Shown: positions 1 through 64,000 of the stretch, piece after piece
How positions within the stretch are numbered: position 1 is the first letter of the stretch
Layout of the letters: each line of letters begins with the position of its first letter
Assembly (NCBI RefSeq): GCF_025140835.1
Contig: NZ_CP081153.1
Span: 744,001 to 808,000, forward strand
Source of the DNA: Aliiroseovarius sp. M344
GTDB taxonomy: Bacteria > Pseudomonadota > Alphaproteobacteria > Rhodobacterales > Rhodobacteraceae
Direction of reading: 5' to 3'
DNA length: 64,000 nucleotides
Notes under the pieces: model-generated
What the model was told of the DNA's origin: nothing
Seen by the model: the letters and a program-made list of their open reading frames with translations, nothing else
The model's database searches: none
Made by a program: the position numbers and the translations under genes

Positions 1-2
1 AT

Positions 3-1793
3 TTGACGAAAGATCCGCGCGGGCGTTCGATCGAAGAAGTACTGCCGGTTAATTTCGCAAACCTCATCAAATTTGGTGACCTCTGTCGCAGCCGACTGCG
101 CGAAGAAATGGAAATCGAGTTTACCATCGACAACGAGGAAATGTTCATCCTTGATGCCGTACGTGTTCCACGAAGCGAACGCGCCAATGTCCGGATCGCG
201 GTATCTTTGGCGACTGATGGCATCATCAGCCGCGAAGAGGCCGTGCTGCGAATCCCGCCCCGAGCGCTCAGTGAATTGCTGCACAGCCAGTTTGACCCAA
301 AGGACAAGCGCGACCGTTTTGCACGTGGGATCGCCGCCAGTCCGGGTGCCGCGACCGGAAAGATCGTTTTCAACGCGCGGGCGGCTCAGGCGATGGCGGC
401 TCAGGGCGAAAACTGCATCCTGGTGCGCAGTGAAACCAGCCCCGAGGATATCCGCGGCATGCACGCAGCGAAGGGCATTTTGACCGTTCGCGGTGGTATA
501 ACCAGCCATGCAGCGGTGATTGCGCGCGGGCTCGGGTTGCCCTGTGTGGTCGGGGCGCAGGACCTGTCACTGGATAAACGTCACCGCAAACTGATCGCTA
601 AGGATGGCCGCGAATTTGTCGAAGGCGATGTGATCAGCATCGATGGCGCGGTTGGGTTCGCCTATGTGGGCGCAGTGAAGATGTTGCCTCCTGAGCTGGG
701 CGAAGGGTTCCAGACGCTGATGGCATGGGCAGATGATTTCCGCGACATCGGCGTGCGCGCAAATGCTGACACGCCGCCTGATGCCCGCAACGCCCGCATG
801 TTTGCCGCCGAAGGCATCGGCCTGTGTCGGACCGAGCATATGTTTATCGATGATGATCGGCTTCTGGCCATGCGCGAGATGATTTTTGCAGATCACGCCG
901 ATGATCGGCGGGCAGCCCTTGATCGACTGTTGCCGATGCAACGTGCCGACTTCACAGAATTGTTCGAGATTATGCAGGGTTTGCCGGTCTGCATCCGCTT
1001 GTTTGACCCGCCGCTGCACGAATTTCTGCCACATGGCCGCGAAGGTCTGCGGGAACTGGCCGAAGCGCTTGATCTGCCATTGCGCGATGTCGAGCGCCGG
1101 GTTGAGGGATTGCGCGAGTTTAATCCGATGTTGGGGATGCGCGGTGTGCGGTTAGGGATCACCGTTCCCGAAATCTATGACATGCAGGCCCGCGCCATTT
1201 TTGAGGCAACCGTCGAGGCATCGAAGTCGGGCGACCCCGTGGTGCCGGAAGTCATGATCCCGCTGGTATCCGCCAAGCGCGAGGTTGAAATCGTGAAAGC
1301 CCGCGTTGACGCTGTGGCTGCCGAAGTTCGGATCGAAACAGGTGCCAATTTCACATATCGGCTGGGTGTGATGGTGGAAACGCCGCGCGCCGCCCTTCGT
1401 GCGGGTGAAATCGCGCAACATGCCGCCTTCATGTCTTTCGGGACCAATGATTTAACCCAGATGACCTATGGCCTGTCACGTGACGATGCCGGGCGCTTCA
1501 TGGGCGAATATGTTGCGCAGGGCGTCTATGAGGAAGACCCGTTTCATATGCTTGACGCAGATGGTGTCGGAGAGTTGTTGCAGATGGGAGCGAAACGCGG
1601 CCGGGATGCAAACAATGACCTGACGTTGTCAATCTGTGGCGAACATGGCGGCAACCCAGAATCGATCCGATTCTGTCGTGACGCAGGCTTTGACTACGTC
1701 TCGTGCTCACCCTTCCGGGTGCCTATCGCGCGGCTGGCTGCGGCTCATCTGGCCGTCGAGGGCCGGGTGGACAAAACTCACCTAGATGACTGA
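3..1793 (+). CDS. ppdK: pyruvate, phosphate dikinase, C-terminal part (5' end outside window)
   Basis: This enzyme interconverts pyruvate, ATP and phosphate with PEP, AMP and pyrophosphate in the cytoplasm. The visible 596 residues lack the N-terminal ATP-grasp part of a protein usually near 870-890 residues, so the TTG at position 3 is not a real start and the frame runs in from upstream. The phosphohistidine domain carries GGITSHAAVIAR with the catalytic His near visible residue 169. The C-terminal TIM barrel ends with SICGEHGGNP, holding the catalytic Cys near residue 545, then YVSCSPFRVPIARLA. These two sites together separate it from PEP synthase and enzyme I. The stop is followed by a weak hairpin. 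Confidence 0.93.
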   Translation: MTKDPRGRSIEEVLPVNFANLIKFGDLCRSRLREEMEIEFTIDNEEMFILDAVRVPRSERANVRIAVSLATDGIISREEAVLRIPPRALSELLHSQFDPKDKRDRFARGIAASPGAATGKIVFNARAAQAMAAQGENCILVRSETSPEDIRGMHAAKGILTVRGGITSHAAVIARGLGLPCVVGAQDLSLDKRHRKLIAKDGREFVEGDVISIDGAVGFAYVGAVKMLPPELGEGFQTLMAWADDFRDIGVRANADTPPDARNARMFAAEGIGLCRTEHMFIDDDRLLAMREMIFADHADDRRAALDRLLPMQRADFTELFEIMQGLPVCIRLFDPPLHEFLPHGREGLRELAEALDLPLRDVERRVEGLREFNPMLGMRGVRLGITVPEIYDMQARAIFEATVEASKSGDPVVPEVMIPLVSAKREVEIVKARVDAVAAEVRIETGANFTYRLGVMVETPRAALRAGEIAQHAAFMSFGTNDLTQMTYGLSRDDAGRFMGEYVAQGVYEEDPFHMLDADGVGELLQMGAKRGRDANNDLTLSICGEHGGNPESIRFCRDAGFDYVSCSPFRVPIARLAAAHLAVEGRVDKTHLDD

Positions 1794-1811
1794 TTCAAAT
1801 TGAAATAATCG

Positions 1812-1842
1812 CCTGAGCGCTCACTTTATCGGAGTGGTTTTT
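1812..1842 (+). terminator. possible weak terminator after ppdK
   Basis: A short stem (CACT/AGTG) is followed by a run of six T's about 30 bases after the ppdK stop. The stem is only four to five base pairs, so this is a tentative call based on position and the T-run. Confidence 0.3.
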
Positions 1843-1950
1843 TGCGCCTGAGCAGTCCTGTGTAAACCTGTCGGGCTAGACCAAACGCCGTTTTTTTCGT
1901 AAATCCAACCTCGAGAAACTTAATGTTTTTCTGGTGTGGGGGGATTCCGA

Positions 1951-2601
1951 ATGACCCAGCTTCTTCAGAAGGTGGTAGGTGGTCTTTGTTTGGCGTTGGC
2001 TTTTTTTGCGACCTCGTTGCCTGCGGTTGCGCAGGAAAAAGAAAACCTGTTTGGCGCCTTAATTTTACAAGATCGTGCGGGTTTTGTCGCAATGCCGGGG
2101 GAACGTATTGCGGCACTTGGTACGCTGCCATCGCCGCGCTCTGCAAGTAAGTCGTCCGAGGTGTTGGCTTCCAAATACACGTCGAAATGGCTTTCGGCCC
2201 AGCCCCAACCCCAGCAAGGTGCCGAATGGCGCTGCCTGACCGAAGCGCTGTATTTCGAAGCGCGCGGTGAAACCGTAAAAGGCCAGTTTGCAGTGGCCGA
2301 AGTCATCATGAACCGCGTGGAACACCCGCGCTATCCAGACACGGTCTGCGGCGTGATTAATCAGGGCACCGGGCGCAAATATGCCTGCCAGTTTACCTTC
2401 ACCTGCGATGGGCGGCCTGAAGTCATCAACGAACCTGGTTCCTTTGCGCGACTGGGCAAAGTCGCAAGGGCCATGCTCGATGGGTCCGAGCGTCCTTTGA
2501 CAGGGGGGGCCACGCATTACCACACAAACGCTGTTGCACCGGGCTGGGCCAAAAGTTTGATCCGCACTGCCAAAATTGGCGTCCACCGGTTCTATCGCTG
2601 A
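1951..2601 (+). CDS. exported SleB-type cell wall hydrolase
   Basis: Predicted periplasmic peptidoglycan hydrolase of the Hydrolase_2 (SleB) family. The N-terminus is a signal peptide with a hydrophobic core ending PAVAQ near residue 30. The catalytic domain occupies roughly residues 90-215 and contains EALYFEARGE, where the Glu-rich motif holds the likely catalytic acid, then AVAEVIMNRV and CQFTFTCDG, typical of the family. I prefer the ATG at 1951, preceded by a GGGGGG stretch, over an in-frame GTG at 1936. It stands alone between ppdK and the folate genes. The family is found in spore germination lytic enzymes, but in non-sporing alphaproteobacteria the role is general wall turnover, which is inference here. 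Confidence 0.85.
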   Translation: MTQLLQKVVGGLCLALAFFATSLPAVAQEKENLFGALILQDRAGFVAMPGERIAALGTLPSPRSASKSSEVLASKYTSKWLSAQPQPQQGAEWRCLTEALYFEARGETVKGQFAVAEVIMNRVEHPRYPDTVCGVINQGTGRKYACQFTFTCDGRPEVINEPGSFARLGKVARAMLDGSERPLTGGATHYHTNAVAPGWAKSLIRTAKIGVHRFYR

Positions 2602-2703
2602 CCTCGCCTGTCGGATGGCGCGCGATACAGACAGCCTGTCGTTTTGCACTGGCCATTGAGGGGTCTGAAAGGGCACTGTGACCGCATCTAAGATGAGGGT
2701 CAC

Positions 2704-3588
2704 ATGACGGACGACACATCCATTGCCTTTGCCGCGCTAGAAAGGCGCGCAGCCGCCGGGTCTGATGCACAGAGCCCGCCAGATCGAATATCCGTGCGCG
2801 ATCATGTCGTTGACGTCGAGATCGGCGCGTTTCAGGCCGAGCGCGACACCACCCAACGGCTCAGTTTCAGCGTCGTGGTCGAGGTTGCACCAAGCGATGG
2901 TGCACAGACCGATGATGTGGATGATATCCTATCCTATGACACGATCACCGAAGCAATTACGTTCGAACTTGCAGCAGAGCGCTTGAATCTGCTGGAGACC
3001 CTGGCCGAACGCATTGCCGACCGGATCTTGGCAGCACCGCAACCGCTCAGGGTGTTCGTGCGCATCGAGAAGTTGGATCGCGGGCCGGGCAAGTTGGGGG
3101 TCGAGATCGTGCGGACGCGCGATACAGCAAAAGAGCAGCAAGGCGCAGCCATTGATTGCATTCCGCAAGTGGTCTTGCTGGACGATGCGGCTTTTGTCGA
3201 TCCCAATCTGCCCGCGTTTCTCGACCGTCTGAATGATGACACACGAGCCTTTGTTCTTTGCGTGGGCAAGGGGGGACATTCCGGTTCAACGGTCGGTGAC
3301 GTGGCAGTCCAGCAGCACATCGACCTATTGGCTATTGAGCAAAACGCATGGCGCTTGTCCGCGACCGATCCGCGTTGTGTAGTGGTGGGAACACGGACAG
3401 AGCTGGATTGGGGTATGAAAAACAACCAGATCAGCGTTTGGGCCCCTTCGAAACTGGTTTTGGATGCAGTGAATGGTCCTGCCGGTGCAGATCCGCGCGA
3501 CCTTGCGGTATGGCTCGCGAACACTTTGAATGCGGGTGCGCCGATCGTGGTCGGCGATGATGACACGCCCCTTACGAAGTTCCCATGA
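2704..3588 (+). CDS. folB: dihydroneopterin aldolase FolB with a long C-terminal extension
   Basis: Converts 7,8-dihydroneopterin to 6-hydroxymethyl-dihydropterin and glycolaldehyde in folate synthesis. Residues about 28-140 form the FolB fold: ISVRDHVVDVEIGAF at the start, LSYDTITEAI in the middle and VRIEKLDR with the likely catalytic Lys near residue 123. Ordinary FolB is about 120 residues; here a further ~150 residues follow (about 145-294), including LCVGKGGHSGSTVGD and NQISVWAPSKLVLDAVNG, which I cannot assign. The stop overlaps the folP start (ATGA), so the two are translationally coupled. A short RBS-like GATGAGGG precedes the ATG. Confidence 0.88.
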   Translation: MTDDTSIAFAALERRAAAGSDAQSPPDRISVRDHVVDVEIGAFQAERDTTQRLSFSVVVEVAPSDGAQTDDVDDILSYDTITEAITFELAAERLNLLETLAERIADRILAAPQPLRVFVRIEKLDRGPGKLGVEIVRTRDTAKEQQGAAIDCIPQVVLLDDAAFVDPNLPAFLDRLNDDTRAFVLCVGKGGHSGSTVGDVAVQQHIDLLAIEQNAWRLSATDPRCVVVGTRTELDWGMKNNQISVWAPSKLVLDAVNGPAGADPRDLAVWLANTLNAGAPIVVGDDDTPLTKFP

Positions 3589-4592
3589 CAGTGCGCCACC
3601 AACCTATTCCGCGCGCAGGCGCGCCTTTCGCCGGACAGTCGCTCGCCGGATCCGCAAACCTATGGTTTGATGAGGTGCTTGTGCGCCGTCGTGATGGCGC
3701 GGCAAAGCTGGTTGCCTCGACTGATTGTTCGATGGCCGATCAGGAACGTTTGACCCGACCACGTGCCACGCTGTGTAGCTTGTCGATGGACCAGCCCCTG
3801 ATCATGGCGGTCCTTAATGTGACGCCTGACAGCTTCTCGGATGGCGGTGATCACGTAACGCTTGAAGCAGCGGTGGACCGCGCCCGCCAAATGGCACAAG
3901 ACGCCGACATTTTGGATATTGGCGGTGAAAGCACCCGACCGGGCGCTGCGGAAGTGTCGGTCAAGGAAGAAATCCGCCGCACATCGACCGTCATCGCCGC
4001 AATCCGGGACGCCGGGATCACCACACCCATCTCCATCGACACCCGCAAAGCCCGCGTGGCTGAAGCGGCATTGGATGCGGGGGCGGATATGGTCAACGAT
4101 GTGGCCGCGTTTACATATGATCCAGAACTTGCCGATCTGGTTGCGGATCGCGATGTGCCGGTCTGCCTGATGCATGCGCAGGGCCAGCCGGAGACGATGC
4201 AAAACGACCCGCGCTATGATGATGTGTTATTTGATGTGATGGATTTTCTCGAAGAACGCATCACCTTTGCCACCAGTCGCGGCATTGCCTTTGAGCGGAT
4301 AGTGACCGATCCCGGCATTGGGTTTGGTAAAACTTTGGAACACAATGTGACTTTGCTGCAGAACCTGTCCCTGTTACATGATTTGGGCCTGCCGATGCTT
4401 CTTGGCGTGTCGCGCAAGCGGTTCATCGGGACAATCGGTCAGGTCACCGAGGCAAAAGATCGGATGGCCGGTTCACTGGCTGTCGCGCTTTACGGCATTC
4501 AAAATGGGGCACAGATCCTAAGGGTGCACGACACGTTCGAGACCCGGCAGGCCATCCGCCTGCAACAGGCAATGATAAAAAGAGAGAACTGA
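3585..4592 (+). CDS. folP: dihydropteroate synthase
   Basis: Joins 6-hydroxymethyl-dihydropterin pyrophosphate to p-aminobenzoate, the step inhibited by sulfonamides. The TIM barrel begins near residue 70 with MAVLNVTPDSFSDGG, followed by DILDIGGESTRPGA, PISIDTRKARVAEAAL, MVNDV, TDPGIGFGKTLEHN and LGVSRKRFIG, all family signatures. The first ~65 residues are an extension beyond the usual ~280-residue enzyme; the start at the folB stop overlap is favoured by coupling, but a downstream start cannot be excluded. It is followed three bases later by glmM, forming a folB-folP-glmM operon like the folP-glmM pair of many proteobacteria. Confidence 0.95.
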   Translation: MTVRHQPIPRAGAPFAGQSLAGSANLWFDEVLVRRRDGAAKLVASTDCSMADQERLTRPRATLCSLSMDQPLIMAVLNVTPDSFSDGGDHVTLEAAVDRARQMAQDADILDIGGESTRPGAAEVSVKEEIRRTSTVIAAIRDAGITTPISIDTRKARVAEAALDAGADMVNDVAAFTYDPELADLVADRDVPVCLMHAQGQPETMQNDPRYDDVLFDVMDFLEERITFATSRGIAFERIVTDPGIGFGKTLEHNVTLLQNLSLLHDLGLPMLLGVSRKRFIGTIGQVTEAKDRMAGSLAVALYGIQNGAQILRVHDTFETRQAIRLQQAMIKREN

Positions 4593-4595
4593 GCA

Positions 4596-5939
4596 GTGGT
4601 TGATAAACTTTTCGGAACGGATGGCGTGCGTGGTCTGGCGAACAGTTGGCCGATGACCGCGGATATGGCGTTGAAACTGGGGGCCGCGGCTGGCCGGCAT
4701 TTTCGCCGTGATGGCCTGAACGGCCACCGCGTTGTGATCGGCAAGGACACGCGCCTGTCAGGCTATATGCTTGAGAACGCATTGACCGCTGGGCTGACCT
4801 CGACCGGGATGAACGTGTTGCTGCTTGGGCCAGTCCCGACCCCGGCTGTTGGGCGGCTGACAAACTCGATGCGTGCGGATCTGGGGATTATGATTTCCGC
4901 GTCGCACAACCCGTTCCACGACAATGGCATCAAGTTCTTTGGACCCGACGGGTTCAAACTCTCGGATGATGACGAGGCCGAGATCGAAAGCCTTGTGCAT
5001 CATGGGGTGGAGCCGGTTCAGCATCAGAATATCGGGCGGGCGAAGCGGATTGACGAAGGGCGGATGCGCTATACCGAATACCTCAAGACGACCTTCCCTG
5101 AAAACAAGCGCCTGAACGGGATCAAGGTGGTGATCGACTGTGCCAACGGCGCGGGTTATCGCACCGCGCCGGAAACCTTATGGGAACTGGGGGCCGAGAT
5201 CGTGCCAGTAGGCGTTGCGCCTGATGGTACCAATATCAACAAGGGCTGCGGGTCGACCGACACCGCGCTGGCAGCAAAAACGGTTGTCGAGAGCGGGGCC
5301 GATCTGGGCATCTGTCTGGACGGTGATGCTGATCGGGTTATGATCATCGACGAAAAAGGCCAGGTCGCAGATGGCGATCAAATCATGGGGTTGTTTGCCA
5401 GCCATTGGGCGCGCGCGGGTCGCCTGAAAGGCGGCAAGTTGGTGGCGACTGTAATGTCAAATCTGGGACTTGAGCGGTTTGTTACATCACAAGGGCTGGA
5501 ACTGCTGCGCACGAAAGTCGGCGACCGACATGTGGTCGAAGCGATGCGCGCCGGTGGGTACAATCTTGGCGGCGAACAGTCAGGCCATATTGTCATGACC
5601 GATTTTGCCACGACGGGCGATGGTCTGCTCGCCGGTATTCAGTTTCTGGCCTGCATGGTCGAGACAGGAAAACCCGCGTCCGAGCTTTGTAAAGTGTTCG
5701 AAACTGTCCCTCAGCTTCTTAAAAACGTGCGGTACGAGGCCGGACGGGTGCCGCTTGATGCAGATAACGTAATATCCGCTATCTCGGATGCCGAGGCGAG
5801 GCTGAATGGGCAAGGTCGTTTGCTGATCCGCAAGTCGGGCACAGAGCCTTTGATCCGCGTAATGGCGGAGTGCGAAGATGGTGCACTGCTGACTGAGGTC
5901 GTCGACAGTATTGTGGCCGAGGTCGAAGCGGCTAGTTAG
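4596..5939 (+). CDS. glmM: phosphoglucosamine mutase
   Basis: Interconverts glucosamine-6-phosphate and glucosamine-1-phosphate for peptidoglycan and LPS precursor synthesis. The GTG start gives [13 protein letters not shown], the canonical N-terminus. The active-site loop MISASHNP places the phosphorylated Ser at about residue 103; the metal loop is CLDGDADRV; the phosphate-binding loop near the C-terminus is [12 protein letters not shown]. Length (447) is normal for GlmM and short for phosphoglucomutase. It begins three bases after the folP stop, so it is probably cotranscribed. Confidence 0.97.
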
Positions 5940-5955
5940 ATCGCAGAGTTTGCGC

Positions 5956-6501
5956 TTAATCCGGTTGTTTCACCAAAGTCGGCGTTAAGAAAACGACCAA
6001 CTCTTCGCGGGTGGTAAATGATCGGCCCACTCGGGTTCTGAATAAACTGCCAGCTGCGGGCAGATTGCGCAGTTTAAGTCGCCTTGGGCGCGTCTTGATC
6101 TGCCATTCCGTGTCTTGATGCGTCACGCTGCACAGATTTGGCAACGGGCTTGCTGCGACGGAGTCGATCGCCAGAACATTGCCATACAGATAGACGTCAC
6201 CCTGAAGCGTCGCCCTTTCGATCCGCGTAGACAGCGGCTGACGCAATATACCTTGGCCAAGGGTGTTGAGCAGCGACCCTTTGACTGGGTAATGGTTAAT
6301 TTCACGGTTTAGTTGCCATCCAACGGGACCACCATCGGTCAAACCTAAAATGACAGTCGGGCGAACCGTTCGTCCCGCGTGCCTGAACTCGATACGGCTG
6401 GTAAGCACCCTCTTGTCGCGATCTTTGATGGTTGCAAACCCGGGCTTAGGTGCAAGAAGTGATGTCGCGAACGCTCCGGCAATCAATTGACGTCGATCCA
6501 T
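5956..6501 (-). CDS. small exported protein ending in a secretin-like motif
   Basis: The function is not recognised. The start at 6501 is chosen because a strong GGGGAGGA precedes it; this gives 181 residues with a Tat-like leader (MDRRQLIAGAFATSLLA...GFA). Residues about 140-180 read LKLRNLPAAGSLFRTR followed by REELVVFLTPTLV, closely resembling the last strands of the secretin barrel in GspD/PilQ proteins (pattern LGDIPxLGxLFR, then ELxIFxTPxIV). The protein is far too short to be a complete secretin and no other secretion genes lie nearby. It may be a degenerate or minimal secretin-domain protein. It is convergent with glmM. Confidence 0.6.
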   Translation of the reverse strand: MDRRQLIAGAFATSLLAPKPGFATIKDRDKRVLTSRIEFRHAGRTVRPTVILGLTDGGPVGWQLNREINHYPVKGSLLNTLGQGILRQPLSTRIERATLQGDVYLYGNVLAIDSVAASPLPNLCSVTHQDTEWQIKTRPRRLKLRNLPAAGSLFRTRVGRSFTTREELVVFLTPTLVKQPD

Positions 6502-6553
6502 GTGTGTTCCTCCCCTCAGCCATATTAGCATAGATCGGCTAAGAGACGAAAAC

Positions 6554-7456
6554 TCAGCGAACGGCCAGCAATCTTCGCAGGCTGTACCATTGGCTGATGC
6601 CCAGCCCAGCGAGGATCATCGCCAGCGCGATGAAGAAGCGCAGGGGCAGGACCTCGGACAAAATCCATGCGCCGAATACCATCGACCAAACGGGCACCTG
6701 ATAGTTCACGAGCGTCATGAAAACCGACCCTGCGCTGCGGATAATCGAAACCCGTAGCAAGGTCGCCAGGGCGGTTGGTAATAGGCCCAGCGCTATGATT
6801 GCCAGTCCGGATCTTGCATCTTGCCAGACGGGCACGCCTTCTGAAATCAACATGATGGGCACCAGAATGACGGAGCCGACAACCAGCGTCAGTGCGGCCA
6901 GCGTCACCGGATCAACAGGTGGGCAGCGCCGTGTGAAAATCGACGCAAGAGAATAACAAAACGCAGCGCCAATGCAGGCAAGTTGTGCCAGGGGTTGAGT
7001 ACCTTGCCCCAATTGTGAAAGCCCCGGTCCGATCAACACCAAGGCCCCACAGAACCCCATAGTAACGCCGATGAACTTTCGCGCGTTCAAGGGTTCGTCT
7101 GAAAAGAAATGCGCCAGTGGTAGCACCATCAGCGGAATTGCCGCCATGGACAGCCCGGCAAAGGCGGACGGAACGTATTGCTGTCCCCAACTTAGCAAAA
7201 CAAAGGGAAGAGCGGTCGACAGGATGCCGATGATCGTGATCGATTCCCATAAAGCCCTATCCCACGCTGGCATCGATCGGCCTGTGCCCCACATCAATAC
7301 CAACAGCGCCACGGCCCCCAATGTCGTGCGCGCAGTAGCGACGGTCACAGGGCCATAGCCTTCCAGCGCAAGAGCGACGACCATAAAGGTGCCGCCCCAG
7401 ATAAGGCCAAGTGCGATTACTCCGGCCCAGTCGCGAGAGGTGGGATTATCAGTCAT
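6554..7456 (-). CDS. EamA/DMT-superfamily transporter
   Basis: Inner-membrane drug/metabolite transporter with about ten hydrophobic segments arranged as two EamA repeats. The first repeat starts GVIALGLIWGGTFMVVALAL, where the GxxWGxxF pattern is typical; the second begins near ACIGAAFCYSLASIFTRR. Substrate is unknown. An ATG at 7456 gives a normal N-terminus (MTDNPTSRDW); an upstream in-frame ATG at 7507 would bring the start close to the palindromes shared with the divergent arsR-type gene. The arrangement suggests that the ArsR protein also controls this exporter, which is inference. Confidence 0.82.
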   Translation of the reverse strand: MTDNPTSRDWAGVIALGLIWGGTFMVVALALEGYGPVTVATARTTLGAVALLVLMWGTGRSMPAWDRALWESITIIGILSTALPFVLLSWGQQYVPSAFAGLSMAAIPLMVLPLAHFFSDEPLNARKFIGVTMGFCGALVLIGPGLSQLGQGTQPLAQLACIGAAFCYSLASIFTRRCPPVDPVTLAALTLVVGSVILVPIMLISEGVPVWQDARSGLAIIALGLLPTALATLLRVSIIRSAGSVFMTLVNYQVPVWSMVFGAWILSEVLPLRFFIALAMILAGLGISQWYSLRRLLAVR

Positions 7457-7510
7457 CTGCCCGACATAACCCGCAGCATCCCCAATGTCATCTGTCGAAA
7501 GCTGCATTTA

Positions 7511-7545
7511 GGTAAGTAATAACTTACCGTAAGTCATGGCTTACG
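7511..7545. promoter_or_regulatory. two adjacent inverted repeats, probable ArsR-type operator
   Basis: GGTAAGT-AATA-ACTTACC (7511-7528) is a perfect 7-bp inverted repeat. It is followed, sharing one base, by CGTAAG-TCATGG-CTTACG (7528-7545), a perfect 6-bp repeat that covers the ATG of the ArsR gene at 7536. Both contain the half-site GTAAG. The position between a divergent transporter and an ArsR gene fits an autoregulated operator, possibly blocking both transcription and translation initiation. Confidence 0.7.
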
Positions 7546-7853
7546 AAGACTCATTAGCGGCCTTGGCTGATCTGACCCGGCGGAAAGTGTTTGAAGCGGT
7601 CGCCAGCGCCCCGCGTGCCGTAGGCGCATTGGCGGAAGAATTACCTGTCAGCCGCCCTGCGGTTTCGCAACACTTGAAGGTGTTGTCAGATGCAGGACTG
7701 GTCCTTTGCAGGGTCGAAGGGACGCGCCGCATCTATGCCGCACGGCCAGAAGGTCTGGCCGAACTGCGCGCGTGGTTGGATCGGTATTGGACCAATGTGC
7801 TGCAAAACTTCGCAAGCGAGATCGACGATAACGGAGAGGGACAAAATGACTGA
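7536..7853 (+). CDS. ArsR-family winged-helix repressor
   Basis: A 105-residue DNA-binding protein. The HTH lies at about residues 30-65 (ALAEELPVSRPAVSQHLKVL) followed by the wing GLVLCRVEGTRRIYAA. No metal-binding CxC box is visible, so a metal sensor role is not supported; it resembles the ArsR proteins usually paired with SRPBCC-domain genes. Its start codon lies inside an inverted repeat and it overlaps the next gene by eight bases, making a two-gene operon with it. Confidence 0.88.
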   Translation: MAYEDSLAALADLTRRKVFEAVASAPRAVGALAEELPVSRPAVSQHLKVLSDAGLVLCRVEGTRRIYAARPEGLAELRAWLDRYWTNVLQNFASEIDDNGEGQND

Positions 7854-8304
7854 CCCGATTGTAAAGACCATCATCGTGAACTGCACCCCTGAGCGCGCCT
7901 TTGACGTTTTCGTTAACCGAACTTCGGACTGGTGGCCACTTGATCGGCACGCGGTGTCGGCCGGAGCGGGCAAAGTGGCACTGGCTGTTATTATCGAGCC
8001 CAAAGTGGGCGGAGCTGTCTATGAAACCATGCATGATGGCAATCGCACCGACTGGGGCAAGGTGCTGGAATTTGAACAGGGATCGAAACTCGCGATGACC
8101 TGGCATCCGGGCACCAACGTGGATGCCCCTACGCGGGTCGATGTCGCATTCGCTGCAGAAGGGAATGGTCAGACGAGGGTGACTCTGACTCATTCTGGCT
8201 GGAATGTCTGGGCGGAAAGGGCCGACGATATGCGCAACAGCTACAATGGTGGTTGGGAAACCGTATTCGTCACCCGTTATGCCGATGCTTGCACGACCAG
8301 ATAA
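7846..8304 (+). CDS. SRPBCC (AHSA1-like) domain protein
   Basis: A 152-residue cytosolic protein of the START/AHSA1 fold: KTIIVNCTPERAFDVFVNRTSDWW at the start and TRVTLTHSGW...NGGWETVF near the end are typical. The ligand is unknown. It overlaps the upstream ArsR gene by eight bases; ArsR-SRPBCC pairs are a common arrangement, often with the repressor controlling expression of the pair. A bidirectional terminator hairpin follows directly after the stop. Confidence 0.8.
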   Translation: MTDPIVKTIIVNCTPERAFDVFVNRTSDWWPLDRHAVSAGAGKVALAVIIEPKVGGAVYETMHDGNRTDWGKVLEFEQGSKLAMTWHPGTNVDAPTRVDVAFAAEGNGQTRVTLTHSGWNVWAERADDMRNSYNGGWETVFVTRYADACTTR

Positions 8305-8309
8305 GAAAA

Positions 8310-8330
8310 GGGCGGTCGCTTGGACCGCCC
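8310..8330. terminator. shared hairpin between SRPBCC gene and ilvC
   Basis: A perfect 8-bp stem GGGCGGTC/GACCGCCC with loop GCTTG lies between two convergent genes. An A-run (8306-8309) precedes it, giving a U-run on the minus strand, so it should terminate ilvC best and the SRPBCC gene partly. Confidence 0.75.
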
Positions 8331-8351
8331 CTTCGATGACAGTGGTCAGCC

Positions 8352-9413
<1,062 letters not shown>

Positions 9414-9512
9414 TCATATGGATGTGGGTGGCACGCGCGAGATGAGGTGAGGCTATTTTTCTGGCAATCTTAGGCATTTTAATTCGCCAAATAGCAGGAT
9501 AGTAAAAAAATC

Positions 9513-9968
9513 ATGCTCGATGATACAGACAGACGCATTCTAAGGCAGATGCAGGCCGATCCGATGATGGCAGCGCCTGACCTTGCGCATCTTATCGGGA
9601 TGTCGACGGCGCGGCTGACGCGTCGCATTGAACGGCTGCGCGATCAGAACATCCTGCGAGGGCCTCGTGCGGTGATAAACTGGCGCGCGCTGGGCTATGC
9701 GGTCGAAGTCAGTCTGCGCATCACGTTGGACAAAACCCAATCGCGTGCATTCGATGATTTCATTGCGGCGGCGCGCGACATTCGTGAAGTGATCGAGATC
9801 CAAACTTTCCTTGGCCGAGTTGACGTGCGGTTGTCCGTCGTGGCGCGTGATATGGCGCATTATCAAGCGATCTATCGCGACCAGATATTGGCGCTCCCGC
9901 ATATAGCGGACATCGAGGCATTGATGCAGGTGGCGCGGATCAAAGCCGATGAAAGCTTGCCGCTATGA
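9513..9968 (+). CDS. Lrp/AsnC-family transcriptional regulator
   Basis: A 151-residue regulator: N-terminal HTH (LDDTDRRILRQMQADPMM...LAHLIGMSTARLTRRIERL) and a C-terminal RAM domain starting near residue 65 that normally binds an amino acid. It is divergent from ilvC and overlaps a second Lrp-type gene by four bases (ATGA). The two paralogues are only moderately similar to each other. Regulation of ilvC or of the downstream aminotransferase is plausible from position but not shown. Confidence 0.88.
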   Translation: MLDDTDRRILRQMQADPMMAAPDLAHLIGMSTARLTRRIERLRDQNILRGPRAVINWRALGYAVEVSLRITLDKTQSRAFDDFIAAARDIREVIEIQTFLGRVDVRLSVVARDMAHYQAIYRDQILALPHIADIEALMQVARIKADESLPL

Positions 9969-10420
9969 TCGAGTTGGATGACATCGACCGGGCATTGATC
10001 CGCGCACTTACCGACGATGCCACCAAATCAGCGGGCGCTTTGGGGCGGGATGTCGGGCTAAGCCAACCGGCAACGTGGCGCCGCATCAAAAGACTGACCG
10101 AACAGGGGGTTCTGGCGGGCAGGCGGTTGGACCTTGATCGCGAGGCGCTGGGTTTCGGGGTCACCGTTTTTCTTGGGGTGAAACTGGCCACAAAAGGTCG
10201 GGTCAGTTTGGAAGATTTCGAACGCGCTGTTTCTGCCATTCCCGAGGTGCAGACGGTTGAGCATGTGTTGGGGCTCTATGACTATCGCCTACGTGTCGTG
10301 GCGCGTGATCTGGCGGATTTTGAGCGTGTTCTAAGGCGGCGGGTTATGACATTGCCGGGTGTCGGCAACGTCGAAGCAAATGTGCTTTTATCTGAAGAAC
10401 GCCGCCCCGGACCAATTTGA
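9965..10420 (+). CDS. Lrp/AsnC-family transcriptional regulator (second of tandem pair)
   Basis: Also 151 residues, starting MIELDDIDRALIRALTDDATKSAGALGRDVGLSQPATWRRIKRL in the HTH, with a RAM domain behind it (VEHVLGLYDYRLRVVARDLADFERVL). Translation is coupled to the upstream paralogue by an ATGA overlap, which suggests they are made together and may form hetero-oligomers. A class V aminotransferase gene follows 60 bases later on the same strand. Confidence 0.88.
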   Translation: MIELDDIDRALIRALTDDATKSAGALGRDVGLSQPATWRRIKRLTEQGVLAGRRLDLDREALGFGVTVFLGVKLATKGRVSLEDFERAVSAIPEVQTVEHVLGLYDYRLRVVARDLADFERVLRRRVMTLPGVGNVEANVLLSEERRPGPI

Positions 10421-10480
10421 CCCTTCCCTGTGGATGGGATTTCGGTCAGTCTCGCTTCGCTATGTGAAGGAGACACGACC

Positions 10481-11608
10481 ATGCCCGCACTTTTGCCTGA
10501 TATTGATCCCGATGGGATGCTGGAGTTTTCGGTGGTCTTCACTGACCGCTCGCTGAACCATATGTCGACCGCTTTTCAAGGGGTGATGAACGATATCTCA
10601 GCAACTCTGAAAGAGGTCTATAACGCGGACGCTGTGGCCGTCGTACCCGGCGGTGGCACCTATGCGATGGAAGCAGTTGCCCGCCAGTTCGCAACAGGCA
10701 AGCGCGTCATGGTCATCCGGAACGGGTTCTTTTCCTTCCGCTGGAGCCAGATATTCGAGATGGGAGCGATCCCGTCTGATGAAACCGTGATGAAAGCCCG
10801 CCGGGTCGGCAACGCACCCGATGCGCCCTTCGCGCCTGCCCCGATTGACGAGGTCGTGGCCCGCATCAAGGATGCGCGCCCCGATGTGGTTTTCGCCCCG
10901 CATGTGGAAACGGCCAGCGGGATGATCCTGCCAGACGACTATCTGAAGGCCGTTTCGGATGCTGTACACGGTGTCGACGGTATCTTTGTGCTGGATTGCA
11001 TCGCGTCAGGTTGTGCGTGGGTCGATATGAAGGCGACGGGCGTTGATGTGCTGATCTCGGCCCCGCAAAAAGGGTGGTCGGCGCAGCCGTCCGCCGGGTT
11101 GGTGATGATGAACGAAACCGCCCGTGATCTGGCGAAAGCGGCCACATCCACCTCGTTTGCCGTCGATCTTGGCAAGTGGCTATCGATCATGGAGGCCTAT
11201 GAGGGTGGCGGGCACGCGTACCATGCGACCATGCCAACGGATGCGCTGCGCGCCTTCCGCGATACGATGCTCGAGACCAAGGAATATGGCTTTGACCAGC
11301 TCCGGGACGCGCAATGGGACCAAGGTCGCCGCGTGCGCGAATTACTAGCCTTAAAGGGCGTGAAGTCGGTTGCCGCAGATGGGTTTGCGGCGCCGGGTGT
11401 TGTGGTGTCCTATACCTCGAACCCCGACATCAAAGCGGGCAAAGCCTTCGCCGCGGAAGGCATGCAGATCGCCGCCGGTGTGCCGCTGATGTGCGACGAA
11501 GGCGACGAGTATTCGAGCTTCCGCCTGGGGCTGTTTGGCCTCGACAAACTGTATGACGTCGACGCGAGTGTCGCGCGGTTGGACGCGGTGCTGTCAAAAG
11601 TGCTGTAA
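10481..11608 (+). CDS. class V aminotransferase (alanine/serine-glyoxylate type)
   Basis: PLP enzyme of fold type I, 375 residues. The start at 10481 has an AAGGAG ribosome site. VPGGGTYAMEAVARQF is the cofactor-phosphate region and SAPQKGWSAQPSAGLVMM contains the PLP-lysine. Relatives transfer amino groups from alanine or serine to glyoxylate; the precise substrate cannot be fixed. It follows two Lrp-type genes and is probably under their control. A strong GC hairpin lies behind the stop. Confidence 0.83.
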   Translation: MPALLPDIDPDGMLEFSVVFTDRSLNHMSTAFQGVMNDISATLKEVYNADAVAVVPGGGTYAMEAVARQFATGKRVMVIRNGFFSFRWSQIFEMGAIPSDETVMKARRVGNAPDAPFAPAPIDEVVARIKDARPDVVFAPHVETASGMILPDDYLKAVSDAVHGVDGIFVLDCIASGCAWVDMKATGVDVLISAPQKGWSAQPSAGLVMMNETARDLAKAATSTSFAVDLGKWLSIMEAYEGGGHAYHATMPTDALRAFRDTMLETKEYGFDQLRDAQWDQGRRVRELLALKGVKSVAADGFAAPGVVVSYTSNPDIKAGKAFAAEGMQIAAGVPLMCDEGDEYSSFRLGLFGLDKLYDVDASVARLDAVLSKVL

Positions 11609-11615
11609 GGCTAGT

Positions 11616-11635
11616 GCGCGGGCTTGTGCCCGCGC
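11616..11635. terminator. GC-rich hairpin between convergent genes
   Basis: GCGCGGGC-TTGT-GCCCGCGC, a perfect 8-bp stem, lies between the aminotransferase and a convergent small gene. There is no T-run on either side, so intrinsic termination is uncertain. Confidence 0.4.
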
Positions 11636-11655
11636 CAAAACCTCTGGCAGTGCGG

Positions 11656-11856
11656 TCAGCCTTTGCCGCCGGCCATCAGTACCAGCAGAACATAAATCAC
11701 CGGAACCGTGGCGACTGCAACAAGCCCGACGCCTGTCAGGCCTAAGGCCAGATAACCAAGCACGAGGGCAAGCACGATCCCTGCAAAGATGCCGAATGTG
11801 ATCTTTTCGGCGCGGGCTTCTGCGGATTTCTGTTCCGGGGTTTGGTCTGTCGTCAT
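11656..11856 (-). CDS. small two-helix membrane protein
   Basis: A 66-residue protein of unknown function. A charged N-terminus (TTDQTPEQKSAEARAEK) precedes two hydrophobic segments at about residues 20-40 and 43-62, ending in AGGKG. The ATG has a GGAGACA upstream. It lies between the convergent aminotransferase gene and the ubiH-type gene on the same strand. Confidence 0.6.
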   Translation of the reverse strand: MTTDQTPEQKSAEARAEKITFGIFAGIVLALVLGYLALGLTGVGLVAVATVPVIYVLLVLMAGGKG

Positions 11857-11954
11857 TGCTGTGTCTCCTGTTCGCTATGTGAAGGGGATATCAGTCCCCG
11901 GAGTGAAGAACGGAATGCGACAATACAGCATTGCGGCGGCATGCCGCAGCGCAG

Positions 11955-13154
11955 CTATTGTGGGCCCAACCCCGCCCGCATGACGCGTTTCCGCATCGGG
12001 GCCACATCATGCACCGCTTTCAATCCGATCAGACGCACAGCCTGCAACACCCCATCACCCGACCGAGTCACGCGATTGAAAAGGTCAATAACGCGGGCGC
12101 GCCGGGCGATGTCGGTCGTGCGGGCTTTTCCGTAAGCCTGCATCATCTGCGGATCACCAAGCTGCTCGGGCGAGCCCTCTGCCAACTCAAGCAGAGCGAT
12201 CACATCGTTCAGCGACGTGTTCAGGCCCTGCGCCCCAATGGGGGGCAAGGCATGTGCGGCCTCTGCCACCACCGCCACGCGGCCCGACGTCAGTTGATCC
12301 GCTGTTTGGGTGATGATCGGCCAAACCGAGCGATTGCCCTGCAGATGCATCCGCCCAAGCAGACCTGTCGACCGGGCGAACATCACGTCTTCGAACTCGG
12401 AGACCGGCATGTTCATCAGCTCGACTGCGCGCGGCCCCTTGTTCATCCAGACGATGGCCGAAGCGTTTTGACCGTCGATATCGGGCAGGGGCACGATGGT
12501 GAATGGGCCGCCTTCGTTGTAAATCTCGGTCGAGATGTTGTCGTGCGGCAGATCATGGGTAACTGTGAAAGCCAGTGACTTCTGACCATAGCGCGTGATC
12601 GACACGGATATCCCGGCAGCCTCGCGCAATGGCGAAAACTTGCCATCCGCAGCAACGCCCATTCGCGCCCGAACCTGATCGCCATTTGTCAGTGTAACGA
12701 TGATTTCTCCGGTGCGCTGCACAAGCGAGCGAAAGCCTGTTCCATACAGGAGTTTGATCCGTGGTTGATCCTGCAGATAACCCCATATTTCCTGTCGGAC
12801 GACCCAGTTCATCAAGTTCCAGCCAAACGGCTCGTTACCCATGTCGTCTGATTGAAACACCCGCCGGTCGCGGATTTCGGGCGGCCAGCCAACCGTGTCG
12901 ATCACCGCAAGCTGGTCGAGCGGCTTGGCATGCGGCTTGAGCAAAGACCACAAACCGATCCGGTCAAACAATTGCCGCGCGGGTTGCAGAAATGCGGTGG
13001 ATCGTAGGTCTGACTTCTCATCATCCGCCGTGACTACGGGCGTGAAGGGGTCAGCCATAACGACACTGAACCCGGCCTCGGCAAAGGCCGCGGCGGTAAC
13101 CTGGCCGGCAATGCCGCCGCCTGAAATGAAAATATCAGCGCTGTGGTCCGTCAT
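11955..13154 (-). CDS. UbiH/UbiF-family FAD-dependent monooxygenase
   Basis: Probable ubiquinone-biosynthesis hydroxylase of the PHBH fold, about 399 residues. The dinucleotide motif is ISGGGIAGQVTAAAFAEAGF near residues 10-30. The second FAD motif reads VAEAAHALPPIGAQGLN, in which the usual GDAAH is AEAAH. The start at 13154 gives MTDHSADIFI and overlaps the upstream HAD-phosphatase gene by 20 bases, so the two are likely cotranscribed. Which ring position it hydroxylates cannot be read from sequence. Confidence 0.85.
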   Translation of the reverse strand: MTDHSADIFISGGGIAGQVTAAAFAEAGFSVVMADPFTPVVTADDEKSDLRSTAFLQPARQLFDRIGLWSLLKPHAKPLDQLAVIDTVGWPPEIRDRRVFQSDDMGNEPFGWNLMNWVVRQEIWGYLQDQPRIKLLYGTGFRSLVQRTGEIIVTLTNGDQVRARMGVAADGKFSPLREAAGISVSITRYGQKSLAFTVTHDLPHDNISTEIYNEGGPFTIVPLPDIDGQNASAIVWMNKGPRAVELMNMPVSEFEDVMFARSTGLLGRMHLQGNRSVWPIITQTADQLTSGRVAVVAEAAHALPPIGAQGLNTSLNDVIALLELAEGSPEQLGDPQMMQAYGKARTTDIARRARVIDLFNRVTRSGDGVLQAVRLIGLKAVHDVAPMRKRVMRAGLGPQ

Positions 13155-13842
13155 CGGTCTTTCCTTTGTGTCGGGCCGTTGTGTCAGGACAGGCGGCATC
13201 AACAAGTTGGCTCAAAAATTCGGTCAGGTTGTGCGTGTGGTGGTGGATGTAATCCGCAGGCGATGGGTCTGGTGCAACATGAACCGTTCGCATGCCCAAT
13301 GCGTGGGGCACGGCCAGATTGCGCGGATCGTCTTCAAACATCGCCGCGACCTCGGGCGCAAGCCCATCACGAGCAAAAATCGTGTCGAACGCAGCCCGGT
13401 CAGGTTTTGGATGAAAACCCGCGTCTTCAACGCCATAGACCGCATCGAACAATCCCGACAATCCGCGCGCTGACAATACCCGTTCAGCATAGGGTGCCGA
13501 GCCGTTGGTGTAGACGATCTTGCGCCCCGGCAGAGACCGAATATGTTGCACCAAAGCAGGGTCAACCTCCAGATGCTCCATCGAAATGTCGTGCACATCG
13601 TGAAGGTAGGGTGCGGGGTCGACGCCATGTTCGCGCATTAGCCCAGCCAGCGTGGTTCCATAGGTTTTCCAATAATGCTGGCGAAGCCGGTCTGCCTCAT
13701 AGCGATCTACCCCCAGCGCTTGCATGACCCAGTTGGTCATACGGATTTCGATCTGATCGAAAAGCCGCGCATGAGGTGGGTAAAGCGTATTGTCCAGGTC
13801 GAAAACCCAGGCGCTAACATGAGAAAAGTGATCTTTCACCAT
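13135..13842 (-). CDS. HAD-superfamily phosphatase, pyrimidine 5'-nucleotidase type
   Basis: A 235-residue HAD hydrolase. Motif I is VFDLDNTLYPP, motif II is VYTNGS, the conserved Lys is in HPKPDRAAF and motif III is MFEDDPRNL. This combination with DNTLYP resembles the yeast SDT1/bacterial pyrimidine 5'-nucleotidase group, so removal of phosphate from a nucleotide is likely. It overlaps the downstream monooxygenase gene by 20 bases. Confidence 0.82.
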   Translation of the reverse strand: MVKDHFSHVSAWVFDLDNTLYPPHARLFDQIEIRMTNWVMQALGVDRYEADRLRQHYWKTYGTTLAGLMREHGVDPAPYLHDVHDISMEHLEVDPALVQHIRSLPGRKIVYTNGSAPYAERVLSARGLSGLFDAVYGVEDAGFHPKPDRAAFDTIFARDGLAPEVAAMFEDDPRNLAVPHALGMRTVHVAPDPSPADYIHHHTHNLTEFLSQLVDAACPDTTARHKGKTDDGPQR

Positions 13843-13997
13843 GGCGCGAAGCTACTCTTGTTTGCCATGAGGGGGAAGGGGGCGGCGCGGAAATCTGACA
13901 GCCCTGCGACAGTGTGTTGCGAGGTTCGTATTTGCGCTAACGTGCCTCGCATGGTTAGGTTGGCGCATTGCATGCCCGAACCATAGACGAGGACACC

Positions 13998-14642
13998 GTG
14001 GCTGAGGTCAAACAAGGACAGAAAGACGCATACGAGCTGATCCTCGACGCGATCGATATGGGCACCTATAAGCCCGGCGACAGACTGGTCGAAAGCGAGC
14101 TGGCCGAAAGGTTCGGTGTGTCACGCACGCCCATCCGCGAGGCTTTGCAGAGGCTTGAAACCCAATCGCTTTTGACGCGTGACGGCAGAAGTCTGATCGT
14201 TGCATCGCTGAGCCATAACCAGCTTGCAGAGCTATATGTTGTGCGGTCAGCGCTTGAGGGTCTGGCTGCGTCACTTGCTGCGCAACATGCTACCCCTGAA
14301 GAAATCCGTGTTTTGCGCGAGATGGTAGAGGATGATCGCAAACGCCTGTCGGACCCATCCGCCCTGTCGCGATCAAATCGTCGGTTCCACAAACAACTGC
14401 ATCTGGCATCGCACAATCGCTATTTGGTGCAGCAACTTGATCTTGTGCATCGGACAATGGCGCTTTTGGCAACCACATCTTTGGCGGCTGAAGGGCGAAG
14501 TGAAATCGCGATAGCAGAACATGACGCCATTGTCGCCGCGATCGAGGCACGGGATCAGGCTGCGGCTCAAGCCGCCCTGAAAGCCCATATCTCGCAGGCT
14601 TTTGAGACGCGGATCAAGCTGGATTCAATGGCGGGGGAATGA
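13998..14642 (+). CDS. GntR/FCD-family transcriptional regulator
   Basis: A 214-residue regulator from a GTG start preceded by GAGGA; an upstream in-frame TTG (13968) is less likely. The winged HTH (YKPGDRLVESELAERFGVSRTPIREALQRLE) is followed by an all-helical FCD ligand domain from about residue 75. The ligand and target genes are unknown. Its 3' end overlaps the convergent glycosyltransferase gene by 29 bases. Confidence 0.85.
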   Translation: MAEVKQGQKDAYELILDAIDMGTYKPGDRLVESELAERFGVSRTPIREALQRLETQSLLTRDGRSLIVASLSHNQLAELYVVRSALEGLAASLAAQHATPEEIRVLREMVEDDRKRLSDPSALSRSNRRFHKQLHLASHNRYLVQQLDLVHRTMALLATTSLAAEGRSEIAIAEHDAIVAAIEARDQAAAQAALKAHISQAFETRIKLDSMAGE

Positions 14643-16590
14643 CCACGTCCTGTGCGTCATCATCGAATTCTCCGTGCTGGGTTTTGTCCCAATAGAAGGG
14701 CTTGGTTACGATTTCGACGAACCCTTTCATCGCAGCAAGAGAAGCCAGCGGGTAATAGAAATGTAGTGTTGGCACCCAGAAACGCAGCCAACGAAGTTTT
14801 TCATTGCTGACCGCCTGAATGCCCACGGTAATAGTCAATAGCTCCGTTGCCATGAAAACCGTGCCGAGTACGATCAGAAGCTCATTGGGCATTACCCCCC
14901 GTAACGGGTGTGGCAGGCCCAAAGGAAAGGCCCAGAAGGTCCATAGGATCGGAGCGAGCAAGAACTGCGACAGGCTGCCCAGAAACAGGATCTGAAAACC
15001 AAAAAACTTCCACCAACCCAGATCGCGCAGCAATTGGCGTGGCTGACGCATGTGAACGCCGTACGTCATGGCATAGCCTTTGATCCAACGGGACCGCTGT
15101 TTGATCCACGGCCAGACGCGGCAGTTTGCCTCTTCCTCGGTCACGGTGTCGACCAGTTCGGTTCGATATCCATGCCGGGCCAAACGGATGCCCAGATCGG
15201 CGTCTTCTGTGACGTTATGGGCATCCCAGCGCCCAAGTGCCTCCAACGCTTCACGGCGGAAGAACAGCGTGGTGCCGCCCAGTGGAATGGCAAAGCCCGC
15301 ACGCTCAACGCCCGGCAGCACGATCCCCCACCATGTAGCATATTCAACTGTAAAGCAGCGGCTCAACCAATTGGTGCGTGCGTTGTAGAAACCAAGTTTG
15401 CCTTGAAGACAAGCCACGTCAGTCCCGCGCTCAGAAAACCTGCGCACAATTTTGTGGATTTGGTCGGGGGCAGGGGCGTCTTCGGCGTCATAAACACCGA
15501 TTACGGACCCCCGGCAGAAATCCAATGCAAAATTCATTGCGCGGGGTTTGGTCTTCACCACCCCGCGCGGCACGACGATCTGGCGCATCCAGCGCGGCAA
15601 ATCAGAATTCGCCAAGGTTTCCTGTGTCATTGTGTCGTCTTCTTCGACAACCAAGCAAACATCCAGCAACTCGCGTGGATAGGAAAGCTGCGCCAATCGT
15701 TTGACCAATCGGCCAGCGATTTCGCGCTCGTGGAAAAGCGGCACGAGGATCGACACCGTTGGCAGTTTGAGAAGACCCCGTTGGTCGCTTGATGCGAGAC
15801 GCTCGGGTTCTGTCTGTCGGTCTTGGCGCCAATACTGTAATGCCGCGATCGCCTTAAGCGAGGAATTCAGAAGCAAGGTGATGACTGCCCAAGCCACCAA
15901 CGCAACGAAGCCTGCGAAGGATGACACCATGAACAATGCGCACAGAGCGATAAGCAACGCGGACGCGAACCGCGCGACCGACCCCCTGCGCCATCCACGG
16001 CAGCTTTCCGCTTCAGATACTCGGTTTTCAGCACGTGCGGCCAAAGATCTGTGTCGCATTGCAATCAACGCGGTTTGGATGTCGCGTTCCGGCGCGATGG
16101 CCAGAAAGCATCGGCCCCAGTCGGCTGGTAAAGCGCTCTGCACCCGGTGGAATTCATCAGGTCGAGAGCAGATGACGATAGTCGCGCCACCGACTTGCTT
16201 CCAAGGCACGATCCCCTTGCGAATGCAGAAAGCAGCCCCCAGTCGATCAATCAAACGAACATCTGGCGGCTCTTTTTGCAGGTCGGCAATCTGGCAGCCA
16301 TATTGCCGCGCCAGCCCGGCATACAAATCCGATTGTCGCACCCAGCCATTGGTCAGAAGGATGTCACCAAACCGGGCGTCCTCACGCACCTGCAGCGACA
16401 CAGCCATGGCGAGGTTTTCCGGGCTGAGCGCGCCCATCTCGACCAAGATCTGACCTAACGGTTTGCGGGGTTGGCGCGGCGCTTTGGCATATGCCGACAA
16501 ACTGCCTGCGGGCAAAGTGTCGGATGGAACAAGGCGCAGGTTGGCGGCGTGCATGTTTGGGCTCGTTAGGTTCTTTGACCAGACGAACAT
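14614..16590 (-). CDS. membrane glycosyltransferase family 2 with N-terminal MshE/GspE-type domain
   Basis: A 658-residue inner-membrane processive-type glycosyltransferase. Residues about 44-67 and 73-96 hold two copies of the 24-residue pattern of MshEN c-di-GMP-binding domains: PLGQILVEMGALSPENL and RFGDILLTNGWVRQSDLY; the first lacks the leading Arg. Two hydrophobic segments follow (about 205-245), then the GT2 domain: VSILVPLFHE, VYDAEDAPAP (metal site), NVTEDADLGIRL and KQRSRWIKG, the QxxRW product-binding motif. Several membrane helices end the protein. The architecture recalls E. coli NfrB. A second possible start is the ATG at 16554. The polymer made is unknown. Confidence 0.85.
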   Translation of the reverse strand: MFVWSKNLTSPNMHAANLRLVPSDTLPAGSLSAYAKAPRQPRKPLGQILVEMGALSPENLAMAVSLQVREDARFGDILLTNGWVRQSDLYAGLARQYGCQIADLQKEPPDVRLIDRLGAAFCIRKGIVPWKQVGGATIVICSRPDEFHRVQSALPADWGRCFLAIAPERDIQTALIAMRHRSLAARAENRVSEAESCRGWRRGSVARFASALLIALCALFMVSSFAGFVALVAWAVITLLLNSSLKAIAALQYWRQDRQTEPERLASSDQRGLLKLPTVSILVPLFHEREIAGRLVKRLAQLSYPRELLDVCLVVEEDDTMTQETLANSDLPRWMRQIVVPRGVVKTKPRAMNFALDFCRGSVIGVYDAEDAPAPDQIHKIVRRFSERGTDVACLQGKLGFYNARTNWLSRCFTVEYATWWGIVLPGVERAGFAIPLGGTTLFFRREALEALGRWDAHNVTEDADLGIRLARHGYRTELVDTVTEEEANCRVWPWIKQRSRWIKGYAMTYGVHMRQPRQLLRDLGWWKFFGFQILFLGSLSQFLLAPILWTFWAFPLGLPHPLRGVMPNELLIVLGTVFMATELLTITVGIQAVSNEKLRWLRFWVPTLHFYYPLASLAAMKGFVEIVTKPFYWDKTQHGEFDDDAQDVVIPPPLNPA

Positions 16591-16661
16591 GAAGAACCAT
16601 TGGTTAACAGGGCGTTAATCAAAGGTCTTTGCTACAACAATCGTGCAGAGTTGCGACAGGT

Positions 16662-17834
16662 TTAGGCTCGGGCATCCATCGCTTTGGTGAACCGTTCAAA
16701 CAGATAGTAGCTATCCATTGGACCCGGACTTGCTTCTGGATGGTATTGCACAGAAAAGACCGGACGGTTTTCCATGCGCAGCCCACAGTTCGACCCGTCA
16801 AACAGCGACACGTGGGTTTCAACAACCCCCTTGGGCAAGCTCGCCGTGTCCACAGCGAAACCGTGGTTCATCGACGTAATTTCGACCTTGCCAGTATCAT
16901 TGTCCTTCACCGGGTGGTTCGCGCCGTGGTGGCCGTGGTTCATTTTGATGGTGCGCGCGCCAAGGGCCAGCGCAAGCATCTGGTGGCCAAGGCAAATGCC
17001 AAAGACAGGCAGATCCGTTGTATCGAGGATGGATTTGATCATCGGTACAGCATACGCGCCCGTGGCCGCCGGATCTCCGGGGCCATTTGACAAGAACACC
17101 CCGTCTGGTTTGTGGGCCAGCACCTCGTCCGCAGTGGCGGTGGCGGGCATAACAGTGACGTCGCACCCAGCAGACGCAAGACAGCGCAGAATGTTGCGTT
17201 TCGCCCCGAAATCGAGCGCAACAACCTTGTGACGAGGGGCCGTTTGTTTGGGATAGCCGTCCGGCCAAGCCCACCGCATCTCATCCCACTTATAACTCTG
17301 GGCACAGGTCACTTCTTTTGCCAGATCCAACCCTTCAAGCCCAGAAAAGGCGCGGGCAGCGGCAACCAGCGCTTCAATGTCGAAATTCCCCTCGGGATCA
17401 TGCGATATCGCCACGTGAGGCGCGCCTTGTTGGCGGATTTCGCGGGTCAGTCGGCGCGTATCGATGCCCCCGACGCCGATCCGACCACGTTTGGCCAGCC
17501 AATCAACCAGATTTTCGGTCGATCGCCAGTTTGATGGCTCGGTGGGGTCCCATTTCACCACCATACCGGCGGCGACAGGATCACCAGTTTCGTCATCCTC
17601 AGGGTTTACACCGACATTTCCGATATGGGGGAAGGTGAAGGTGACGACCTGACCCGCATAAGACGGGTCAGTCATGATCTCTTGGTACCCCGTCATGGCG
17701 GTGTTGAAGCACAGCTCGGCGGTGGTGGTGCCAGTCGCACCGAACCCATGACCATAAAAAATGGTGCCGTCGGCAAGGGCCAGACAGGCGGTGGGTTTGG
17801 CAGTTACTGGGGCTTGGGCGGTGGCAGCGGACAT
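16662..17834 (-). CDS. carA: carbamoyl-phosphate synthase small (glutaminase) subunit
   Basis: Hydrolyses glutamine and passes ammonia to CarB for carbamoyl phosphate used in arginine and pyrimidine synthesis. The start at 17834 has GGGAG ahead of it. The N-terminal domain begins ALADGTIFYGHGFGA with PSYAGQVVTFTFPHIGN; the class I amidotransferase domain has FGICLGHQMLALALGA with the nucleophile Cys and SVQYHPEASPGP with the catalytic His and Glu. carB is not in the window. It is divergent from a YqeY-like gene. Confidence 0.97.
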   Translation of the reverse strand: MSAATAQAPVTAKPTACLALADGTIFYGHGFGATGTTTAELCFNTAMTGYQEIMTDPSYAGQVVTFTFPHIGNVGVNPEDDETGDPVAAGMVVKWDPTEPSNWRSTENLVDWLAKRGRIGVGGIDTRRLTREIRQQGAPHVAISHDPEGNFDIEALVAAARAFSGLEGLDLAKEVTCAQSYKWDEMRWAWPDGYPKQTAPRHKVVALDFGAKRNILRCLASAGCDVTVMPATATADEVLAHKPDGVFLSNGPGDPAATGAYAVPMIKSILDTTDLPVFGICLGHQMLALALGARTIKMNHGHHGANHPVKDNDTGKVEITSMNHGFAVDTASLPKGVVETHVSLFDGSNCGLRMENRPVFSVQYHPEASPGPMDSYYLFERFTKAMDARA

Positions 17835-18029
17835 GTGGCGACTCCCGATCGACAAATCGTCGCGAAACTAGAGGCGCAGGCCCTTAGGGTCAAGGGGCAG
17901 AGCCCGATGCAATCAATTTTACATACCATTGATTTTCAAGATGTTAGCGCTGCTGCTCCCCGGTTGAATGCAACACAGCTTTTCGATAAGTTGCGAGCTT
18001 CGTAATGGTCACAGCAAACGGATAGATCC

Positions 18030-18488
18030 ATGGACATGCGCAGCCGGGTGAATGACGCCCTGAAATCGGCCATGAAAAACAAAGAGGCCGCGCGGTTGTC
18101 GACGCTTCGATTGATTAGCGCCGCAATCAAGGATCGCGACATTGCCATGCGTGGCTCCGATGAAGAGGTCGAGCTGACAGACGCCGACGTTCTGGCGATT
18201 CTTGGCAAAATGGTGAAGCAACGTCAGGAAAGTGCGCGCGCCTATGAAGAAGGTGGACGGCTGGAATTGGCGGAGAAAGAACTCTCTGAGATTCTGGTGA
18301 TTGAAGACTTCCTGCCAAAGCAGTTAACGGAAGAAGAAACCGACGCCGCCGTCGCCGAAGCAATCGCCGCCGTAGAGGCAGCCAGCATCCGCGATATGGG
18401 TAAGGTGATGGGCGAGCTAAAGGCCAAATACACCGGCCAGATGGACTTCGGTAAAGTCGGGCAAATGGTGAAGAAGAAGCTGGGATAA
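18030..18488 (+). CDS. GatB/YqeY-domain protein
   Basis: A 152-residue helical cytosolic protein (MDMRSRVNDALKSAMKNKE...RLSTLRLI) of the YqeY family, similar to the C-terminal domain of the amidotransferase subunit GatB and thought to interact with tRNA. Conserved ends include MGKVMGELKAKYTGQMDFGKVGQMVKKKL. It is divergent from carA, an arrangement common in alphaproteobacteria. The role is not known in detail. Confidence 0.9.
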   Translation: MDMRSRVNDALKSAMKNKEAARLSTLRLISAAIKDRDIAMRGSDEEVELTDADVLAILGKMVKQRQESARAYEEGGRLELAEKELSEILVIEDFLPKQLTEEETDAAVAEAIAAVEAASIRDMGKVMGELKAKYTGQMDFGKVGQMVKKKLG

Positions 18489-18654
18489 ACTCTAGGCACC
18501 GTTTTCCGACCTTCACGAATACCCCCCACCAACCAAGCAATCGGCCAAGGCAGTTGGCGGGATTGCAGTGGCTGAGTTCTTGCTTCTGTCGGGTGGCCCA
18601 TTTCTTTTGCTGTTATGCTATTCTGGCCGGACACGGTGGATGAGGAGCTAAACG

Positions 18655-19161
18655 ATGTTAGAAATCAAACGCGCCAGATTACCCCAAGATGCGCCCGTCG
18701 TCGCGAAGCTGTTCCTCGGATACATCGCCTTCTTGTTAGACAGATCGCCGGAAGACCGGGAACTTATTCTGCAGAAATACGACCCGGACAAGGTCGACGA
18801 TTTGGTGGCGGACTTTGCCCGTATTCACAGTCGTCCGAATGGCGACCTTCTGCTCGCCTATGATGGCGGCAGACCGATTGGCTGTGGAATGATCCGCAAA
18901 CTGGAGGATGGCGTTGCTGAAATCCAACGGGTCTTCGTTACTGATGAGGCGCGGGGACTTGGGGCCGGGAAGGCGTTAACCGTGGCACTGATGGATCAGG
19001 CCCGTAAGGATGGGCACCAGACCGTTCGTCTTGATACCGGCCGGGCGCTGGTCGAGGCGACGGGCCTTTACAAGAAGCTGGGTTTCAAGGAATGCTCACC
19101 CTACCATCAGGAAACACCGTATCTGGACCATCTGATCAAGTATTACGAGCGATCGCTCTGA
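18655..19161 (+). CDS. GNAT-family N-acetyltransferase
   Basis: A 168-residue acetyltransferase-like protein. The acetyl-CoA site is in VFVTDEARGLGAGKALTVALM (about residues 98-118), followed by RLDTGRALVEATGLYKKLGFKE, the usual beta-6 region of the fold. The acceptor is unknown. It is a single gene; a convergent DUF2244 gene starts its 3' end 26 bases away. Confidence 0.82.
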   Translation: MLEIKRARLPQDAPVVAKLFLGYIAFLLDRSPEDRELILQKYDPDKVDDLVADFARIHSRPNGDLLLAYDGGRPIGCGMIRKLEDGVAEIQRVFVTDEARGLGAGKALTVALMDQARKDGHQTVRLDTGRALVEATGLYKKLGFKECSPYHQETPYLDHLIKYYERSL

Positions 19162-19187
19162 ATTGGGCAGCCTATGATGGCGTCACC

Positions 19188-19691
19188 CTAACCAATCGTT
19201 TTCGCACGCAACAGCGCCGCGCTTAACTCTTCAAAGAGCTCGGGTCGTTCCTTCTCGGACAGAAACGCCCCAATCTCGACCTCGCGACCATCGCCCTTGA
19301 GCGTTACATAGTTTGGGACCGGGCCGCCCTTTTTATGAAGGTGCACTGTGACCCAATAGGGGTTGGCCTCCCATTCCCGCAACGCACCGCGCGGGCCATG
19401 GCGGGTTAGTGTCATTCTGTCGGACCAGATCAGCAATTCTTCTAGGATTTCGCCATCTTTGTAGCTTTTCTCGATAAAGAACCACAGCGCGCCCATCGCC
19501 CCCAATGCGAAAGGCAGCAGCCACCAAAGCGTTGCTGATCCCAATAAAGCCAGCAGCGGGATCAGCATCAAAGCGAAACCCATTCCCATGACCCAGACAA
19601 AGCCGCGCCGGGGCAGGGACCTGAAGGGCCACAGGTGAAGCTCGGCCTTGGGGCCGCCTTGGGTCTCGGTAGTCATCCACTCGTAAGGCAT
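19188..19691 (-). CDS. DUF2244 membrane protein
   Basis: A 167-residue protein with two adjacent hydrophobic segments at about residues 33-72 (GFVWVMGMGFALMLIPLLAL and WWLLPFALGAMGALWFF) and a cytosolic C-terminal domain containing WSDRMTLTRHGP and WEANPYWVTVHLH. This is the pattern of DUF2244, usually found near cytochrome oxidase genes in alphaproteobacteria, as here beside ctaD. The function is unknown. Confidence 0.78.
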   Translation of the reverse strand: MPYEWMTTETQGGPKAELHLWPFRSLPRRGFVWVMGMGFALMLIPLLALLGSATLWWLLPFALGAMGALWFFIEKSYKDGEILEELLIWSDRMTLTRHGPRGALREWEANPYWVTVHLHKKGGPVPNYVTLKGDGREVEIGAFLSEKERPELFEELSAALLRAKTIG

Positions 19692-19869
19692 CGGGATGGG
19701 CTTTCATGCAGAATAGAACGCTTAAGACAAACAAGCGTGTCAGTTTGAGGCAAGCGAAAAATATGCGTGCGGGGTTGTGACATCTGGTCCCAAGCCGGCT
19801 CGCTGAGACGTGATTGGCGGAATGGGCGTTGGCCCTGCACAATGCGGTTAGTCTGTTAAGGAGTGTCGT

Positions 19870-20226
19870 ATGCGATCTTTCTGTGTTGGCTTTCTTTGTG
19901 TGGCCTCACCTGTCTTCGCCCATGAGGCGGTGATCGAAGGCGCGACAGCGACACCGTCTGGCGCTGGTTGGAGCATATCGGTAACGCTCGCCCATGACGA
20001 AACTGGGTGGGATGATTATGCCGACGGTTGGCGGGTCGAGAACCAAGCTGGCGATACGCTGGGAACGCGCGTCTTACAGCACCCCCACGCCAACGAGCAG
20101 CCGTTCACCCGCAGTTTGCCAAGTGTTGCACTGCCTGAGGGTGCTGAGGCGGTATGGATCCGGGCGCGAACCAGCGTGGATGGATGGGGCAAGGAGCGGT
20201 TTCGGCTGGATTTGCCTGTGCAGTAG
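19870..20226 (+). CDS. small exported protein of unknown function
   Basis: A 118-residue protein with an N-terminal signal peptide (MRSFCVGFLCVASPVFAHE, cleavage probably after VFA) and a compact beta-rich remainder (ATPSGAGWSISVTLAHDETGW, GWRVENQAGDTLGTRVLQHP). AAGGAG precedes the ATG. I do not recognise a named domain. It sits between the DUF2244 gene and ctaD and ends at a shared terminator, so a periplasmic role near respiration is possible but unproven. Confidence 0.7.
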   Translation: MRSFCVGFLCVASPVFAHEAVIEGATATPSGAGWSISVTLAHDETGWDDYADGWRVENQAGDTLGTRVLQHPHANEQPFTRSLPSVALPEGAEAVWIRARTSVDGWGKERFRLDLPVQ

Positions 20227-20256
20227 CAACGACATCATTGGCGTTTACCTAATTGA

Positions 20257-20284
20257 AAAGGCCCGGACGTTTGTCCGGGCCTTT
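20257..20284. terminator. strong bidirectional terminator before ctaD 3' end
   Basis: A perfect 12-bp stem AAAGGCCCGGAC/GTCCGGGCCTTT with loop GTTT lies between convergent genes. A and T runs on both sides of the GC core suit termination in both directions. Confidence 0.9.
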
Positions 20285-20302
20285 CACGTTGATCAGGTCA
20301 GT

Positions 20303-21976
20303 TTAGTGTGAATGACCTTTGTCCCATTCTTCCTGCTTGGGCAGGATTTCGAACGTATGCTCTGGCGGAGGAGTAGGCAGGGTCCATTCCAACGTATCCG
20401 CATATTCGTTCCAATAGTTGTTCTCGGTAATGCGTTTGCCTTTCATCAGCGTGTAGAACACGATGCCGATGAAGAACACGAACGACGCAAAGGACAGGAA
20501 CGCGCCGTAAGAGCTGATCTTGTTCCAATACGCAAAGGCTTCCGGATAGTCGATATAACGACGCGGCATACCCTGACGGCCCAAGAAGTGTTGTGGGAAG
20601 AAGGTCAGGTTCACGCCGATGAAGAAGGTCCAGAAGTGGATCTTGCCCGCAAGCTCAGGATACTGGCGACCGGACATCTTTCCGATCCAGTAATAGACGC
20701 CTGCGAAGATACACATCACAGCCCCGATCGACATCACATAGTGGAAATGCGCCACAACATAGTAGGTGTCGTGATAGACGCGATCCACACCTGCTTGCGA
20801 CAGGACCACACCAGTTACGCCGCCCACGGTAAACAGGAACAGGAAGCCCATTGCAAAAAGCATCGGCGTCTTGAACTCGATCGAGCCGCCCCACAGCGTC
20901 GCAATCCACGAGAAGATCTTAATCCCGGTCGGGACAGCAATGACCATGGTTGCCAGCATGAAATAGGACTGCTGTGTCAGCGACATGCCGACAGTGTACA
21001 TATGGTGCGCCCATACGACGAAGCCGATGAAGCCAATGGCGATCAGCGCCCAGACCATCGGAACGTAGCCAAAAATGGGCTTACGCGCGAAGGTGCCGAT
21101 CACGTGGCTGATCAGACCGAAGCCCGGCAGGATCACGATATACACTTCCGGGTGGCCAAAGAACCACAGGATGTGTTGATACAGGATCGGATCGCCACCC
21201 CCCGATGGGTCAAAGAAAGTCCCGCCGAAGTTACGGTCAATCAGCAGCATGGTGATTGCGCCAGCCAGAACGGGCAGCGACAAAAGGATCAGCCAGGCTG
21301 TGACAAAGATCGACCACGCGAACAACGGCACTTTGAACAAGGTCATGCCCGGGGCACGCATGTTCAGGAAGGTGGTGATGATGTTGATGGCACCAAGGAT
21401 CGAAGAGGCACCGGATACGTGAACCGCGAAGATCGCGAGGTCCATCGAATACCCGCCTTCAGTCGTCGACAGCGGCGGGTAAAGCACCCAACCAACGCCT
21501 GACCCAAGCTGGTCGTTGCCACCCGGAGCCAGCAGCGACGCCACACCAAGCCCAACACCTGTGGCATAAAGCCAGAAGGACAGGTTGTTCATCCGAGGGA
21601 AGGACATGTCCGGCGCGCCGATTTGCAGCGGCATGAAATAGTTGCCAAACCCGCCAAACAGGGCAGGAATGACCACAAAGAACATCATCAGGACACCGTG
21701 ATAGGTGATCATCACGTTCCAGAGGTGCCCGTTCGGCGTACATTCTGCCGACGCGTCGGCAATGAAGCGTGCGCCTTCCAGGCACATGTACTGAACACCG
21801 GGGTCCATCAGCTCCATGCGCATATACACAGTGAAACTGACCGATATGAAACCGGTCAAACCGGCCAGGAACAGGTAAAGGATCCCGATATCTTTGTGGT
21901 TGGTCGACATGAACCACCGGGTAAAGAACCCGCGCTCGTCGTGGTGGTCCTGGTCGTGAATGGCTGCGTCCGCCAT
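20303..21976 (-). CDS. ctaD: cytochrome c oxidase subunit I (aa3 type)
   Basis: Catalytic subunit of the terminal oxidase, reducing O2 with electrons from cytochrome c and pumping protons. The 557-residue protein has about twelve membrane helices. Visible ligands and channel motifs include [18 protein letters not shown] with the CuB His and cross-linked Tyr, HHMYTVGM with two CuB His, and [18 protein letters not shown] with the heme a3 and heme a His. The start is [17 protein letters not shown] with GGGAGGG ahead of it. Subunits II and III are not in the window. Cytochrome c2 is just upstream on the same strand. Confidence 0.97.
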
Positions 21977-22090
21977 GTATCCCTCCCTTTGGGGTTAACG
22001 TGACCAGAGCGGAGAGTCACTCCACCCGGCTTTTTAACGTGTGTAATATGCAGCGCGGGGTCGGGCAATGTCGCAATGGTCGCATGATGC

Positions 22091-22129
22091 AAAAAAATGC
22101 GCCCCGCGCGGCTTTTACCGGGCGGGGCG
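22091..22129 (-). terminator. intrinsic terminator of cytochrome c2 gene
   Basis: On the minus strand the 8-bp stem CGCCCCGC/GCGGGGCG (extended three pairs past one mismatch) is followed by seven U's (A's at 22091-22097). It lies between the cytochrome gene and ctaD, so ctaD has its own promoter. Confidence 0.88.
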
Positions 22130-22169
22130 TGGGATTCTTGCGAAAAATCGGCCAACTGGCCGGTTGTTC

Positions 22170-22661
22170 TTAGTTGGTTGTGGTCGAATCGCTTTCGGTC
22201 GCTTCGCCTTCAGCGGCCTCGCCTTCGGCTGCTTCACCCTCGGCGGGCATCTCGGCTGAGAAGCTTGCCAGGAAGACCACGATATCTTCGGGCTTGCCCC
22301 ATTTGAAGGTCATCTTCGACTTGGCAGCTGAATCGCCGGTCTGCTCTTTCAGGAACCCTTTAGGATCTTTGATGTATTCCATCAGAAGTTCCTCTGTCCA
22401 AACCAGACCAGCTTCACCTGCGGCAACGATAGAATCGCCGTATTTGAAGCCTTCAACGGTGCCGGCCGTGCGGCCAACAATGCCATAAAGGTTCGGGCCG
22501 GTCTTACCCCCTTTGAACAGCGCTTCACCGTCGGTATCAATGATACCGTGGCAGGATTTGCATTTTTTGAAGTCCTTTTCACCTTTGGCGACGTCGCCTT
22601 CGGCAAAAGCTGTGCCCGAAAGGGCAAGGATCATGGCGGCGGCAGAGAGAATGGTCTTCAT
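22170..22661 (-). CDS. cycA: cytochrome c2/c550-type periplasmic electron carrier
   Basis: Soluble class I cytochrome c that would carry electrons from the bc1 complex to the oxidase. The start at 22661 has AGAGGA and gives the signal peptide MKTILSAAAMILALSGTAFA. The heme site is CKSCH near residue 34; KTGPNLYGIVGRTAG and KSKMTFKWGKPEDI (axial Met region) match cytochromes c2/c550. The C-terminus has an acidic low-complexity tail with EGEAAEGEAAEGEATES. It is placed next to ctaD, its likely electron acceptor, but ends at its own terminator. Confidence 0.9.
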   Translation of the reverse strand: MKTILSAAAMILALSGTAFAEGDVAKGEKDFKKCKSCHGIIDTDGEALFKGGKTGPNLYGIVGRTAGTVEGFKYGDSIVAAGEAGLVWTEELLMEYIKDPKGFLKEQTGDSAAKSKMTFKWGKPEDIVVFLASFSAEMPAEGEAAEGEAAEGEATESDSTTTN

Positions 22662-22781
22662 GTTGGTCCTCTTGATAGATCGGTTCACGCGCTAAGCGTT
22701 ATTGTCGCGCGGACCCTGCGATGAATACAACCCTATTGTAAGATGGCGTGCTGTCGCAGGGTGAATGAAGGCCTGCGCTGG

Positions 22782-23510
22782 CTATTTTTCGCCGACAGGG
22801 CCGAAGACCTCACCAAAACACTTACGCAGAGCATTGTCCACGTCATCCATCGTAACAGGCAGGCCAAGATCGACCAGACTTGTCACGCCGTGTTCGGAAA
22901 TGCCGCACGGCACAATGCCCGAGAAATGCTCCAAATCCGGTTCGACATTGATCGAGATGCCGTGGAAGCTGACCCATTTCCGAAGCCGCACGCCGATGGC
23001 AGCGATCTTGTCTTCAGCAGACTGGCCCAAGGCGTTTAGCGGCTTGTCATTGCGCACGACCCAGACGCCAACGCGGCCGTCGCGCCGTTCGCCAGTGACG
23101 TTGAATTCAGCAAGGGTTCGGATGACCCAGTCTTCCATGGCGGCCACAAAGGCGCGCACATCGCGCCCGCGCCGTCCAACATCAAGCATCACATAGGCCA
23201 CGCGCTGACCAGGGCCATGATATGTGTACTGCCCCCCGCGTTTCGACGAGTAGACCGGAAAACGGTCAGGTGCCACCAAGTCCTTTTCATCCGCAGACGT
23301 GCCAGCCGTATACAGCGGCGGATGCTCCAGCAACCAGATCATTTCGCCTGCCTCGCCGCGCGTCATAGCGTCGACATGGGCCTCCATTCGCGCCACTGCG
23401 GCTTCGTAGTCGACCAATGTGTCGGCGGTTTCCCACATGACTGGGGGCATATCAGACTGGGCTTTCATAAACTTCATTTGGCATTGCGCTGGCCCTTTGT
23501 CAAAAAGCAT
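22782..23510 (-). CDS. lipB: lipoyl(octanoyl) transferase
   Basis: Moves octanoate from acyl carrier protein to the lipoyl domains of 2-oxoacid dehydrogenases and GcvH. Signatures are [23 protein letters not shown] (split here as a region), [20 protein letters not shown] and the catalytic Cys in [15 protein letters not shown]. The true start is uncertain: the ATG at 23510 is the longest, but the conserved part begins near [19 protein letters not shown], so starts at 23477 or 23450 are possible. It is a single gene upstream of tRNA-Leu on the opposite strand. Confidence 0.95.
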
Positions 23511-23592
23511 CCCGATTTATTTCTGGCGGGCGTTTTTTGGCTTCACATCCCCAAACCCCTTCGCTATGAAACGCGTCACCTAGCCTAGGCTC

Positions 23593-23679
23593 GCGGTCGT
23601 GGCGGAATTGGTAGACGCGCAGCGTTGAGGTCGCTGTGAGGTAACACTCGTGTGGGTTCGAGTCCCACCGACCGCACCA
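23593..23679 (+). tRNA. tRNA-Leu (anticodon GAG)
   Basis: The acceptor arms GCGGTCG and CGACCGC pair perfectly, with discriminator A and an encoded CCA end. The anticodon arm is CAGCG-TTGAGGT-CGCTG, giving anticodon GAG, which reads CUC/CUU leucine codons. The long variable arm (GTGAGGTAACACTCG region) and T arm GTGGG-TTCGAGT-CCCAC are typical of a class II leucine tRNA. It marks the left edge of a lower-G+C segment. Confidence 0.96.
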
Positions 23680-23869
23680 CTTGTAGACCCATCCAAAAAT
23701 GCCGAGATTTTGGTTCTTTCATCCTGCTTCAGGATCGCCGCGCTTTTTGTCGGCGGGGCTGGCTTAGCTTGTTGTTTCCAAAAGCCTCGGTCGCGTGGAT
23801 TTGTTGCCAGCAAAGACTGCTGCCAACAGCGCCACGGCTGGATCAAGCTGTATTTGGTTATTGCCAGCC

Positions 23870-24751
23870 TCAGCTGCATTCTCCGCAAAGGCATTTGTTT
23901 GCGGAAGGGAAGATTTTCTTGATCCAGTTCCTGGCCGCGATAATCGCAAGATCATTCTTGCGCTTCTCGTAGAAAAGAAACCACAGTTCGCGGTTTACTA
24001 TAAGGGGTGCATCAGCGCGTTTAATCAGATGAAGCTCTTCATATTGTTGCGCCAGGCAAGTGGGAAGTACACATGGCAGACCGGTTGAGATCGACGCTCG
24101 AGCTTGCGCGCGATAGGAATCCAATCTGACGACGGGATCGCTCTGAAAAAAATCTCGAGCCACCTTCATTTCAGGCAGGTAATCCAGTGAACCTGAAAAC
24201 CCAATCCAGGCATTGCCTTTGTGGTGCTTGGGCGCAAACACTCCGACGTGGCAGTTTGCGACTTTAAACCGTGCTATGCCAGCTGTATCTGGGCGGGTCA
24301 GGCGAAGCGCGACATCGGCTTCTCCGCGTTCGACCGCCGTGGTTTGGTCGGTTGCGTCAATCACCAATTCGGCAAGCGGATTTTCCTTCCGCCATAGATG
24401 GAGGAACTGCGCTAGGAATTCACTGCCCACAAATGAAAGGGTGCTTATCTGTAACGAGCCAAAGAAATCTTTGTCTGTCTCAAGGTTCCTTATCATGAAG
24501 CCGAGGTTGGTCTGGGTTTTGCTTGCTATTTTGACGAGTTCTTTACCAACATCGGTCAGTTCCCTGCCATTGCCCTTTGGTACAAATATCGGGTGCTTCA
24601 GTTCCTGTGAGACCGCTTCAATATGCCGGGCGACCGTACTGGTCGTGATTCCAAGTTCCATGCTGGCAGCCCGGTAGGATCCGGTTTCTACGACTGCCAA
24701 AACTGTTTGCAGCTGGCTCCATGAATTGAATTTTCTCATATCAGGCATCAT
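23870..24751 (-). CDS. LysR-family transcriptional regulator
   Basis: A regulator of about 293 residues: an N-terminal HTH (SWSQLQTVLAVVETGSYRAASMELGITTSTVARHIEAV) and a substrate-binding domain (DFFGSLQISTLSFVGSEFL onward). The HTH is somewhat divergent from typical LysR. The longest frame starts at a TTG (24775); ATGs at 24751 and 24739 are preferred, without a strong ribosome site for either. Codon use is more A+T-rich than neighbouring genes. The C-terminus ends KCLCGECS. No target gene is evident; it faces a gene-poor stretch. Confidence 0.75.
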   Translation of the reverse strand: MMPDMRKFNSWSQLQTVLAVVETGSYRAASMELGITTSTVARHIEAVSQELKHPIFVPKGNGRELTDVGKELVKIASKTQTNLGFMIRNLETDKDFFGSLQISTLSFVGSEFLAQFLHLWRKENPLAELVIDATDQTTAVERGEADVALRLTRPDTAGIARFKVANCHVGVFAPKHHKGNAWIGFSGSLDYLPEMKVARDFFQSDPVVRLDSYRAQARASISTGLPCVLPTCLAQQYEELHLIKRADAPLIVNRELWFLFYEKRKNDLAIIAARNWIKKIFPSANKCLCGECS

Positions 24752-24775
24752 TGCATTTGAATCAAATTTTCCCAA

Positions 24776-25650
24776 TCCCTTCCTACATTTTTTTGGATGA
24801 GTATTTTTTGACCGCCAACACGAACAACATTTTGATCACCTCAAGTCGCAGCACCGATCACTGGTGCGATGAGCAGCGGCCTTTATCTGCGACGTGCCGA
24901 TCCACCTCCCAAATTGGCGTACCTGCGGTATTGTGAACCACATTTTTTCGACGGGGGGCTGCAGAAATATCAGTATTAGGTCAGAGGTTTAATGCGCTAA
25001 TTAGGTTGGAATTTCGCGCCACTCACGGATACGAAATGAGGCAAAACATCGATTGCTGGACGCTGGGCCGCTTGGATTCTGGCAACAGGTGTTTTGCCGA
25101 CCTAAACACATCCCTCTGATGCCCACGAAGATACCAGTTGCTCCTATTTCGCCCTTTGGTGTGGGTCGACCGTTCGGGCATCTGACCGGCGATCGAGACC
25201 AAGTGAGCTTTTCTTTCTTACGCGGCGAAGCTCCCGACTATATTCGCTTGATACGTCGAAACCGGAAAATTCTCTAAAGTCGTAGACCCAAAGCTGCGCC
25301 AATCGGCGAGGGCGCAAACGCTAACACCAATTGCAAAACAGTGGGTCTTTCAAGGGCGTATCAACCGTAGATAGTTCACAACAGATGCGAATCAGGCGGC
25401 TTAGAAAGCAGAAAACCGGCTTCTCACAGGCAGGTTTGCAAGATTTTTTCGTCCAAGAGACTCGTTAAACTCGTGCCCAAACTTCTTTTTCAATCACCTA
25501 GGGAATTGTGCCCACCATGAGTTGAAAGTTTGGCGAAAATGTGTCCAAGCAGTCTAAAATATTGCATAATGTAGAAGTGTCGGCGCTGCGGTTTTCAGCT
25601 TTCGACAGAAAAAAAGAAAATCTACTTTTTGTGGATTTGTGAGGAAGATT
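24776..25650. other. low-G+C stretch without a convincing gene
   Basis: About 875 bases with visibly lower G+C than the flanks and many stops in all frames. The longest open stretch (25053-25277, 74 codons) has no recognisable domain and no good ribosome site. I see no inverted repeats of insertion-sequence type and no second copy of the tRNA 3' end. It may hold decayed genes or the regulatory region of the downstream surface-protein gene. Confidence 0.5.
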
Positions 25651-26244
25651 ATGTACGTCAATTCATTGTTAGCCGCTGGCCTATTCGCCATATCTGTTAC
25701 CGTATCGCATGCTGCCACTGTAACAGACGTCGGGACCGCCGCAGGAAGTACTGATTTTGTTAGCAGCGGCGGTGGCGCAATTGCGGACTCCCTCCATCCC
25801 GCCTATTTGCCAAATAGCTCAACATCTGCATGGGTTTGGGATGAAAACCCGACGCTAAGTAGCGTAACATTTACACACAGTTTTGACCTGACAGGGTTTG
25901 ATTATACCACTGCTTCATTAAGTGGCCTTTGGGGCGCTGACAATATGGGCACGGCTTATCTTAACGGCACCGCGATTAGTTCGATCTCGTTCGGCCGCGA
26001 TGCATTTTTGATGCTCACCGCATTTAGCGCTACGCAAGGGTTTTTTGCGGGCATAAACACGTTGTCGTTTACAGTGATCAATACAGGCGTTTGGAGCCAC
26101 AGGAATCCTGCGGCATTCCGAGCAGAAGCTTTGGTTACAGCGGATCTGTCTCCATCTCCTGTTCCGATCCCAGCTAGTGGTTTTCTGCTGCTGGCTGGAC
26201 TCGGCGCGATAGCGGGACTACGCCGTCGTAACAGGAAAGCTTGA
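25651..26244 (+). CDS. VPLPA-CTERM surface/exported protein
   Basis: A 197-residue protein with an N-terminal signal peptide (YVNSLLAAGLFAISVTVSHA), a Ser/Thr/Gly-rich beta body and a C-terminal sorting tail: PVPIPASGFLLLAGLGAIAG followed by LRRRNRK. This tripartite tail (VPxPA-like motif, one membrane helix, basic end) matches the VPLPA-CTERM class processed by exosortases. No exosortase or exopolysaccharide locus is in the window, so processing must rely on genes elsewhere. The ATG at 25651 has GAGGAAG ahead; an in-frame GTG at 25639 is less likely. The function of the body is unknown. Confidence 0.82.
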   Translation: MYVNSLLAAGLFAISVTVSHAATVTDVGTAAGSTDFVSSGGGAIADSLHPAYLPNSSTSAWVWDENPTLSSVTFTHSFDLTGFDYTTASLSGLWGADNMGTAYLNGTAISSISFGRDAFLMLTAFSATQGFFAGINTLSFTVINTGVWSHRNPAAFRAEALVTADLSPSPVPIPASGFLLLAGLGAIAGLRRRNRKA

Positions 26245-26296
26245 AACCTGTTTCAATGCGCTGCCCGACCGAATTTCTGCCTCGAACTATAGGGCT

Positions 26297-27214
26297 TCAG
26301 GCCTCTGGGTTGGCCAGATTGCGTCCCGACTTAGACGCAGATCGAACGATGTCCGCTATACGGTGGTACTGAGGGGCCAGCGGGCTTGTGTCGCGCCACA
26401 GCATGCCAATGGTCCGCGTCGGTTGCGGGTCACTGAAGCGGGCGAGGGACACGTTGGCCGAGCGCGTTTCGACGGGAATGGCCATCTCGGGGACCAATGT
26501 CACACCCAGTCCGGCCCCCACAAGCTGAACGAGTGTTGATAGCGAGCTGCCGTCGAGCGTTTCACGCGGTTGGTTTGGCTGAACGCTACAGAAAGACAGC
26601 GCTTGATCGCGAAAGCAGTGGCCTTCTTCAAGCAAAAGCAGGCGCAATTCCTGCAGCATCTCGCGGTTTGGCACCGGCTTGTTACGATCCGCCTTTTGCC
26701 GCACGAGGACGAAGTTTTCTTCAAACAACGCAACCTCGGTCAGTCCGGGTTCAGAGATCGGCAGCGCCAGAATGGCCGTGTCGATCCGACCTTCATTCAA
26801 CTCCTTGATAAGGTTGGAGGTCATGGTTTCCCGGACATGAATCTCAACGCCAGAGAAGCTCTGGGTAAGTTGCTCAACAATGGAGGGCAGAAGGTAGGGC
26901 GCAATGGTTGGAATCACGCCGATGCGAAGCTGCCCGACCCACTGGTCCTGCGCCGCGCGCACCAGATCACCCAACTCGTCGACCGCGCGCAGAATAGCCT
27001 GCGCCCGATTCAGAAACTCGCGCCCCAGTGTCGTCAGTCTGACTTGACGCGGCAAGCGTTCAAACAACGTGCTGCCGAGCGTTTCTTCAAGCTCTCGAAT
27101 CTGGACAGACAGCGCAGGTTGCGAGATGGAGCAGGCATCGGCTGCGCGGCCAAAATGACCGTGTCTGGCCAGTGCGTCGAAATAACGAAGCTGTCTGATC
27201 GTAATGTTTATCAT
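26297..27214 (-). CDS. oxyR: hydrogen-peroxide sensing LysR regulator OxyR
   Basis: A 305-residue LysR protein. The HTH lies at about residues 5-60 (LRYFDALARHGHFGRAADACSISQPALSVQIRELE). The redox loop reads EEGHCFRDQALSFC: the two Cys match the peroxide-sensing pair of E. coli OxyR (199/208) with the same spacing. It is divergent from katG across 114 bases, the classical arrangement, so oxidised OxyR most likely activates katG and may repress itself. Confidence 0.95.
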   Translation of the reverse strand: MINITIRQLRYFDALARHGHFGRAADACSISQPALSVQIRELEETLGSTLFERLPRQVRLTTLGREFLNRAQAILRAVDELGDLVRAAQDQWVGQLRIGVIPTIAPYLLPSIVEQLTQSFSGVEIHVRETMTSNLIKELNEGRIDTAILALPISEPGLTEVALFEENFVLVRQKADRNKPVPNREMLQELRLLLLEEGHCFRDQALSFCSVQPNQPRETLDGSSLSTLVQLVGAGLGVTLVPEMAIPVETRSANVSLARFSDPQPTRTIGMLWRDTSPLAPQYHRIADIVRSASKSGRNLANPEA

Positions 27215-29509
<2,295 letters not shown>

Positions 29510-29534
29510 GACACAGGCCTAAGGGTCTCAAAAC

Positions 29535-29565
29535 CGGCGGCGCTTCGAAACTAGGAGCGCCGCCG
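29535..29565 (+). terminator. terminator hairpin after katG
   Basis: A perfect 10-bp stem CGGCGGCGCT/AGCGCCGCCG with an 11-base loop starts 25 bases after the katG stop and is followed by ATATTTTA, a weak T-run. Confidence 0.75.
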
Positions 29566-29624
29566 ATATTTTACCAAGGATCACTCGCTAAGTTGTTTCG
29601 TTGTGGCGATTGGTAACGCGAAAA

Positions 29625-30731
29625 CTAGATTTGACGCTCAACCGCGCTGGGCGACGTTGCCCCGATCTGAGCCATCGCATTGCTCATCTCCGAACTCAGA
29701 ACTTCCCACATTCTTTGCAGCCCGGGTTCACCGGCGGCGGCGATAGCGAATTGCAGGACGCGCCCGATGAAGGTGAAGTCGGCCCCTAAGCTCAGCGCTT
29801 TTAGTACATCTTCGCCAGATCGAATGCCGCTGTCATAGAAGAGCGGGAAATCGGGCCCAAGCTTGGCACGGATTTTCGCCAGCATTTCAATTGGCGCGGG
29901 CGCGCTTTCCAATTGCCGCGCGCCATGGCTGGATACCTGAATGGCATCCACGCCTGCGCTCACCAACTGTTGTGCATCGTCGACATCCAGCACGCCCTTG
30001 ACCACCAGTTTCCCCGGCCACGCGTCCCGTACACGAGACAGCGTTTCCCAAGTGACATTGGCCCGCGTTTCCGTGCGGTCGAATTCAAACCCGTCCATTT
30101 CGAAATTTGCCATCTGCGGCTTGCCACTGAACAGCGCGGGAAAGGACCACTGCGGGTGCAATGCGAAGTCGATGAATTGCCGTGGTCCGATGCGGAAGGG
30201 CATTGTGAACCCATGGCGAAGTTCGCGCGGTCGGCGGCCCACTTCGGGCACGTCGACGGTCAGAACAAGGGTCTTGTATCCTGCGGCCTTCGCCCGTTCC
30301 AGCAGCTTGAATGTGCCCACGCCGTCCCCGCTGAAGTAAAGTTGGAACCACGCATGGCCCTGGGCGGTTTCAATGATCTGTTCCAACGGCGTTGACGCAA
30401 CAGTGGACACGCCATGGGGCACGCGATGACGCCCTGCCAGTCGGGCCAGCATCAGGTCTGCGCCCGGACGGGACAAGTTGCACATACCCATGGGCGCGAT
30501 CCCGAAAGGGCGACCTGCCGAAGCACCGAAGATTTCGGTTGCCAGAGACCGCTGACTGACGTCTTTCAAGATACGCGGCCTGAGCGTGACCGCATCAAGG
30601 GCAGCCCGATTGCGCGCTGCCCCTGTTTCCCGACCGGCCGAGCCGTCGATATAGTCAAACACCATCCAAGGCAGCCTGCGCCGCGCCAATCGGCGGGCAT
30701 CGTCCGCACAATGGATGGCGCTTGCGCCCAT
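29625..30731 (-). CDS. FMN-dependent alpha-hydroxyacid dehydrogenase, candidate sulfolactate dehydrogenase
   Basis: A 368-residue TIM-barrel flavoenzyme of the LldD/glycolate oxidase family. FGIAPMGMCNLSRPG and WFQLYFSGD are FMN-binding strands; VVKGVLDVDDA has the conserved Lys; VSSHGARQLES keeps the catalytic His and substrate Arg but differs from the usual SNHGGRQLD; YDSGIRSGEDVLKAL and GADFTFIGR bind the FMN phosphate. Its ATG overlaps the stop of the ComE-like gene by one base. Being last in a sulfonate operon, between DHPS dehydrogenase and sulfopyruvate decarboxylase in pathway logic, it probably oxidises sulfolactate to sulfopyruvate; this substrate is inferred from context. Confidence 0.8.
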   Translation of the reverse strand: MGASAIHCADDARRLARRRLPWMVFDYIDGSAGRETGAARNRAALDAVTLRPRILKDVSQRSLATEIFGASAGRPFGIAPMGMCNLSRPGADLMLARLAGRHRVPHGVSTVASTPLEQIIETAQGHAWFQLYFSGDGVGTFKLLERAKAAGYKTLVLTVDVPEVGRRPRELRHGFTMPFRIGPRQFIDFALHPQWSFPALFSGKPQMANFEMDGFEFDRTETRANVTWETLSRVRDAWPGKLVVKGVLDVDDAQQLVSAGVDAIQVSSHGARQLESAPAPIEMLAKIRAKLGPDFPLFYDSGIRSGEDVLKALSLGADFTFIGRVLQFAIAAAGEPGLQRMWEVLSSEMSNAMAQIGATSPSAVERQI

Positions 30732-31285
30732 CAGCTTGCGACCGCTTTCATAAAGCGATCCCGGATGATGACCGGGTCCATCGTGATGACCGGCATCTTG
30801 GCGTTGCCACTGTCGCATTTGACCACCATGACGGTGGCTTTTCCGCCGTCGATGGCGTCTTGCAGCGCTTTGCCCGTGTCCACATCCTGAACCACAACGA
30901 CATTGTCGCAGCCAGCGGCGCGTGCCATGCCCGCCAGATCGGTTTTCTTGCCGGTATATGTCGGTTGATCCCCGGTCGAGCCATAGGACCCGTTGTCGAT
31001 GATCATCAGGATATAGTTGTTGGGCGCGTTGTTCCCAATCGTCGGCAATGTGCCGAGGTTGGTAAGAACCGAGCCGTCACCGTCGATTGCAATCACGGTT
31101 TTGGGCTGTGCCAAAGCAAGACCAAGACCGATCGAGGAGGCAAGCCCCATGGTCCCCAGCATGTAAAAGTTAGACGGTTGATCGTCGATGGCATGCAGTT
31201 CCTGACTGGGAATGCCGATGTTGCAGACGACCAGCTGGTCACGAAGGATGGGCGCGATCTCGCGCAGGATTTCAGAACGGATCAT
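30731..31285 (-). CDS. comE: sulfopyruvate decarboxylase, beta (ThDP-binding) subunit
   Basis: The ThDP-binding half of a two-subunit decarboxylase that turns sulfopyruvate into sulfoacetaldehyde and CO2. The 184-residue protein has the pyrophosphate/Mg motif AIDGDGSVLTNLG...NNAPNNYILMIIDNGSYGSTG, with GDG and the NN pair correctly spaced, and LGTMGLASSIGLGLALAQ before it. The ATG overlaps the alpha-subunit stop (ATGA), so the two are made together. Phosphonopyruvate decarboxylase is the main alternative; the surrounding DHPS genes favour sulfopyruvate. Confidence 0.85.
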   Translation of the reverse strand: MIRSEILREIAPILRDQLVVCNIGIPSQELHAIDDQPSNFYMLGTMGLASSIGLGLALAQPKTVIAIDGDGSVLTNLGTLPTIGNNAPNNYILMIIDNGSYGSTGDQPTYTGKKTDLAGMARAAGCDNVVVVQDVDTGKALQDAIDGGKATVMVVKCDSGNAKMPVITMDPVIIRDRFMKAVAS

Positions 31286-31788
31286 TGGTCGCCATAGCCT
31301 CCCCAGAAATTGGCGTCGGTCAGGATCGCCACAGGTTTGTTGCACATGAAAGTGTATTTCAGGATGTTGTCAAATTCCTCGACATCGCTTTGGCGATGGA
31401 AGTGGTAGGTTGGAATGTTCAACTGCGCCAGAAGCGCTTTGGTATGCACCGCCATTTCAACCTGACAGGCGACAGGCTCGCGCAGTTCGCCGCGATATGA
31501 AATCAGCATCGGCAAGGGCATCCGATAAAACTGCGTCAGCGTGGCCAGCGTGTTGATTGTCACGCCGATGGCTGTGTTTTGCATGATGATGGCGGGGCGC
31601 TTGCCGCCCATCCACGCGCCTGCACACAGCCCCATGCCCTCATCTTCCTTGTTGGAAGGGATGTGGAAAATTTCCTCGCGCCGGTCGACTTCTTCGATCA
31701 CGCCAGCCAGCTGCTTGCAGGGCACGGTGGTGATGAACGAGACGTCATTGGCGACTAGATCGTCCGCGATCTTCTTGTCGATGTTCAT
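31282..31788 (-). CDS. comD: sulfopyruvate decarboxylase, alpha subunit
   Basis: The 168-residue pyrimidine-binding subunit: DLVANDVSFITTVPCKQLAGVI at the start, IPSNKEDEGMGLCAGAWMGG with the conserved Glu that activates ThDP, and RMPLPMLISYRGELREPVA near the middle, as in ComD and the N-terminal half of phosphonopyruvate decarboxylase. It is coupled to comE by an ATGA overlap and lies 36 bases after the uspA-like gene in the same operon. Confidence 0.85.
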   Translation of the reverse strand: MNIDKKIADDLVANDVSFITTVPCKQLAGVIEEVDRREEIFHIPSNKEDEGMGLCAGAWMGGKRPAIIMQNTAIGVTINTLATLTQFYRMPLPMLISYRGELREPVACQVEMAVHTKALLAQLNIPTYHFHRQSDVEEFDNILKYTFMCNKPVAILTDANFWGGYGDQ

Positions 31789-31824
31789 GATCGTTTGGCC
31801 TTTATGGTTGATGTCATTTGTTAA

Positions 31825-32235
31825 CTAGGTGCTGCGATAGACGTGCACGGCGCACGGGGCATGGCGCACGACACGTGCCGCCGTTGTTCCCAGCAGATAG
31901 TCACTGAGCCCCGGTTTATGTGATCCGATCACAACGCACCCGATGCCATTTTCAGCAGAGAAGTCGATGATAGTACGATAGGTATGACCGGCCACGATTT
32001 CCGCCTGAATGCCCGGTATTCCTGCTGTCTTTTCCGCCAGCAACGCACGGGCGGCATCGAAACCTTCGCGTACAACTTCTTTGTCAAGATAAGCCCCTAC
32101 TGATCCGTGGGGGGTTTCGTAAACATGAAGGGCAATAATCTGCCCGCCGGGATTGCACAGCGCCTTTGCCACACCAAGGGTTGAAGCTGACAACCCGTGA
32201 TCAAGCGCCATCGGAACCAGAACTTTATCATACAT
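31825..32235 (-). CDS. universal stress protein (UspA family)
   Basis: A 136-residue single-domain Usp: YDKVLVPMALDHG at the start and the nucleotide-binding motif VIGSHKPGLSDYLLGTTAARVV near the end (G-x2-G-x9-G-S/T type). Usp proteins next to TRAP transporters, such as TeaD beside TeaABC, can modulate uptake; its position inside this transport and catabolic operon suggests a similar role. Confidence 0.88.
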   Translation of the reverse strand: MYDKVLVPMALDHGLSASTLGVAKALCNPGGQIIALHVYETPHGSVGAYLDKEVVREGFDAARALLAEKTAGIPGIQAEIVAGHTYRTIIDFSAENGIGCVVIGSHKPGLSDYLLGTTAARVVRHAPCAVHVYRST

Positions 32236-32262
32236 GGTTGACGTCCTTCCTTACGATGCAAA

Positions 32263-33243
32263 CTAGGACCATGGGTCCAGAACAATTTTAGGAGCGGCGA
32301 CAGTGCCAGCGCGAAGGTCTCGAAAAGCCTGCGCACCATCTGATAACGCACGCGTTTCGATCCAGTCCAGCGCGCCAAGCCGACCATCAAAGATCGCATG
32401 TGCGGTGTCGCGAAAATCCTGTGCGGTATAGGTGTATGTGCCGATAAAGGTGATTTCCTGAAGCGTCATGCGGCGGATATCCAGCCCGCCAGAGTTCTCG
32501 CCCAGTCCCACATGAGCAATCACGCCGCCCGGTGCCGCAATCTCGGATGCTATGGCCCGGGTTGCGGCATAGCCAACGGCATCAATCACGATGGTAGCTG
32601 GATGTGAGGCCTTGTCGGTAACCGATTGGTCGCACCGATCTGCCAGAAAGCGACGGCGTTTCTCGTTCGGTTCAACGATGGTTACGTCCTCAACCCCCAT
32701 CGCGCGCAAGGCCAGAGCGGCGGCCAGACCGATGGCTCCTCCACCCAGAACCAGCGCAGAGCGGTCCATTTTGTGATGCATTGCGTCAAGCGCAAGGCGG
32801 ACGGCATGCCAACTGACGGCCAGCGGTTCGGCAAGAGCGGCTTTGCCAAGGGGCACCTCGTCGGGAACCGTAACTAGATTGCTGTCAGGCATCGTGACAA
32901 ATTGTGCGAACGCACCTTCGCGCGGCGGCATCGAGATGATCTGTCGGTCGGCGCACAGATTTTCGCGCCCTATGCTGCAAGCCGCACAAGTACCGCAAGT
33001 CACAAGAGGATTGATTGTTACCCGCCGACCAACCTCAGAACCGCCCTCAATGACACCGGCCGCTTCGTGCCCGAGGATAAGCGGGGCAGGTCGACGATCG
33101 TCGTGGCCCAGATAAGCATGCATGTCAGACCCACATATGCCCGACGCCATGATGCGGATCAGGTGTTCGCCCTTCTTCGCTTCAGCCTTAGCGACATCGC
33201 GATATCCAAGCGTTTCAACACCGTCATAAACCAGAGCTTTCAT
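32263..33243 (-). CDS. zinc-dependent medium-chain dehydrogenase of the DHPS operon
   Basis: A 326-residue MDR-family alcohol dehydrogenase. The catalytic zinc site is SGICGSDMHAY with LGHEAAGVIEGG; the structural zinc loop is TCGTCAACSIGRENLC with four Cys; the Rossmann motif is LVLGGGAIGLAAALA. Its start overlaps the SDR gene stop (ATGA). In the known DHPS system of Cupriavidus two extra dehydrogenases (HpsO, HpsP) interconvert DHPS enantiomers through the 2-keto form; this gene and the next fit that pair, but I cannot say which is which. Confidence 0.85.
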   Translation of the reverse strand: MKALVYDGVETLGYRDVAKAEAKKGEHLIRIMASGICGSDMHAYLGHDDRRPAPLILGHEAAGVIEGGSEVGRRVTINPLVTCGTCAACSIGRENLCADRQIISMPPREGAFAQFVTMPDSNLVTVPDEVPLGKAALAEPLAVSWHAVRLALDAMHHKMDRSALVLGGGAIGLAAALALRAMGVEDVTIVEPNEKRRRFLADRCDQSVTDKASHPATIVIDAVGYAATRAIASEIAAPGGVIAHVGLGENSGGLDIRRMTLQEITFIGTYTYTAQDFRDTAHAIFDGRLGALDWIETRALSDGAQAFRDLRAGTVAAPKIVLDPWS

Positions 33244-34001
33244 TTCGCCGTGAACCCTCCGTCAACCATCAAAACTTGCCCAGTTACATAGGCAGACGCC
33301 TGCGAACACAAAAACAATAACGGCCCATCCATATCCTCAAGGTGCCCGTTGCGCCCGATGCAGGTTTGCGCAGCATTTCGGTCTGTAAGTGCCGCATCAT
33401 CGAAGACAGCTTGTGTCAGTTCGGTTGGGAAGAAGCCCGGACCAATAGCGTTTGCAGTGATGCCGAAAGGTGACCAGGCCTCGGCCATGGCGCGGGTCAA
33501 CTGCCCGACACCCGCCTTGCTGGCACCATAAGCGATGCCGCCCGGAAAGGCGCGGGTGGTTTGCAGTGAGGCGAAGTTTACGATGCGGCCCCAGCCTTTG
33601 TCTTTCATAGCCGGCACAAGGGCTTGGCTCAGGAAAAACGGGGTGCTGAGGTTCAGGGCCAGTGTCTGATCCCATCCTTCAGCCGTAACCTCATCCGCAG
33701 GTTGGCGTGTGTTCACTCCTGCTGCATGGATAAGGATGTCCGGCGATCCAAATGGCTCGCAGATTGCATCAGATAGAGCGCCAAGGTTTGCCCGATCGGC
33801 GACGTCCGCCGCGACATGTGCGGCATTCGCCCCGATTTCGGCAGAAAGGCTCTGCAACGGGTCCGCGCGGCGCGCCACGGACACGACCCGCGCCCCTGCC
33901 GACGACAATGCAATAGCTGCCCGCCGCCCGAGACCCGAACTGGCCCCGGTGATGCAAGCAACCTTGCCTGTCAGATCAAACAGGGATCGAGGATCAGCCA
34001 T
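33240..34001 (-). CDS. short-chain dehydrogenase/reductase of the DHPS operon
   Basis: A 253-residue SDR. The cofactor loop is ITGASSGLGRRAA, HAAGVNTRQ follows strand 4, and the catalytic Ser, Tyr and Lys lie in NFASLQTTRAFPGG and YGASKAGVG. VARRAD after strand 2 would accept NADP or NAD. It overlaps the HpsN gene by eight bases and the zinc dehydrogenase by four. It is the probable partner in racemising DHPS via a keto intermediate (HpsO/HpsP type), by context. Confidence 0.86.
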   Translation of the reverse strand: MADPRSLFDLTGKVACITGASSGLGRRAAIALSSAGARVVSVARRADPLQSLSAEIGANAAHVAADVADRANLGALSDAICEPFGSPDILIHAAGVNTRQPADEVTAEGWDQTLALNLSTPFFLSQALVPAMKDKGWGRIVNFASLQTTRAFPGGIAYGASKAGVGQLTRAMAEAWSPFGITANAIGPGFFPTELTQAVFDDAALTDRNAAQTCIGRNGHLEDMDGPLLFLCSQASAYVTGQVLMVDGGFTAK

Positions 34002-35301
34002 TTGCTGTCAGGTCAAAGATTTCATCGGGGAAATACTTCGCCAGACGCACGTCCGCCGCGCGGGCATGGCCTTCCATACCTTCCAGTCGCGAAATACGGG
34101 CCGTTGCTTCGGCCACAGCTTTCGACCCTTCGCGGGTGGCGCGCTGCCACGTCACGATCTTCATGTATTTGTGCACCGACAGGCCGCCGGTATAGCTTGC
34201 TGCGCGCGACGTCGGCAGCACGTGGTTGGTGCCGGTGGCCTTGTCGCCATAGGAGACGGTGGTTTCTTCGCCTAGGAACAGTGACCCGTAACATGTGAGG
34301 TTTTCCAGCCACCAGTCCAGATCTTCCGCCTGAACGGTCAGATGCTCGGGCGCATATTCGTCGGAACATGCCGCCATTTCCTCACGATCAGAACAGACCA
34401 TGACCTCGGCATAATCGCGCCACGCGGCAAAGGCGTTTTCGCGGTTCACGTCTGGCAAGTCTGCAATCAGTTTTGGTACGCGGGCCATAACGTCTTCGGC
34501 CAACGCGCGGTCGTCAGTGACCAGCCAGACCGGCGAGTTATACCCGTGCTCGGCTTGGCTGACCAAATCGGTGGCCACGATATGTGCATCGGCCGTCTTG
34601 TCGGCCAGGATCAGGCTGTCGGTTGGCCCCGCGATCATGTCGATCCCGACGCGACCAAACAGGATGCGTTTGGCTTCGGCCACAAACTGGTTGCCCGGAC
34701 CGACAAGGATGTTTGCCTTGGGCAGTCCAAACAGACCAAAGGTCATGGCCGCGACACCCTGCACACCGCCCATTGCCATGATTTTGTCCGCGCCGCAGAT
34801 ATGAGCGGCATAGACGATAGCGGGCGCGACGCCCACGTCAGGGCGGGGTGGGGAACAGGCGGTGATGTGTTTGCATCCGGCAACCTTGGCCGTGGTTACG
34901 GTCATGATCGCGCTGGCGATATGGCTATAACGCCCACCGGGCACATAACAACCCGCCGCATCAACAGGGATTGCCTTTTGGCCTGTCACGAAACCTGGTG
35001 TGATCTCGGTTTCCACATTGCTGACCGTGCTTTTTTGCAGTTCGGCAAAGCGGCGCACATTGTCGTGGGAAAACCGGATATCTGCTTTCAGTTTCTCCGG
35101 CACCAAAGCACAGGCAGCTTCGATCTCTGCCGGGCTCAGTAGAACACTGCCCTCATACTTGTCGAACTTGGCTGCGTATTCCATCGCCTTGGCATCACCA
35201 CCGGCTTCAATATCATTCAGGATACCTTTCACGATCTCATGGGTTTCGGATGCGTCTGACTTCGAAGTTAAAGAAGCCTTTTTCAGGTATTCACGAGTCA
35301 T
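33994..35301 (-). CDS. hpsN: sulfopropanediol 3-dehydrogenase (HisD-like)
   Basis: Four-electron NAD-dependent enzyme oxidising 2,3-dihydroxypropane-1-sulfonate to sulfolactate. The 435-residue protein has the histidinol dehydrogenase fold: PGGRYSHIASAIM, VGPGNQFVAEAKR, AGPTDSLILAD, SQAEHGYNSP with zinc ligands, and YAPEHLTV with the catalytic Glu-His. The N-terminus MTREYLKKASLTSKSDAS is typical of HpsN. It is not the biosynthetic HisD, because no his genes are near and it is embedded between a TRAP transporter and sulfopyruvate genes. It starts 12 bases after dctM. Confidence 0.9.
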   Translation of the reverse strand: MTREYLKKASLTSKSDASETHEIVKGILNDIEAGGDAKAMEYAAKFDKYEGSVLLSPAEIEAACALVPEKLKADIRFSHDNVRRFAELQKSTVSNVETEITPGFVTGQKAIPVDAAGCYVPGGRYSHIASAIMTVTTAKVAGCKHITACSPPRPDVGVAPAIVYAAHICGADKIMAMGGVQGVAAMTFGLFGLPKANILVGPGNQFVAEAKRILFGRVGIDMIAGPTDSLILADKTADAHIVATDLVSQAEHGYNSPVWLVTDDRALAEDVMARVPKLIADLPDVNRENAFAAWRDYAEVMVCSDREEMAACSDEYAPEHLTVQAEDLDWWLENLTCYGSLFLGEETTVSYGDKATGTNHVLPTSRAASYTGGLSVHKYMKIVTWQRATREGSKAVAEATARISRLEGMEGHARAADVRLAKYFPDEIFDLTANG

Positions 35302-35313
35302 AACTGTAAGGTC

Positions 35314-36642
35314 CTATTTATAGATATCTGGAAGAAAAGTGGTCGAGATTGCCGGGATATAGGCGATCAGAAGCACAACGATCAGCATGGTCAGAACGAA
35401 CGGTACGGCACGGGCTGCGATCTTAAGGATCGATTCCCCAGTGATGCCAGAGACGACGAACAGGTTCAGACCCAAAGGCGGTGTAATGAACCCTACGCCC
35501 AGAGCAGTGATCATCATGATACAGAACTGGATTTCGTTCATACCGATATTATCGGCGAGTGGCTTCAGGATCGGCGCGAGGATCACGATGTTTGGCGTGG
35601 TCTCCATCACACAACCCGCCGCGATCAGGATGCCGATCATCAGCAAGATCAGAACATAAGGATCGTCGGTCATACCTGTGACGGCGGTCACAAACCCTTG
35701 GGGCACACCCATAATGGCCAGCGCTTCAGCAAGCGGGGCAGAGAAGGCGATGATCGGCAGGATCACACCGTTTACCTTGGCAGAACTGACCAGCATCGCG
35801 GGGAAGTCTGAAAAGCTCAACGTACGCAGAAAGAAGCCCATGATGATGGTCACGACAACTGCCGTTGCACCTGCTTCGGTGGGGGTCAGACGCCCCGAGA
35901 AGATGCCGTAGAAAATAATGCCGGGCACGATGAAAGCATACCAGCCGGATTTCAGCGATTTGCCCAGATTGACGGACCATTCGCTGACGCTCATGTTGCC
36001 ACCGGTTTCGTAGCTGTAAAGCCGGTTCATGATGATGTTTGTCACCAGTATCGACACCAGAATGGCGATACCGGGAATGAGCGCGGCCAGAAACAGCGTC
36101 GAGGCAGATATTCCCAGCACAAGGCCGATAATGATATACGCGATCGACGGCGGGATCAGGATGCCAGTACACGCACCAGCCGCCACAAGCGCACAAGCAT
36201 AGGGGCGCGGATAGCCGCTTTCCACCAAACGCCCGATGGTCATCCGACCAACGGCAGCAGCACCCGCTGCGTCCGAGCCGGAAATCGCGGCAAACATACC
36301 ACAGACCAACACGGTGGCTGAACCAAACCCGCCTTTGGTCCAGCAGGTCAGCGCCTCGGCCACATCAAGGAACTTTCGACTAAGCCCGGTGCGCACCAGC
36401 ACGTCGCCGGTCAGGATGAAAAGGGGAACAGCGGTCAACGCAAAAGCGTCGATGCCGGTGAACAGGCTTTCGCCCACGGCGGACAGGGGCAGGTCGCCCG
36501 ACATGACCAACATGGTGATCGCGGCCGCACCAATGGCGGCCCAGACGGGCACGGCCAGTGCGATTAGACCCACGAACATCAGGACGGGAAGGTAAAAATC
36601 CCAGCCTAGCTCAACTGTTTGACCAACTTGTTGCCACAGCAT
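35314..36642 (-). CDS. TRAP transporter large permease (DctM type), probable DHPS uptake
   Basis: The main membrane subunit of a sodium-dependent TRAP transporter, with about 12 helices in 442 residues. Motifs include SGDLPLSAVGESLFTGIDAFALT early and SGSDAAGAAAVGRMTIG, PPSIAYIIIG and ITPPLGLNLFVVSGI later, all DctM-like. The ATG at 36642 is preceded by GAGGAG. It is probably HpsM-like (DHPS uptake), from its position directly before hpsN. Confidence 0.9.
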   Translation of the reverse strand: MLWQQVGQTVELGWDFYLPVLMFVGLIALAVPVWAAIGAAAITMLVMSGDLPLSAVGESLFTGIDAFALTAVPLFILTGDVLVRTGLSRKFLDVAEALTCWTKGGFGSATVLVCGMFAAISGSDAAGAAAVGRMTIGRLVESGYPRPYACALVAAGACTGILIPPSIAYIIIGLVLGISASTLFLAALIPGIAILVSILVTNIIMNRLYSYETGGNMSVSEWSVNLGKSLKSGWYAFIVPGIIFYGIFSGRLTPTEAGATAVVVTIIMGFFLRTLSFSDFPAMLVSSAKVNGVILPIIAFSAPLAEALAIMGVPQGFVTAVTGMTDDPYVLILLMIGILIAAGCVMETTPNIVILAPILKPLADNIGMNEIQFCIMMITALGVGFITPPLGLNLFVVSGITGESILKIAARAVPFVLTMLIVVLLIAYIPAISTTFLPDIYK

Positions 36643-36653
36643 TTGTGATCTCC

Positions 36654-37166
36654 TCAATCAAACAGTTTATCGCCTTCGAAGACGGGGGTGCCGTCACGAA
36701 GCGAGTGGAAATCGCGCCACAAGGATTGCAGCAAGCGCCAGACAATCAGGGCGAACCCAGCGGGCACGGCCATCAGGAACCAGACCATCGAGATGCGAAG
36801 CCCATGGCTGACCGAACCGAATTTGGCCGAGACGTGAACGGTCTCGTATGACCAATACAAGGCAATCACAGCGACAATGAGCATCACAAGATCGCCGAAG
36901 ATATAGATCAGCGCCTTAACGCGCGGCCCGACGTAATGCATCAGAACATCAATGCGGATATGCGCCCGCTCTTTCACCGCGGCGGCGGCACCGATCCAAG
37001 CCAGGTAAATGAAAGAATAGCGAACGATCTCTTCGCCCCAGATCGAGGAATAGGCAAAAAGTTCGCGCCGGATGACCTCGATCGCCATGGTGATAACAAG
37101 CATCACATAGAAGGTAAGCAGCAACCAGCGTTCCGCATTCTGATCTATCTGTCTGAGAAGTTTCAT
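36654..37166 (-). CDS. TRAP transporter small permease (DctQ type)
   Basis: A 170-residue membrane protein with four hydrophobic segments: WLLLTFYVMLVITMAIEV, SFIYLAWIGAAAAV, IFGDLVMLIVAVIALYW and ISMVWFLMAVPAGFALIV. IWGEEIVRYSFIYLAW is the usual DctQ signature. It pairs with the DctM subunit 11 bases downstream and is separated from the binding-protein gene by a terminator-like hairpin. Confidence 0.88.
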   Translation of the reverse strand: MKLLRQIDQNAERWLLLTFYVMLVITMAIEVIRRELFAYSSIWGEEIVRYSFIYLAWIGAAAAVKERAHIRIDVLMHYVGPRVKALIYIFGDLVMLIVAVIALYWSYETVHVSAKFGSVSHGLRISMVWFLMAVPAGFALIVWRLLQSLWRDFHSLRDGTPVFEGDKLFD

Positions 37167-37229
37167 AACGGGATCCTTCAGCCAAAGCTGTGACCATTAA
37201 AGGTGTCGCATCGCCATGCGCGGGGGTTC

Positions 37230-37261
37230 AAAAAAGTGGGTGCCCCGCGAAGGAGGCACCC
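37230..37261 (-). terminator. intra-operon terminator between TRAP binding protein and permease genes
   Basis: On the minus strand GGGTGCC and GGCACCC form a 7-bp stem with a 10-base loop, followed after two bases by a run of six U's (A's at 37230-37235). It lies nine bases after the binding-protein stop and ahead of dctQ, so partial termination should give more binding protein than permease. Confidence 0.75.
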
Positions 37262-37269
37262 CAGGAGAA

Positions 37270-38415
37270 CTAGGCGTCGTGCACGTAGTATTTGCCTTGA
37301 GTGCCCGCGGCCTCTTCCATCTTGGCAAAGTCGTCCATGGACCCGGCAAGCTCGACTTTGAACTCGTCCCACTCAGCGCGCTGGAAGCCGCCTGCTTCTT
37401 TCCATTCGCCAAGCTGATCTTCACTGAGTGAATGAAACTCGACGCCGGCTTTTGCAAGCTCGGCCATGGCGTAGCTGCGTGCCGACGGAACTTTCGACAG
37501 GTTCTGGTGCGCGGTCATTTCTGCCCCCCACATCACGCCTTCCTGCACGTCAGCAGGCAGCGAGTTGAACCACTCCAGATTACACGAATACACTTGGCTA
37601 TCTGGCACAGCCTGCGTGAAGGTCACGTGGCTGAGGATATCCTTGAACCCGAAGACGTAAAGCGCGCCGACCGATGGGTCCAAAGCGTCTGCGACGCCTT
37701 GTTTGATGGCCGACGGTGTTTCACCCCATGCCACCGGCGTTGGGTTTGCACCCACCATGCGGTAATACTGCTGCAGCATTTTCGAACCCGGCACGCGGAA
37801 CTTCACGCCTGCCATATCGCTCGGGGTCATAACCGCATTGCCGCCCTTGCGCACCGCAACGACGCGCGGGTCGATGTTTACATAGAACAGGGCTTTGAAG
37901 CCGTTTTCTTCAACTTTGGGCTCAACCGCTGTTTTCCAGAAATCTGAATTCACCAGATTGGTGAAGCGTTGGTTCGAACCGCAAAGGTAGGGCATGTTGA
38001 TCAGGTCAACAGTCGATGCAAACGGCGCAAAGTTCGACAGCGAATGCTGTGCCGCTTGAATGGTGCCGCCTTGAACTTTTTGGACCAATGCACCACCTGC
38101 GCCAAGCTGTCCGCCCGGTGCCAGTTTTACATATACTTTGCCGTTGGTCGCGTTCTGAATGTTCTCTTTCAGGTCCAGCTGCATGATCGGATAGCTGCGG
38201 GACGCGCCCAGCACATAGGCTGTCGCCACGGTCATCACATGTTCTGCGGCTGCCTCACGCTCTTGCTCTTCTTTGGCGGTTTGCGCGACCGCTTCGGTTG
38301 ACCAAAGCATCCCGCCAGCGCCGACCACCATTGCGGCCGTGAAGCCGCCGCTCGCGCTGAGCTTCAGAAAGTTACGTCGTTCAGCTGACTTCAGCCCGTC
38401 TTTTACTTTTCTCAT
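37270..38415 (-). CDS. TRAP transporter substrate-binding protein (DctP type), Tat-exported
   Basis: A periplasmic binding protein of about 381 residues. The start at 38415 has GGGAGGA six bases ahead. The leader contains ERRNFLKLSASGG, a twin-arginine signal, so the protein is exported folded. The body has GGQLGAGGALVQKVQGGTIQ, KFRVPGSKMLQQYYRMVGANPTPVAW and ADALDPSVGALYVFGF; the conserved Arg in FRVPGS would bind an anionic group such as a sulfonate. It is separated from the permease genes by a terminator hairpin. Confidence 0.9.
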   Translation of the reverse strand: MRKVKDGLKSAERRNFLKLSASGGFTAAMVVGAGGMLWSTEAVAQTAKEEQEREAAAEHVMTVATAYVLGASRSYPIMQLDLKENIQNATNGKVYVKLAPGGQLGAGGALVQKVQGGTIQAAQHSLSNFAPFASTVDLINMPYLCGSNQRFTNLVNSDFWKTAVEPKVEENGFKALFYVNIDPRVVAVRKGGNAVMTPSDMAGVKFRVPGSKMLQQYYRMVGANPTPVAWGETPSAIKQGVADALDPSVGALYVFGFKDILSHVTFTQAVPDSQVYSCNLEWFNSLPADVQEGVMWGAEMTAHQNLSKVPSARSYAMAELAKAGVEFHSLSEDQLGEWKEAGGFQRAEWDEFKVELAGSMDDFAKMEEAAGTQGKYYVHDA

Positions 38416-38435
38416 GTTATCCTCCCTAGGATTCA

Positions 38436-38624
38436 TCAGCTGCCTTGGTTCTTTGATTTTTGGTCAGCTTCTTTTTTAAGAATTGCGACGACAAACAGGA
38501 TCGAGGCCGCAAACAGAACCAGCATTTCCCCAATGTCGCCAAGAAAAGCGCTGCCGGCGAAGGCCCCGAGGGCAACATTCGCGAAGAAAACAGCAAAGAC
38601 GACGACAGAGGCTACAAGAAACAT
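38436..38624 (-). CDS. small two-helix membrane protein heading the sulfonate operon
   Basis: A 62-residue protein from the ATG at 38624 (CGGAGCG ahead); a longer frame starts upstream but would run into the operators. Two hydrophobic segments (FLVASVVVFAVFFANVALGAF and MLVLFAASILFVVAILKK) end in a charged tail (EADQKSKNQGS). I do not recognise it. It is the first gene after the LacI-type operators, so it should be coexpressed with the TRAP transporter. Confidence 0.6.
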   Translation of the reverse strand: MFLVASVVVFAVFFANVALGAFAGSAFLGDIGEMLVLFAASILFVVAILKKEADQKSKNQGS

Positions 38625-38658
38625 TTTTCGCTCCGTAGTGAATCGGTTCACCCTCATT

Positions 38659-38672
38659 TGTAAGCGCTTACA
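38659..38672. promoter_or_regulatory. LacI-type operator 1
   Basis: TGTAAGCGCTTACA is a perfect 14-bp palindrome with the central CG pair usual for LacI-family sites. It sits between the divergent LacI gene and the sulfonate operon. Confidence 0.82.
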
Positions 38673-38679
38673 TTTTAAA

Positions 38680-38693
38680 TGCAAGCGTTTACA
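38680..38693. promoter_or_regulatory. LacI-type operator 2
   Basis: TGCAAGCGTTTACA matches operator 1 at most positions, with two breaks of symmetry. Its centre is 21 bp from that of operator 1, two helical turns, so two dimers would bind the same face of the DNA. Confidence 0.75.
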
Positions 38694-38757
38694 TTACCCG
38701 GATGGCAAGTGCCTGCCGATGTGTTAAGAAGAGCTGAAACAATGGGCAGATGTGGTG

Positions 38758-39798
38758 ATGGGAAAAACTCGTTCAGTACCGACACTTAACGATGTGGCAG
38801 CTATGGCTGGCGTGTCGACTGCCACGGTGTCGCGCTGCCTGAATTCCCCTGACCAAGTGGTGGAGCGAACGCGCATTCGCGTCATGGCCGCGGTAGAATC
38901 CCTGGGCTACACACCCAATTTCGCCGCGCGTGTGATGGCCGCAAAGCGGTCATTTACAATCGGTGCGATCATTCCAACCATGGACAACGCGATCTTTGCG
39001 CGTGGTCTGCAAGCCTTTCAGGACGAACTGCGCCAAAACGGCTATACGCTTCTTGTGTCCAGCTCGGCCTACAAACCAGAAATTGAGAAAGAACAAATCC
39101 GCGCCTTGGTGGCGCGGGGTGCAGATGGTTTGTTGTTGATTGGCCATGAACGCGAAGACCAGATCTATGAATACCTCGAGCGGCATCAGGTTCCGGCTCT
39201 GGTCGCCTGGTCTTACCTGTCCGATGCCCGGCAGCCCTCTGTGGGGTTCAGCAACCGGAACGCCATGTTCGACCTGACGCAAAATGTCATCGATGCAGGG
39301 CACAAACGGATCGCGATGATCTCGGGAATGACTGTGGGAAATGATCGTGCGCAAAGACGTGTAAAAGGTGTTCGCGATGCGCTGCTCGCCAATGGTATCG
39401 AACCAGACGGTATGAGGTTGATTGAAACCAACTATGGCATTGATAGTGGCGCGTATGCGTTTCGCGAACTCATGTCCCACACGCCGAGGCCGACAGCAGT
39501 TTTGTGTGGTAATGACGTTTTGGCCGTGGGCGCGCTGCGCGAAGCGCGACTTATGGGGCTTTCGGTTCCAGATCAGATTTCGATCACCGGTTTTGACGAT
39601 ATTGAGCTGGCAGAGATTGCCAGCCCTGGATTGACGACAGTTCATGTGCCCCACCGCGAAATGGGGCGCAGAGCTGCGCAAGAACTGATTGCGATGGTGG
39701 AGGGTCGGTCAAAAGGGGCTTCGACCTGCATCAATACACATGTTGTTTCGCGCCAATCGCTGGCAAAACCCCCAAAGGATGACAGCCCAGAGACGTAG
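38758..39798 (+). CDS. LacI-family transcriptional regulator of the sulfonate operon
   Basis: A 346-residue regulator. The HTH and hinge are PTLNDVAAMAGVSTATVSRCLNSPDQVVERTR (residues about 7-40) with YTPNFAARVMAAKRS; the periplasmic-binding-protein-like core follows with TIGAIIPTMDNAIFARGLQ and ITGFDDIELAEIASPGLTTV. ATG at 38758 is chosen over GTG codons at 38752 and 38755, with GGGCAG ahead. It is divergent from the operon with two LacI operators between, so repression relieved by DHPS or an intermediate is likely. Confidence 0.88.
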   Translation: MGKTRSVPTLNDVAAMAGVSTATVSRCLNSPDQVVERTRIRVMAAVESLGYTPNFAARVMAAKRSFTIGAIIPTMDNAIFARGLQAFQDELRQNGYTLLVSSSAYKPEIEKEQIRALVARGADGLLLIGHEREDQIYEYLERHQVPALVAWSYLSDARQPSVGFSNRNAMFDLTQNVIDAGHKRIAMISGMTVGNDRAQRRVKGVRDALLANGIEPDGMRLIETNYGIDSGAYAFRELMSHTPRPTAVLCGNDVLAVGALREARLMGLSVPDQISITGFDDIELAEIASPGLTTVHVPHREMGRRAAQELIAMVEGRSKGASTCINTHVVSRQSLAKPPKDDSPET

Positions 39799-39882
39799 CC
39801 ATACCGGTCCAGCGCTTTGACGGCACGCTGTCCGCAACCTGGCCGCTTGCGAGCGGCTCTTAAGCAGAGCTATGGTCGCCCA

Positions 39883-41142
39883 ATGATAGACATTGCAGAC
39901 CGAGCCTTCCTGACAGACCTCTTCGACACGGCCATCTTGGCCGCTGATGCGCGGGCGGTCCTGAAAGACAACCTGCCTGACAAACCCAAGGGCCGGACCG
40001 TTGTGGTTGGAGCAGGCAAAGGGGCCGCGCAACTGGCAGCGGCGTTCGAAGAGGTGTGGGGCGACCACGTCGAAGGGGTTGTGGTTACTCGATATGGTTA
40101 TGGCGCGACCTGCAAACACATACGCATTTTAGAAGCCGCCCACCCGGTGCCGGATGCGGCGGGGCTGGAAGCCTCTCGCGCTCTGACCGAAGCGGTCGCC
40201 GGGCTCAGCGAAGATGATCTGGTCGTTGCATTGATCACCGGAGGCGGGTCAGCATTGTTGCCTGCCCCGCCCGATGGATTGACTCTGGCGGACGAGCAGA
40301 AGTTGAACGAAGCGCTTCTGGCGTCCGGGGCGCCGATATCGGTGATGAATGCGATCCGCAAGCACGCGTCAACGATAAAGGGCGGGCGTTTGGCGGTGGC
40401 GGCCCATCCCGCAAAAGTCATCACGTTGATTGTATCGGATGTGCCCGGCGACGCGCCGTCACAAGTCGCGTCGGGTCCGACCGTGCCGGATGATGCGGAT
40501 CAGGAGCACGCACTGTCCGCGATAGCCGCTTGGAAAATAAACCTGCCCGCGAACATTCTTGAGCACATCCGCGCATATCCAGCTCCATCGCCGACGGATC
40601 CAGTATTCGCGGGCAACCAGGTTGAGGTGATCGCCTCAGCGCGGCTTAGCCTTGAAGCGGCTGCCGCGCGGTCCGAAGCGCAGGGCGTACCGGCGATCAT
40701 TCTGTCTGACGCAATTGAAGGCGAGGCGCGCGATGTGGCCCGGATGCATGGGGCAATAACGCGAGAGGTTCTGACGCGGGACCGACCGTTCCGCGCTCCC
40801 TGTCTCCTGTTGTCTGGCGGCGAGACCACAGTCACGCTTAAGGGCGGGGGGCGCGGCGGGCGGAATACGGAGTTCCTGTTGTCGCTGGCCTTCACGTGCG
40901 ACGGCTTATCAGGGTTTACGGCGATGGCAGCTGATACGGATGGAATTGACGGATCGGAAGACAACGCCGGTGCTTTTGTTGATGGCCAGTCCGCGCACAG
41001 GCTGCGGATGCTCGGTCGTGATCCAATGGCGCTTTTATCGAACAATGACGCATGGGTTGCTTTCGATGCGCTGGGTGATCTGTTTTCACCGGGCCCGACA
41101 GGGACCAATGTGAATGACTTTAGGGCCATCTTGATCAGATAG
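39883..41142 (+). CDS. glycerate 2-kinase (DUF4147/MOFRL family)
   Basis: Phosphorylates D-glycerate to 2-phosphoglycerate in the cytosol. The 419-residue protein has an N-terminal DUF4147 part ([46 protein letters not shown]) and a C-terminal MOFRL domain ([41 protein letters not shown]). The ATG at 39883 is a conserved-looking start; a longer upstream frame is probably not used. It follows the LacI gene by 84 bases on the same strand; whether it belongs to sulfonate metabolism is unclear. Confidence 0.88.
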
Positions 41143-41155
41143 GCCAAGACGCGCA

Positions 41156-41178
41156 CGGGGCGCCAAGACAGCGCCCCG
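41156..41178. terminator. hairpin between glycerate kinase and azoreductase genes
   Basis: A perfect 8-bp stem CGGGGCGC/GCGCCCCG with a 7-base loop lies between two convergent genes. There is no T-run, so the termination role is tentative. Confidence 0.45.
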
Positions 41179-41188
41179 AACCTTGTCG

Positions 41189-41755
41189 TCAGGCAGCCAG
41201 CTTTTCGATATGGGCGTCGGCGACGGCAATACCGTCGGCACCAGTGGCCGAGATGAATTCGACATCCGAAAGTCCCATGAAATTCAGGATGAACGTCAGA
41301 TAGGGTGAGATAAAGTCGTGCGCCGCGCCGATGGGCGTTCCGCCAGACGCGGTCACGACGATGACGCGTTTGTCGGTCAAAAGACCTTCAGGAGTGCCGT
41401 CCTCGCGATACCGAAAGGTGACACCCGAGCGCACAAGCTGATCAATCCAGGCTTTCAGCGACGACGGGATCGAGAAGTTGTAAGTCGCGGCTGAGATCAC
41501 GATAAGGTCTGCGGCCTGAACTTCGGCAACAATCTGATCGGACAAGGCCAGTGCTGCAGTGTCATCAGCACTGCGGGCGTCAACCGGCGTGAAGGTCGCC
41601 TTGGTCCATGCCGCGTCCAGATGGGGAATGCCGTCTGCCAAATCCCGACCGGTCACCGAGGCTCCCGCGTATTTGGCAATCACTTTATCTGCCAGCGCGC
41701 GCGAGATTGAACCTTCGGTCCGGGCGGAACTGTCGATGCGAAGGATATGTGTCAT
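41189..41755 (-). CDS. azoR: FMN-dependent NADH:quinone/azo oxidoreductase
   Basis: A 188-residue flavodoxin-like enzyme of the AzoR family, reducing quinones and azo compounds with NADH. RIDSSARTEGSISRAL binds the FMN phosphate; SAATYNFSIPSSLKAWIDQLVRSGVTF (seen across residues 90-120) and VTASGGTP complete the flavin site. The start at 41755 has GGAGC. It is divergent from a LysR gene across about 100 bases, a typical regulator-enzyme pair for stress by electrophiles. Confidence 0.9.
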   Translation of the reverse strand: MTHILRIDSSARTEGSISRALADKVIAKYAGASVTGRDLADGIPHLDAAWTKATFTPVDARSADDTAALALSDQIVAEVQAADLIVISAATYNFSIPSSLKAWIDQLVRSGVTFRYREDGTPEGLLTDKRVIVVTASGGTPIGAAHDFISPYLTFILNFMGLSDVEFISATGADGIAVADAHIEKLAA

Positions 41756-41858
41756 TTGGTGCTCCATTGCTGTGTTGCACCAGATATGCGGAGTTGCAAA
41801 AACAAACGCAATCTGCGTTCCTTAACAGTATCTGTTGGAAAATGCACAGAAGGTCCAG

Positions 41859-42749
41859 ATGAACCATTGGGACGAAATTCGAACGGCCTATCACGTCGCA
41901 CGTGCTGGTACCGTCAGCGGCGCGGCGGATGGGTTGGGCATTCATCATGCCACCGTCATTCGTCACATAGATGCGCTTGAGGCCCGTCTTGGCGTGAAGC
42001 TGTTCCAGCGCCACGCACGAGGATACACGCCTACAGAAGCCGGGGCTGATCTAGCGCGGATTGCGCAGGTGACGGAGGATCAGTTTTCGCAGCTTGAAGG
42101 CCGCCTAAAGGGGCAGGGCGAGGATGTGACCGGTGATCTCGTGATCACCGCGCTGCCCGGGTTTTCCGCGCGGCTTGCCCCCGTCTTGACCGCGTTTCAG
42201 GCGCGCCATCCCAGTTTGCGGGTCCAGCTTTTGACAGGCCCAAGGCTGTTCAAACTGGAATACGGCGAGGCGCATGTGGCCATACGCGCTGGCAATGCCC
42301 CGCAAGAACCTGACAATGTTGTTCAACCTTATCTGGATGTGACTGTCGGGCTGTATGCCGCGCCAAGCTATGTCGAAAGGCACGGTATGCCGACAGCAGA
42401 TACGTTGGAAAACCACCGCTTCATCGGGTCAAGTGAAAGGGATTCGCGCGCGCCGTTCATGCAATGGTTGGCGCAGGCCGTTCCTGCCGAAAATATCCTG
42501 TTCCGGGTTTCGGATGATATTTCAATGCGGGAAGCCCTGATCGCCGGGGCCGGATTGGGTTTTTCGATGCGCGGGTCACTTCCAGAGATGATCGAGGTCA
42601 TGCCGCCACAGCCAGAATGGGTTTCGCACCTTTGGCTGGTCACACATGTCGATCTTCATCGATCGACCAAAGTGCAAGCGGTTCTGTCGCACCTGAAAGC
42701 CGCAGCGCAAGAATGGGTGAGGTCTGATCCGAGCGTGTCGCTGCCGTGA
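41859..42749 (+). CDS. LysR-family transcriptional regulator
   Basis: A 296-residue regulator from an ATG preceded by AGAAGG. The HTH reads EIRTAYHVARAGTVSGAADGLGIHHATVIRHIDALEARLG; the effector domain begins VTGDLVITALPGFSARLAPVL. It is divergent from azoR, so control of azoR is likely. The effector is unknown. Confidence 0.88.
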   Translation: MNHWDEIRTAYHVARAGTVSGAADGLGIHHATVIRHIDALEARLGVKLFQRHARGYTPTEAGADLARIAQVTEDQFSQLEGRLKGQGEDVTGDLVITALPGFSARLAPVLTAFQARHPSLRVQLLTGPRLFKLEYGEAHVAIRAGNAPQEPDNVVQPYLDVTVGLYAAPSYVERHGMPTADTLENHRFIGSSERDSRAPFMQWLAQAVPAENILFRVSDDISMREALIAGAGLGFSMRGSLPEMIEVMPPQPEWVSHLWLVTHVDLHRSTKVQAVLSHLKAAAQEWVRSDPSVSLP

Positions 42750-42759
42750 TCCGGCGCGG

Positions 42760-43083
42760 CTAGTCGCGCAGCTCTGTCTCAAGAAACCGTTCGAAGGCAT
42801 CGAGGTTCACCGGCTCGAACTGCCCAAACCCCTGCATCCAGACAGAGGCGTCGCGCAGCGCATTGGGTTCCAGCTTGCACCATTTAACACGACCGCGCTT
42901 TTCCTGACTGATCAAGCCAGCCCGCGACAGGATAGTCAGGTGTTTCGAAATAGCGGCCAATGACATCTCGAACGGTTCTGCGACGTCGGTCACCGCCATG
43001 TCATCTTCCAGAAGCATGGTTAGAATGGTGCGTCGTGTCGGATCAGACAAAGCGGCAAAGGCAAGGTCAAGGCGGGTTTCCAT
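42760..43083 (-). CDS. ArsR-family transcriptional regulator
   Basis: A 107-residue winged-helix protein: AALSDPTRRTILTMLLEDDMAVTDVAEPFEMSLAAISKHLTIL, then GLISQEKRGRVKWCKLEPNAL. There is no clear metal-binding Cys pair. It belongs to the ArsR group often paired with SRPBCC proteins, but no such gene is adjacent here; its neighbours are a convergent LysR gene and the divergent ATP synthase operon. Confidence 0.86.
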   Translation of the reverse strand: METRLDLAFAALSDPTRRTILTMLLEDDMAVTDVAEPFEMSLAAISKHLTILSRAGLISQEKRGRVKWCKLEPNALRDASVWMQGFGQFEPVNLDAFERFLETELRD

Positions 43084-43311
43084 GTCTATGGGTTAGGTCT
43101 GAGCGCTCCAATCGTCAACCAAATGGTTAAATGTACGGTTTCAGCACCAAATACGGCTTGCGATGGGTTGCGGCGATATTGGGAAATCATGCGGTCTAGG
43201 AAAATCGCTTTAAAACAACTAGTTACGCCAGAAAATGTTGGCGCTAAACGCCGTTGACTCATTGCCCCTGACGCCTTAGCAAATGCAGCAACTGTTATTG
43301 GAGGCATATTT

Positions 43312-43653
43312 TTGTCGAACCCCCCTGATCCCGAGCGGCTGAAACAGCTCGAGACGCGCCTGAAAGCGGCAAAGGGCGAGGTCGACGAGGAAGCCACCGG
43401 AGACGCGGCCTACAATCAGGCATCTTTCGCCTGGCAGATGGTCATAGAGCTTACCGTCGGTCTGCTGATCGGCTTCGGCATCGGATACGGACTGGATGCG
43501 CTGTTTGGCACCAAACCGATTTTCATGGTGCTGTTCATATTGCTGGGCTTTGCGGCGGGGATGAAAGTCATGCTGTCGACGGCAGCCCAGATGCAGAAGA
43601 AAGCGGAGGACGCGCAAAATGCGCAGACTTCCGAAGAAGAAGAGGGAAAATAA
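43312..43653 (+). CDS. atpI: ATP synthase accessory protein I
   Basis: A 113-residue membrane protein that helps assemble the F0 c-ring. It starts at TTG (43312), which is preceded at seven bases by a strong GGAGG; no ATG is available nearby. Two helices are visible: [26 protein letters not shown] and [19 protein letters not shown], with charged ends. It heads the F0 operon, one base before atpB. Confidence 0.9.
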
Positions 43654-43654
43654 C

Positions 43655-44494
43655 GTGGCTGAACAAAGCGAAAAACAGGGCCCAAGCCCGATCATCAAGA
43701 TCGCTTTCTTTGTTGTTCTGGCGCTGGTCCTCATCTCGGGCCTGATTTTTGCGCCTGAGCATCCCGGTCTGGCGATCCACCCGATGGATCAGTTTGAGAT
43801 CAAGCCTTTGTTCGGTGGTGATCACCTTGGTACGTTCACGCCAACCAACCAGACTTTGTGGATGGTTCTGGCGATTGTTGGCATCGTGCTTCTGCTTGTT
43901 GTCGGTTCGCGCGGTCGTGCGATTGTGCCCACCCGTGGGCAGTCCGTTGCTGAACTGGCCTACGGCTTTGTTTACAAGATGGTCGAAGACGTGGCCGGCA
44001 AAGATGCCGTCAAATACTTCCCCGGAATTATGACCCTGTTCATGTTCATCCTGTTTGCCAACTTCTTGGGCCTGATCCCAACAAGCTTCACGCCCACCAG
44101 CCATATTGCCGTCACCGCTGTACTGGCGCTGATTGTGTTCGTTTTCGTGACCGTGCTGGGTTTCGTGAAGAACGGCATGGGCTTTCTTGGCCTCTTCTGG
44201 GTATCGGCAGCGCCTTTGGCCCTGCGCCCCGTTCTGGCCATCATCGAGTTGATCTCCTACTTCGTGCGCCCCGTCAGCCACTCCATTCGTTTGGCTGGTA
44301 ACGTGATGGCTGGCCACGCTGTGATCAAAGTATTCGCCGGCTTTGCTGCTGCCTTGGGCATGTTCAGCTTCCTGCCAATCCTGGCCATCTCGGCCGTCTA
44401 TGCACTTGAGGTGCTCGTGGCTTTCATCCAGGCCTACGTGTTCACCATCCTCACCTGCGTATATCTGAAAGACGCTCTGCACCCGTCGCACTAA
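43655..44494 (+). CDS. atpB: ATP synthase F0 subunit a
   Basis: Stator subunit forming the proton half-channels. The 279-residue protein starts at GTG (43655) with AGAGGG ahead; a frame beginning inside atpI is rejected. It has five to six helices. The essential Arg is in [16 protein letters not shown] and the C-terminal helix ([20 protein letters not shown]) has the conserved Gln. It is part of atpI-B-E-F'-F; the F1 genes lie elsewhere, as usual in this group. Confidence 0.97.
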
Positions 44495-44553
44495 GACGGT
44501 TGCAGCCCGCTCATCCAACCAATTCAAGCATTCCAACGTAAGGAGAAATCACA

Positions 44554-44790
44554 ATGGAAGGCAATATCGCTCAAATGGGTCAATTCATCGGTGCAGGTCT
44601 GGCAGCTATCGGTTCAGGTGCCGCCGCAATCGGTGTGGGCCACGTTGCTGGTAACTTCCTGGCCGGTGCTCTTCGCAACCCGTCGGCAGCCGCCGCACAA
44701 ACAGCGACCCTGTTCATCGGCATCGCATTTGCAGAAGCCCTGGGCATCTTCTCGTTCCTGGTCGCACTGCTGCTGATGTTTGCTGTCTAA
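44554..44790 (+). CDS. atpE: ATP synthase F0 subunit c
   Basis: The 78-residue proteolipid making the rotor ring. Helix 1 contains [21 protein letters not shown] and helix 2 contains [20 protein letters not shown], with the proton-carrying Glu in [16 protein letters not shown] precedes the ATG. It lies between atpB and the b' gene. Confidence 0.97.
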
Positions 44791-44867
44791 GACCTGAACC
44801 ATCCTTACGCCGGGGCGAAGCGTCCATCGTTTCGCCCTAAGTAACCCGGTTCCTGGAGACTTAAGAC

Positions 44868-45407
44868 ATGGCAAGCAACACACAAAGCACAGAAGCAGCA
44901 CACGGTGGCGCAGAAGCCGCCGGTATGCCGCAGCTGGATTTCTCGACCTTCGGGAACCAGATCTTTTGGCTCGTGGTGACGCTGGTTGTGATCTACTTTG
45001 TTCTGACCAAGGTCGCACTTCCTCGCATTGAGGCTGTGCTGTCCGAGCGTCGGGGCACGATCACGAACGATCTGGCCGCCGCTGAAGATCTGAAGCAAAA
45101 GGCTGTTGAGGCTGAAGAAGCTTACAACAAAGCCTTGGCCGAAGCCCGCGCTGAAGCAAACAAGATCGTTGCTGAAGCCCGCGCTGACATTCAGGGTGAA
45201 GTCGATGCCGCCGCTGCCAAGGCAGATGCGGAAATCGCTGCTAAAGCTGCTGAAAGTGAAGCCGCAATTGCGGAAATTCGTGCTGGCGCAGTTGAAAGCG
45301 TAAAGGCTGTGGCCAAGGACACCGCGAAGGAAATCCTCGCGTCCATGGGCTACAAGGCTGATGCGAAAGCTGTCACCAGTGCTGTGACATCACGGATGAA
45401 AGGGTGA
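44868..45407 (+). CDS. ATP synthase F0 subunit b'
   Basis: A 179-residue peripheral-stalk subunit: a single membrane helix ([21 protein letters not shown], residues about 29-49) followed by a long Ala/Glu/Lys coiled coil ([25 protein letters not shown]). Two b-type genes in tandem are usual in photosynthetic and related alphaproteobacteria. It overlaps or abuts the next b gene. Confidence 0.94.
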
Positions 45408-45412
45408 AGAAG

Positions 45413-45976
45413 ATGAAACAACTTGTTCTTACCCCTCTCGTCTTAATGGTGGCTTCACCAGCATTCGCGGCTGACGGTGCGGGTTGGACAGATCTGTCCA
45501 ACACCAACATGGTTGTGACGCTGGCGTTCCTGCTGTTCATTACCTTTCTGGGGTACATGGGTGTCCACAAGATGCTCGGTTCTCAGTTAGACAACCGCGC
45601 GGAAGGCATCAGGTCCGACCTCGAGGAAGCCCGTGCCTTGCGTGAAGAAGCCCAGACTATTCTGGCGTCTTACGAGCGCAAGCAGAAGGAAGTCGCAAAG
45701 CAAGCCGACCGCATTGTCGCTCATGCCAAGGAAGAGGCTGCCAACGCGGCGGTCGCGGCCAAGGACGAGCTGAAAGCATCGATTGCACGCCGTTTGGCTG
45801 CTGCTGAGGACCAGATCATTTCTGCGCAATCAGCTGCGGTGAAAGAGGTTCGTGACACGGCTGTTCAGGTTGCTGTTTCCGCTGCCCGCGACGTGATCGC
45901 GAAGCAGATGACGGCAAATGAAGGCAACAGCCTGATTGACGATGCGATCAAGACGGTGGAAGCCAAGCTTCACTAA
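45413..45976 (+). CDS. atpF: ATP synthase F0 subunit b
   Basis: A 187-residue stalk subunit. The N-terminus MKQLVLTPLVLMVASPAFAAD looks like a cleaved leader, followed by the membrane helix MVVTLAFLLFITFLGYMGV and a charged coiled coil. A GTG at 45404 overlapping the b' stop is the alternative start. It is the last gene of the F0 operon and ends at a strong terminator. Confidence 0.95.
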   Translation: MKQLVLTPLVLMVASPAFAADGAGWTDLSNTNMVVTLAFLLFITFLGYMGVHKMLGSQLDNRAEGIRSDLEEARALREEAQTILASYERKQKEVAKQADRIVAHAKEEAANAAVAAKDELKASIARRLAAAEDQIISAQSAAVKEVRDTAVQVAVSAARDVIAKQMTANEGNSLIDDAIKTVEAKLH

Positions 45977-45997
45977 GCTGCCCGCACAACGAAAAAG

Positions 45998-46030
45998 AAA
46001 AAACCCGGCCAGTGAGGTCGGGTTTTTTTT
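45998..46030 (+). terminator. terminator of the F0 ATP synthase operon
   Basis: ACCCGGCC/GGTCGGGT forms an 8-bp stem with one G-T pair and loop AGTGA, flanked by six A's and followed by eight T's. It can also serve the convergent GntR gene. Confidence 0.92.
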
Positions 46031-46055
46031 GGAAACGTGCTGCGCCTGTGGTGGC

Positions 46056-46814
46056 TCAGATGCGTTCTTTTTCATAGGTCAGTCGCTGGCGCGCAACTTC
46101 TTCGTTCCGGTCAGCGCGCAACAGGTCTGAATAGGCTTGAGAGACAAAATCCATATGCGCTTCGATGGCCGCGCGGGCGCGAGACGGATCGCGTGCTTGA
46201 AGCCCATCGTTGATGGCTCTGTGCTGTTCCAAAAGGTCGACGCGTGTGTTCGTGATTTGGATCACCACCTGACGGCTATAGAACACGCCCTGCTTCAGCA
46301 GGTCATACATGGCCCGCATCATGTGGACCATGAGCACATTATGACTGGCTTCGATGATTGCCATGTGAAAATCGCTGTCCAGATCAGCGCCTTGCCCCTC
46401 GGGTGCATTTTCCATTTTGCGAAACAGTTCCCCGATCACCTGAAGATCTGTATCGGAGGCAAATTTCGCCGCGCGTTCGGCCGCAAGACCTTCCATGTCG
46501 CGGCGAAACGCGATGTAGTCATAAACGGCTTCATCATGGCGCGAGAAAAGCTGGGTGAGGGCAGGCGGGAAAGAACTGTCCAGGCTGTCACTTACGAAAA
46601 TACCGGCGCCTGCCCTTCGGGTCAGCAACCCTTTTTCTTCCAGATCGGCAATCGCATCACGTAAGGATGGGCGCGATACGCCCATGCGCTCGGACAGATC
46701 GCGTTCTGACGGCAGCCGTTCGCCGGGGCGCAATATGCCGCGCAAAATCAACAACTCAATCTGTTCAACAACAGATTGAGATAGCTTGCCTGTGGAAACT
46801 TTATGAAAGGGCAT
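46056..46814 (-). CDS. FadR-type GntR transcriptional regulator
   Basis: A 252-residue regulator. The winged HTH covers residues about 12-75 (LRPGERLPSERDLSERMGVSRPSLRDAIADLEEKGLL), with an FCD ligand domain behind (DMEGLAAERAAKFA, SDFHMAIIEASHNVLMVHMM). It is close to the PdhR/LldR/GlcC branch, whose ligands are organic acids. A perfect palindrome of the FadR-branch operator type lies just upstream, suggesting autoregulation. Confidence 0.9.
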   Translation of the reverse strand: MPFHKVSTGKLSQSVVEQIELLILRGILRPGERLPSERDLSERMGVSRPSLRDAIADLEEKGLLTRRAGAGIFVSDSLDSSFPPALTQLFSRHDEAVYDYIAFRRDMEGLAAERAAKFASDTDLQVIGELFRKMENAPEGQGADLDSDFHMAIIEASHNVLMVHMMRAMYDLLKQGVFYSRQVVIQITNTRVDLLEQHRAINDGLQARDPSRARAAIEAHMDFVSQAYSDLLRADRNEEVARQRLTYEKERI

Positions 46815-46832
46815 TCTGTCTCTCGCGCGAAT

Positions 46833-46851
46833 TGGTCATATTATATGACCA
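46833..46851. promoter_or_regulatory. GntR/FadR-type operator palindrome
   Basis: TGGTCATA-TTA-TATGACCA is a perfect 8-bp inverted repeat with a 3-bp centre, 18 bases upstream of the GntR gene start. The GGTC/GACC arms fit the TGGT...ACCA type of site bound by FadR-branch regulators. Confidence 0.82.
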
Positions 46852-46872
46852 CACCTAAGCCATTGCCTCAAT

Positions 46873-46898
46873 GAAAAAAGCCGGGCGTTGGCCCGGCT
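46873..46898 (-). terminator. terminator of the OmpA-lipoprotein gene
   Basis: A perfect 8-bp stem AGCCGGGC/GCCCGGCT with loop GTTG; on the minus strand it is followed by six U's (A's at 46874-46879). Confidence 0.9.
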
Positions 46899-46920
46899 CT
46901 TAATACTGCTGCCGTAATGA

Positions 46921-47586
46921 TCAGTTTCGGATCGGTCGAATAATGATCTCAACCCGGCGGTTTTGCTGGCGGCCAGAGGCATTGAGGTTCGATGCCACAG
47001 GGCGATCTTCACCATACCCAATCGTCACCACGCGAGATGTCGGTACGCCGTTTGATATCAGGACGGATGCCACCGACGCAGCCCGGCGGCGCGACAGGGT
47101 CTGATTGTAATCCGCATCGCCAACATTGTCGGTATGCCCCACAACTTCGATCACAGAATTTGGATAATCACGCAGGTTCTGTGCCACGGCCCGCAGGTCC
47201 GATTGCAACGCATATCCGACGTCTGCGCTGTCTGTCGCGAACAAGATATCCTGCGGCAAGGTCACGATCAGTTCGTTGCCGGTGTTTACGATCTTGACCT
47301 GATCGTTGTCGATTGACTGACGCAGATCACCGGCTTGCTTATCCAGTTGCTGACCAATCGCGCCGCCAACAATTCCACCAATCACAGCGCCGACAGCCGC
47401 CTTGCCAAGTTTGCCGTCGCCTTTGCGGGTCGCGCCCAGAAGACCGCCCGCGATTGCGCCGATGGCGGCACCGTTCTGAGTGCGGGGGCCAACGTTGCTT
47501 GTCGGGCTTTGCGTCGGTGACGTACAGGCCGTTGTGGCCAATGTGGCGACCATTGCCAGCGTCAATACAGAGTGTTTCAATTGCAT
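46921..47586 (-). CDS. OmpA-family outer-membrane lipoprotein
   Basis: A 221-residue peptidoglycan-associated lipoprotein. The start at 47586 has GAGGAAAG and gives MQLKHSVLTLAMVATLATTAC, with lipidation at the Cys of TTAC. A glycine-zipper segment follows (GAAIGAIAGGLLGA and AAVGAVIGGIVGGAIGQQLD), then the OmpA C-terminal domain with VEVVGHTDNVGDADYNQTLSRRRA-type residues (HTDN, NQTLS, RRA) and the final RRVEIII. It resembles E. coli YiaD. It is monocistronic. Confidence 0.92.
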   Translation of the reverse strand: MQLKHSVLTLAMVATLATTACTSPTQSPTSNVGPRTQNGAAIGAIAGGLLGATRKGDGKLGKAAVGAVIGGIVGGAIGQQLDKQAGDLRQSIDNDQVKIVNTGNELIVTLPQDILFATDSADVGYALQSDLRAVAQNLRDYPNSVIEVVGHTDNVGDADYNQTLSRRRAASVASVLISNGVPTSRVVTIGYGEDRPVASNLNASGRQQNRRVEIIIRPIRN

Positions 47587-47681
47587 ATTGCTTTCCTCAG
47601 GTTTGCTATTCGCTTTTTCTTTACATGAACGCGCATTGATATCGAATAACAAGCCCCGAACTGGGCGGAAAGTGGCGAATG

Positions 47682-48530
47682 TCAGGCGCTTGCGGCGGCC
47701 TCGATCTCGGCGCTTTCCCAGGCAAGCAGCGCTCGTTTCACTGGAAGTCCCCAGTGATATCCGCCAAGTGCGCCGGATTTGCGCAACGCGCGGTGACAGG
47801 GAATTAGCCAGCTGACAGGGTTACGCCCAACCGCAGTCCCAACGGCACGCACAGCCCGCGGTGCGCCAATCCTTTCAGCAATTTGCGAATAGGTCGTGAC
47901 ATGACCCGAGGGGATGGCCAGCAGCGCCTCCCAAACCTTGATCTGGAAAGGTGCGCCGATCAGGTGCAGCGGGGTCATGCCGCGACCATCGAAGGCCTGT
48001 TTGACCCAGGGTTCCAACACCGTAGGATCTTCAACGAATACCGCATTGGGCCAGCGGGACCGCAGGTCGGCCATGGCCACGACCTCACCAGTTTCCGAAG
48101 TAAAACCCAATCCGCAAATACCTTTGTCCGTCCCCATCACCAATGCTGGGCCAAAGGGGCTTTCAAACCAACCCCAACGGATCGTCAGCCCGTCGCCACC
48201 TGCTGCATAGGCGCCGGGGCTCATGGCCTCCCATCGTAGGAAAAGGTCGTGCAACCGCCCTTGCCCGGACAGGCCGACCGAGTGGCTGGTTGACAAAGTA
48301 GAGAACCGCTCTTGTAGCAAGGTCTTTGCATGGCCAAGCGTCAGAAACTGTTGATACCGTTTCGGCGAAACCCCGACCCAGCGAGAGAAAACCCGCTGGA
48401 AGTGAGCCGGCGACATATCCATCTTGGCGGCCAATGCCTCAAGCGACAAAGGTTCTCCGTCGCTCGCATCGATGTGGTCGATCGCCCGGCGGATAACGTT
48501 GTAATGATAACTATCTTCCTGAAGGGTCAT
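47682..48530 (-). CDS. AraC-type HTH fused to O6-methylguanine-DNA methyltransferase
   Basis: A 282-residue DNA-repair protein. The N-terminal AraC HTH spans about residues 10-105 (LEALAAKMDMSPAHFQRVFSRWVGVSPKRYQQF); the C-terminal alkyltransferase has the acceptor Cys in SWLIPCHRALRKSGALGGYHWG and the helix GRNPVS. It resembles Ada without its zinc-binding phosphotriester domain, so it repairs O6-methylguanine but lacks the methyl-phosphotriester sensor that activates Ada. Confidence 0.9.
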   Translation of the reverse strand: MTLQEDSYHYNVIRRAIDHIDASDGEPLSLEALAAKMDMSPAHFQRVFSRWVGVSPKRYQQFLTLGHAKTLLQERFSTLSTSHSVGLSGQGRLHDLFLRWEAMSPGAYAAGGDGLTIRWGWFESPFGPALVMGTDKGICGLGFTSETGEVVAMADLRSRWPNAVFVEDPTVLEPWVKQAFDGRGMTPLHLIGAPFQIKVWEALLAIPSGHVTTYSQIAERIGAPRAVRAVGTAVGRNPVSWLIPCHRALRKSGALGGYHWGLPVKRALLAWESAEIEAAASA

Positions 48531-48663
48531 GGCGGCCTCGCTTGTTCTACGGTACCAGAATGGCGCAGATTACCAGTGTAAAGCGACCCGGAAAGTGCGC
48601 ATCCGTTCGAAATCATGAGGGAACCGCCTTGTCGGAGAGGTCAGAAAAAGGCATAGGAACGGC

Positions 48664-49308
48664 ATGGCAAAACAACTGGGATATCACCCGATCCGCGCGA
48701 TCTTTGAGCGTTTTCACGCGGCCGAGCCAGAGCCGAAAGGCGAGCTTGAGCACGTGAATGCCTACACGCTGGTCGTCGCCGTGGCGCTGTCTGCGCAGGC
48801 TACAGATGTCGGCGTCAACAAAGCGACACATGCGCTGTTCAAAATCGCCGATACTCCCGAAAAGATGCTCGCCCTTGGTGAAGATGGGTTGATTGAACAC
48901 ATCAAGACCATCGGTCTGTTCCGGCAGAAGGCAAAAAACGTCATCAAGCTTAGCCGCATTCTGGTTGAGGAATACGGCGGTGTTGTTCCGAATTCCCGCG
49001 CGGCGCTTCAATCGCTGCCGGGGGTCGGGCGCAAGACCGCAAATGTGGTTCTGAATATGTGGTGGGGCGTCCCCGCGCAGGCGGTTGACACGCATATCTT
49101 TCGTGTCGGTAACCGTACCGGAATAGCGGTGGGCAAAGACGTGAACGCGGTCGAACGCGCGATCGAAGACAACATTCCAGCTGACTATCAACAACATGCC
49201 CATCACTGGTTGATCTTGCATGGGCGCTATACCTGCAAGGCGCGCAAGCCAATGTGCGGAAATTGTATTATCCGGGATCTCTGCCCCTACGAGGACAAGA
49301 ATTTATGA
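48664..49308 (+). CDS. nth: endonuclease III
   Basis: DNA glycosylase/AP lyase removing oxidised pyrimidines. The 214-residue protein has LSAQATDVGVNKAT, the helix-hairpin-helix LPGVGRKTANVVLNM with the catalytic Lys, the Asp in AVDTHIFRV and the 4Fe-4S ligands CKARKPMCGNCIIRDLC. Its stop overlaps the start of a PfkB-kinase gene (ATGA), so both are translated together. Confidence 0.97.
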   Translation: MAKQLGYHPIRAIFERFHAAEPEPKGELEHVNAYTLVVAVALSAQATDVGVNKATHALFKIADTPEKMLALGEDGLIEHIKTIGLFRQKAKNVIKLSRILVEEYGGVVPNSRAALQSLPGVGRKTANVVLNMWWGVPAQAVDTHIFRVGNRTGIAVGKDVNAVERAIEDNIPADYQQHAHHWLILHGRYTCKARKPMCGNCIIRDLCPYEDKNL

Positions 49309-50297
49309 CGAAAAAGTACAAGGTTGTCGGCATCGGAAACGCCGTTGTGGACGTGTTGACTGTGGCAGATGACAGTTTTCTTGAAATGATGGGGATCGAG
49401 AAAGGCATTATGCAATTGGTCGAACGTGACCGTGCTGAAGTGCTTTACGGCTCTATGAAAGATCGCAAACAGGCAGCGGGCGGATCGGTCGCCAACACGC
49501 TGGCCGGGATTGGTAAGCTTGGCTTGCCGACGGGTTTTGTAGGCCGTGTACATGATGACGCGTTGGGTCATTTCTATGCCGATGCGATGGAGATGGACGG
49601 AACCCGGTTCATCAATCCGCCCGTCCCAGGCGGGGAACTTCCGACGTCGCGCTCAATGATCTTTGTATCACCAGACGGCGAACGTTCGATGAATACCTAT
49701 CTGGGTATTTCGGCTGAGCTTGGATCTGATGATGTGGACCCCGAAGTTGCGGCCGCAGCCGAGATTGTCTTTCTGGAAGGCTACCTGTTCGACAAGGACA
49801 AGGGCAAAGAGGCGTTCATAGCTATGGCGCGCGCCTGTCGCGCTGCCGGAGGGCTGGCAGGCATCGCGATCTCAGACCCATTCTGCGTCGAACGTCATCG
49901 CGATGATTTCCTGACCCTGATTGAACATCACCTTGATTATGTCATTGGTAATGAAGAAGAAATAAAATCCCTCTACGAAACGTCGGACATGGAAGAGGCC
50001 ATCGCCAGAACGGCTGCCATCTGCCCGATGGTTGTTTGCACCCGGTCGGGCGATGGGGTGTCGATCCTGGCCCATGGTGAGCGGGTGGATGTGCCGGTTG
50101 AGCGTATCGTACCAGTCGACGCAACGGGCGCTGGCGATGGTTTTGCCGCTGGGTTCCTGTACGGCCTGGCAACGGGCGCTGACATGCGCACTTGCGGCGA
50201 AATGGGCTGTGTCGTCGCCGGTGAAGTGATCCGTCATATCGGACCGCGCACGGATCGAAACCTGCTGGCGTTATTCCGCGAAAAGGGCCTTGCCTAA
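49305..50297 (+). CDS. PfkB-family sugar/nucleoside kinase (adenosine-kinase-like)
   Basis: A 330-residue ribokinase-fold kinase. AAGGSVANTLAGIGKLGLPTGFVGRV binds the substrate; VDATGAGDGFAAGFLYG holds the catalytic Asp and anion hole. The N-terminus KYKVVGIGNAVVDVL and overall pattern are closest to adenosine-kinase-like PfkB proteins, but the substrate is not certain. It is coupled to nth. Confidence 0.87.
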   Translation: MTKKYKVVGIGNAVVDVLTVADDSFLEMMGIEKGIMQLVERDRAEVLYGSMKDRKQAAGGSVANTLAGIGKLGLPTGFVGRVHDDALGHFYADAMEMDGTRFINPPVPGGELPTSRSMIFVSPDGERSMNTYLGISAELGSDDVDPEVAAAAEIVFLEGYLFDKDKGKEAFIAMARACRAAGGLAGIAISDPFCVERHRDDFLTLIEHHLDYVIGNEEEIKSLYETSDMEEAIARTAAICPMVVCTRSGDGVSILAHGERVDVPVERIVPVDATGAGDGFAAGFLYGLATGADMRTCGEMGCVVAGEVIRHIGPRTDRNLLALFREKGLA

Positions 50298-50342
50298 AAC
50301 ATCCTGTGTTGATGTCGGCGCGAGGCACGCTGCCGCGTGACC

Positions 50343-51161
50343 TCAGTCGCCCAACTTCGCATGCACCTCGTCCAAATCAATCTCGCCGATGGGCATTTTA
50401 TTGCCGGGGTTCTCGAAATCATATTTGAACAGGTCAAAATCTTTTTTGAAGATTTCGTAAACCAGATGCATCGAAAGGTCGTCGAAGTAGTCCTCGACCG
50501 GGTGGGCGCGTTTGGGACCGTGCCCTTCGCTTTCGTTGAACCGGGGGATGTCGGACAGGGCCACCGCATGTGGCGTCTCGATTGCATCGAGCACCTGTTG
50601 CATGCCGTCGTTAAACTTTTCTGTCCAGATAATATTATCGTACCGACCGCCGTTCGAGATGAACGTCGACACATGCCCTGACATGGCCGACCAATGGATG
50701 TCGGGGTCCATAGGGCGCCGCCAGCGGATCGTGTCGCGCGCGAACAACAGGAATCGGCGGAAACTCTGCACCTGATCGAATTCGAACCCATTGTCAGGGT
50801 CACCAACCTCGATCCCGTATTTTTGGATCAGAAGCGGCACCAGATTGCCGCGGTACCGCCGCCCATTTCGCTGAATGCCACAGATCTTGTCAAAGAAGCT
50901 GGACAAGATCCGGGTGTAGGGGTTGCGCACACACGTAAAAGCATAGCTTTTGTGCGCTAAGACATTGGTTTCAATCAGCTTTTGCGAGTCTTCCTGTGCC
51001 CATTTATGAAAGCGATCCTTGCTGTCATGGATGTCACCGTCAAAAAATTCGCCATGATCCGAATAATACATGATCTGGCCAATGGTCGAGCAAGCGCATT
51101 TGGGAACAACCCGATACACAACGCTTTCGCTTTCGGTCATCCAAGTACCGGGAAATCCCAT
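50343..51161 (-). CDS. sulfotransferase family 2 protein
   Basis: A 272-residue PAPS-dependent sulfotransferase of the carbohydrate type. The 5'-phosphosulfate loop is VVPKCACSTIGQIMYY and the 3'-phosphate site is FTCVRNPYTRILSSFFDKI. It has no signal peptide or clear membrane helix, so it would act in the cytosol. It is divergent from a DUF5928 glycosyltransferase gene, suggesting that the pair makes and sulfates a surface glycan. The acceptor is unknown. Confidence 0.85.
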   Translation of the reverse strand: MGFPGTWMTESESVVYRVVPKCACSTIGQIMYYSDHGEFFDGDIHDSKDRFHKWAQEDSQKLIETNVLAHKSYAFTCVRNPYTRILSSFFDKICGIQRNGRRYRGNLVPLLIQKYGIEVGDPDNGFEFDQVQSFRRFLLFARDTIRWRRPMDPDIHWSAMSGHVSTFISNGGRYDNIIWTEKFNDGMQQVLDAIETPHAVALSDIPRFNESEGHGPKRAHPVEDYFDDLSMHLVYEIFKKDFDLFKYDFENPGNKMPIGEIDLDEVHAKLGD

Positions 51162-51314
51162 TTACTCAATACCTCCTAGGTCCAATCAACGACCGATAAT
51201 ATTATTCATGTCTATACAGACCAGAAAAAAGCAAAGAAACACTGTTTATTCAATGGTCTTTCACGGTAACTATGGCCGCAGTCTTCGTGTCTACAAGGGT
51301 TCTGTGACATCATC

Positions 51315-52892
51315 ATGGCCAAAATTGCCTTCATTTTGCTTTGCCACAAAGATCCTGAGGCCATCATTAATCAGGCCACGCAGCTGACAGCTGTTGGCGA
51401 TTGCATGTCTATTCATTTCGATGCAAGCGCCAATCCCGAGCACTACCAGAAAATTCGCGATGCGCTTGCAGACAACCCCAATGTCACATTCGCGCGCAAG
51501 CGTATCAAATGCGGCTGGGGCGAATGGTCGTTGGTACAGGCGACACTGAATGCGGTCGATGCTGCGCTGGAGGCTTTCCCGCGTGCCACGCATTTCTATA
51601 TGGTGTCGGGCGATTGCATGGCGATCAAATCGGCCGAATACATGTATAGTTTTCTGGATGCCGCTGACGTCGACTATATCGAAAGCTTTGATTATTTCGA
51701 AAGTGACTGGATCAAAACCGGTATGAAGGAAGAGCGGCTGATTTATCGCCATTTCTTCAACGAGCGCAGTCAGAAACGCCGGTTTTACACCAGTTACAAC
51801 TTACAAAAGAAACTTGGTTTGACGCGCGACGTGCCGCATGATCTTCAAGTTATGATTGGTAGCCAATGGTGGTGCCTCAGACGGCGCACAGTCGAATGGA
51901 TCGTCGAGTTTACCCGCAAACGCAAAGACGTGATGCGGTTCTTCCGCACAACATGGATCCCGGACGAGACCTTCTTTCAGACCCTTGTGCGTCACCTTGT
52001 ACCAGAAACGGAAATCCGCTCGCGCACCCCAACATTTCTGATGTTTACCGACTACGGAATGCCGGTGACGTTCTATGACGACCATTACGATCTTTTGCTC
52101 AGCCAAGATTTTCTGTTTGCACGAAAAATCAGCCCCGAGGCCAAAGAATTGAAGCGCCGATTGGGTGATCTTTTTGCTGCCGAAGGGGTTTCATTCCAGA
52201 TATCCAACGAAGGACGCAGCCTTTTCAAATTCCTGACCGGGCGGGGGCGCATCGGACAGCGGTTCGCCCCGCGCTTCTGGGAAGCGGAAAGTAGCCTTGG
52301 ACGTGATCGCGAGTTGCTGATCATCGTGTCCAAGAAATGGCACGTGGGGAAACGGCTTGTCCAAAAGATCGCCCAAGTGACGGGCCTTCCGACCATCGAA
52401 TACCTGTTTGACGAAGAAAGCTGTCCAATGCCCGACTTGGGCGGGATTCAGACACGACTGGGTAAGCGGACCCGACACCGACGCGCGCTGATGCGCATGT
52501 TGTTCGACTATAACGAAACAAATCGGTTGGTGGTCTGCATGGACCCAAACAACCTTGATCTGTTGCAGGACTTCTTTTCCGACCGGTCGATAACGCGCTT
52601 GCTGGAAATCGATTGCGTTTTCTCAGATGATTATCTGCTGGGCCACGCGAAACGCGTAGGGCTGGCCGGGGACAATACACCTCAGGATGCAATCGACCGC
52701 CTGCTGCCGACGATCCGATCAGATGTGGCCTTCGAAAGTGACCAGATCCGCGACGCAGGGTTCGCCGAATTTTACCGCATGAGCGAAACGGCGAGTGTTG
52801 AGGAAAACATGGCCTCATTGGCCCGCTTCCTGTCGATCGCAGAAGACCGCGCGAAAGAGATCGCTGAACATCAACATCTTTTTGCTGACTGA
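51315..52892 (+). CDS. GT14-like (xylosyl/GlcNAc) glycosyltransferase with DUF5928 C-terminal domain
   Basis: A 525-residue protein. Residues 1-260 resemble the core-2/I-branching transferase domain: KIAFILLCHKDPEAIINQATQL, SIHFDASANPEHY, CGWGEWSLVQATLNAVDAAL, FYMVSGDCMAIKS, IGSQWWCLRRRTVEWIVEF and TWIPDETFFQTLV, the last two being typical of this family. Residues about 300-525 form the extra DUF5928 part (LIIVSKKWHVGKRLVQK...DRSITRLLEIDCVF). No membrane segment is evident. It is divergent from the sulfotransferase gene. Confidence 0.84.
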   Translation: MAKIAFILLCHKDPEAIINQATQLTAVGDCMSIHFDASANPEHYQKIRDALADNPNVTFARKRIKCGWGEWSLVQATLNAVDAALEAFPRATHFYMVSGDCMAIKSAEYMYSFLDAADVDYIESFDYFESDWIKTGMKEERLIYRHFFNERSQKRRFYTSYNLQKKLGLTRDVPHDLQVMIGSQWWCLRRRTVEWIVEFTRKRKDVMRFFRTTWIPDETFFQTLVRHLVPETEIRSRTPTFLMFTDYGMPVTFYDDHYDLLLSQDFLFARKISPEAKELKRRLGDLFAAEGVSFQISNEGRSLFKFLTGRGRIGQRFAPRFWEAESSLGRDRELLIIVSKKWHVGKRLVQKIAQVTGLPTIEYLFDEESCPMPDLGGIQTRLGKRTRHRRALMRMLFDYNETNRLVVCMDPNNLDLLQDFFSDRSITRLLEIDCVFSDDYLLGHAKRVGLAGDNTPQDAIDRLLPTIRSDVAFESDQIRDAGFAEFYRMSETASVEENMASLARFLSIAEDRAKEIAEHQHLFAD

Positions 52893-52929
52893 CCTGGCGC
52901 CCGATGCCATGCTGACCGGAGAGAACCCA

Positions 52930-53316
52930 ATGGCCTATGTCTATGACGACCAAAACATCTTTGCGAAGATCCTGCGGGGGGAAATCCCGAATGACACAGT
53001 CTACGAGGATGATTACGCGTTGGCGTTTCGCGATATCCAGCCTCAGGCCCCGGTGCATGTTCTGGTAATCCCCAAAGGACCCTATGTGACCTATGACCAC
53101 TTCGCGAACACCGCCTCTGAGGCCGAAATTGTCGGTTACACCCGCGCAATTGGCAAGGTCTGTGCGTTTCTGGGGGTTGAACCGGGTAATGGCGGGCGGG
53201 GGTATCGCACCATTGCCAATACTGGCGAGGCGGGCGTGCAGGAAGTCCCCCATCTTCACACCCATATTTTGGGCGGGCGAATGTTGGGCAGGATGCTGAA
53301 ACGCTTTGACGATTAA
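52930..53316 (+). CDS. HIT-family nucleotide-binding protein
   Basis: A 128-residue histidine-triad protein (HINT/HinT-like) that hydrolyses nucleoside phosphoramidates. The start at 52930 has GGAGAG ahead. NIFAKILRGEIPNDTVYEDD begins the fold and the triad is HLHTHILGG. It starts 37 bases after the glycosyltransferase gene. Confidence 0.92.
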   Translation: MAYVYDDQNIFAKILRGEIPNDTVYEDDYALAFRDIQPQAPVHVLVIPKGPYVTYDHFANTASEAEIVGYTRAIGKVCAFLGVEPGNGGRGYRTIANTGEAGVQEVPHLHTHILGGRMLGRMLKRFDD

Positions 53317-53385
53317 ACGGTTCTGACTTGCAGAGATATGCCGCGCTGGTATCATAGCGTGAATTGAACGAACGAGGTGTCAAAG

Positions 53386-53583
53386 ATGACCCAGACCCCG
53401 CCTGAAACAAAAGTTGTAGACAGCTACAAAGTCGCCTGTGACGGGGGCGAGGGTGCCCTTGGTCATCCACGCGTCTTCCTGCAAATCTCGGGTGAGCATG
53501 GTTGGGTTGAATGCCCGTATTGCGACTGCAAATTTGTCCATAAAGACCATACGGATAATGTTGGCGGTGGGCAGGCTGCCTAA
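53386..53583 (+). CDS. zinc-finger domain protein (NDUFS6/zf-CHCC type)
   Basis: A 65-residue protein with a C-terminal zinc site of the CHCC type: [17 protein letters not shown], then [12 protein letters not shown]. Ligands would be one Cys and His in the first half and two Cys in the second. The fold is that of the mitochondrial complex I subunit NDUFS6, and alphaproteobacterial homologues are small and cytosolic. The start is the ATG at 53386 with GAGG eight bases ahead. Confidence 0.82.
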
Positions 53584-53624
53584 CCGGGTGCTTGCCTTCG
53601 GGTGACGAATAGACAGGACCTGAC

Positions 53625-53653
53625 AAGGCCGCGGGCAGGTGCTTCGCGGCCTT
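53625..53653 (+). terminator. hairpin before polA
   Basis: A perfect 9-bp stem AAGGCCGCG/CGCGGCCTT with an 11-base loop lies 42 bases after the zinc-finger gene; the T-run is short. Confidence 0.6.
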
Positions 53654-53699
53654 TGCTATCCGTGCTGAACTGGCGCGCGCGAACGAATGGGAGGGGCCG

Positions 53700-56495
53700 A
53701 TGAGCTTCGGTAAAGGTTGTCATCTGCATTTGGTCGACGGATCGGCCTTCATCTTCCGCGCCTATCATGCGCTGCCGCCGTTGACGCGTAAATCCGACGG
53801 GCTGCCCATCGGTGCTGTCGCGGGTTTTTGCAACATGCTGTTCAAGTTTGTCGAGGACAATACGGGCCCCGATGCGCCGACCCATGTGGCGGTGATCTTT
53901 GACTATTCAGGCAAGTCCTTTCGCAATGATATGTATCCGCTCTATAAGGCCAACCGTCCGCCCGCGCCTGAAGACCTTGTGCCCCAATTTCCCCTGACCC
54001 GTGACGCAACGCGCGCTTTCAATATCGCCTGCATTGAGAAAGAAGGGTTTGAGGCAGACGACATCATCGCGACCCTTGCCAAACGAGCCGACGAAGCGGG
54101 GGCGCGGGTGACGATCTTGTCGTCGGACAAGGATCTGATGCAGTTGGTTGGTGGTGGGGTCGAAATGCTCGACCCTATGAAAAACAAACGCATTGGCGTG
54201 GAAGGCGTCGAAGAAAAGTTCGGCGTTGGTCCGGATCGTGTTGTGGACGTTCAGGCGCTGGCTGGGGACAGTGTGGATAACGTGCCGGGCGCGCCGGGGA
54301 TCGGCATCAAGACAGCCGCTCTTTTGATCAACGAATATGGAGATCTTGAAACACTTCTGTCCCGCGCGGAAGAGATTAAACAGCCGAAACGCCGGCAATC
54401 CCTGATCGACAACGTGGATCAAATCCGCATCAGCCGCGATCTTGTGAAACTTGACGACGCCATGGATATGGACGTCGCGTTTGATGATCTTGAGTTGCGG
54501 GACCCCGAAGCAGAAACGCTTTTGACGTTCCTGGCTGAAATGGAGTTTCGCACCCTCACCAACCGGGTCGCAAACAAGCTTGGTGTCGAAAGCCCCGAGA
54601 TTAAAAGTGTCGAACCTGATGGCGGTGCAACGACGACCCTGGAAATGCCCGAGATAAATCCCGACGCCTATGAATGGGTGAAAGATGCGACGGCCCTGAA
54701 CGCATGGGTCGACCGGATCATGGCACGCGGCTATGTGGCTTTTGACACCGAAACGACCGGCCTTGACGAAATGCGGGCCGAGCTTGTCGGCATTTCGCTG
54801 GCAGTTGAGCCGGGCGAGGCGTGCTATATCCCCATTATCCACAAAGCCAGTCAGACAGATGACCTGTTCGGCGGTGCCGATCTGGCCGAGGGCCAAATGC
54901 CGTTGGATGAGGTTTTGGCGATCCTGAAACCGGTTTTGGAGGATCCCGCGATCCTGAAAATCGGCCAGAACATGAAATACGATGCGAAGATATTGGCGCG
55001 CAATGGCGTCAACATTGCGCCGATCGACGACACCATGCTGATGTCCTACGCGCAGAATGCCGGGCTGCATAATCACGGTATGGATGCGCTGTCGGATCGG
55101 TATTTGGGCCACACGCCCATCTCGATCAAATCCCTTCTTGGTACGGGAAAGTCAGCGATCACCTTCGACCGCGTGCCGGTCGAGGATGCCGTCAAATATG
55201 CGGCGGAAGATGCGGATGTTACGCTGCGCCTGTGGCATTACCTAAAGCCGCGGCTGCACAGTGCAAAAGTGACCCGCGTGTATGAGCGGCTTGAACGCCC
55301 GCTGGTGCCCGTGCTGGCGCAGATGGAGATGACAGGCATCAAGGTTGATCGCGAAGTCCTGTCGCGCATGTCCAACGCTTTCGCACAGAAGATGGCAGGG
55401 TTTGAAGCGGACCTTTATCAGATCGCCGGTAAAGAGTTTAACGTTCAAAGCCCGGCTCAAGTGGGCGAAATACTGTTTGACCAGATGGGGCTGGAGGGCG
55501 GCAAGCGTACCAAGTCCGGCCAGTGGTCAACGCCCGCCGATGTGCTGGCCGATTTGGCAACCGAGCATGATTTCGCCGCCCGTGTTCTGGATTACCGGCA
55601 GCTCCAGAAGCTGAAATCGACTTACACCGATGCTTTGCAGGATCACATCCACCCGGAAACTGGTCGGGTGCACACGTCTTACTCAATTGCTGGGGCGAAC
55701 ACGGGGCGGTTGGCCTCGACCGACCCGAATTTGCAGAACATTCCCGTCCGGTCTGAAGAAGGACGCCGTATCCGCGAAGCCTTTGTGGCCCCGGAAGGTA
55801 CCAAACTGATCAGTTTGGATTACAGTCAGATCGAATTGCGTATCCTTGCCCATGTGGCGGGGATTGATGCGCTGAAGCAGGCGTTTCGTGAAGGGCAGGA
55901 CATCCACGCAATGACCGCGTCCGAGATGTTCGACGTGCCAATGGATGAGATGACACCGGACATTCGCCGTCAGGCAAAGGCGATCAACTTCGGTGTGATC
56001 TATGGCATCTCTGGCTTCGGCCTTGCTCGGAATCTACGCATCCCGCGGGCCGAGGCGCAGGGCTTCATTGATCGGTATTTCGAGCGGTTCCCCGGAATTC
56101 GCCAGTATATGGACGACACCGTGGCGTTTGCCAAAGAACACAAACGGGTCGAAACGCTGTTTGGCCGCCAGATCCATACGCCAGAGATTGACGCCAAAGG
56201 CCCACATGCGGGCTTTGCCAAGCGCGCCGCCATCAATGCCCCCATCCAAGGCACAGCGGCGGATATCATCCGCCGCGCCATGATCCGTATGCCCGACGCC
56301 ATCGCCAAATTGCCCGCGAAGATGTTGTTGCAGGTGCACGACGAATTGATTTTTGAAGTCGAAGATGGCGCTGTGGATGAGGTGATCGAGGTCGTTCGCG
56401 GCGTGATGGAAGGTGCTGCTGAACCTGCGGTGAAGCTTGACCTGCCGCTGACGGTCGATGCAGGCACCGGCATGAACTGGGCGGAAGCGCACTGA
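53700..56495 (+). CDS. polA: DNA polymerase I
   Basis: Replication and repair polymerase, 931 residues. The 5'-nuclease domain covers about residues 1-300 (HLVDGSAFIFRAYHALPPLT, LSSDKDLMQLV, DNVPGAPGIG). The 3'-5' exonuclease begins near residue 345 with FDTETTGLDEM and retains DxE, so proofreading looks intact. Polymerase motif A is LISLDYSQIELRILAHVAG, motif B is RRQAKAINFGVIYG and motif C is LQVHDELIFEV. RBS GAGGGG precedes the ATG. It stands alone. Confidence 0.98.
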   Translation: MSFGKGCHLHLVDGSAFIFRAYHALPPLTRKSDGLPIGAVAGFCNMLFKFVEDNTGPDAPTHVAVIFDYSGKSFRNDMYPLYKANRPPAPEDLVPQFPLTRDATRAFNIACIEKEGFEADDIIATLAKRADEAGARVTILSSDKDLMQLVGGGVEMLDPMKNKRIGVEGVEEKFGVGPDRVVDVQALAGDSVDNVPGAPGIGIKTAALLINEYGDLETLLSRAEEIKQPKRRQSLIDNVDQIRISRDLVKLDDAMDMDVAFDDLELRDPEAETLLTFLAEMEFRTLTNRVANKLGVESPEIKSVEPDGGATTTLEMPEINPDAYEWVKDATALNAWVDRIMARGYVAFDTETTGLDEMRAELVGISLAVEPGEACYIPIIHKASQTDDLFGGADLAEGQMPLDEVLAILKPVLEDPAILKIGQNMKYDAKILARNGVNIAPIDDTMLMSYAQNAGLHNHGMDALSDRYLGHTPISIKSLLGTGKSAITFDRVPVEDAVKYAAEDADVTLRLWHYLKPRLHSAKVTRVYERLERPLVPVLAQMEMTGIKVDREVLSRMSNAFAQKMAGFEADLYQIAGKEFNVQSPAQVGEILFDQMGLEGGKRTKSGQWSTPADVLADLATEHDFAARVLDYRQLQKLKSTYTDALQDHIHPETGRVHTSYSIAGANTGRLASTDPNLQNIPVRSEEGRRIREAFVAPEGTKLISLDYSQIELRILAHVAGIDALKQAFREGQDIHAMTASEMFDVPMDEMTPDIRRQAKAINFGVIYGISGFGLARNLRIPRAEAQGFIDRYFERFPGIRQYMDDTVAFAKEHKRVETLFGRQIHTPEIDAKGPHAGFAKRAAINAPIQGTAADIIRRAMIRMPDAIAKLPAKMLLQVHDELIFEVEDGAVDEVIEVVRGVMEGAAEPAVKLDLPLTVDAGTGMNWAEAH

Positions 56496-56499
56496 TCCC

Positions 56500-57198
56500 T
56501 TATTCGTTCGGATCAATGCCGCGTTCAGCCAGTTGGGCGTAAAGGGCGGGCAGGCCTTTGTCGCGCTCTTCGCGAAAGGGGTCACCAGTTGTGAACGCCT
56601 CGATCCGGTCGATGCGGAACATACGAAAGTCCTCGCGCAGCTCGCACCAGCTGACCACACACCATCCGTTTTTCCACAGCCACAAAGCCAGCGGGCGGAT
56701 AACACGGGTGCTTTTGCGCGCCTCTTCGTCCGCATAGGTCAGGGCAAGGCGCAAACGGGCATCAATGGCGGCTTCGATCTGATCAATGAAATGACGGTCC
56801 CGTTCAGTGGGCATCAAATTTGGCCCGGCGTGGATTTCGACACGGTTGGCTTGCGCCTCAAGCCCCTCGGGAAGGACCGCCTTGATTTTGACCAACGCTT
56901 CAGCCGCCGCTTTTGCCATCGCCGCGCCGCCCATTCGTTCGATCAACCGCGTGCCTGCAATCACGGCCATTACCTCGTCGCGTGAAAACATCAGAGGCGG
57001 GACATCATATCCCGCCCGCATGATATAGCCGACGCCAGCTTCGCCATCGATGGGAACACCAGAACCGATCAGATCGGCAATGTCGCGATAAATCGTCCGT
57101 TCGCTGACTTCCAGAGTTTCGGATAGGTCGCGCGCGGTGGTCAGCCGACCGCCCCTTAGATGTTGAACGATCTGAAAAAGGCGGTCGGCGCGGCGCAT
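56500..57198 (-). CDS. YafY/DeoR-type regulator with WYL domain
   Basis: A 232-residue regulator. The HTH covers residues about 1-60 (RRADRLFQIVQHLRGGRLTTARDLSETLEVSERTIYRDIADL), and the WYL domain (STRVIRPLALWLWKNGWCVVSWCELREDFRMFRIDRI) starts near residue 140 and would bind a small ligand or nucleic acid. It begins three bases after a VOC-protein gene on the same strand. A 12-bp inverted repeat upstream of that gene is the likely operator. Confidence 0.88.
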   Translation of the reverse strand: MRRADRLFQIVQHLRGGRLTTARDLSETLEVSERTIYRDIADLIGSGVPIDGEAGVGYIMRAGYDVPPLMFSRDEVMAVIAGTRLIERMGGAAMAKAAAEALVKIKAVLPEGLEAQANRVEIHAGPNLMPTERDRHFIDQIEAAIDARLRLALTYADEEARKSTRVIRPLALWLWKNGWCVVSWCELREDFRMFRIDRIEAFTTGDPFREERDKGLPALYAQLAERGIDPNE

Positions 57199-57201
57199 TT
57201 C

Positions 57202-57570
57202 TTATTCCTTGGCTTCAAACAGCCCCAGCGTATTGCCATCGGGATCGGTTGCAAAGACGAAGCGGCCGTGTTCGATGACAACCGGATCGCTGATAACTTT
57301 GCCACCGGCGCTTTCCCAACGTGTCATCGCGTCTTCAAGCGACGTTTTGATTGTGATATGAGGACGCGGCCCTTGTCCGCCCTTGGCTGCGTCACTTTCA
57401 TAAAGATTAGCCCCCGCGACATCCATGTGCCCGCCAAGTACGGCCATGGGGGCCGGGCCGGTGTGATCGACCTCCATCGTCCAGCCAAAAGCTGCGTTGT
57501 AAAATGCCGTTGCTTTTTTGATGTTGGACACTGGAATTTCTGTCCATGCGACGATCGGTTGGGTGTTCAT
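57202..57570 (-). CDS. VOC-family (glyoxalase/bleomycin-resistance fold) protein
   Basis: A 122-residue single-domain VOC protein: VAWTEIPVSNIKKATAFYNAAFGW at the start and EHGRFVFATDPDGNTLGLFE at the end, with metal ligands expected in these parts. The start at 57570 has AAGGAG. The substrate is unknown; it is cotranscribed with a WYL regulator, an arrangement common for stress or detoxification genes. Confidence 0.86.
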   Translation of the reverse strand: MNTQPIVAWTEIPVSNIKKATAFYNAAFGWTMEVDHTGPAPMAVLGGHMDVAGANLYESDAAKGGQGPRPHITIKTSLEDAMTRWESAGGKVISDPVVIEHGRFVFATDPDGNTLGLFEAKE

Positions 57571-57614
57571 GATAATCTCCTTCATGTGGTGTTGATAACG
57601 CTCGTGTCGCACAC

Positions 57615-57642
57615 CCCTCCTGACAGCGTTCTGTCAGGAGGG
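57615..57642. promoter_or_regulatory. 12-bp inverted repeat, probable operator of the VOC/WYL pair
   Basis: CCCTCCTGACAG and CTGTCAGGAGGG are perfect inverted copies around CGTT, 45 bases upstream of the VOC gene. There is no T-run on either strand, so it is more likely a protein-binding site than a terminator; the WYL protein encoded downstream is the obvious candidate. Confidence 0.7.
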
Positions 57643-57782
57643 TTTGTGTCGTGCGAAAAGATTTCCATGGTCAGCCGCCCTGCGGTGCGCGCATTCCCGC
57701 AAGACGATGCGTGTTGATGTCCAGTGCGCTTGACCAAGCCCCGTAGTGCTATAGGCTTTCTGAGACTTTTCAGGGGACTGCC

Positions 57783-58262
57783 ATGCGTCGATTTCTCGTT
57801 CTACCCGCCATGTTGGCGGCACTTGCTCTTGCAGGATGCCAGTCCTCAGAGAAGTCTCAGGCTTCAGGCGGGGCAGTTACATTCTGCGACCGATTGATCG
57901 GATGGGAGGCAGTCAAGGGCGAAGATGGCGCAGAACGCGCAATTACGCGTGCCGAAGTTTGCGCTAAGCCGGCAGGCGACGGGGTGTGGATGAAAGTGCC
58001 TCAGGTGCATTCAAAACTGCGTGGTCGCAGCTATTGGCTGTTGATGCCGAATACAGACCGACATTTGGCGGCCTCAGCCGCTGACGGTTCGCTGGTTCTG
58101 GCAGGCTGGACACTTCAGGCGCGCCCCTTTGGCTGGGCACATGAAATCGTCGCGGTCCGCGACGAAGGAAAGGTGCAACTGGGCGCGCTTCCAGCGGGCG
58201 CGTGTCCGCGCAAAGCGGTCGGGAAGAAACCTCAAATACGGTATTGCATCCCAGCCAATTAG
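57783..58262 (+). CDS. lipoprotein of unknown function
   Basis: A 159-residue lipoprotein: signal MRRFLVLPAMLAALALAGC with lipidation at Cys19. The mature part has four further Cys (CDRL, EVCAKP, GACPRK, RYCIPAN) that could form disulfides, and a tryptophan-rich central part. I do not recognise a domain. It converges with the choline ABC ATPase gene, overlapping it by four bases. Confidence 0.72.
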   Translation: MRRFLVLPAMLAALALAGCQSSEKSQASGGAVTFCDRLIGWEAVKGEDGAERAITRAEVCAKPAGDGVWMKVPQVHSKLRGRSYWLLMPNTDRHLAASAADGSLVLAGWTLQARPFGWAHEIVAVRDEGKVQLGALPAGACPRKAVGKKPQIRYCIPAN

Positions 58263-59317
58263 GCCGCGCCGCGCGGATCCAGCAACCGCTTCATAACGTC
58301 GTCTGATGTAATGCGACCGACTGGCTTGCCGCCCTCGGTCACCGAAAGCTCCGATTGACCGTTCAGTGCCGTCATGACGTCGGCCACCCGGTCACGCACA
58401 TCAACGCTGACGTCTGCGCGACTGCTATCTGCGGTCATCACGTCGCGCGCCGTCAGTACACCCAGCGGGTTCATGTGGGCCACGAAATCCGCGACATAAT
58501 CGTCGGCGGGGGAAGTGAAGATATCGCGCGGTGTGCCACATTGAACGATCCGCCCGCCCTCCATGATGGCGATCCGGTCGCCCAGTTTGAACGCTTCGTC
58601 CAGATCGTGACTCACAAAGATGATTGTGCGTTTCAGAGATTGCTGTAGCTCAAGCAATTCGTCCTGAAGTCGCGTGCGGATCAATGGGTCAAGCGCCGAG
58701 AAGGGTTCGTCCATTAAAAGGATGGGGGCTTCGGTGACAAAAGCGCGGGCCAGCCCGACGCGTTGCTGCATGCCGCCTGACAGATCGCCAACCTTGCGGT
58801 CGGCCCAGTCCGACAGGCCCACAAGTTCCAGCTGAGTGTCCACTCGGTCTTTGCGTTCCGTGGCAGACACGCCATCAAGTTCGAGCCCTAGCCCGACATT
58901 CTGACGCACGGTACGCCAAGGCAGCAGGCCAAATTGCTGAAATACCATTGCCACGCGGCGCGCACGGATTCGGCGCAAGGTGTTCTTGTCGGCATGGGTC
59001 ACATCGACCAGCGTGTTGCCGTCGCACACATGCGCAGCCCCTCGGACCACCGGGTTCAATCCATTCACAGCACGCAAAAGGGTCGATTTTCCAGATCCTG
59101 ACAGCCCCATAAGGACAAGGATCTCGCCTTCTTTTACGGTCAGCGAGCAATCGTGAACGCCCAGCACCTGGCCTGTGGCCTCTTGTATCTCGGCGCGTGT
59201 CATGCCTTGATCCATCAGAGGCAAGGCCTTTTCGGGCGATTGACCGAACACGATCGAAACATTCTCGAACTTTACGGCGACGCCTGCGGTTTCCTTTGGG
59301 TTGGTTATGCGGGTCAT
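58259..59317 (-). CDS. choV: choline ABC transporter ATP-binding protein
   Basis: A 352-residue ATPase of the ProV/OpuA type. Walker A is GLSGSGKST, signature is LSGGMQQRVGLARA, Walker B is ILLMDEPFSALD. A C-terminal regulatory part with a CBS-like segment (VLTARDVMTADSS, SVTEGGKPVGRITSDDV) follows. The ATG at 59317 has GGAGCG and lies just after the permease stop. It belongs to choX-choW-choV; choline is favoured by the adjacent bet genes. Confidence 0.92.
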   Translation of the reverse strand: MTRITNPKETAGVAVKFENVSIVFGQSPEKALPLMDQGMTRAEIQEATGQVLGVHDCSLTVKEGEILVLMGLSGSGKSTLLRAVNGLNPVVRGAAHVCDGNTLVDVTHADKNTLRRIRARRVAMVFQQFGLLPWRTVRQNVGLGLELDGVSATERKDRVDTQLELVGLSDWADRKVGDLSGGMQQRVGLARAFVTEAPILLMDEPFSALDPLIRTRLQDELLELQQSLKRTIIFVSHDLDEAFKLGDRIAIMEGGRIVQCGTPRDIFTSPADDYVADFVAHMNPLGVLTARDVMTADSSRADVSVDVRDRVADVMTALNGQSELSVTEGGKPVGRITSDDVMKRLLDPRGAA

Positions 59318-59318
59318 A

Positions 59319-60149
59319 TCAACGCTCCACTCGCAAAATTCGGTCGAGCATGATCGCCACAACGACGATGATAAACCCGCTTTCAAACCCAAGTGCGGTG
59401 TTCACTTGGTTCAAGGCCCGCACAACCGGTACGCCAAGCCCATCCGCGCCAACCAAGGCGGCAATCACCACCATTGACAGTGACAGCATGATGGTCTGGT
59501 TCAGGCCAGCCATAATCTGTGGCAGGGCAAAAGGCAGTTCGACTTTCCAAAGGATCTGGCGCGGGGTTGCGCCAAACGCTTGGGCGGCCTCGAGCAACGC
59601 TGACGGGGTCGAGCTGACTCCCAGATGGGTTAGGCGAATGGGGGCGGGCAGAACGAAGATCACTGTGGCGATCAGGCCCGGCACCATGCCGATGCCGAAA
59701 AAGACGATGGCAGGGATCAGGTAGACAAAGGTGGGTAGCGTTTGCATCAGGTCCAGAACCGGGCGCATAGCGCGAAACAGGCGGGGGCGGTGCGCCGCTG
59801 CAATGCCAATAGGCGTGCCGACCGCCATGCAGACGACACAGGCTGACAGCACCAGCGTCAGGCTTTCGGTTGTTTCTTCCCAATAGTCTTGGTTGAGGAT
59901 GAACAGGAACCCTAAGAACACCAGCAGGCAGGTCTTCCAATTGCGTTGCAAAATCCATGTGATGGCCACGAAAACCGCTGTGATAAGAAGAGGATGCGGC
60001 GTTTGCAGAACCCAGAGGATGCCATCAATCAGCAATTCCATCAGCCAGCTGAGCCAGTCAAAGAATGGCTCTCCCGCTTCCTGAAGCCAGTCAAACAGGC
60101 GTTTGGCGGTCTTGCCCACGGGTATCTTTGTTTCGGTCAGCCAGTCCAT
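59319..60149 (-). CDS. choW: choline ABC transporter permease
   Basis: A 276-residue inner-membrane permease with about six to seven helices (WLMELLIDGILWVLQTPHPLL, CLLVFLGFLFILNQDY) and the coupling loop EAAQAFGATPRQILWKVELPFALPQIMAG, typical of ProW/OpuAB. It follows choX after a hairpin and overlaps the choV ribosome site. Confidence 0.92.
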   Translation of the reverse strand: MDWLTETKIPVGKTAKRLFDWLQEAGEPFFDWLSWLMELLIDGILWVLQTPHPLLITAVFVAITWILQRNWKTCLLVFLGFLFILNQDYWEETTESLTLVLSACVVCMAVGTPIGIAAAHRPRLFRAMRPVLDLMQTLPTFVYLIPAIVFFGIGMVPGLIATVIFVLPAPIRLTHLGVSSTPSALLEAAQAFGATPRQILWKVELPFALPQIMAGLNQTIMLSLSMVVIAALVGADGLGVPVVRALNQVNTALGFESGFIIVVVAIMLDRILRVER

Positions 60150-60185
60150 GCTCTGCCTTGCTCATAAATAGAAGGAACAAAGATA

Positions 60186-60209
60186 CGCGCCGGAGAAACC
60201 CCCGGCGCG
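60186..60209 (-). terminator. hairpin between choX and choW
   Basis: A perfect 8-bp stem CGCGCCGG/CCGGCGCG with an 8-base loop lies 19 bases after the choX stop; on the minus strand it is followed by TATCTTTG, a poor U-run. It may partly terminate or protect the choX message. Confidence 0.5.
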
Positions 60210-60228
60210 TCTTTGAATTGGGGTCAGA

Positions 60229-61161
60229 TTACAGACCCAAGGCGCCTTTGACTGCGGCAACGCTGTCACCACCATCAACCGTGGTCACGCCGTCGAGCCA
60301 CGACATGACGGCGTCAGGGTTGGCCTTCAGCCAAGCGCTGGCCGCATCAGCAGGGGTTTCACCATCGTTCAGGATCGCGCCCATGATTTCGTTCTCCATC
60401 GCCAGCGAGAACTCGAGGTTTTGCAGCAACTTGCCGACGTTGGCGCAATCTTCGACATAGCCCTTGCGGGTGTTGGTCATAACCTGTGCGCCACCCAGAT
60501 TAGGGCCGAAGAAGTCATCGCCACCAGTCAGATAGCCCATGTCGAAATTGGCGTTCATCGGGTGCGGTTCCCAACCAAGGAAAACAACCGGCTCGCCTTT
60601 TTTGTCGGCGCGCGCAACTTGCGCCAGCATGCCTTGTTCCGAGCTTTCGACAACTTCGAAGCCCTCAAGCCCAAAGGCGTTGCCGTCGATCATCGATTGA
60701 ATCAGGCGGTTGCCATCGTTGCCAGGCTCGATCCCATAAATCTTGCCCTCCAGCGCATCGCTGTTGGCGGCAATGTCGGCGAAATCCTTGATGCCCATAT
60801 CCATCGCGGCCTTGTTGACAGCAAGTGTGTATTTCGCGCCGTCAAGGTTCATGCGGACGGTGTCAACTGTGCCGGCCTCGCGATAGGGCGCGATATCCGC
60901 TTCCATGGTGGGCATCCAGTTGCCAAGGAACACATCGATGTCACCCTCGGCCATCGAGGTGTAAGTTACGGGCACCGACAGCACCTTGATATCAGTGTCA
61001 TAGCCCAAAGCGCCAAGTACGACGGTCGTCGCCGCGGTTGTAGCCGTGATGTCGGTCCAGCCAACATCCGAGAACACCACTTCTTCACAGTGATTGTCGG
61101 CAAAGGCGGTTGTTGCTGCTGCTGAAAGTGCAATGGCAGAAAGAGTTGTCTTGAGGTTCAT
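60229..61161 (-). CDS. choX: choline-binding periplasmic protein
   Basis: A 310-residue binding protein with the signal peptide NLKTTLSAIALSAAATTAFA. The body has VVFSDVGWTDITATTA, VFLGNWMPTMEADIAPYRE and VFLGWEPHPMNANFDM, where the Trp residues match the aromatic cage of ChoX. GGGAGCG precedes the ATG. It is the first gene of the transport operon and diverges from betI across a shared region. Confidence 0.93.
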   Translation of the reverse strand: MNLKTTLSAIALSAAATTAFADNHCEEVVFSDVGWTDITATTAATTVVLGALGYDTDIKVLSVPVTYTSMAEGDIDVFLGNWMPTMEADIAPYREAGTVDTVRMNLDGAKYTLAVNKAAMDMGIKDFADIAANSDALEGKIYGIEPGNDGNRLIQSMIDGNAFGLEGFEVVESSEQGMLAQVARADKKGEPVVFLGWEPHPMNANFDMGYLTGGDDFFGPNLGGAQVMTNTRKGYVEDCANVGKLLQNLEFSLAMENEIMGAILNDGETPADAASAWLKANPDAVMSWLDGVTTVDGGDSVAAVKGALGL

Positions 61162-61296
61162 TTTTCGCTCCCTGTTTTTGGTGCGGTTTCTTTTGAACGG
61201 AGGTCTGGAATTTTCCCAAACCGCTCGCGCAAACCCTAGCGCAGTGTGCGCGGGGGTGAAACCAGCTTCATTGGGAATAGACGCTGCTTTTTATTG

Positions 61297-61310
61297 ATTG
61301 ACGAGTCAAT
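61297..61310. promoter_or_regulatory. probable BetI operator
   Basis: ATTGAC-GA-GTCAAT is a perfect 6-bp inverted repeat in an A+T-rich setting, 44 bases upstream of betI and between betI and choX. It resembles known TetR/BetI sites with TTGA...TCAA arms. Confidence 0.7.
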
Positions 61311-61353
61311 TAAAAAACCGCAAGTCTGCCAAGATAACGGAATTGGAGGGGCA

Positions 61354-61935
61354 ATGCCCAAGCTTGGAATGGAGCCGATCCGGCGCGGTGCGTTGGTACA
61401 AGCCACGATCCACGAGATTGGGCGCGCGGGGAGCCTGGACGTCACGGTGACGCAGATTGCCAAAAGGGCAGGTGTGTCCAGCGCGTTGGCGCATCACTAT
61501 TTTGGCGGCAAAGAACAGATCTTTCTGGCCGCCATGCGTCACATTCTGTCTGTCTACAGTGCACAGGTGCGCGCTGCGCTTTTGGGCGCAAAGGGCCCGC
61601 GCGAGCGTGTGGAAGCGATCATCCGCGCCAATTTCGAAGCAGGAAACTTTCGACCCGAAGTCATCAGCGCCTGGCTGAATTTCTATGTAATGTCGCAAAG
61701 CAATGACGGCGCGCGCCGGTTGCTTCGGGTCTATCAACACCGGCTGCACTCAAACCTCGTTTACGATCTGCGGCCTTTGGTTGGAGAGGCAGCGCATGAC
61801 GTGGCTGACACGATCGGCTCGATGATCGACGGGCTTTATATCCGCCACGCCCTGCGCGAAGAAACCCCAAGCGGCGTGCGTGCGTGCGACAGGGTGCTGG
61901 CTTGTTTGGACTTGATTTTGGAGCAACGCGCATGA
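61354..61935 (+). CDS. betI: BetI, choline-responsive TetR repressor
   Basis: A 193-residue TetR-family protein. MPKLGMEPIRRGALVQATI is the classical BetI N-terminus, with the HTH VTVTQIAKRAGVSSALAHHYFGGKEQIF at about residues 28-55. The start at 61354 has GGAGGGG. It controls bet genes and probably choXWV. The stop overlaps the betC start (ATGA). Confidence 0.96.
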   Translation: MPKLGMEPIRRGALVQATIHEIGRAGSLDVTVTQIAKRAGVSSALAHHYFGGKEQIFLAAMRHILSVYSAQVRAALLGAKGPRERVEAIIRANFEAGNFRPEVISAWLNFYVMSQSNDGARRLLRVYQHRLHSNLVYDLRPLVGEAAHDVADTIGSMIDGLYIRHALREETPSGVRACDRVLACLDLILEQRA

Positions 61936-63440
61936 GCAATCCCAACATCCTGATTATCATGGTCGACCAATTGAACGGCACGTTGTTCCCGGATGGTCCG
62001 GCCGACTGGCTGCATGCGCCCAACTTGAAAAAGCTGGCCGCCCGGTCGGTGCGGTTTCAAAATGCATATACCGCCAGCCCACTTTGCGCCCCGGGGCGGG
62101 CAAGTTTCATGTCTGGCCTGCTGCCACGTCGCACTAAGGTTTATGACAATGCAGCCGAGTTCGCCTCGGACATACCGACCTATGCCCATCATTTGCGCCG
62201 GGCGGGATATCAGACAGCGCTGTCTGGCAAAATGCACTTCGTCGGCCCTGACCAAATGCACGGGTTCGAAGAGCGGCTGACCACTGACATTTATCCCGCC
62301 GATTTCGGCTGGACCCCGGATTACCGCAAGCCCGGTGAGAGGATCGACTGGTGGTATCACAACATGGGGTCGGTGACCGGGGCAGGCGTCGCCGAGATCT
62401 CGAACCAGATGGAGTATGATGACGAGGTCGCCTATAACGCCTGTTCCAAGCTGTATGATCTGGCACGTGGACATGATGACCGCCCGTGGTGCCTGACCGT
62501 CAGCTTCACCCACCCGCACGATCCCTACGTTGCCCGACGCAAATACTGGGACCTCTATGAGGATTGCGAACACCTTCTGCCAGAGGTGCCCGCAATGGAT
62601 TACAACGATCACGATCCGCACGCCAAGCGCATCTTTGACGCCAATGACTGGCGCAATTTTGACATCACAGAAGAAGATATCCGCCGCTCGCGCCGCGCCT
62701 ATTTCGCCAATATCTCATATCTGGACGACAAGGTCGGCGAAATGCTGGATGTGATGGAGCGTACCCGGCAGGATGCGATCATCCTGTTTGTGTCGGATCA
62801 CGGCGACATGCTGGGCGAGCGTGGATTGTGGTTCAAGATGAACTTCTATGAGGGCTCTGCTCGTGTTCCGCTGATGATTTCAGCCCCCGGACTGACGCCG
62901 GGATTGGTTGACGCGCCGGTGTCGACGCTGGATGTCACCCCTACGCTGGCTGATCTGGCGGGAATTTCGCTGGAGGACGTGAAGCCATGGGTGGATGGCG
63001 AGACACTGGTGCCTTTGGCCCAAGGCGAGGGTCGGGATAGCCCCGTCGCAATGGAATATGCCGCAGAGGCGTCATATGCCCCACTTGTCTCATTACGATA
63101 TGGACCATGGAAATATACCCGCTGCGCGTTGGATCCCGATCAACTTTTCAACATTACTGACGATCCGCATGAATTGACCAATCTTGCGGGCGACCCGGCA
63201 CATTTGGGCACATTGAACAGCCTGCGCGCAAAGTCAGAAGCCCGTTGGGACCTGTCTGCATATGATGCGGAAGTGCGCGAAAGCCAGGCGCGGCGCTGGG
63301 TGGTCTATGAGGCGTTGCGCAATGGCGCCTATTTCCCTTGGGACTATCAGCCGCTGCAAAAAGCGTCGGAACGCTACATGCGCAACCACATGAATTTGGA
63401 CACTTTGGAAGAAGGCCAGCGGTTCCCCCGTGGGGAATAG
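61932..63440 (+). CDS. betC: choline-sulfatase
   Basis: Hydrolyses choline-O-sulfate to choline and sulfate. The 502-residue protein has the metal site IIMVDQLNG, the formylglycine signature [11 protein letters not shown] with Cys52 as the modified residue (CxPxR with Gly in the fourth position), and [16 protein letters not shown] for the second metal site. No signal peptide is seen, so it is cytosolic. It is coupled to betI and followed by betA. Confidence 0.95.
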
Positions 63441-63465
63441 CAGGCCCACAAACGACGGAACGGAC

Positions 63466-64000
63466 ATGCAAGCAGAATATATCATCGTAGGTGCGGGCAG
63501 CGCCGGGTGCGCCATGGCATATCGGCTGGCCGAAGCTGGAAAACGTGTGCTGGTCATCGAACATGGTGGCACCGATGCAGGCCCCTTCATCCAGATGCCA
63601 GCGGCGCTGAGCTACCCCATGAATATGAAGCTTTATGACTGGGGGTTCAAAACCGAGCCGGAGCCCCATCTGGATGGGCGCATCCTTGTCACGCCGCGTG
63701 GCAAGGTGATCGGTGGCTCCAGCTCAATCAACGGTATGGTTTACGTGCGTGGACACGCGCGCGATTTTGATAGCTGGGCCGAAATGGGGGCGGTCGGCTG
63801 GGCCTATGCTGACGTGCTGCCGTATTATAAGCGAATGGAGAGCTGGCACGATGGCGGCCATGGTGGCGACGCAGATTGGCGCGGCTCAGATGGCCCCCTG
63901 CACGTCACCCGAGGCCCGCGGGCCAACCTTCTTTATCACGCCTTTGTTGAGGCAGGAAAACAGGCCGGTTATCCGGTGACTGGCGACTATAATGGTCAGC
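63466..64000 (+). CDS. betA: choline dehydrogenase, N-terminal part (cut by window end)
   Basis: GMC-family flavoprotein oxidising choline to betaine aldehyde. The frame opens at ATG 63466, 25 bases after betC, and runs off the end, leaving 178 codons. Visible are the FAD site [21 protein letters not shown] and the GMC signature [20 protein letters not shown]. It completes a betI-betC-betA order; betB is not in the window. Confidence 0.95.

Follow-up and report, generated by a model that had tools for sequence, protein, structure and literature searches.

The segment at 29625-38684 (minus strand) of the window, the 64,000-nucleotide stretch of Aliiroseovarius sp. M344 DNA analysed here, comprises ten packed genes after a small membrane gene and very probably represents an operon for the uptake and oxidation of 2,3-dihydroxypropane-1-sulfonate (DHPS), predicted from its sequence to belong to the Xsc-pathway type known from roseobacters. 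The operon has already been described in the literature and the pathway itself adds nothing new; its least explained piece is a 62-residue membrane protein. The features, in window coordinates, are as follows.

38752..39798, plus strand: hpsR, lacI-family regulator (Pfam LacI and Peripla_BP_3)
38680..38693, no strand: operator-like palindrome 1, TGCAAGCGTTTACA, between lacI and the operon
38659..38672, no strand: operator-like palindrome 2, TGTAAGCGCTTACA, perfect, between lacI and the operon
38436..38624, minus strand: 62-residue two-helix membrane protein at the operon head, no known family
37270..38415 (ORF start maybe 38436), minus strand: hpsK, predicted DHPS TRAP binding protein (match to PDB 24gc)
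36654..37166, minus strand: hpsL, TRAP small permease, DctQ (PF04290)
35314..36657, minus strand: hpsM, TRAP large permease, DctM (PF06808; TIGR00786 above cut-off)
33994..35301, minus strand: hpsN, predicted R-DHPS 3-dehydrogenase, HisD fold (PDB 8wwe, 775 bits)
33240..34001, minus strand: hpsO, predicted R-DHPS dehydrogenase, SDR (PDB 8wwf, 394 bits)
32263..33243, minus strand: hpsP, predicted S-DHPS dehydrogenase, zinc MDR (PDB 8wwd, 460 bits)
31825..32235, minus strand: hpsQ (uspA), UspF/G-like universal stress protein (PF00582)
31282..31788, minus strand: comD, predicted sulfopyruvate decarboxylase alpha (TIGR03845)
30731..31345 (start uncertain), minus strand: comE, predicted sulfopyruvate decarboxylase beta (TIGR03846)
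29625..30731, minus strand: slcD, predicted FMN-dependent sulfolactate dehydrogenase (PF01070)

Each of the ten tightly spaced minus-strand genes reported after the small membrane gene in the preliminary description was recovered at its position, and Pfam and NCBIfam assigned them to DctP, DctQ, DctM, the HisD family, SDR, zinc ADH, Usp, sulfopyruvate decarboxylase alpha and beta, and FMN dehydrogenase. Taking the hpsK start as the ATG at 38415 (mechanical start 38436) and that of slcD as the ATG at 30731 (mechanical start 30818), the gaps in nucleotides are 20 (small gene-hpsK), 103 (hpsK-hpsL), -4 (hpsL-hpsM), 12 (hpsM-hpsN), -8 (hpsN-hpsO), -4 (hpsO-hpsP), 27 (hpsP-uspA), 36 (uspA-comD), -64 (comD-comE) and -1 (comE-slcD). 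All 12 genes lie inside the fetched stretch in 36 of 80 HpsN loci of other genomes (the best 80 of 567 confirmed), so the arrangement is not a product of chance. Among Rfam families, the window contains one tRNA and nothing else.

The LacI regulator proposed earlier is indeed present as a divergent gene with both Pfam domains, and a divergent lacI adjoins the operon in 71 of the same best 80 of 567 HpsN loci; its counterpart in Ruegeria pomeroyi DSS-3, SPO0590, is annotated hpsR (PMC4334477). The two palindromes between lacI and the operon are both CG-centred and spaced 21 bp apart, and they are the sole matches to TGTAARCGNTTACA in the whole genome at up to one mismatch, compared with nine places for the reversed control pattern. 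A CG-centred pair at 21–23 bp spacing recurs in 50 of the 71 lacI-operon regions, while at least one CG-centred palindrome was found in 67/71 of them versus 58/1420 shuffled regions. This pair, conserved in relatives, is likely the HpsR operator; when DHPS is lacking, HpsR would sit on the two adjacent palindromes and block the divergent operon.

The small gene behind these palindromes spans 38436-38684 by its mechanical TTG start and 38436-38624 by the ATG that relatives support. Among 390 genomes drawn from the order, 101 carry it, 100 of them at 27–80 nt upstream of hpsK; a search of 22 HpsN loci devoid of hpsK (21 informative) yielded no copy. Its median dN/dS is 0.13 (118 usable of 150 random pairs, with dS close to saturation at a median of 1.44) and its third codon positions are the most variable, and for both reasons it looks like a real coding sequence. 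The protein itself matched no Pfam family and, in an NCBIfam scan, no credible family; its AlphaFold2 model matched no PDB structure in a fold comparison, a scan of viral contigs gave no relative, and the annotations encountered are nearly all of the hypothetical kind. Profile comparison revealed no similarity to HpsL, HpsM, HpsK or UspA. By eye, its hairpin with a Gly-Asp...Glu pattern recalls the N-terminus of DctQ, and we considered whether it could be half a DctQ; hhalign found nothing, with probabilities of 0.1–0.2 percent against the HpsL and HpsM alignments, both of which are narrow. A sequence relationship to a DctQ or DctM subunit was not detected with these narrow alignments or by Pfam.

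Judged from gene linkage alone, the likeliest role of the 62-residue protein is that of a dedicated helper or a fourth HpsKLM subunit, and on balance we favor some role, of whatever kind, in transport. More tentatively, the DHPS TRAP transporter may include it as a dedicated fourth component, needed for the assembly, stability or gating of HpsLM, and a wider clade of TRAP systems would then be four-part as well. A fourth TRAP component was not seen in the literature available to the search, including the accessible parts of PMC5812351 and PMC11574862, with subscription papers mostly outside its range. Less probably, the gene is a leader or a passenger that owes its place at the head of the operon to chance and is unrelated to transport: small leader genes exist, and in the inspected loci the gene comes first after the operator. 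That account, which we consider unlikely, is at odds with the indications that the protein is under purifying selection, as well as with the hpsK-less loci in which lacI adjoins hpsN, where all 14 of 14 keep at least one palindrome and the small gene was not found. In other gene contexts, divergent relatives of the TRAP system also carry a small ORF of similar appearance immediately upstream of the binding-protein gene, a likeness of 7–10 bits only, which speaks against this account as well.

The transporter genes themselves point to DHPS as the imported substrate, with hpsKLM as the predicted importer. HpsK bears a signal of the twin-arginine type (RRNFLK, by eye) and scores 661 bits against PDB 24gc, whose label reads 'Dihydroxypropanesulfonate (DHPS) TRAP transporter', and 75 bits against the next chain. 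It is highly improbable that the transporter serves another C2–C3 sulfonate (sulfolactate, isethionate) with the DHPS enzymes being secondary, even though small changes can shift specificity in TRAP families and relatives at 59–61% HpsK identity adjoin quite different enzymes. Against it stand the gap between the two HpsK scores and the use of a DSS-3 hpsK (SPO0591) mutant as the positive control for a confirmed DHPS transporter (PMC10130141). DHPS would then be captured by HpsK and imported by HpsLM, as established in R. pomeroyi and extended here by similarity.

For HpsN, HpsP and HpsK alike, the closest solved protein is a DHPS protein. HpsN aligns with PDB 8wwe ungapped across 407 residues, and it retains His320, Asp353 and His360 together with Arg124-Tyr125-Ser126, the catalytic and specificity residues for R-DHPS according to PMC11131964. 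HpsP matches PDB 8wwd, which is named as HpsP, with the next chain at 97 bits, and keeps His59, Glu60 and Glu139. For HpsO, the best solved match is 6le3, labelled gluconate 5-dehydrogenase (407 bits), with the solved HpsO 8wwf second and about 14 bits behind, and Ser145, Gln147, Tyr158 and Lys162 are all retained. The residues compared in the three enzymes are those tested by Liu et al. 2024 (PMC11131964). The possibility that the HisD-like gene encodes a histidinol dehydrogenase, in an operon for histidine or polyol metabolism, is negligible and already contradicted by sequence comparison: the scores for the HisD models PF00815 and TIGR00069 do exceed cut-off by a wide margin, but solved R-DHPS dehydrogenases reach 775 and 504–509 bits versus at most 256 for the histidinol dehydrogenases among the matches listed, the DHPS-type RYS triple is present, and another HisD, scoring higher for the family, lies at C1:2379280, so that HpsN is neither closest to HisD nor the sole HisD of the genome. 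HpsN thus stands as the DHPS-type HisD homologue it was first taken for, and it would oxidize R-DHPS twice to sulfolactate. R- and S-DHPS would also be converted to sulfolactaldehyde via HpsO and HpsP, whose product needs a further dehydrogenase (PMC11131964), and an unlinked aldehyde dehydrogenase would have to finish this branch. Two SSADH-like genes are candidates, both closest to the E. coli-type succinate semialdehyde dehydrogenase.

Downstream of the dehydrogenases, HpsQ matched UspF and UspG only among NCBIfam models, both below cut-off. In TeaABC-TeaD, the ectoine TRAP transporter with a Usp regulator, a Usp gene likewise lies close to a TRAP transporter; here, in contrast, the dehydrogenase genes stand between hpsKLM and hpsQ, and the role of HpsQ is only putative. 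SlcD, which among solved structures comes closest to lactate oxidase and mandelate dehydrogenase and has no solved relative from the DHPS pathway, would oxidize sulfolactate to sulfopyruvate, and ComDE would convert the latter to sulfoacetaldehyde. ComE scores 242 bits against TIGR03846, above the cut-off of 221.5, and ComD 147.9 bits against the TIGR03845 cut-off of 147.95, that is, 0.05 bits under. The genome search for xsc suggested earlier revealed an intact xsc with pta, unlinked to the operon and adjoined by a GntR/aminotransferase-type regulator. These enzymes encoded elsewhere in the genome would release sulfite and acetyl-CoA from sulfoacetaldehyde. With comDE and slcD in the operon and an intact xsc in the genome, the gene content is that of the Xsc type, comD lying marginally under its cut-off. 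No protein of PF04295, which we take to be the SuyB-type family, was found in the genome, and on this assignment there is no exit by a SuyAB lyase. The corresponding search for a sulfite exporter yielded six TauE-family genes as candidates; near a second xsc, PF03601 is represented by two partial pieces, and a third match is marginal.

We consider the path from R-DHPS through sulfolactate and sulfopyruvate to sulfoacetaldehyde a well-founded inference because of the solved-protein matches and the kept residues, which upholds the route to sulfoacetaldehyde put forward in the preliminary description. Its term 'complete' is overstated: the uptake and oxidation genes are present, but HpsO and HpsP need a dehydrogenase outside the operon, while desulfonation depends on xsc, which is unlinked.

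Among known systems, the R. pomeroyi DSS-3 cluster hpsR-hpsKLMNOPQ-slcD (SPO0590-0598) is alike in regulator family, TRAP transporter, HpsN/O/P, HpsQ, SlcD and gene order, and slcD occupies the position of SPO0598, apart from comDE, which sits between hpsQ and slcD here only (PMC4334477). Its gene list, as published there, names nothing between hpsR and hpsK, where the small gene lies here (PMC4334477), and DSS-3 has been assigned to the CuyA route instead (PMC11382572). Clusters with hpsNOP, slcD and comDE are known from Ruegeria sp. ANG-S4, an example of the published slcD-comDE-xsc variant, and from Jannaschia sp. CCS1, and the route via sulfopyruvate and sulfoacetaldehyde is common to these and to the operon here (PMC11382572). 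In the ANG-S4 locus (L081), we found all 12 genes arranged as here. No difference in enzyme content was found between the ANG-S4 and CCS1 clusters and the present operon, in whose genome xsc is unlinked. Cupriavidus pinatubonensis JMP134 hpsRNOUPsuyAB shares HpsN, HpsO, HpsP and HpsR, whereas it uses the MFS importer HpsU and SuyAB in place of the TRAP importer and SlcD-ComDE (PMC11382572).

A glycerate kinase gene (MOFRL, 39817-41142), considered as an operon partner, was rejected, as a search at E 1e-20 did not find it in the 80 HpsN loci, and the peroxidase gene adjoining slcD was likewise not found there at that threshold, with some loci stopping at contig edges. A recent island was also rejected; base composition gives no signal (operon G+C 0.569 versus 0.566 for the rest of the window). 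In five sister genomes, fetched from 16 others with the peroxidase gene, none of the tested right-flank genes lies within 12–13 kb beyond it, and a clean empty site was therefore not observed. Whole HpsN, at 82% identity or more, is present in 4 of 21 genus genomes including Aliiroseovarius sp. M344, with pieces in a fifth; the operon is accessory in the genus.

Through DHPS, algal sulfur and carbon reach bacteria, and the operon marks a further probable DHPS user by the Xsc route. If HpsKLM needs the small protein, uptake assays and structures with K, L and M only would miss a component, and were it truly a fourth component, a wider TRAP clade, including divergent paralogs beside other enzymes, would be four-part rather than tripartite. 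As a possible overlooked part of a model ocean transporter, the linked small membrane protein is a concrete candidate that can be put to the test.

The DHPS (2,3-dihydroxypropane-1-sulfonate) operon of Aliiroseovarius sp. M344, whose 3.39-Mb genome comprises two contigs, lies in the window as follows:

29625-38415, minus strand: ten packed genes, namely hpsKLM (TRAP importer), hpsNOP (dehydrogenases), hpsQ (Usp), comDE and slcD
38436-38624, minus strand: small membrane gene ahead of the ten
38659-38672 and 38680-38693: two operator-like palindromes, a candidate HpsR operator
38752-39798, plus strand: divergent lacI-family gene, encoding HpsR

Intergenic gaps range from -64 to 103 nt, and the ten genes carry the Pfam families DctP, DctQ, DctM, Histidinol_dh, SDR, zinc ADH, Usp, TPP_enzyme N and C halves (the N half scoring slightly below the Pfam cut-off) and FMN_dh, while NCBIfam placed comE above its cut-off and comD 0.05 bits under it. 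Beside the operon end, 26297-29509 holds a 726-residue peroxidase gene (Pfam peroxidase), which we take from its size to be a catalase-peroxidase, with a LysR-family gene divergent from it. A glycerate-kinase-type (MOFRL) gene (39817-41142) lies on the lacI strand, 18 nt past the end of lacI, and was not found in the best 80 HpsN loci.

Four of the operon genes, those for HpsN, HpsO, HpsP and HpsK, are named through matches to solved structures. The HpsN-like identity proposed for the HisD homologue held, as the protein scored 775 bits against the HpsN chain 8wwe and only 256 bits against the top histidinol dehydrogenase. HpsP matched 8wwd at 460 bits (runner-up, 97 bits), and HpsK matched 24gc, known by its label alone ('Dihydroxypropanesulfonate (DHPS) TRAP transporter'), at 661 bits (runner-up, 75 bits); for HpsO, 8wwf came second at 394 bits, the top score of 407 bits going to a chain that bears the label gluconate 5-dehydrogenase. 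These chains represent RpHpsN (8WWE), DsHpsP (8WWD) and RpHpsO (8WWF), and the residues named in their description (PMC11131964) are kept with identical numbering: His320, Asp353, His360 and the Arg124-Tyr125-Ser126 triple in HpsN; Ser145, Gln147, Tyr158 and Lys162 in HpsO; and His59, Glu60 and Glu139 in HpsP. Two further HisD-family genes occur in the genome, one at C1:2379280 (C1 being the window's contig), which fits the family best, and one at C1:866024-867298, 46% identical to the window HpsN. Eight more genomes from the genus carry counterparts of the latter, 46-48% identical.

According to PMC11131964, HpsO and HpsP convert R- and S-DHPS to sulfolactaldehyde, which GabD-2 oxidizes to sulfolactate, whereas HpsN takes R-DHPS to sulfolactate. 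The Xsc route continues via SlcD, ComDE and Xsc, as in Ruegeria sp. ANG-S4 (locus L081 of our comparison), while Ruegeria pomeroyi DSS-3 and Roseovarius nubinhibens are assigned to a CuyA route (PMC11382572). Given this published route and the DSS-3 gene set SPO0590-0598 (hpsR, K, L, M, N, O, P, Q and slcD; PMC4334477), the window operon adds one more example to a kind already described; the preliminary description recognized it correctly, and the finding is ordinary. Its term 'complete' overstates the case: for S-DHPS breakdown the operon by itself is incomplete, and xsc is unlinked. The genome search for xsc that it had proposed located the gene at C1:1210644, together with pta and a GntR/aminotransferase-type regulator gene. 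No PF04295 protein, presumably the SuyB-type family, was found in the genome, which argues against SuyAB. Within C1:283010-287853 (loci L002, L195 and L196), a second xsc copy covers model positions 195-575 only and adjoins transposase (integrase core) and IstB genes, and its YeiH-like (PF03601) neighbor is fragmented as well.

The region between lacI and the operon contains TGTAAGCGCTTACA and TGCAAGCGTTTACA, spaced 21 bp. These were the sole two genome sites matching TGTAARCGNTTACA with at most one mismatch; the reversed control pattern occurred in 9 places. Among 71 related lacI-operon regions, two palindromes 21-23 bp apart were found in 50, one in 17 and none in 4, compared with at least one in 58/1420 shuffled regions, and the 14 loci with lacI directly beside hpsN and no hpsKLM each kept at least one. 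Given this restriction and conservation, HpsR probably controls the hps operon alone. The available part of a LacI regulon paper (PMC4052901) does not contain the word 'sulfonate'.

The small membrane gene, named only in passing in the preliminary description, was confirmed ahead of hpsK and tracks with the transporter, not the enzymes. Among the best 80 HpsN loci, it was present in all 58 with an hpsK of >60% identity and found, HMM search included, in 0 of the 22 without hpsK, one of which (L014) starts inside hpsM and is hence uninformative. Across 390 genomes drawn from the order (E 0.001 for the small gene, 1e-100 for hpsK), the small gene occurred in 101, hpsK in 102 and both in 100, and in every one of these 100 its match lay 27-80 nt upstream of that of hpsK on the same strand. 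Four of the 101 small-gene matches, including that of G302 (L134), contain a single stop codon. The pairing exceptions were G130, with a degenerate small gene and no hpsK; G134, with a divergent small gene at the same position (19.3 bits); and G170, whose HpsK relative reaches only 59%. Within the genus, the operon of one genome (G393) is whole and includes the small gene. In G392 and G399, which carry hpsNOPQ-comDE-slcD and, close to hpsN, a distant hpsM relative (36-37%), neither the small gene nor hpsK was found in the 18 kb fetched. The hpsK pairing, the hpsK-less loci and this genus comparison together tie the gene to the transporter.

In G170 and beside a second copy in G090 (61% HpsK), an ORF of 74 or 95 residues with two hydrophobic stretches by eye lies directly upstream of the binding protein, but scores of just 7.1 and 10.1 bits do not demonstrate common descent with the small gene. 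By eye in the ORF list, no same-strand two-segment small ORF directly preceded the other 11 DctP loci of the M344 genome. The fetched 16 kb of L136 (G130) holds lacI and then the degenerate small gene with no other hps gene, apparently a remnant of a lost operon, and that of L150 (G167) holds lacI, the small gene, hpsKLM and uspA with no close hpsN, hpsO or hpsP. Two loci (L153:900-11000 and L154:1300-11500) carry a TRAP system with 59-61% HpsK, a small hydrophobic ORF ahead of the binding-protein gene and, by eye, 2-oxoacid dehydrogenase E1 and E2, VOC, hydroxyisobutyrate-dehydrogenase-like and SDR neighbors; they may represent an undescribed sulfonate pathway.

The small protein has 62 residues and two predicted helices (mean pLDDT 83, pTM 0.47), matches no Pfam family and bears signs of purifying selection. 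M1, F10, N16, G20, D30, E33, M34, F44, V45, I48 and E52 are invariant in 29 aligned copies, with non-ATG start codons read as M. Most of the 120 homologues listed of 505 are nameless, and where a name is given it is almost always hypothetical or uncharacterized protein; one is labelled DUF1328 and one uncharacterized membrane protein. The DHPS transporter is handled as three genes in passages of PMC4334477, PMC10130141 and PMC9038784, and a limited literature search found no fourth part in print. From gene linkage alone, we see in the small protein a putative helper of HpsKLM or a fourth part of this transporter. The hps operon itself is already known, and this transporter-linked membrane protein is its one loose end, of modest interest.
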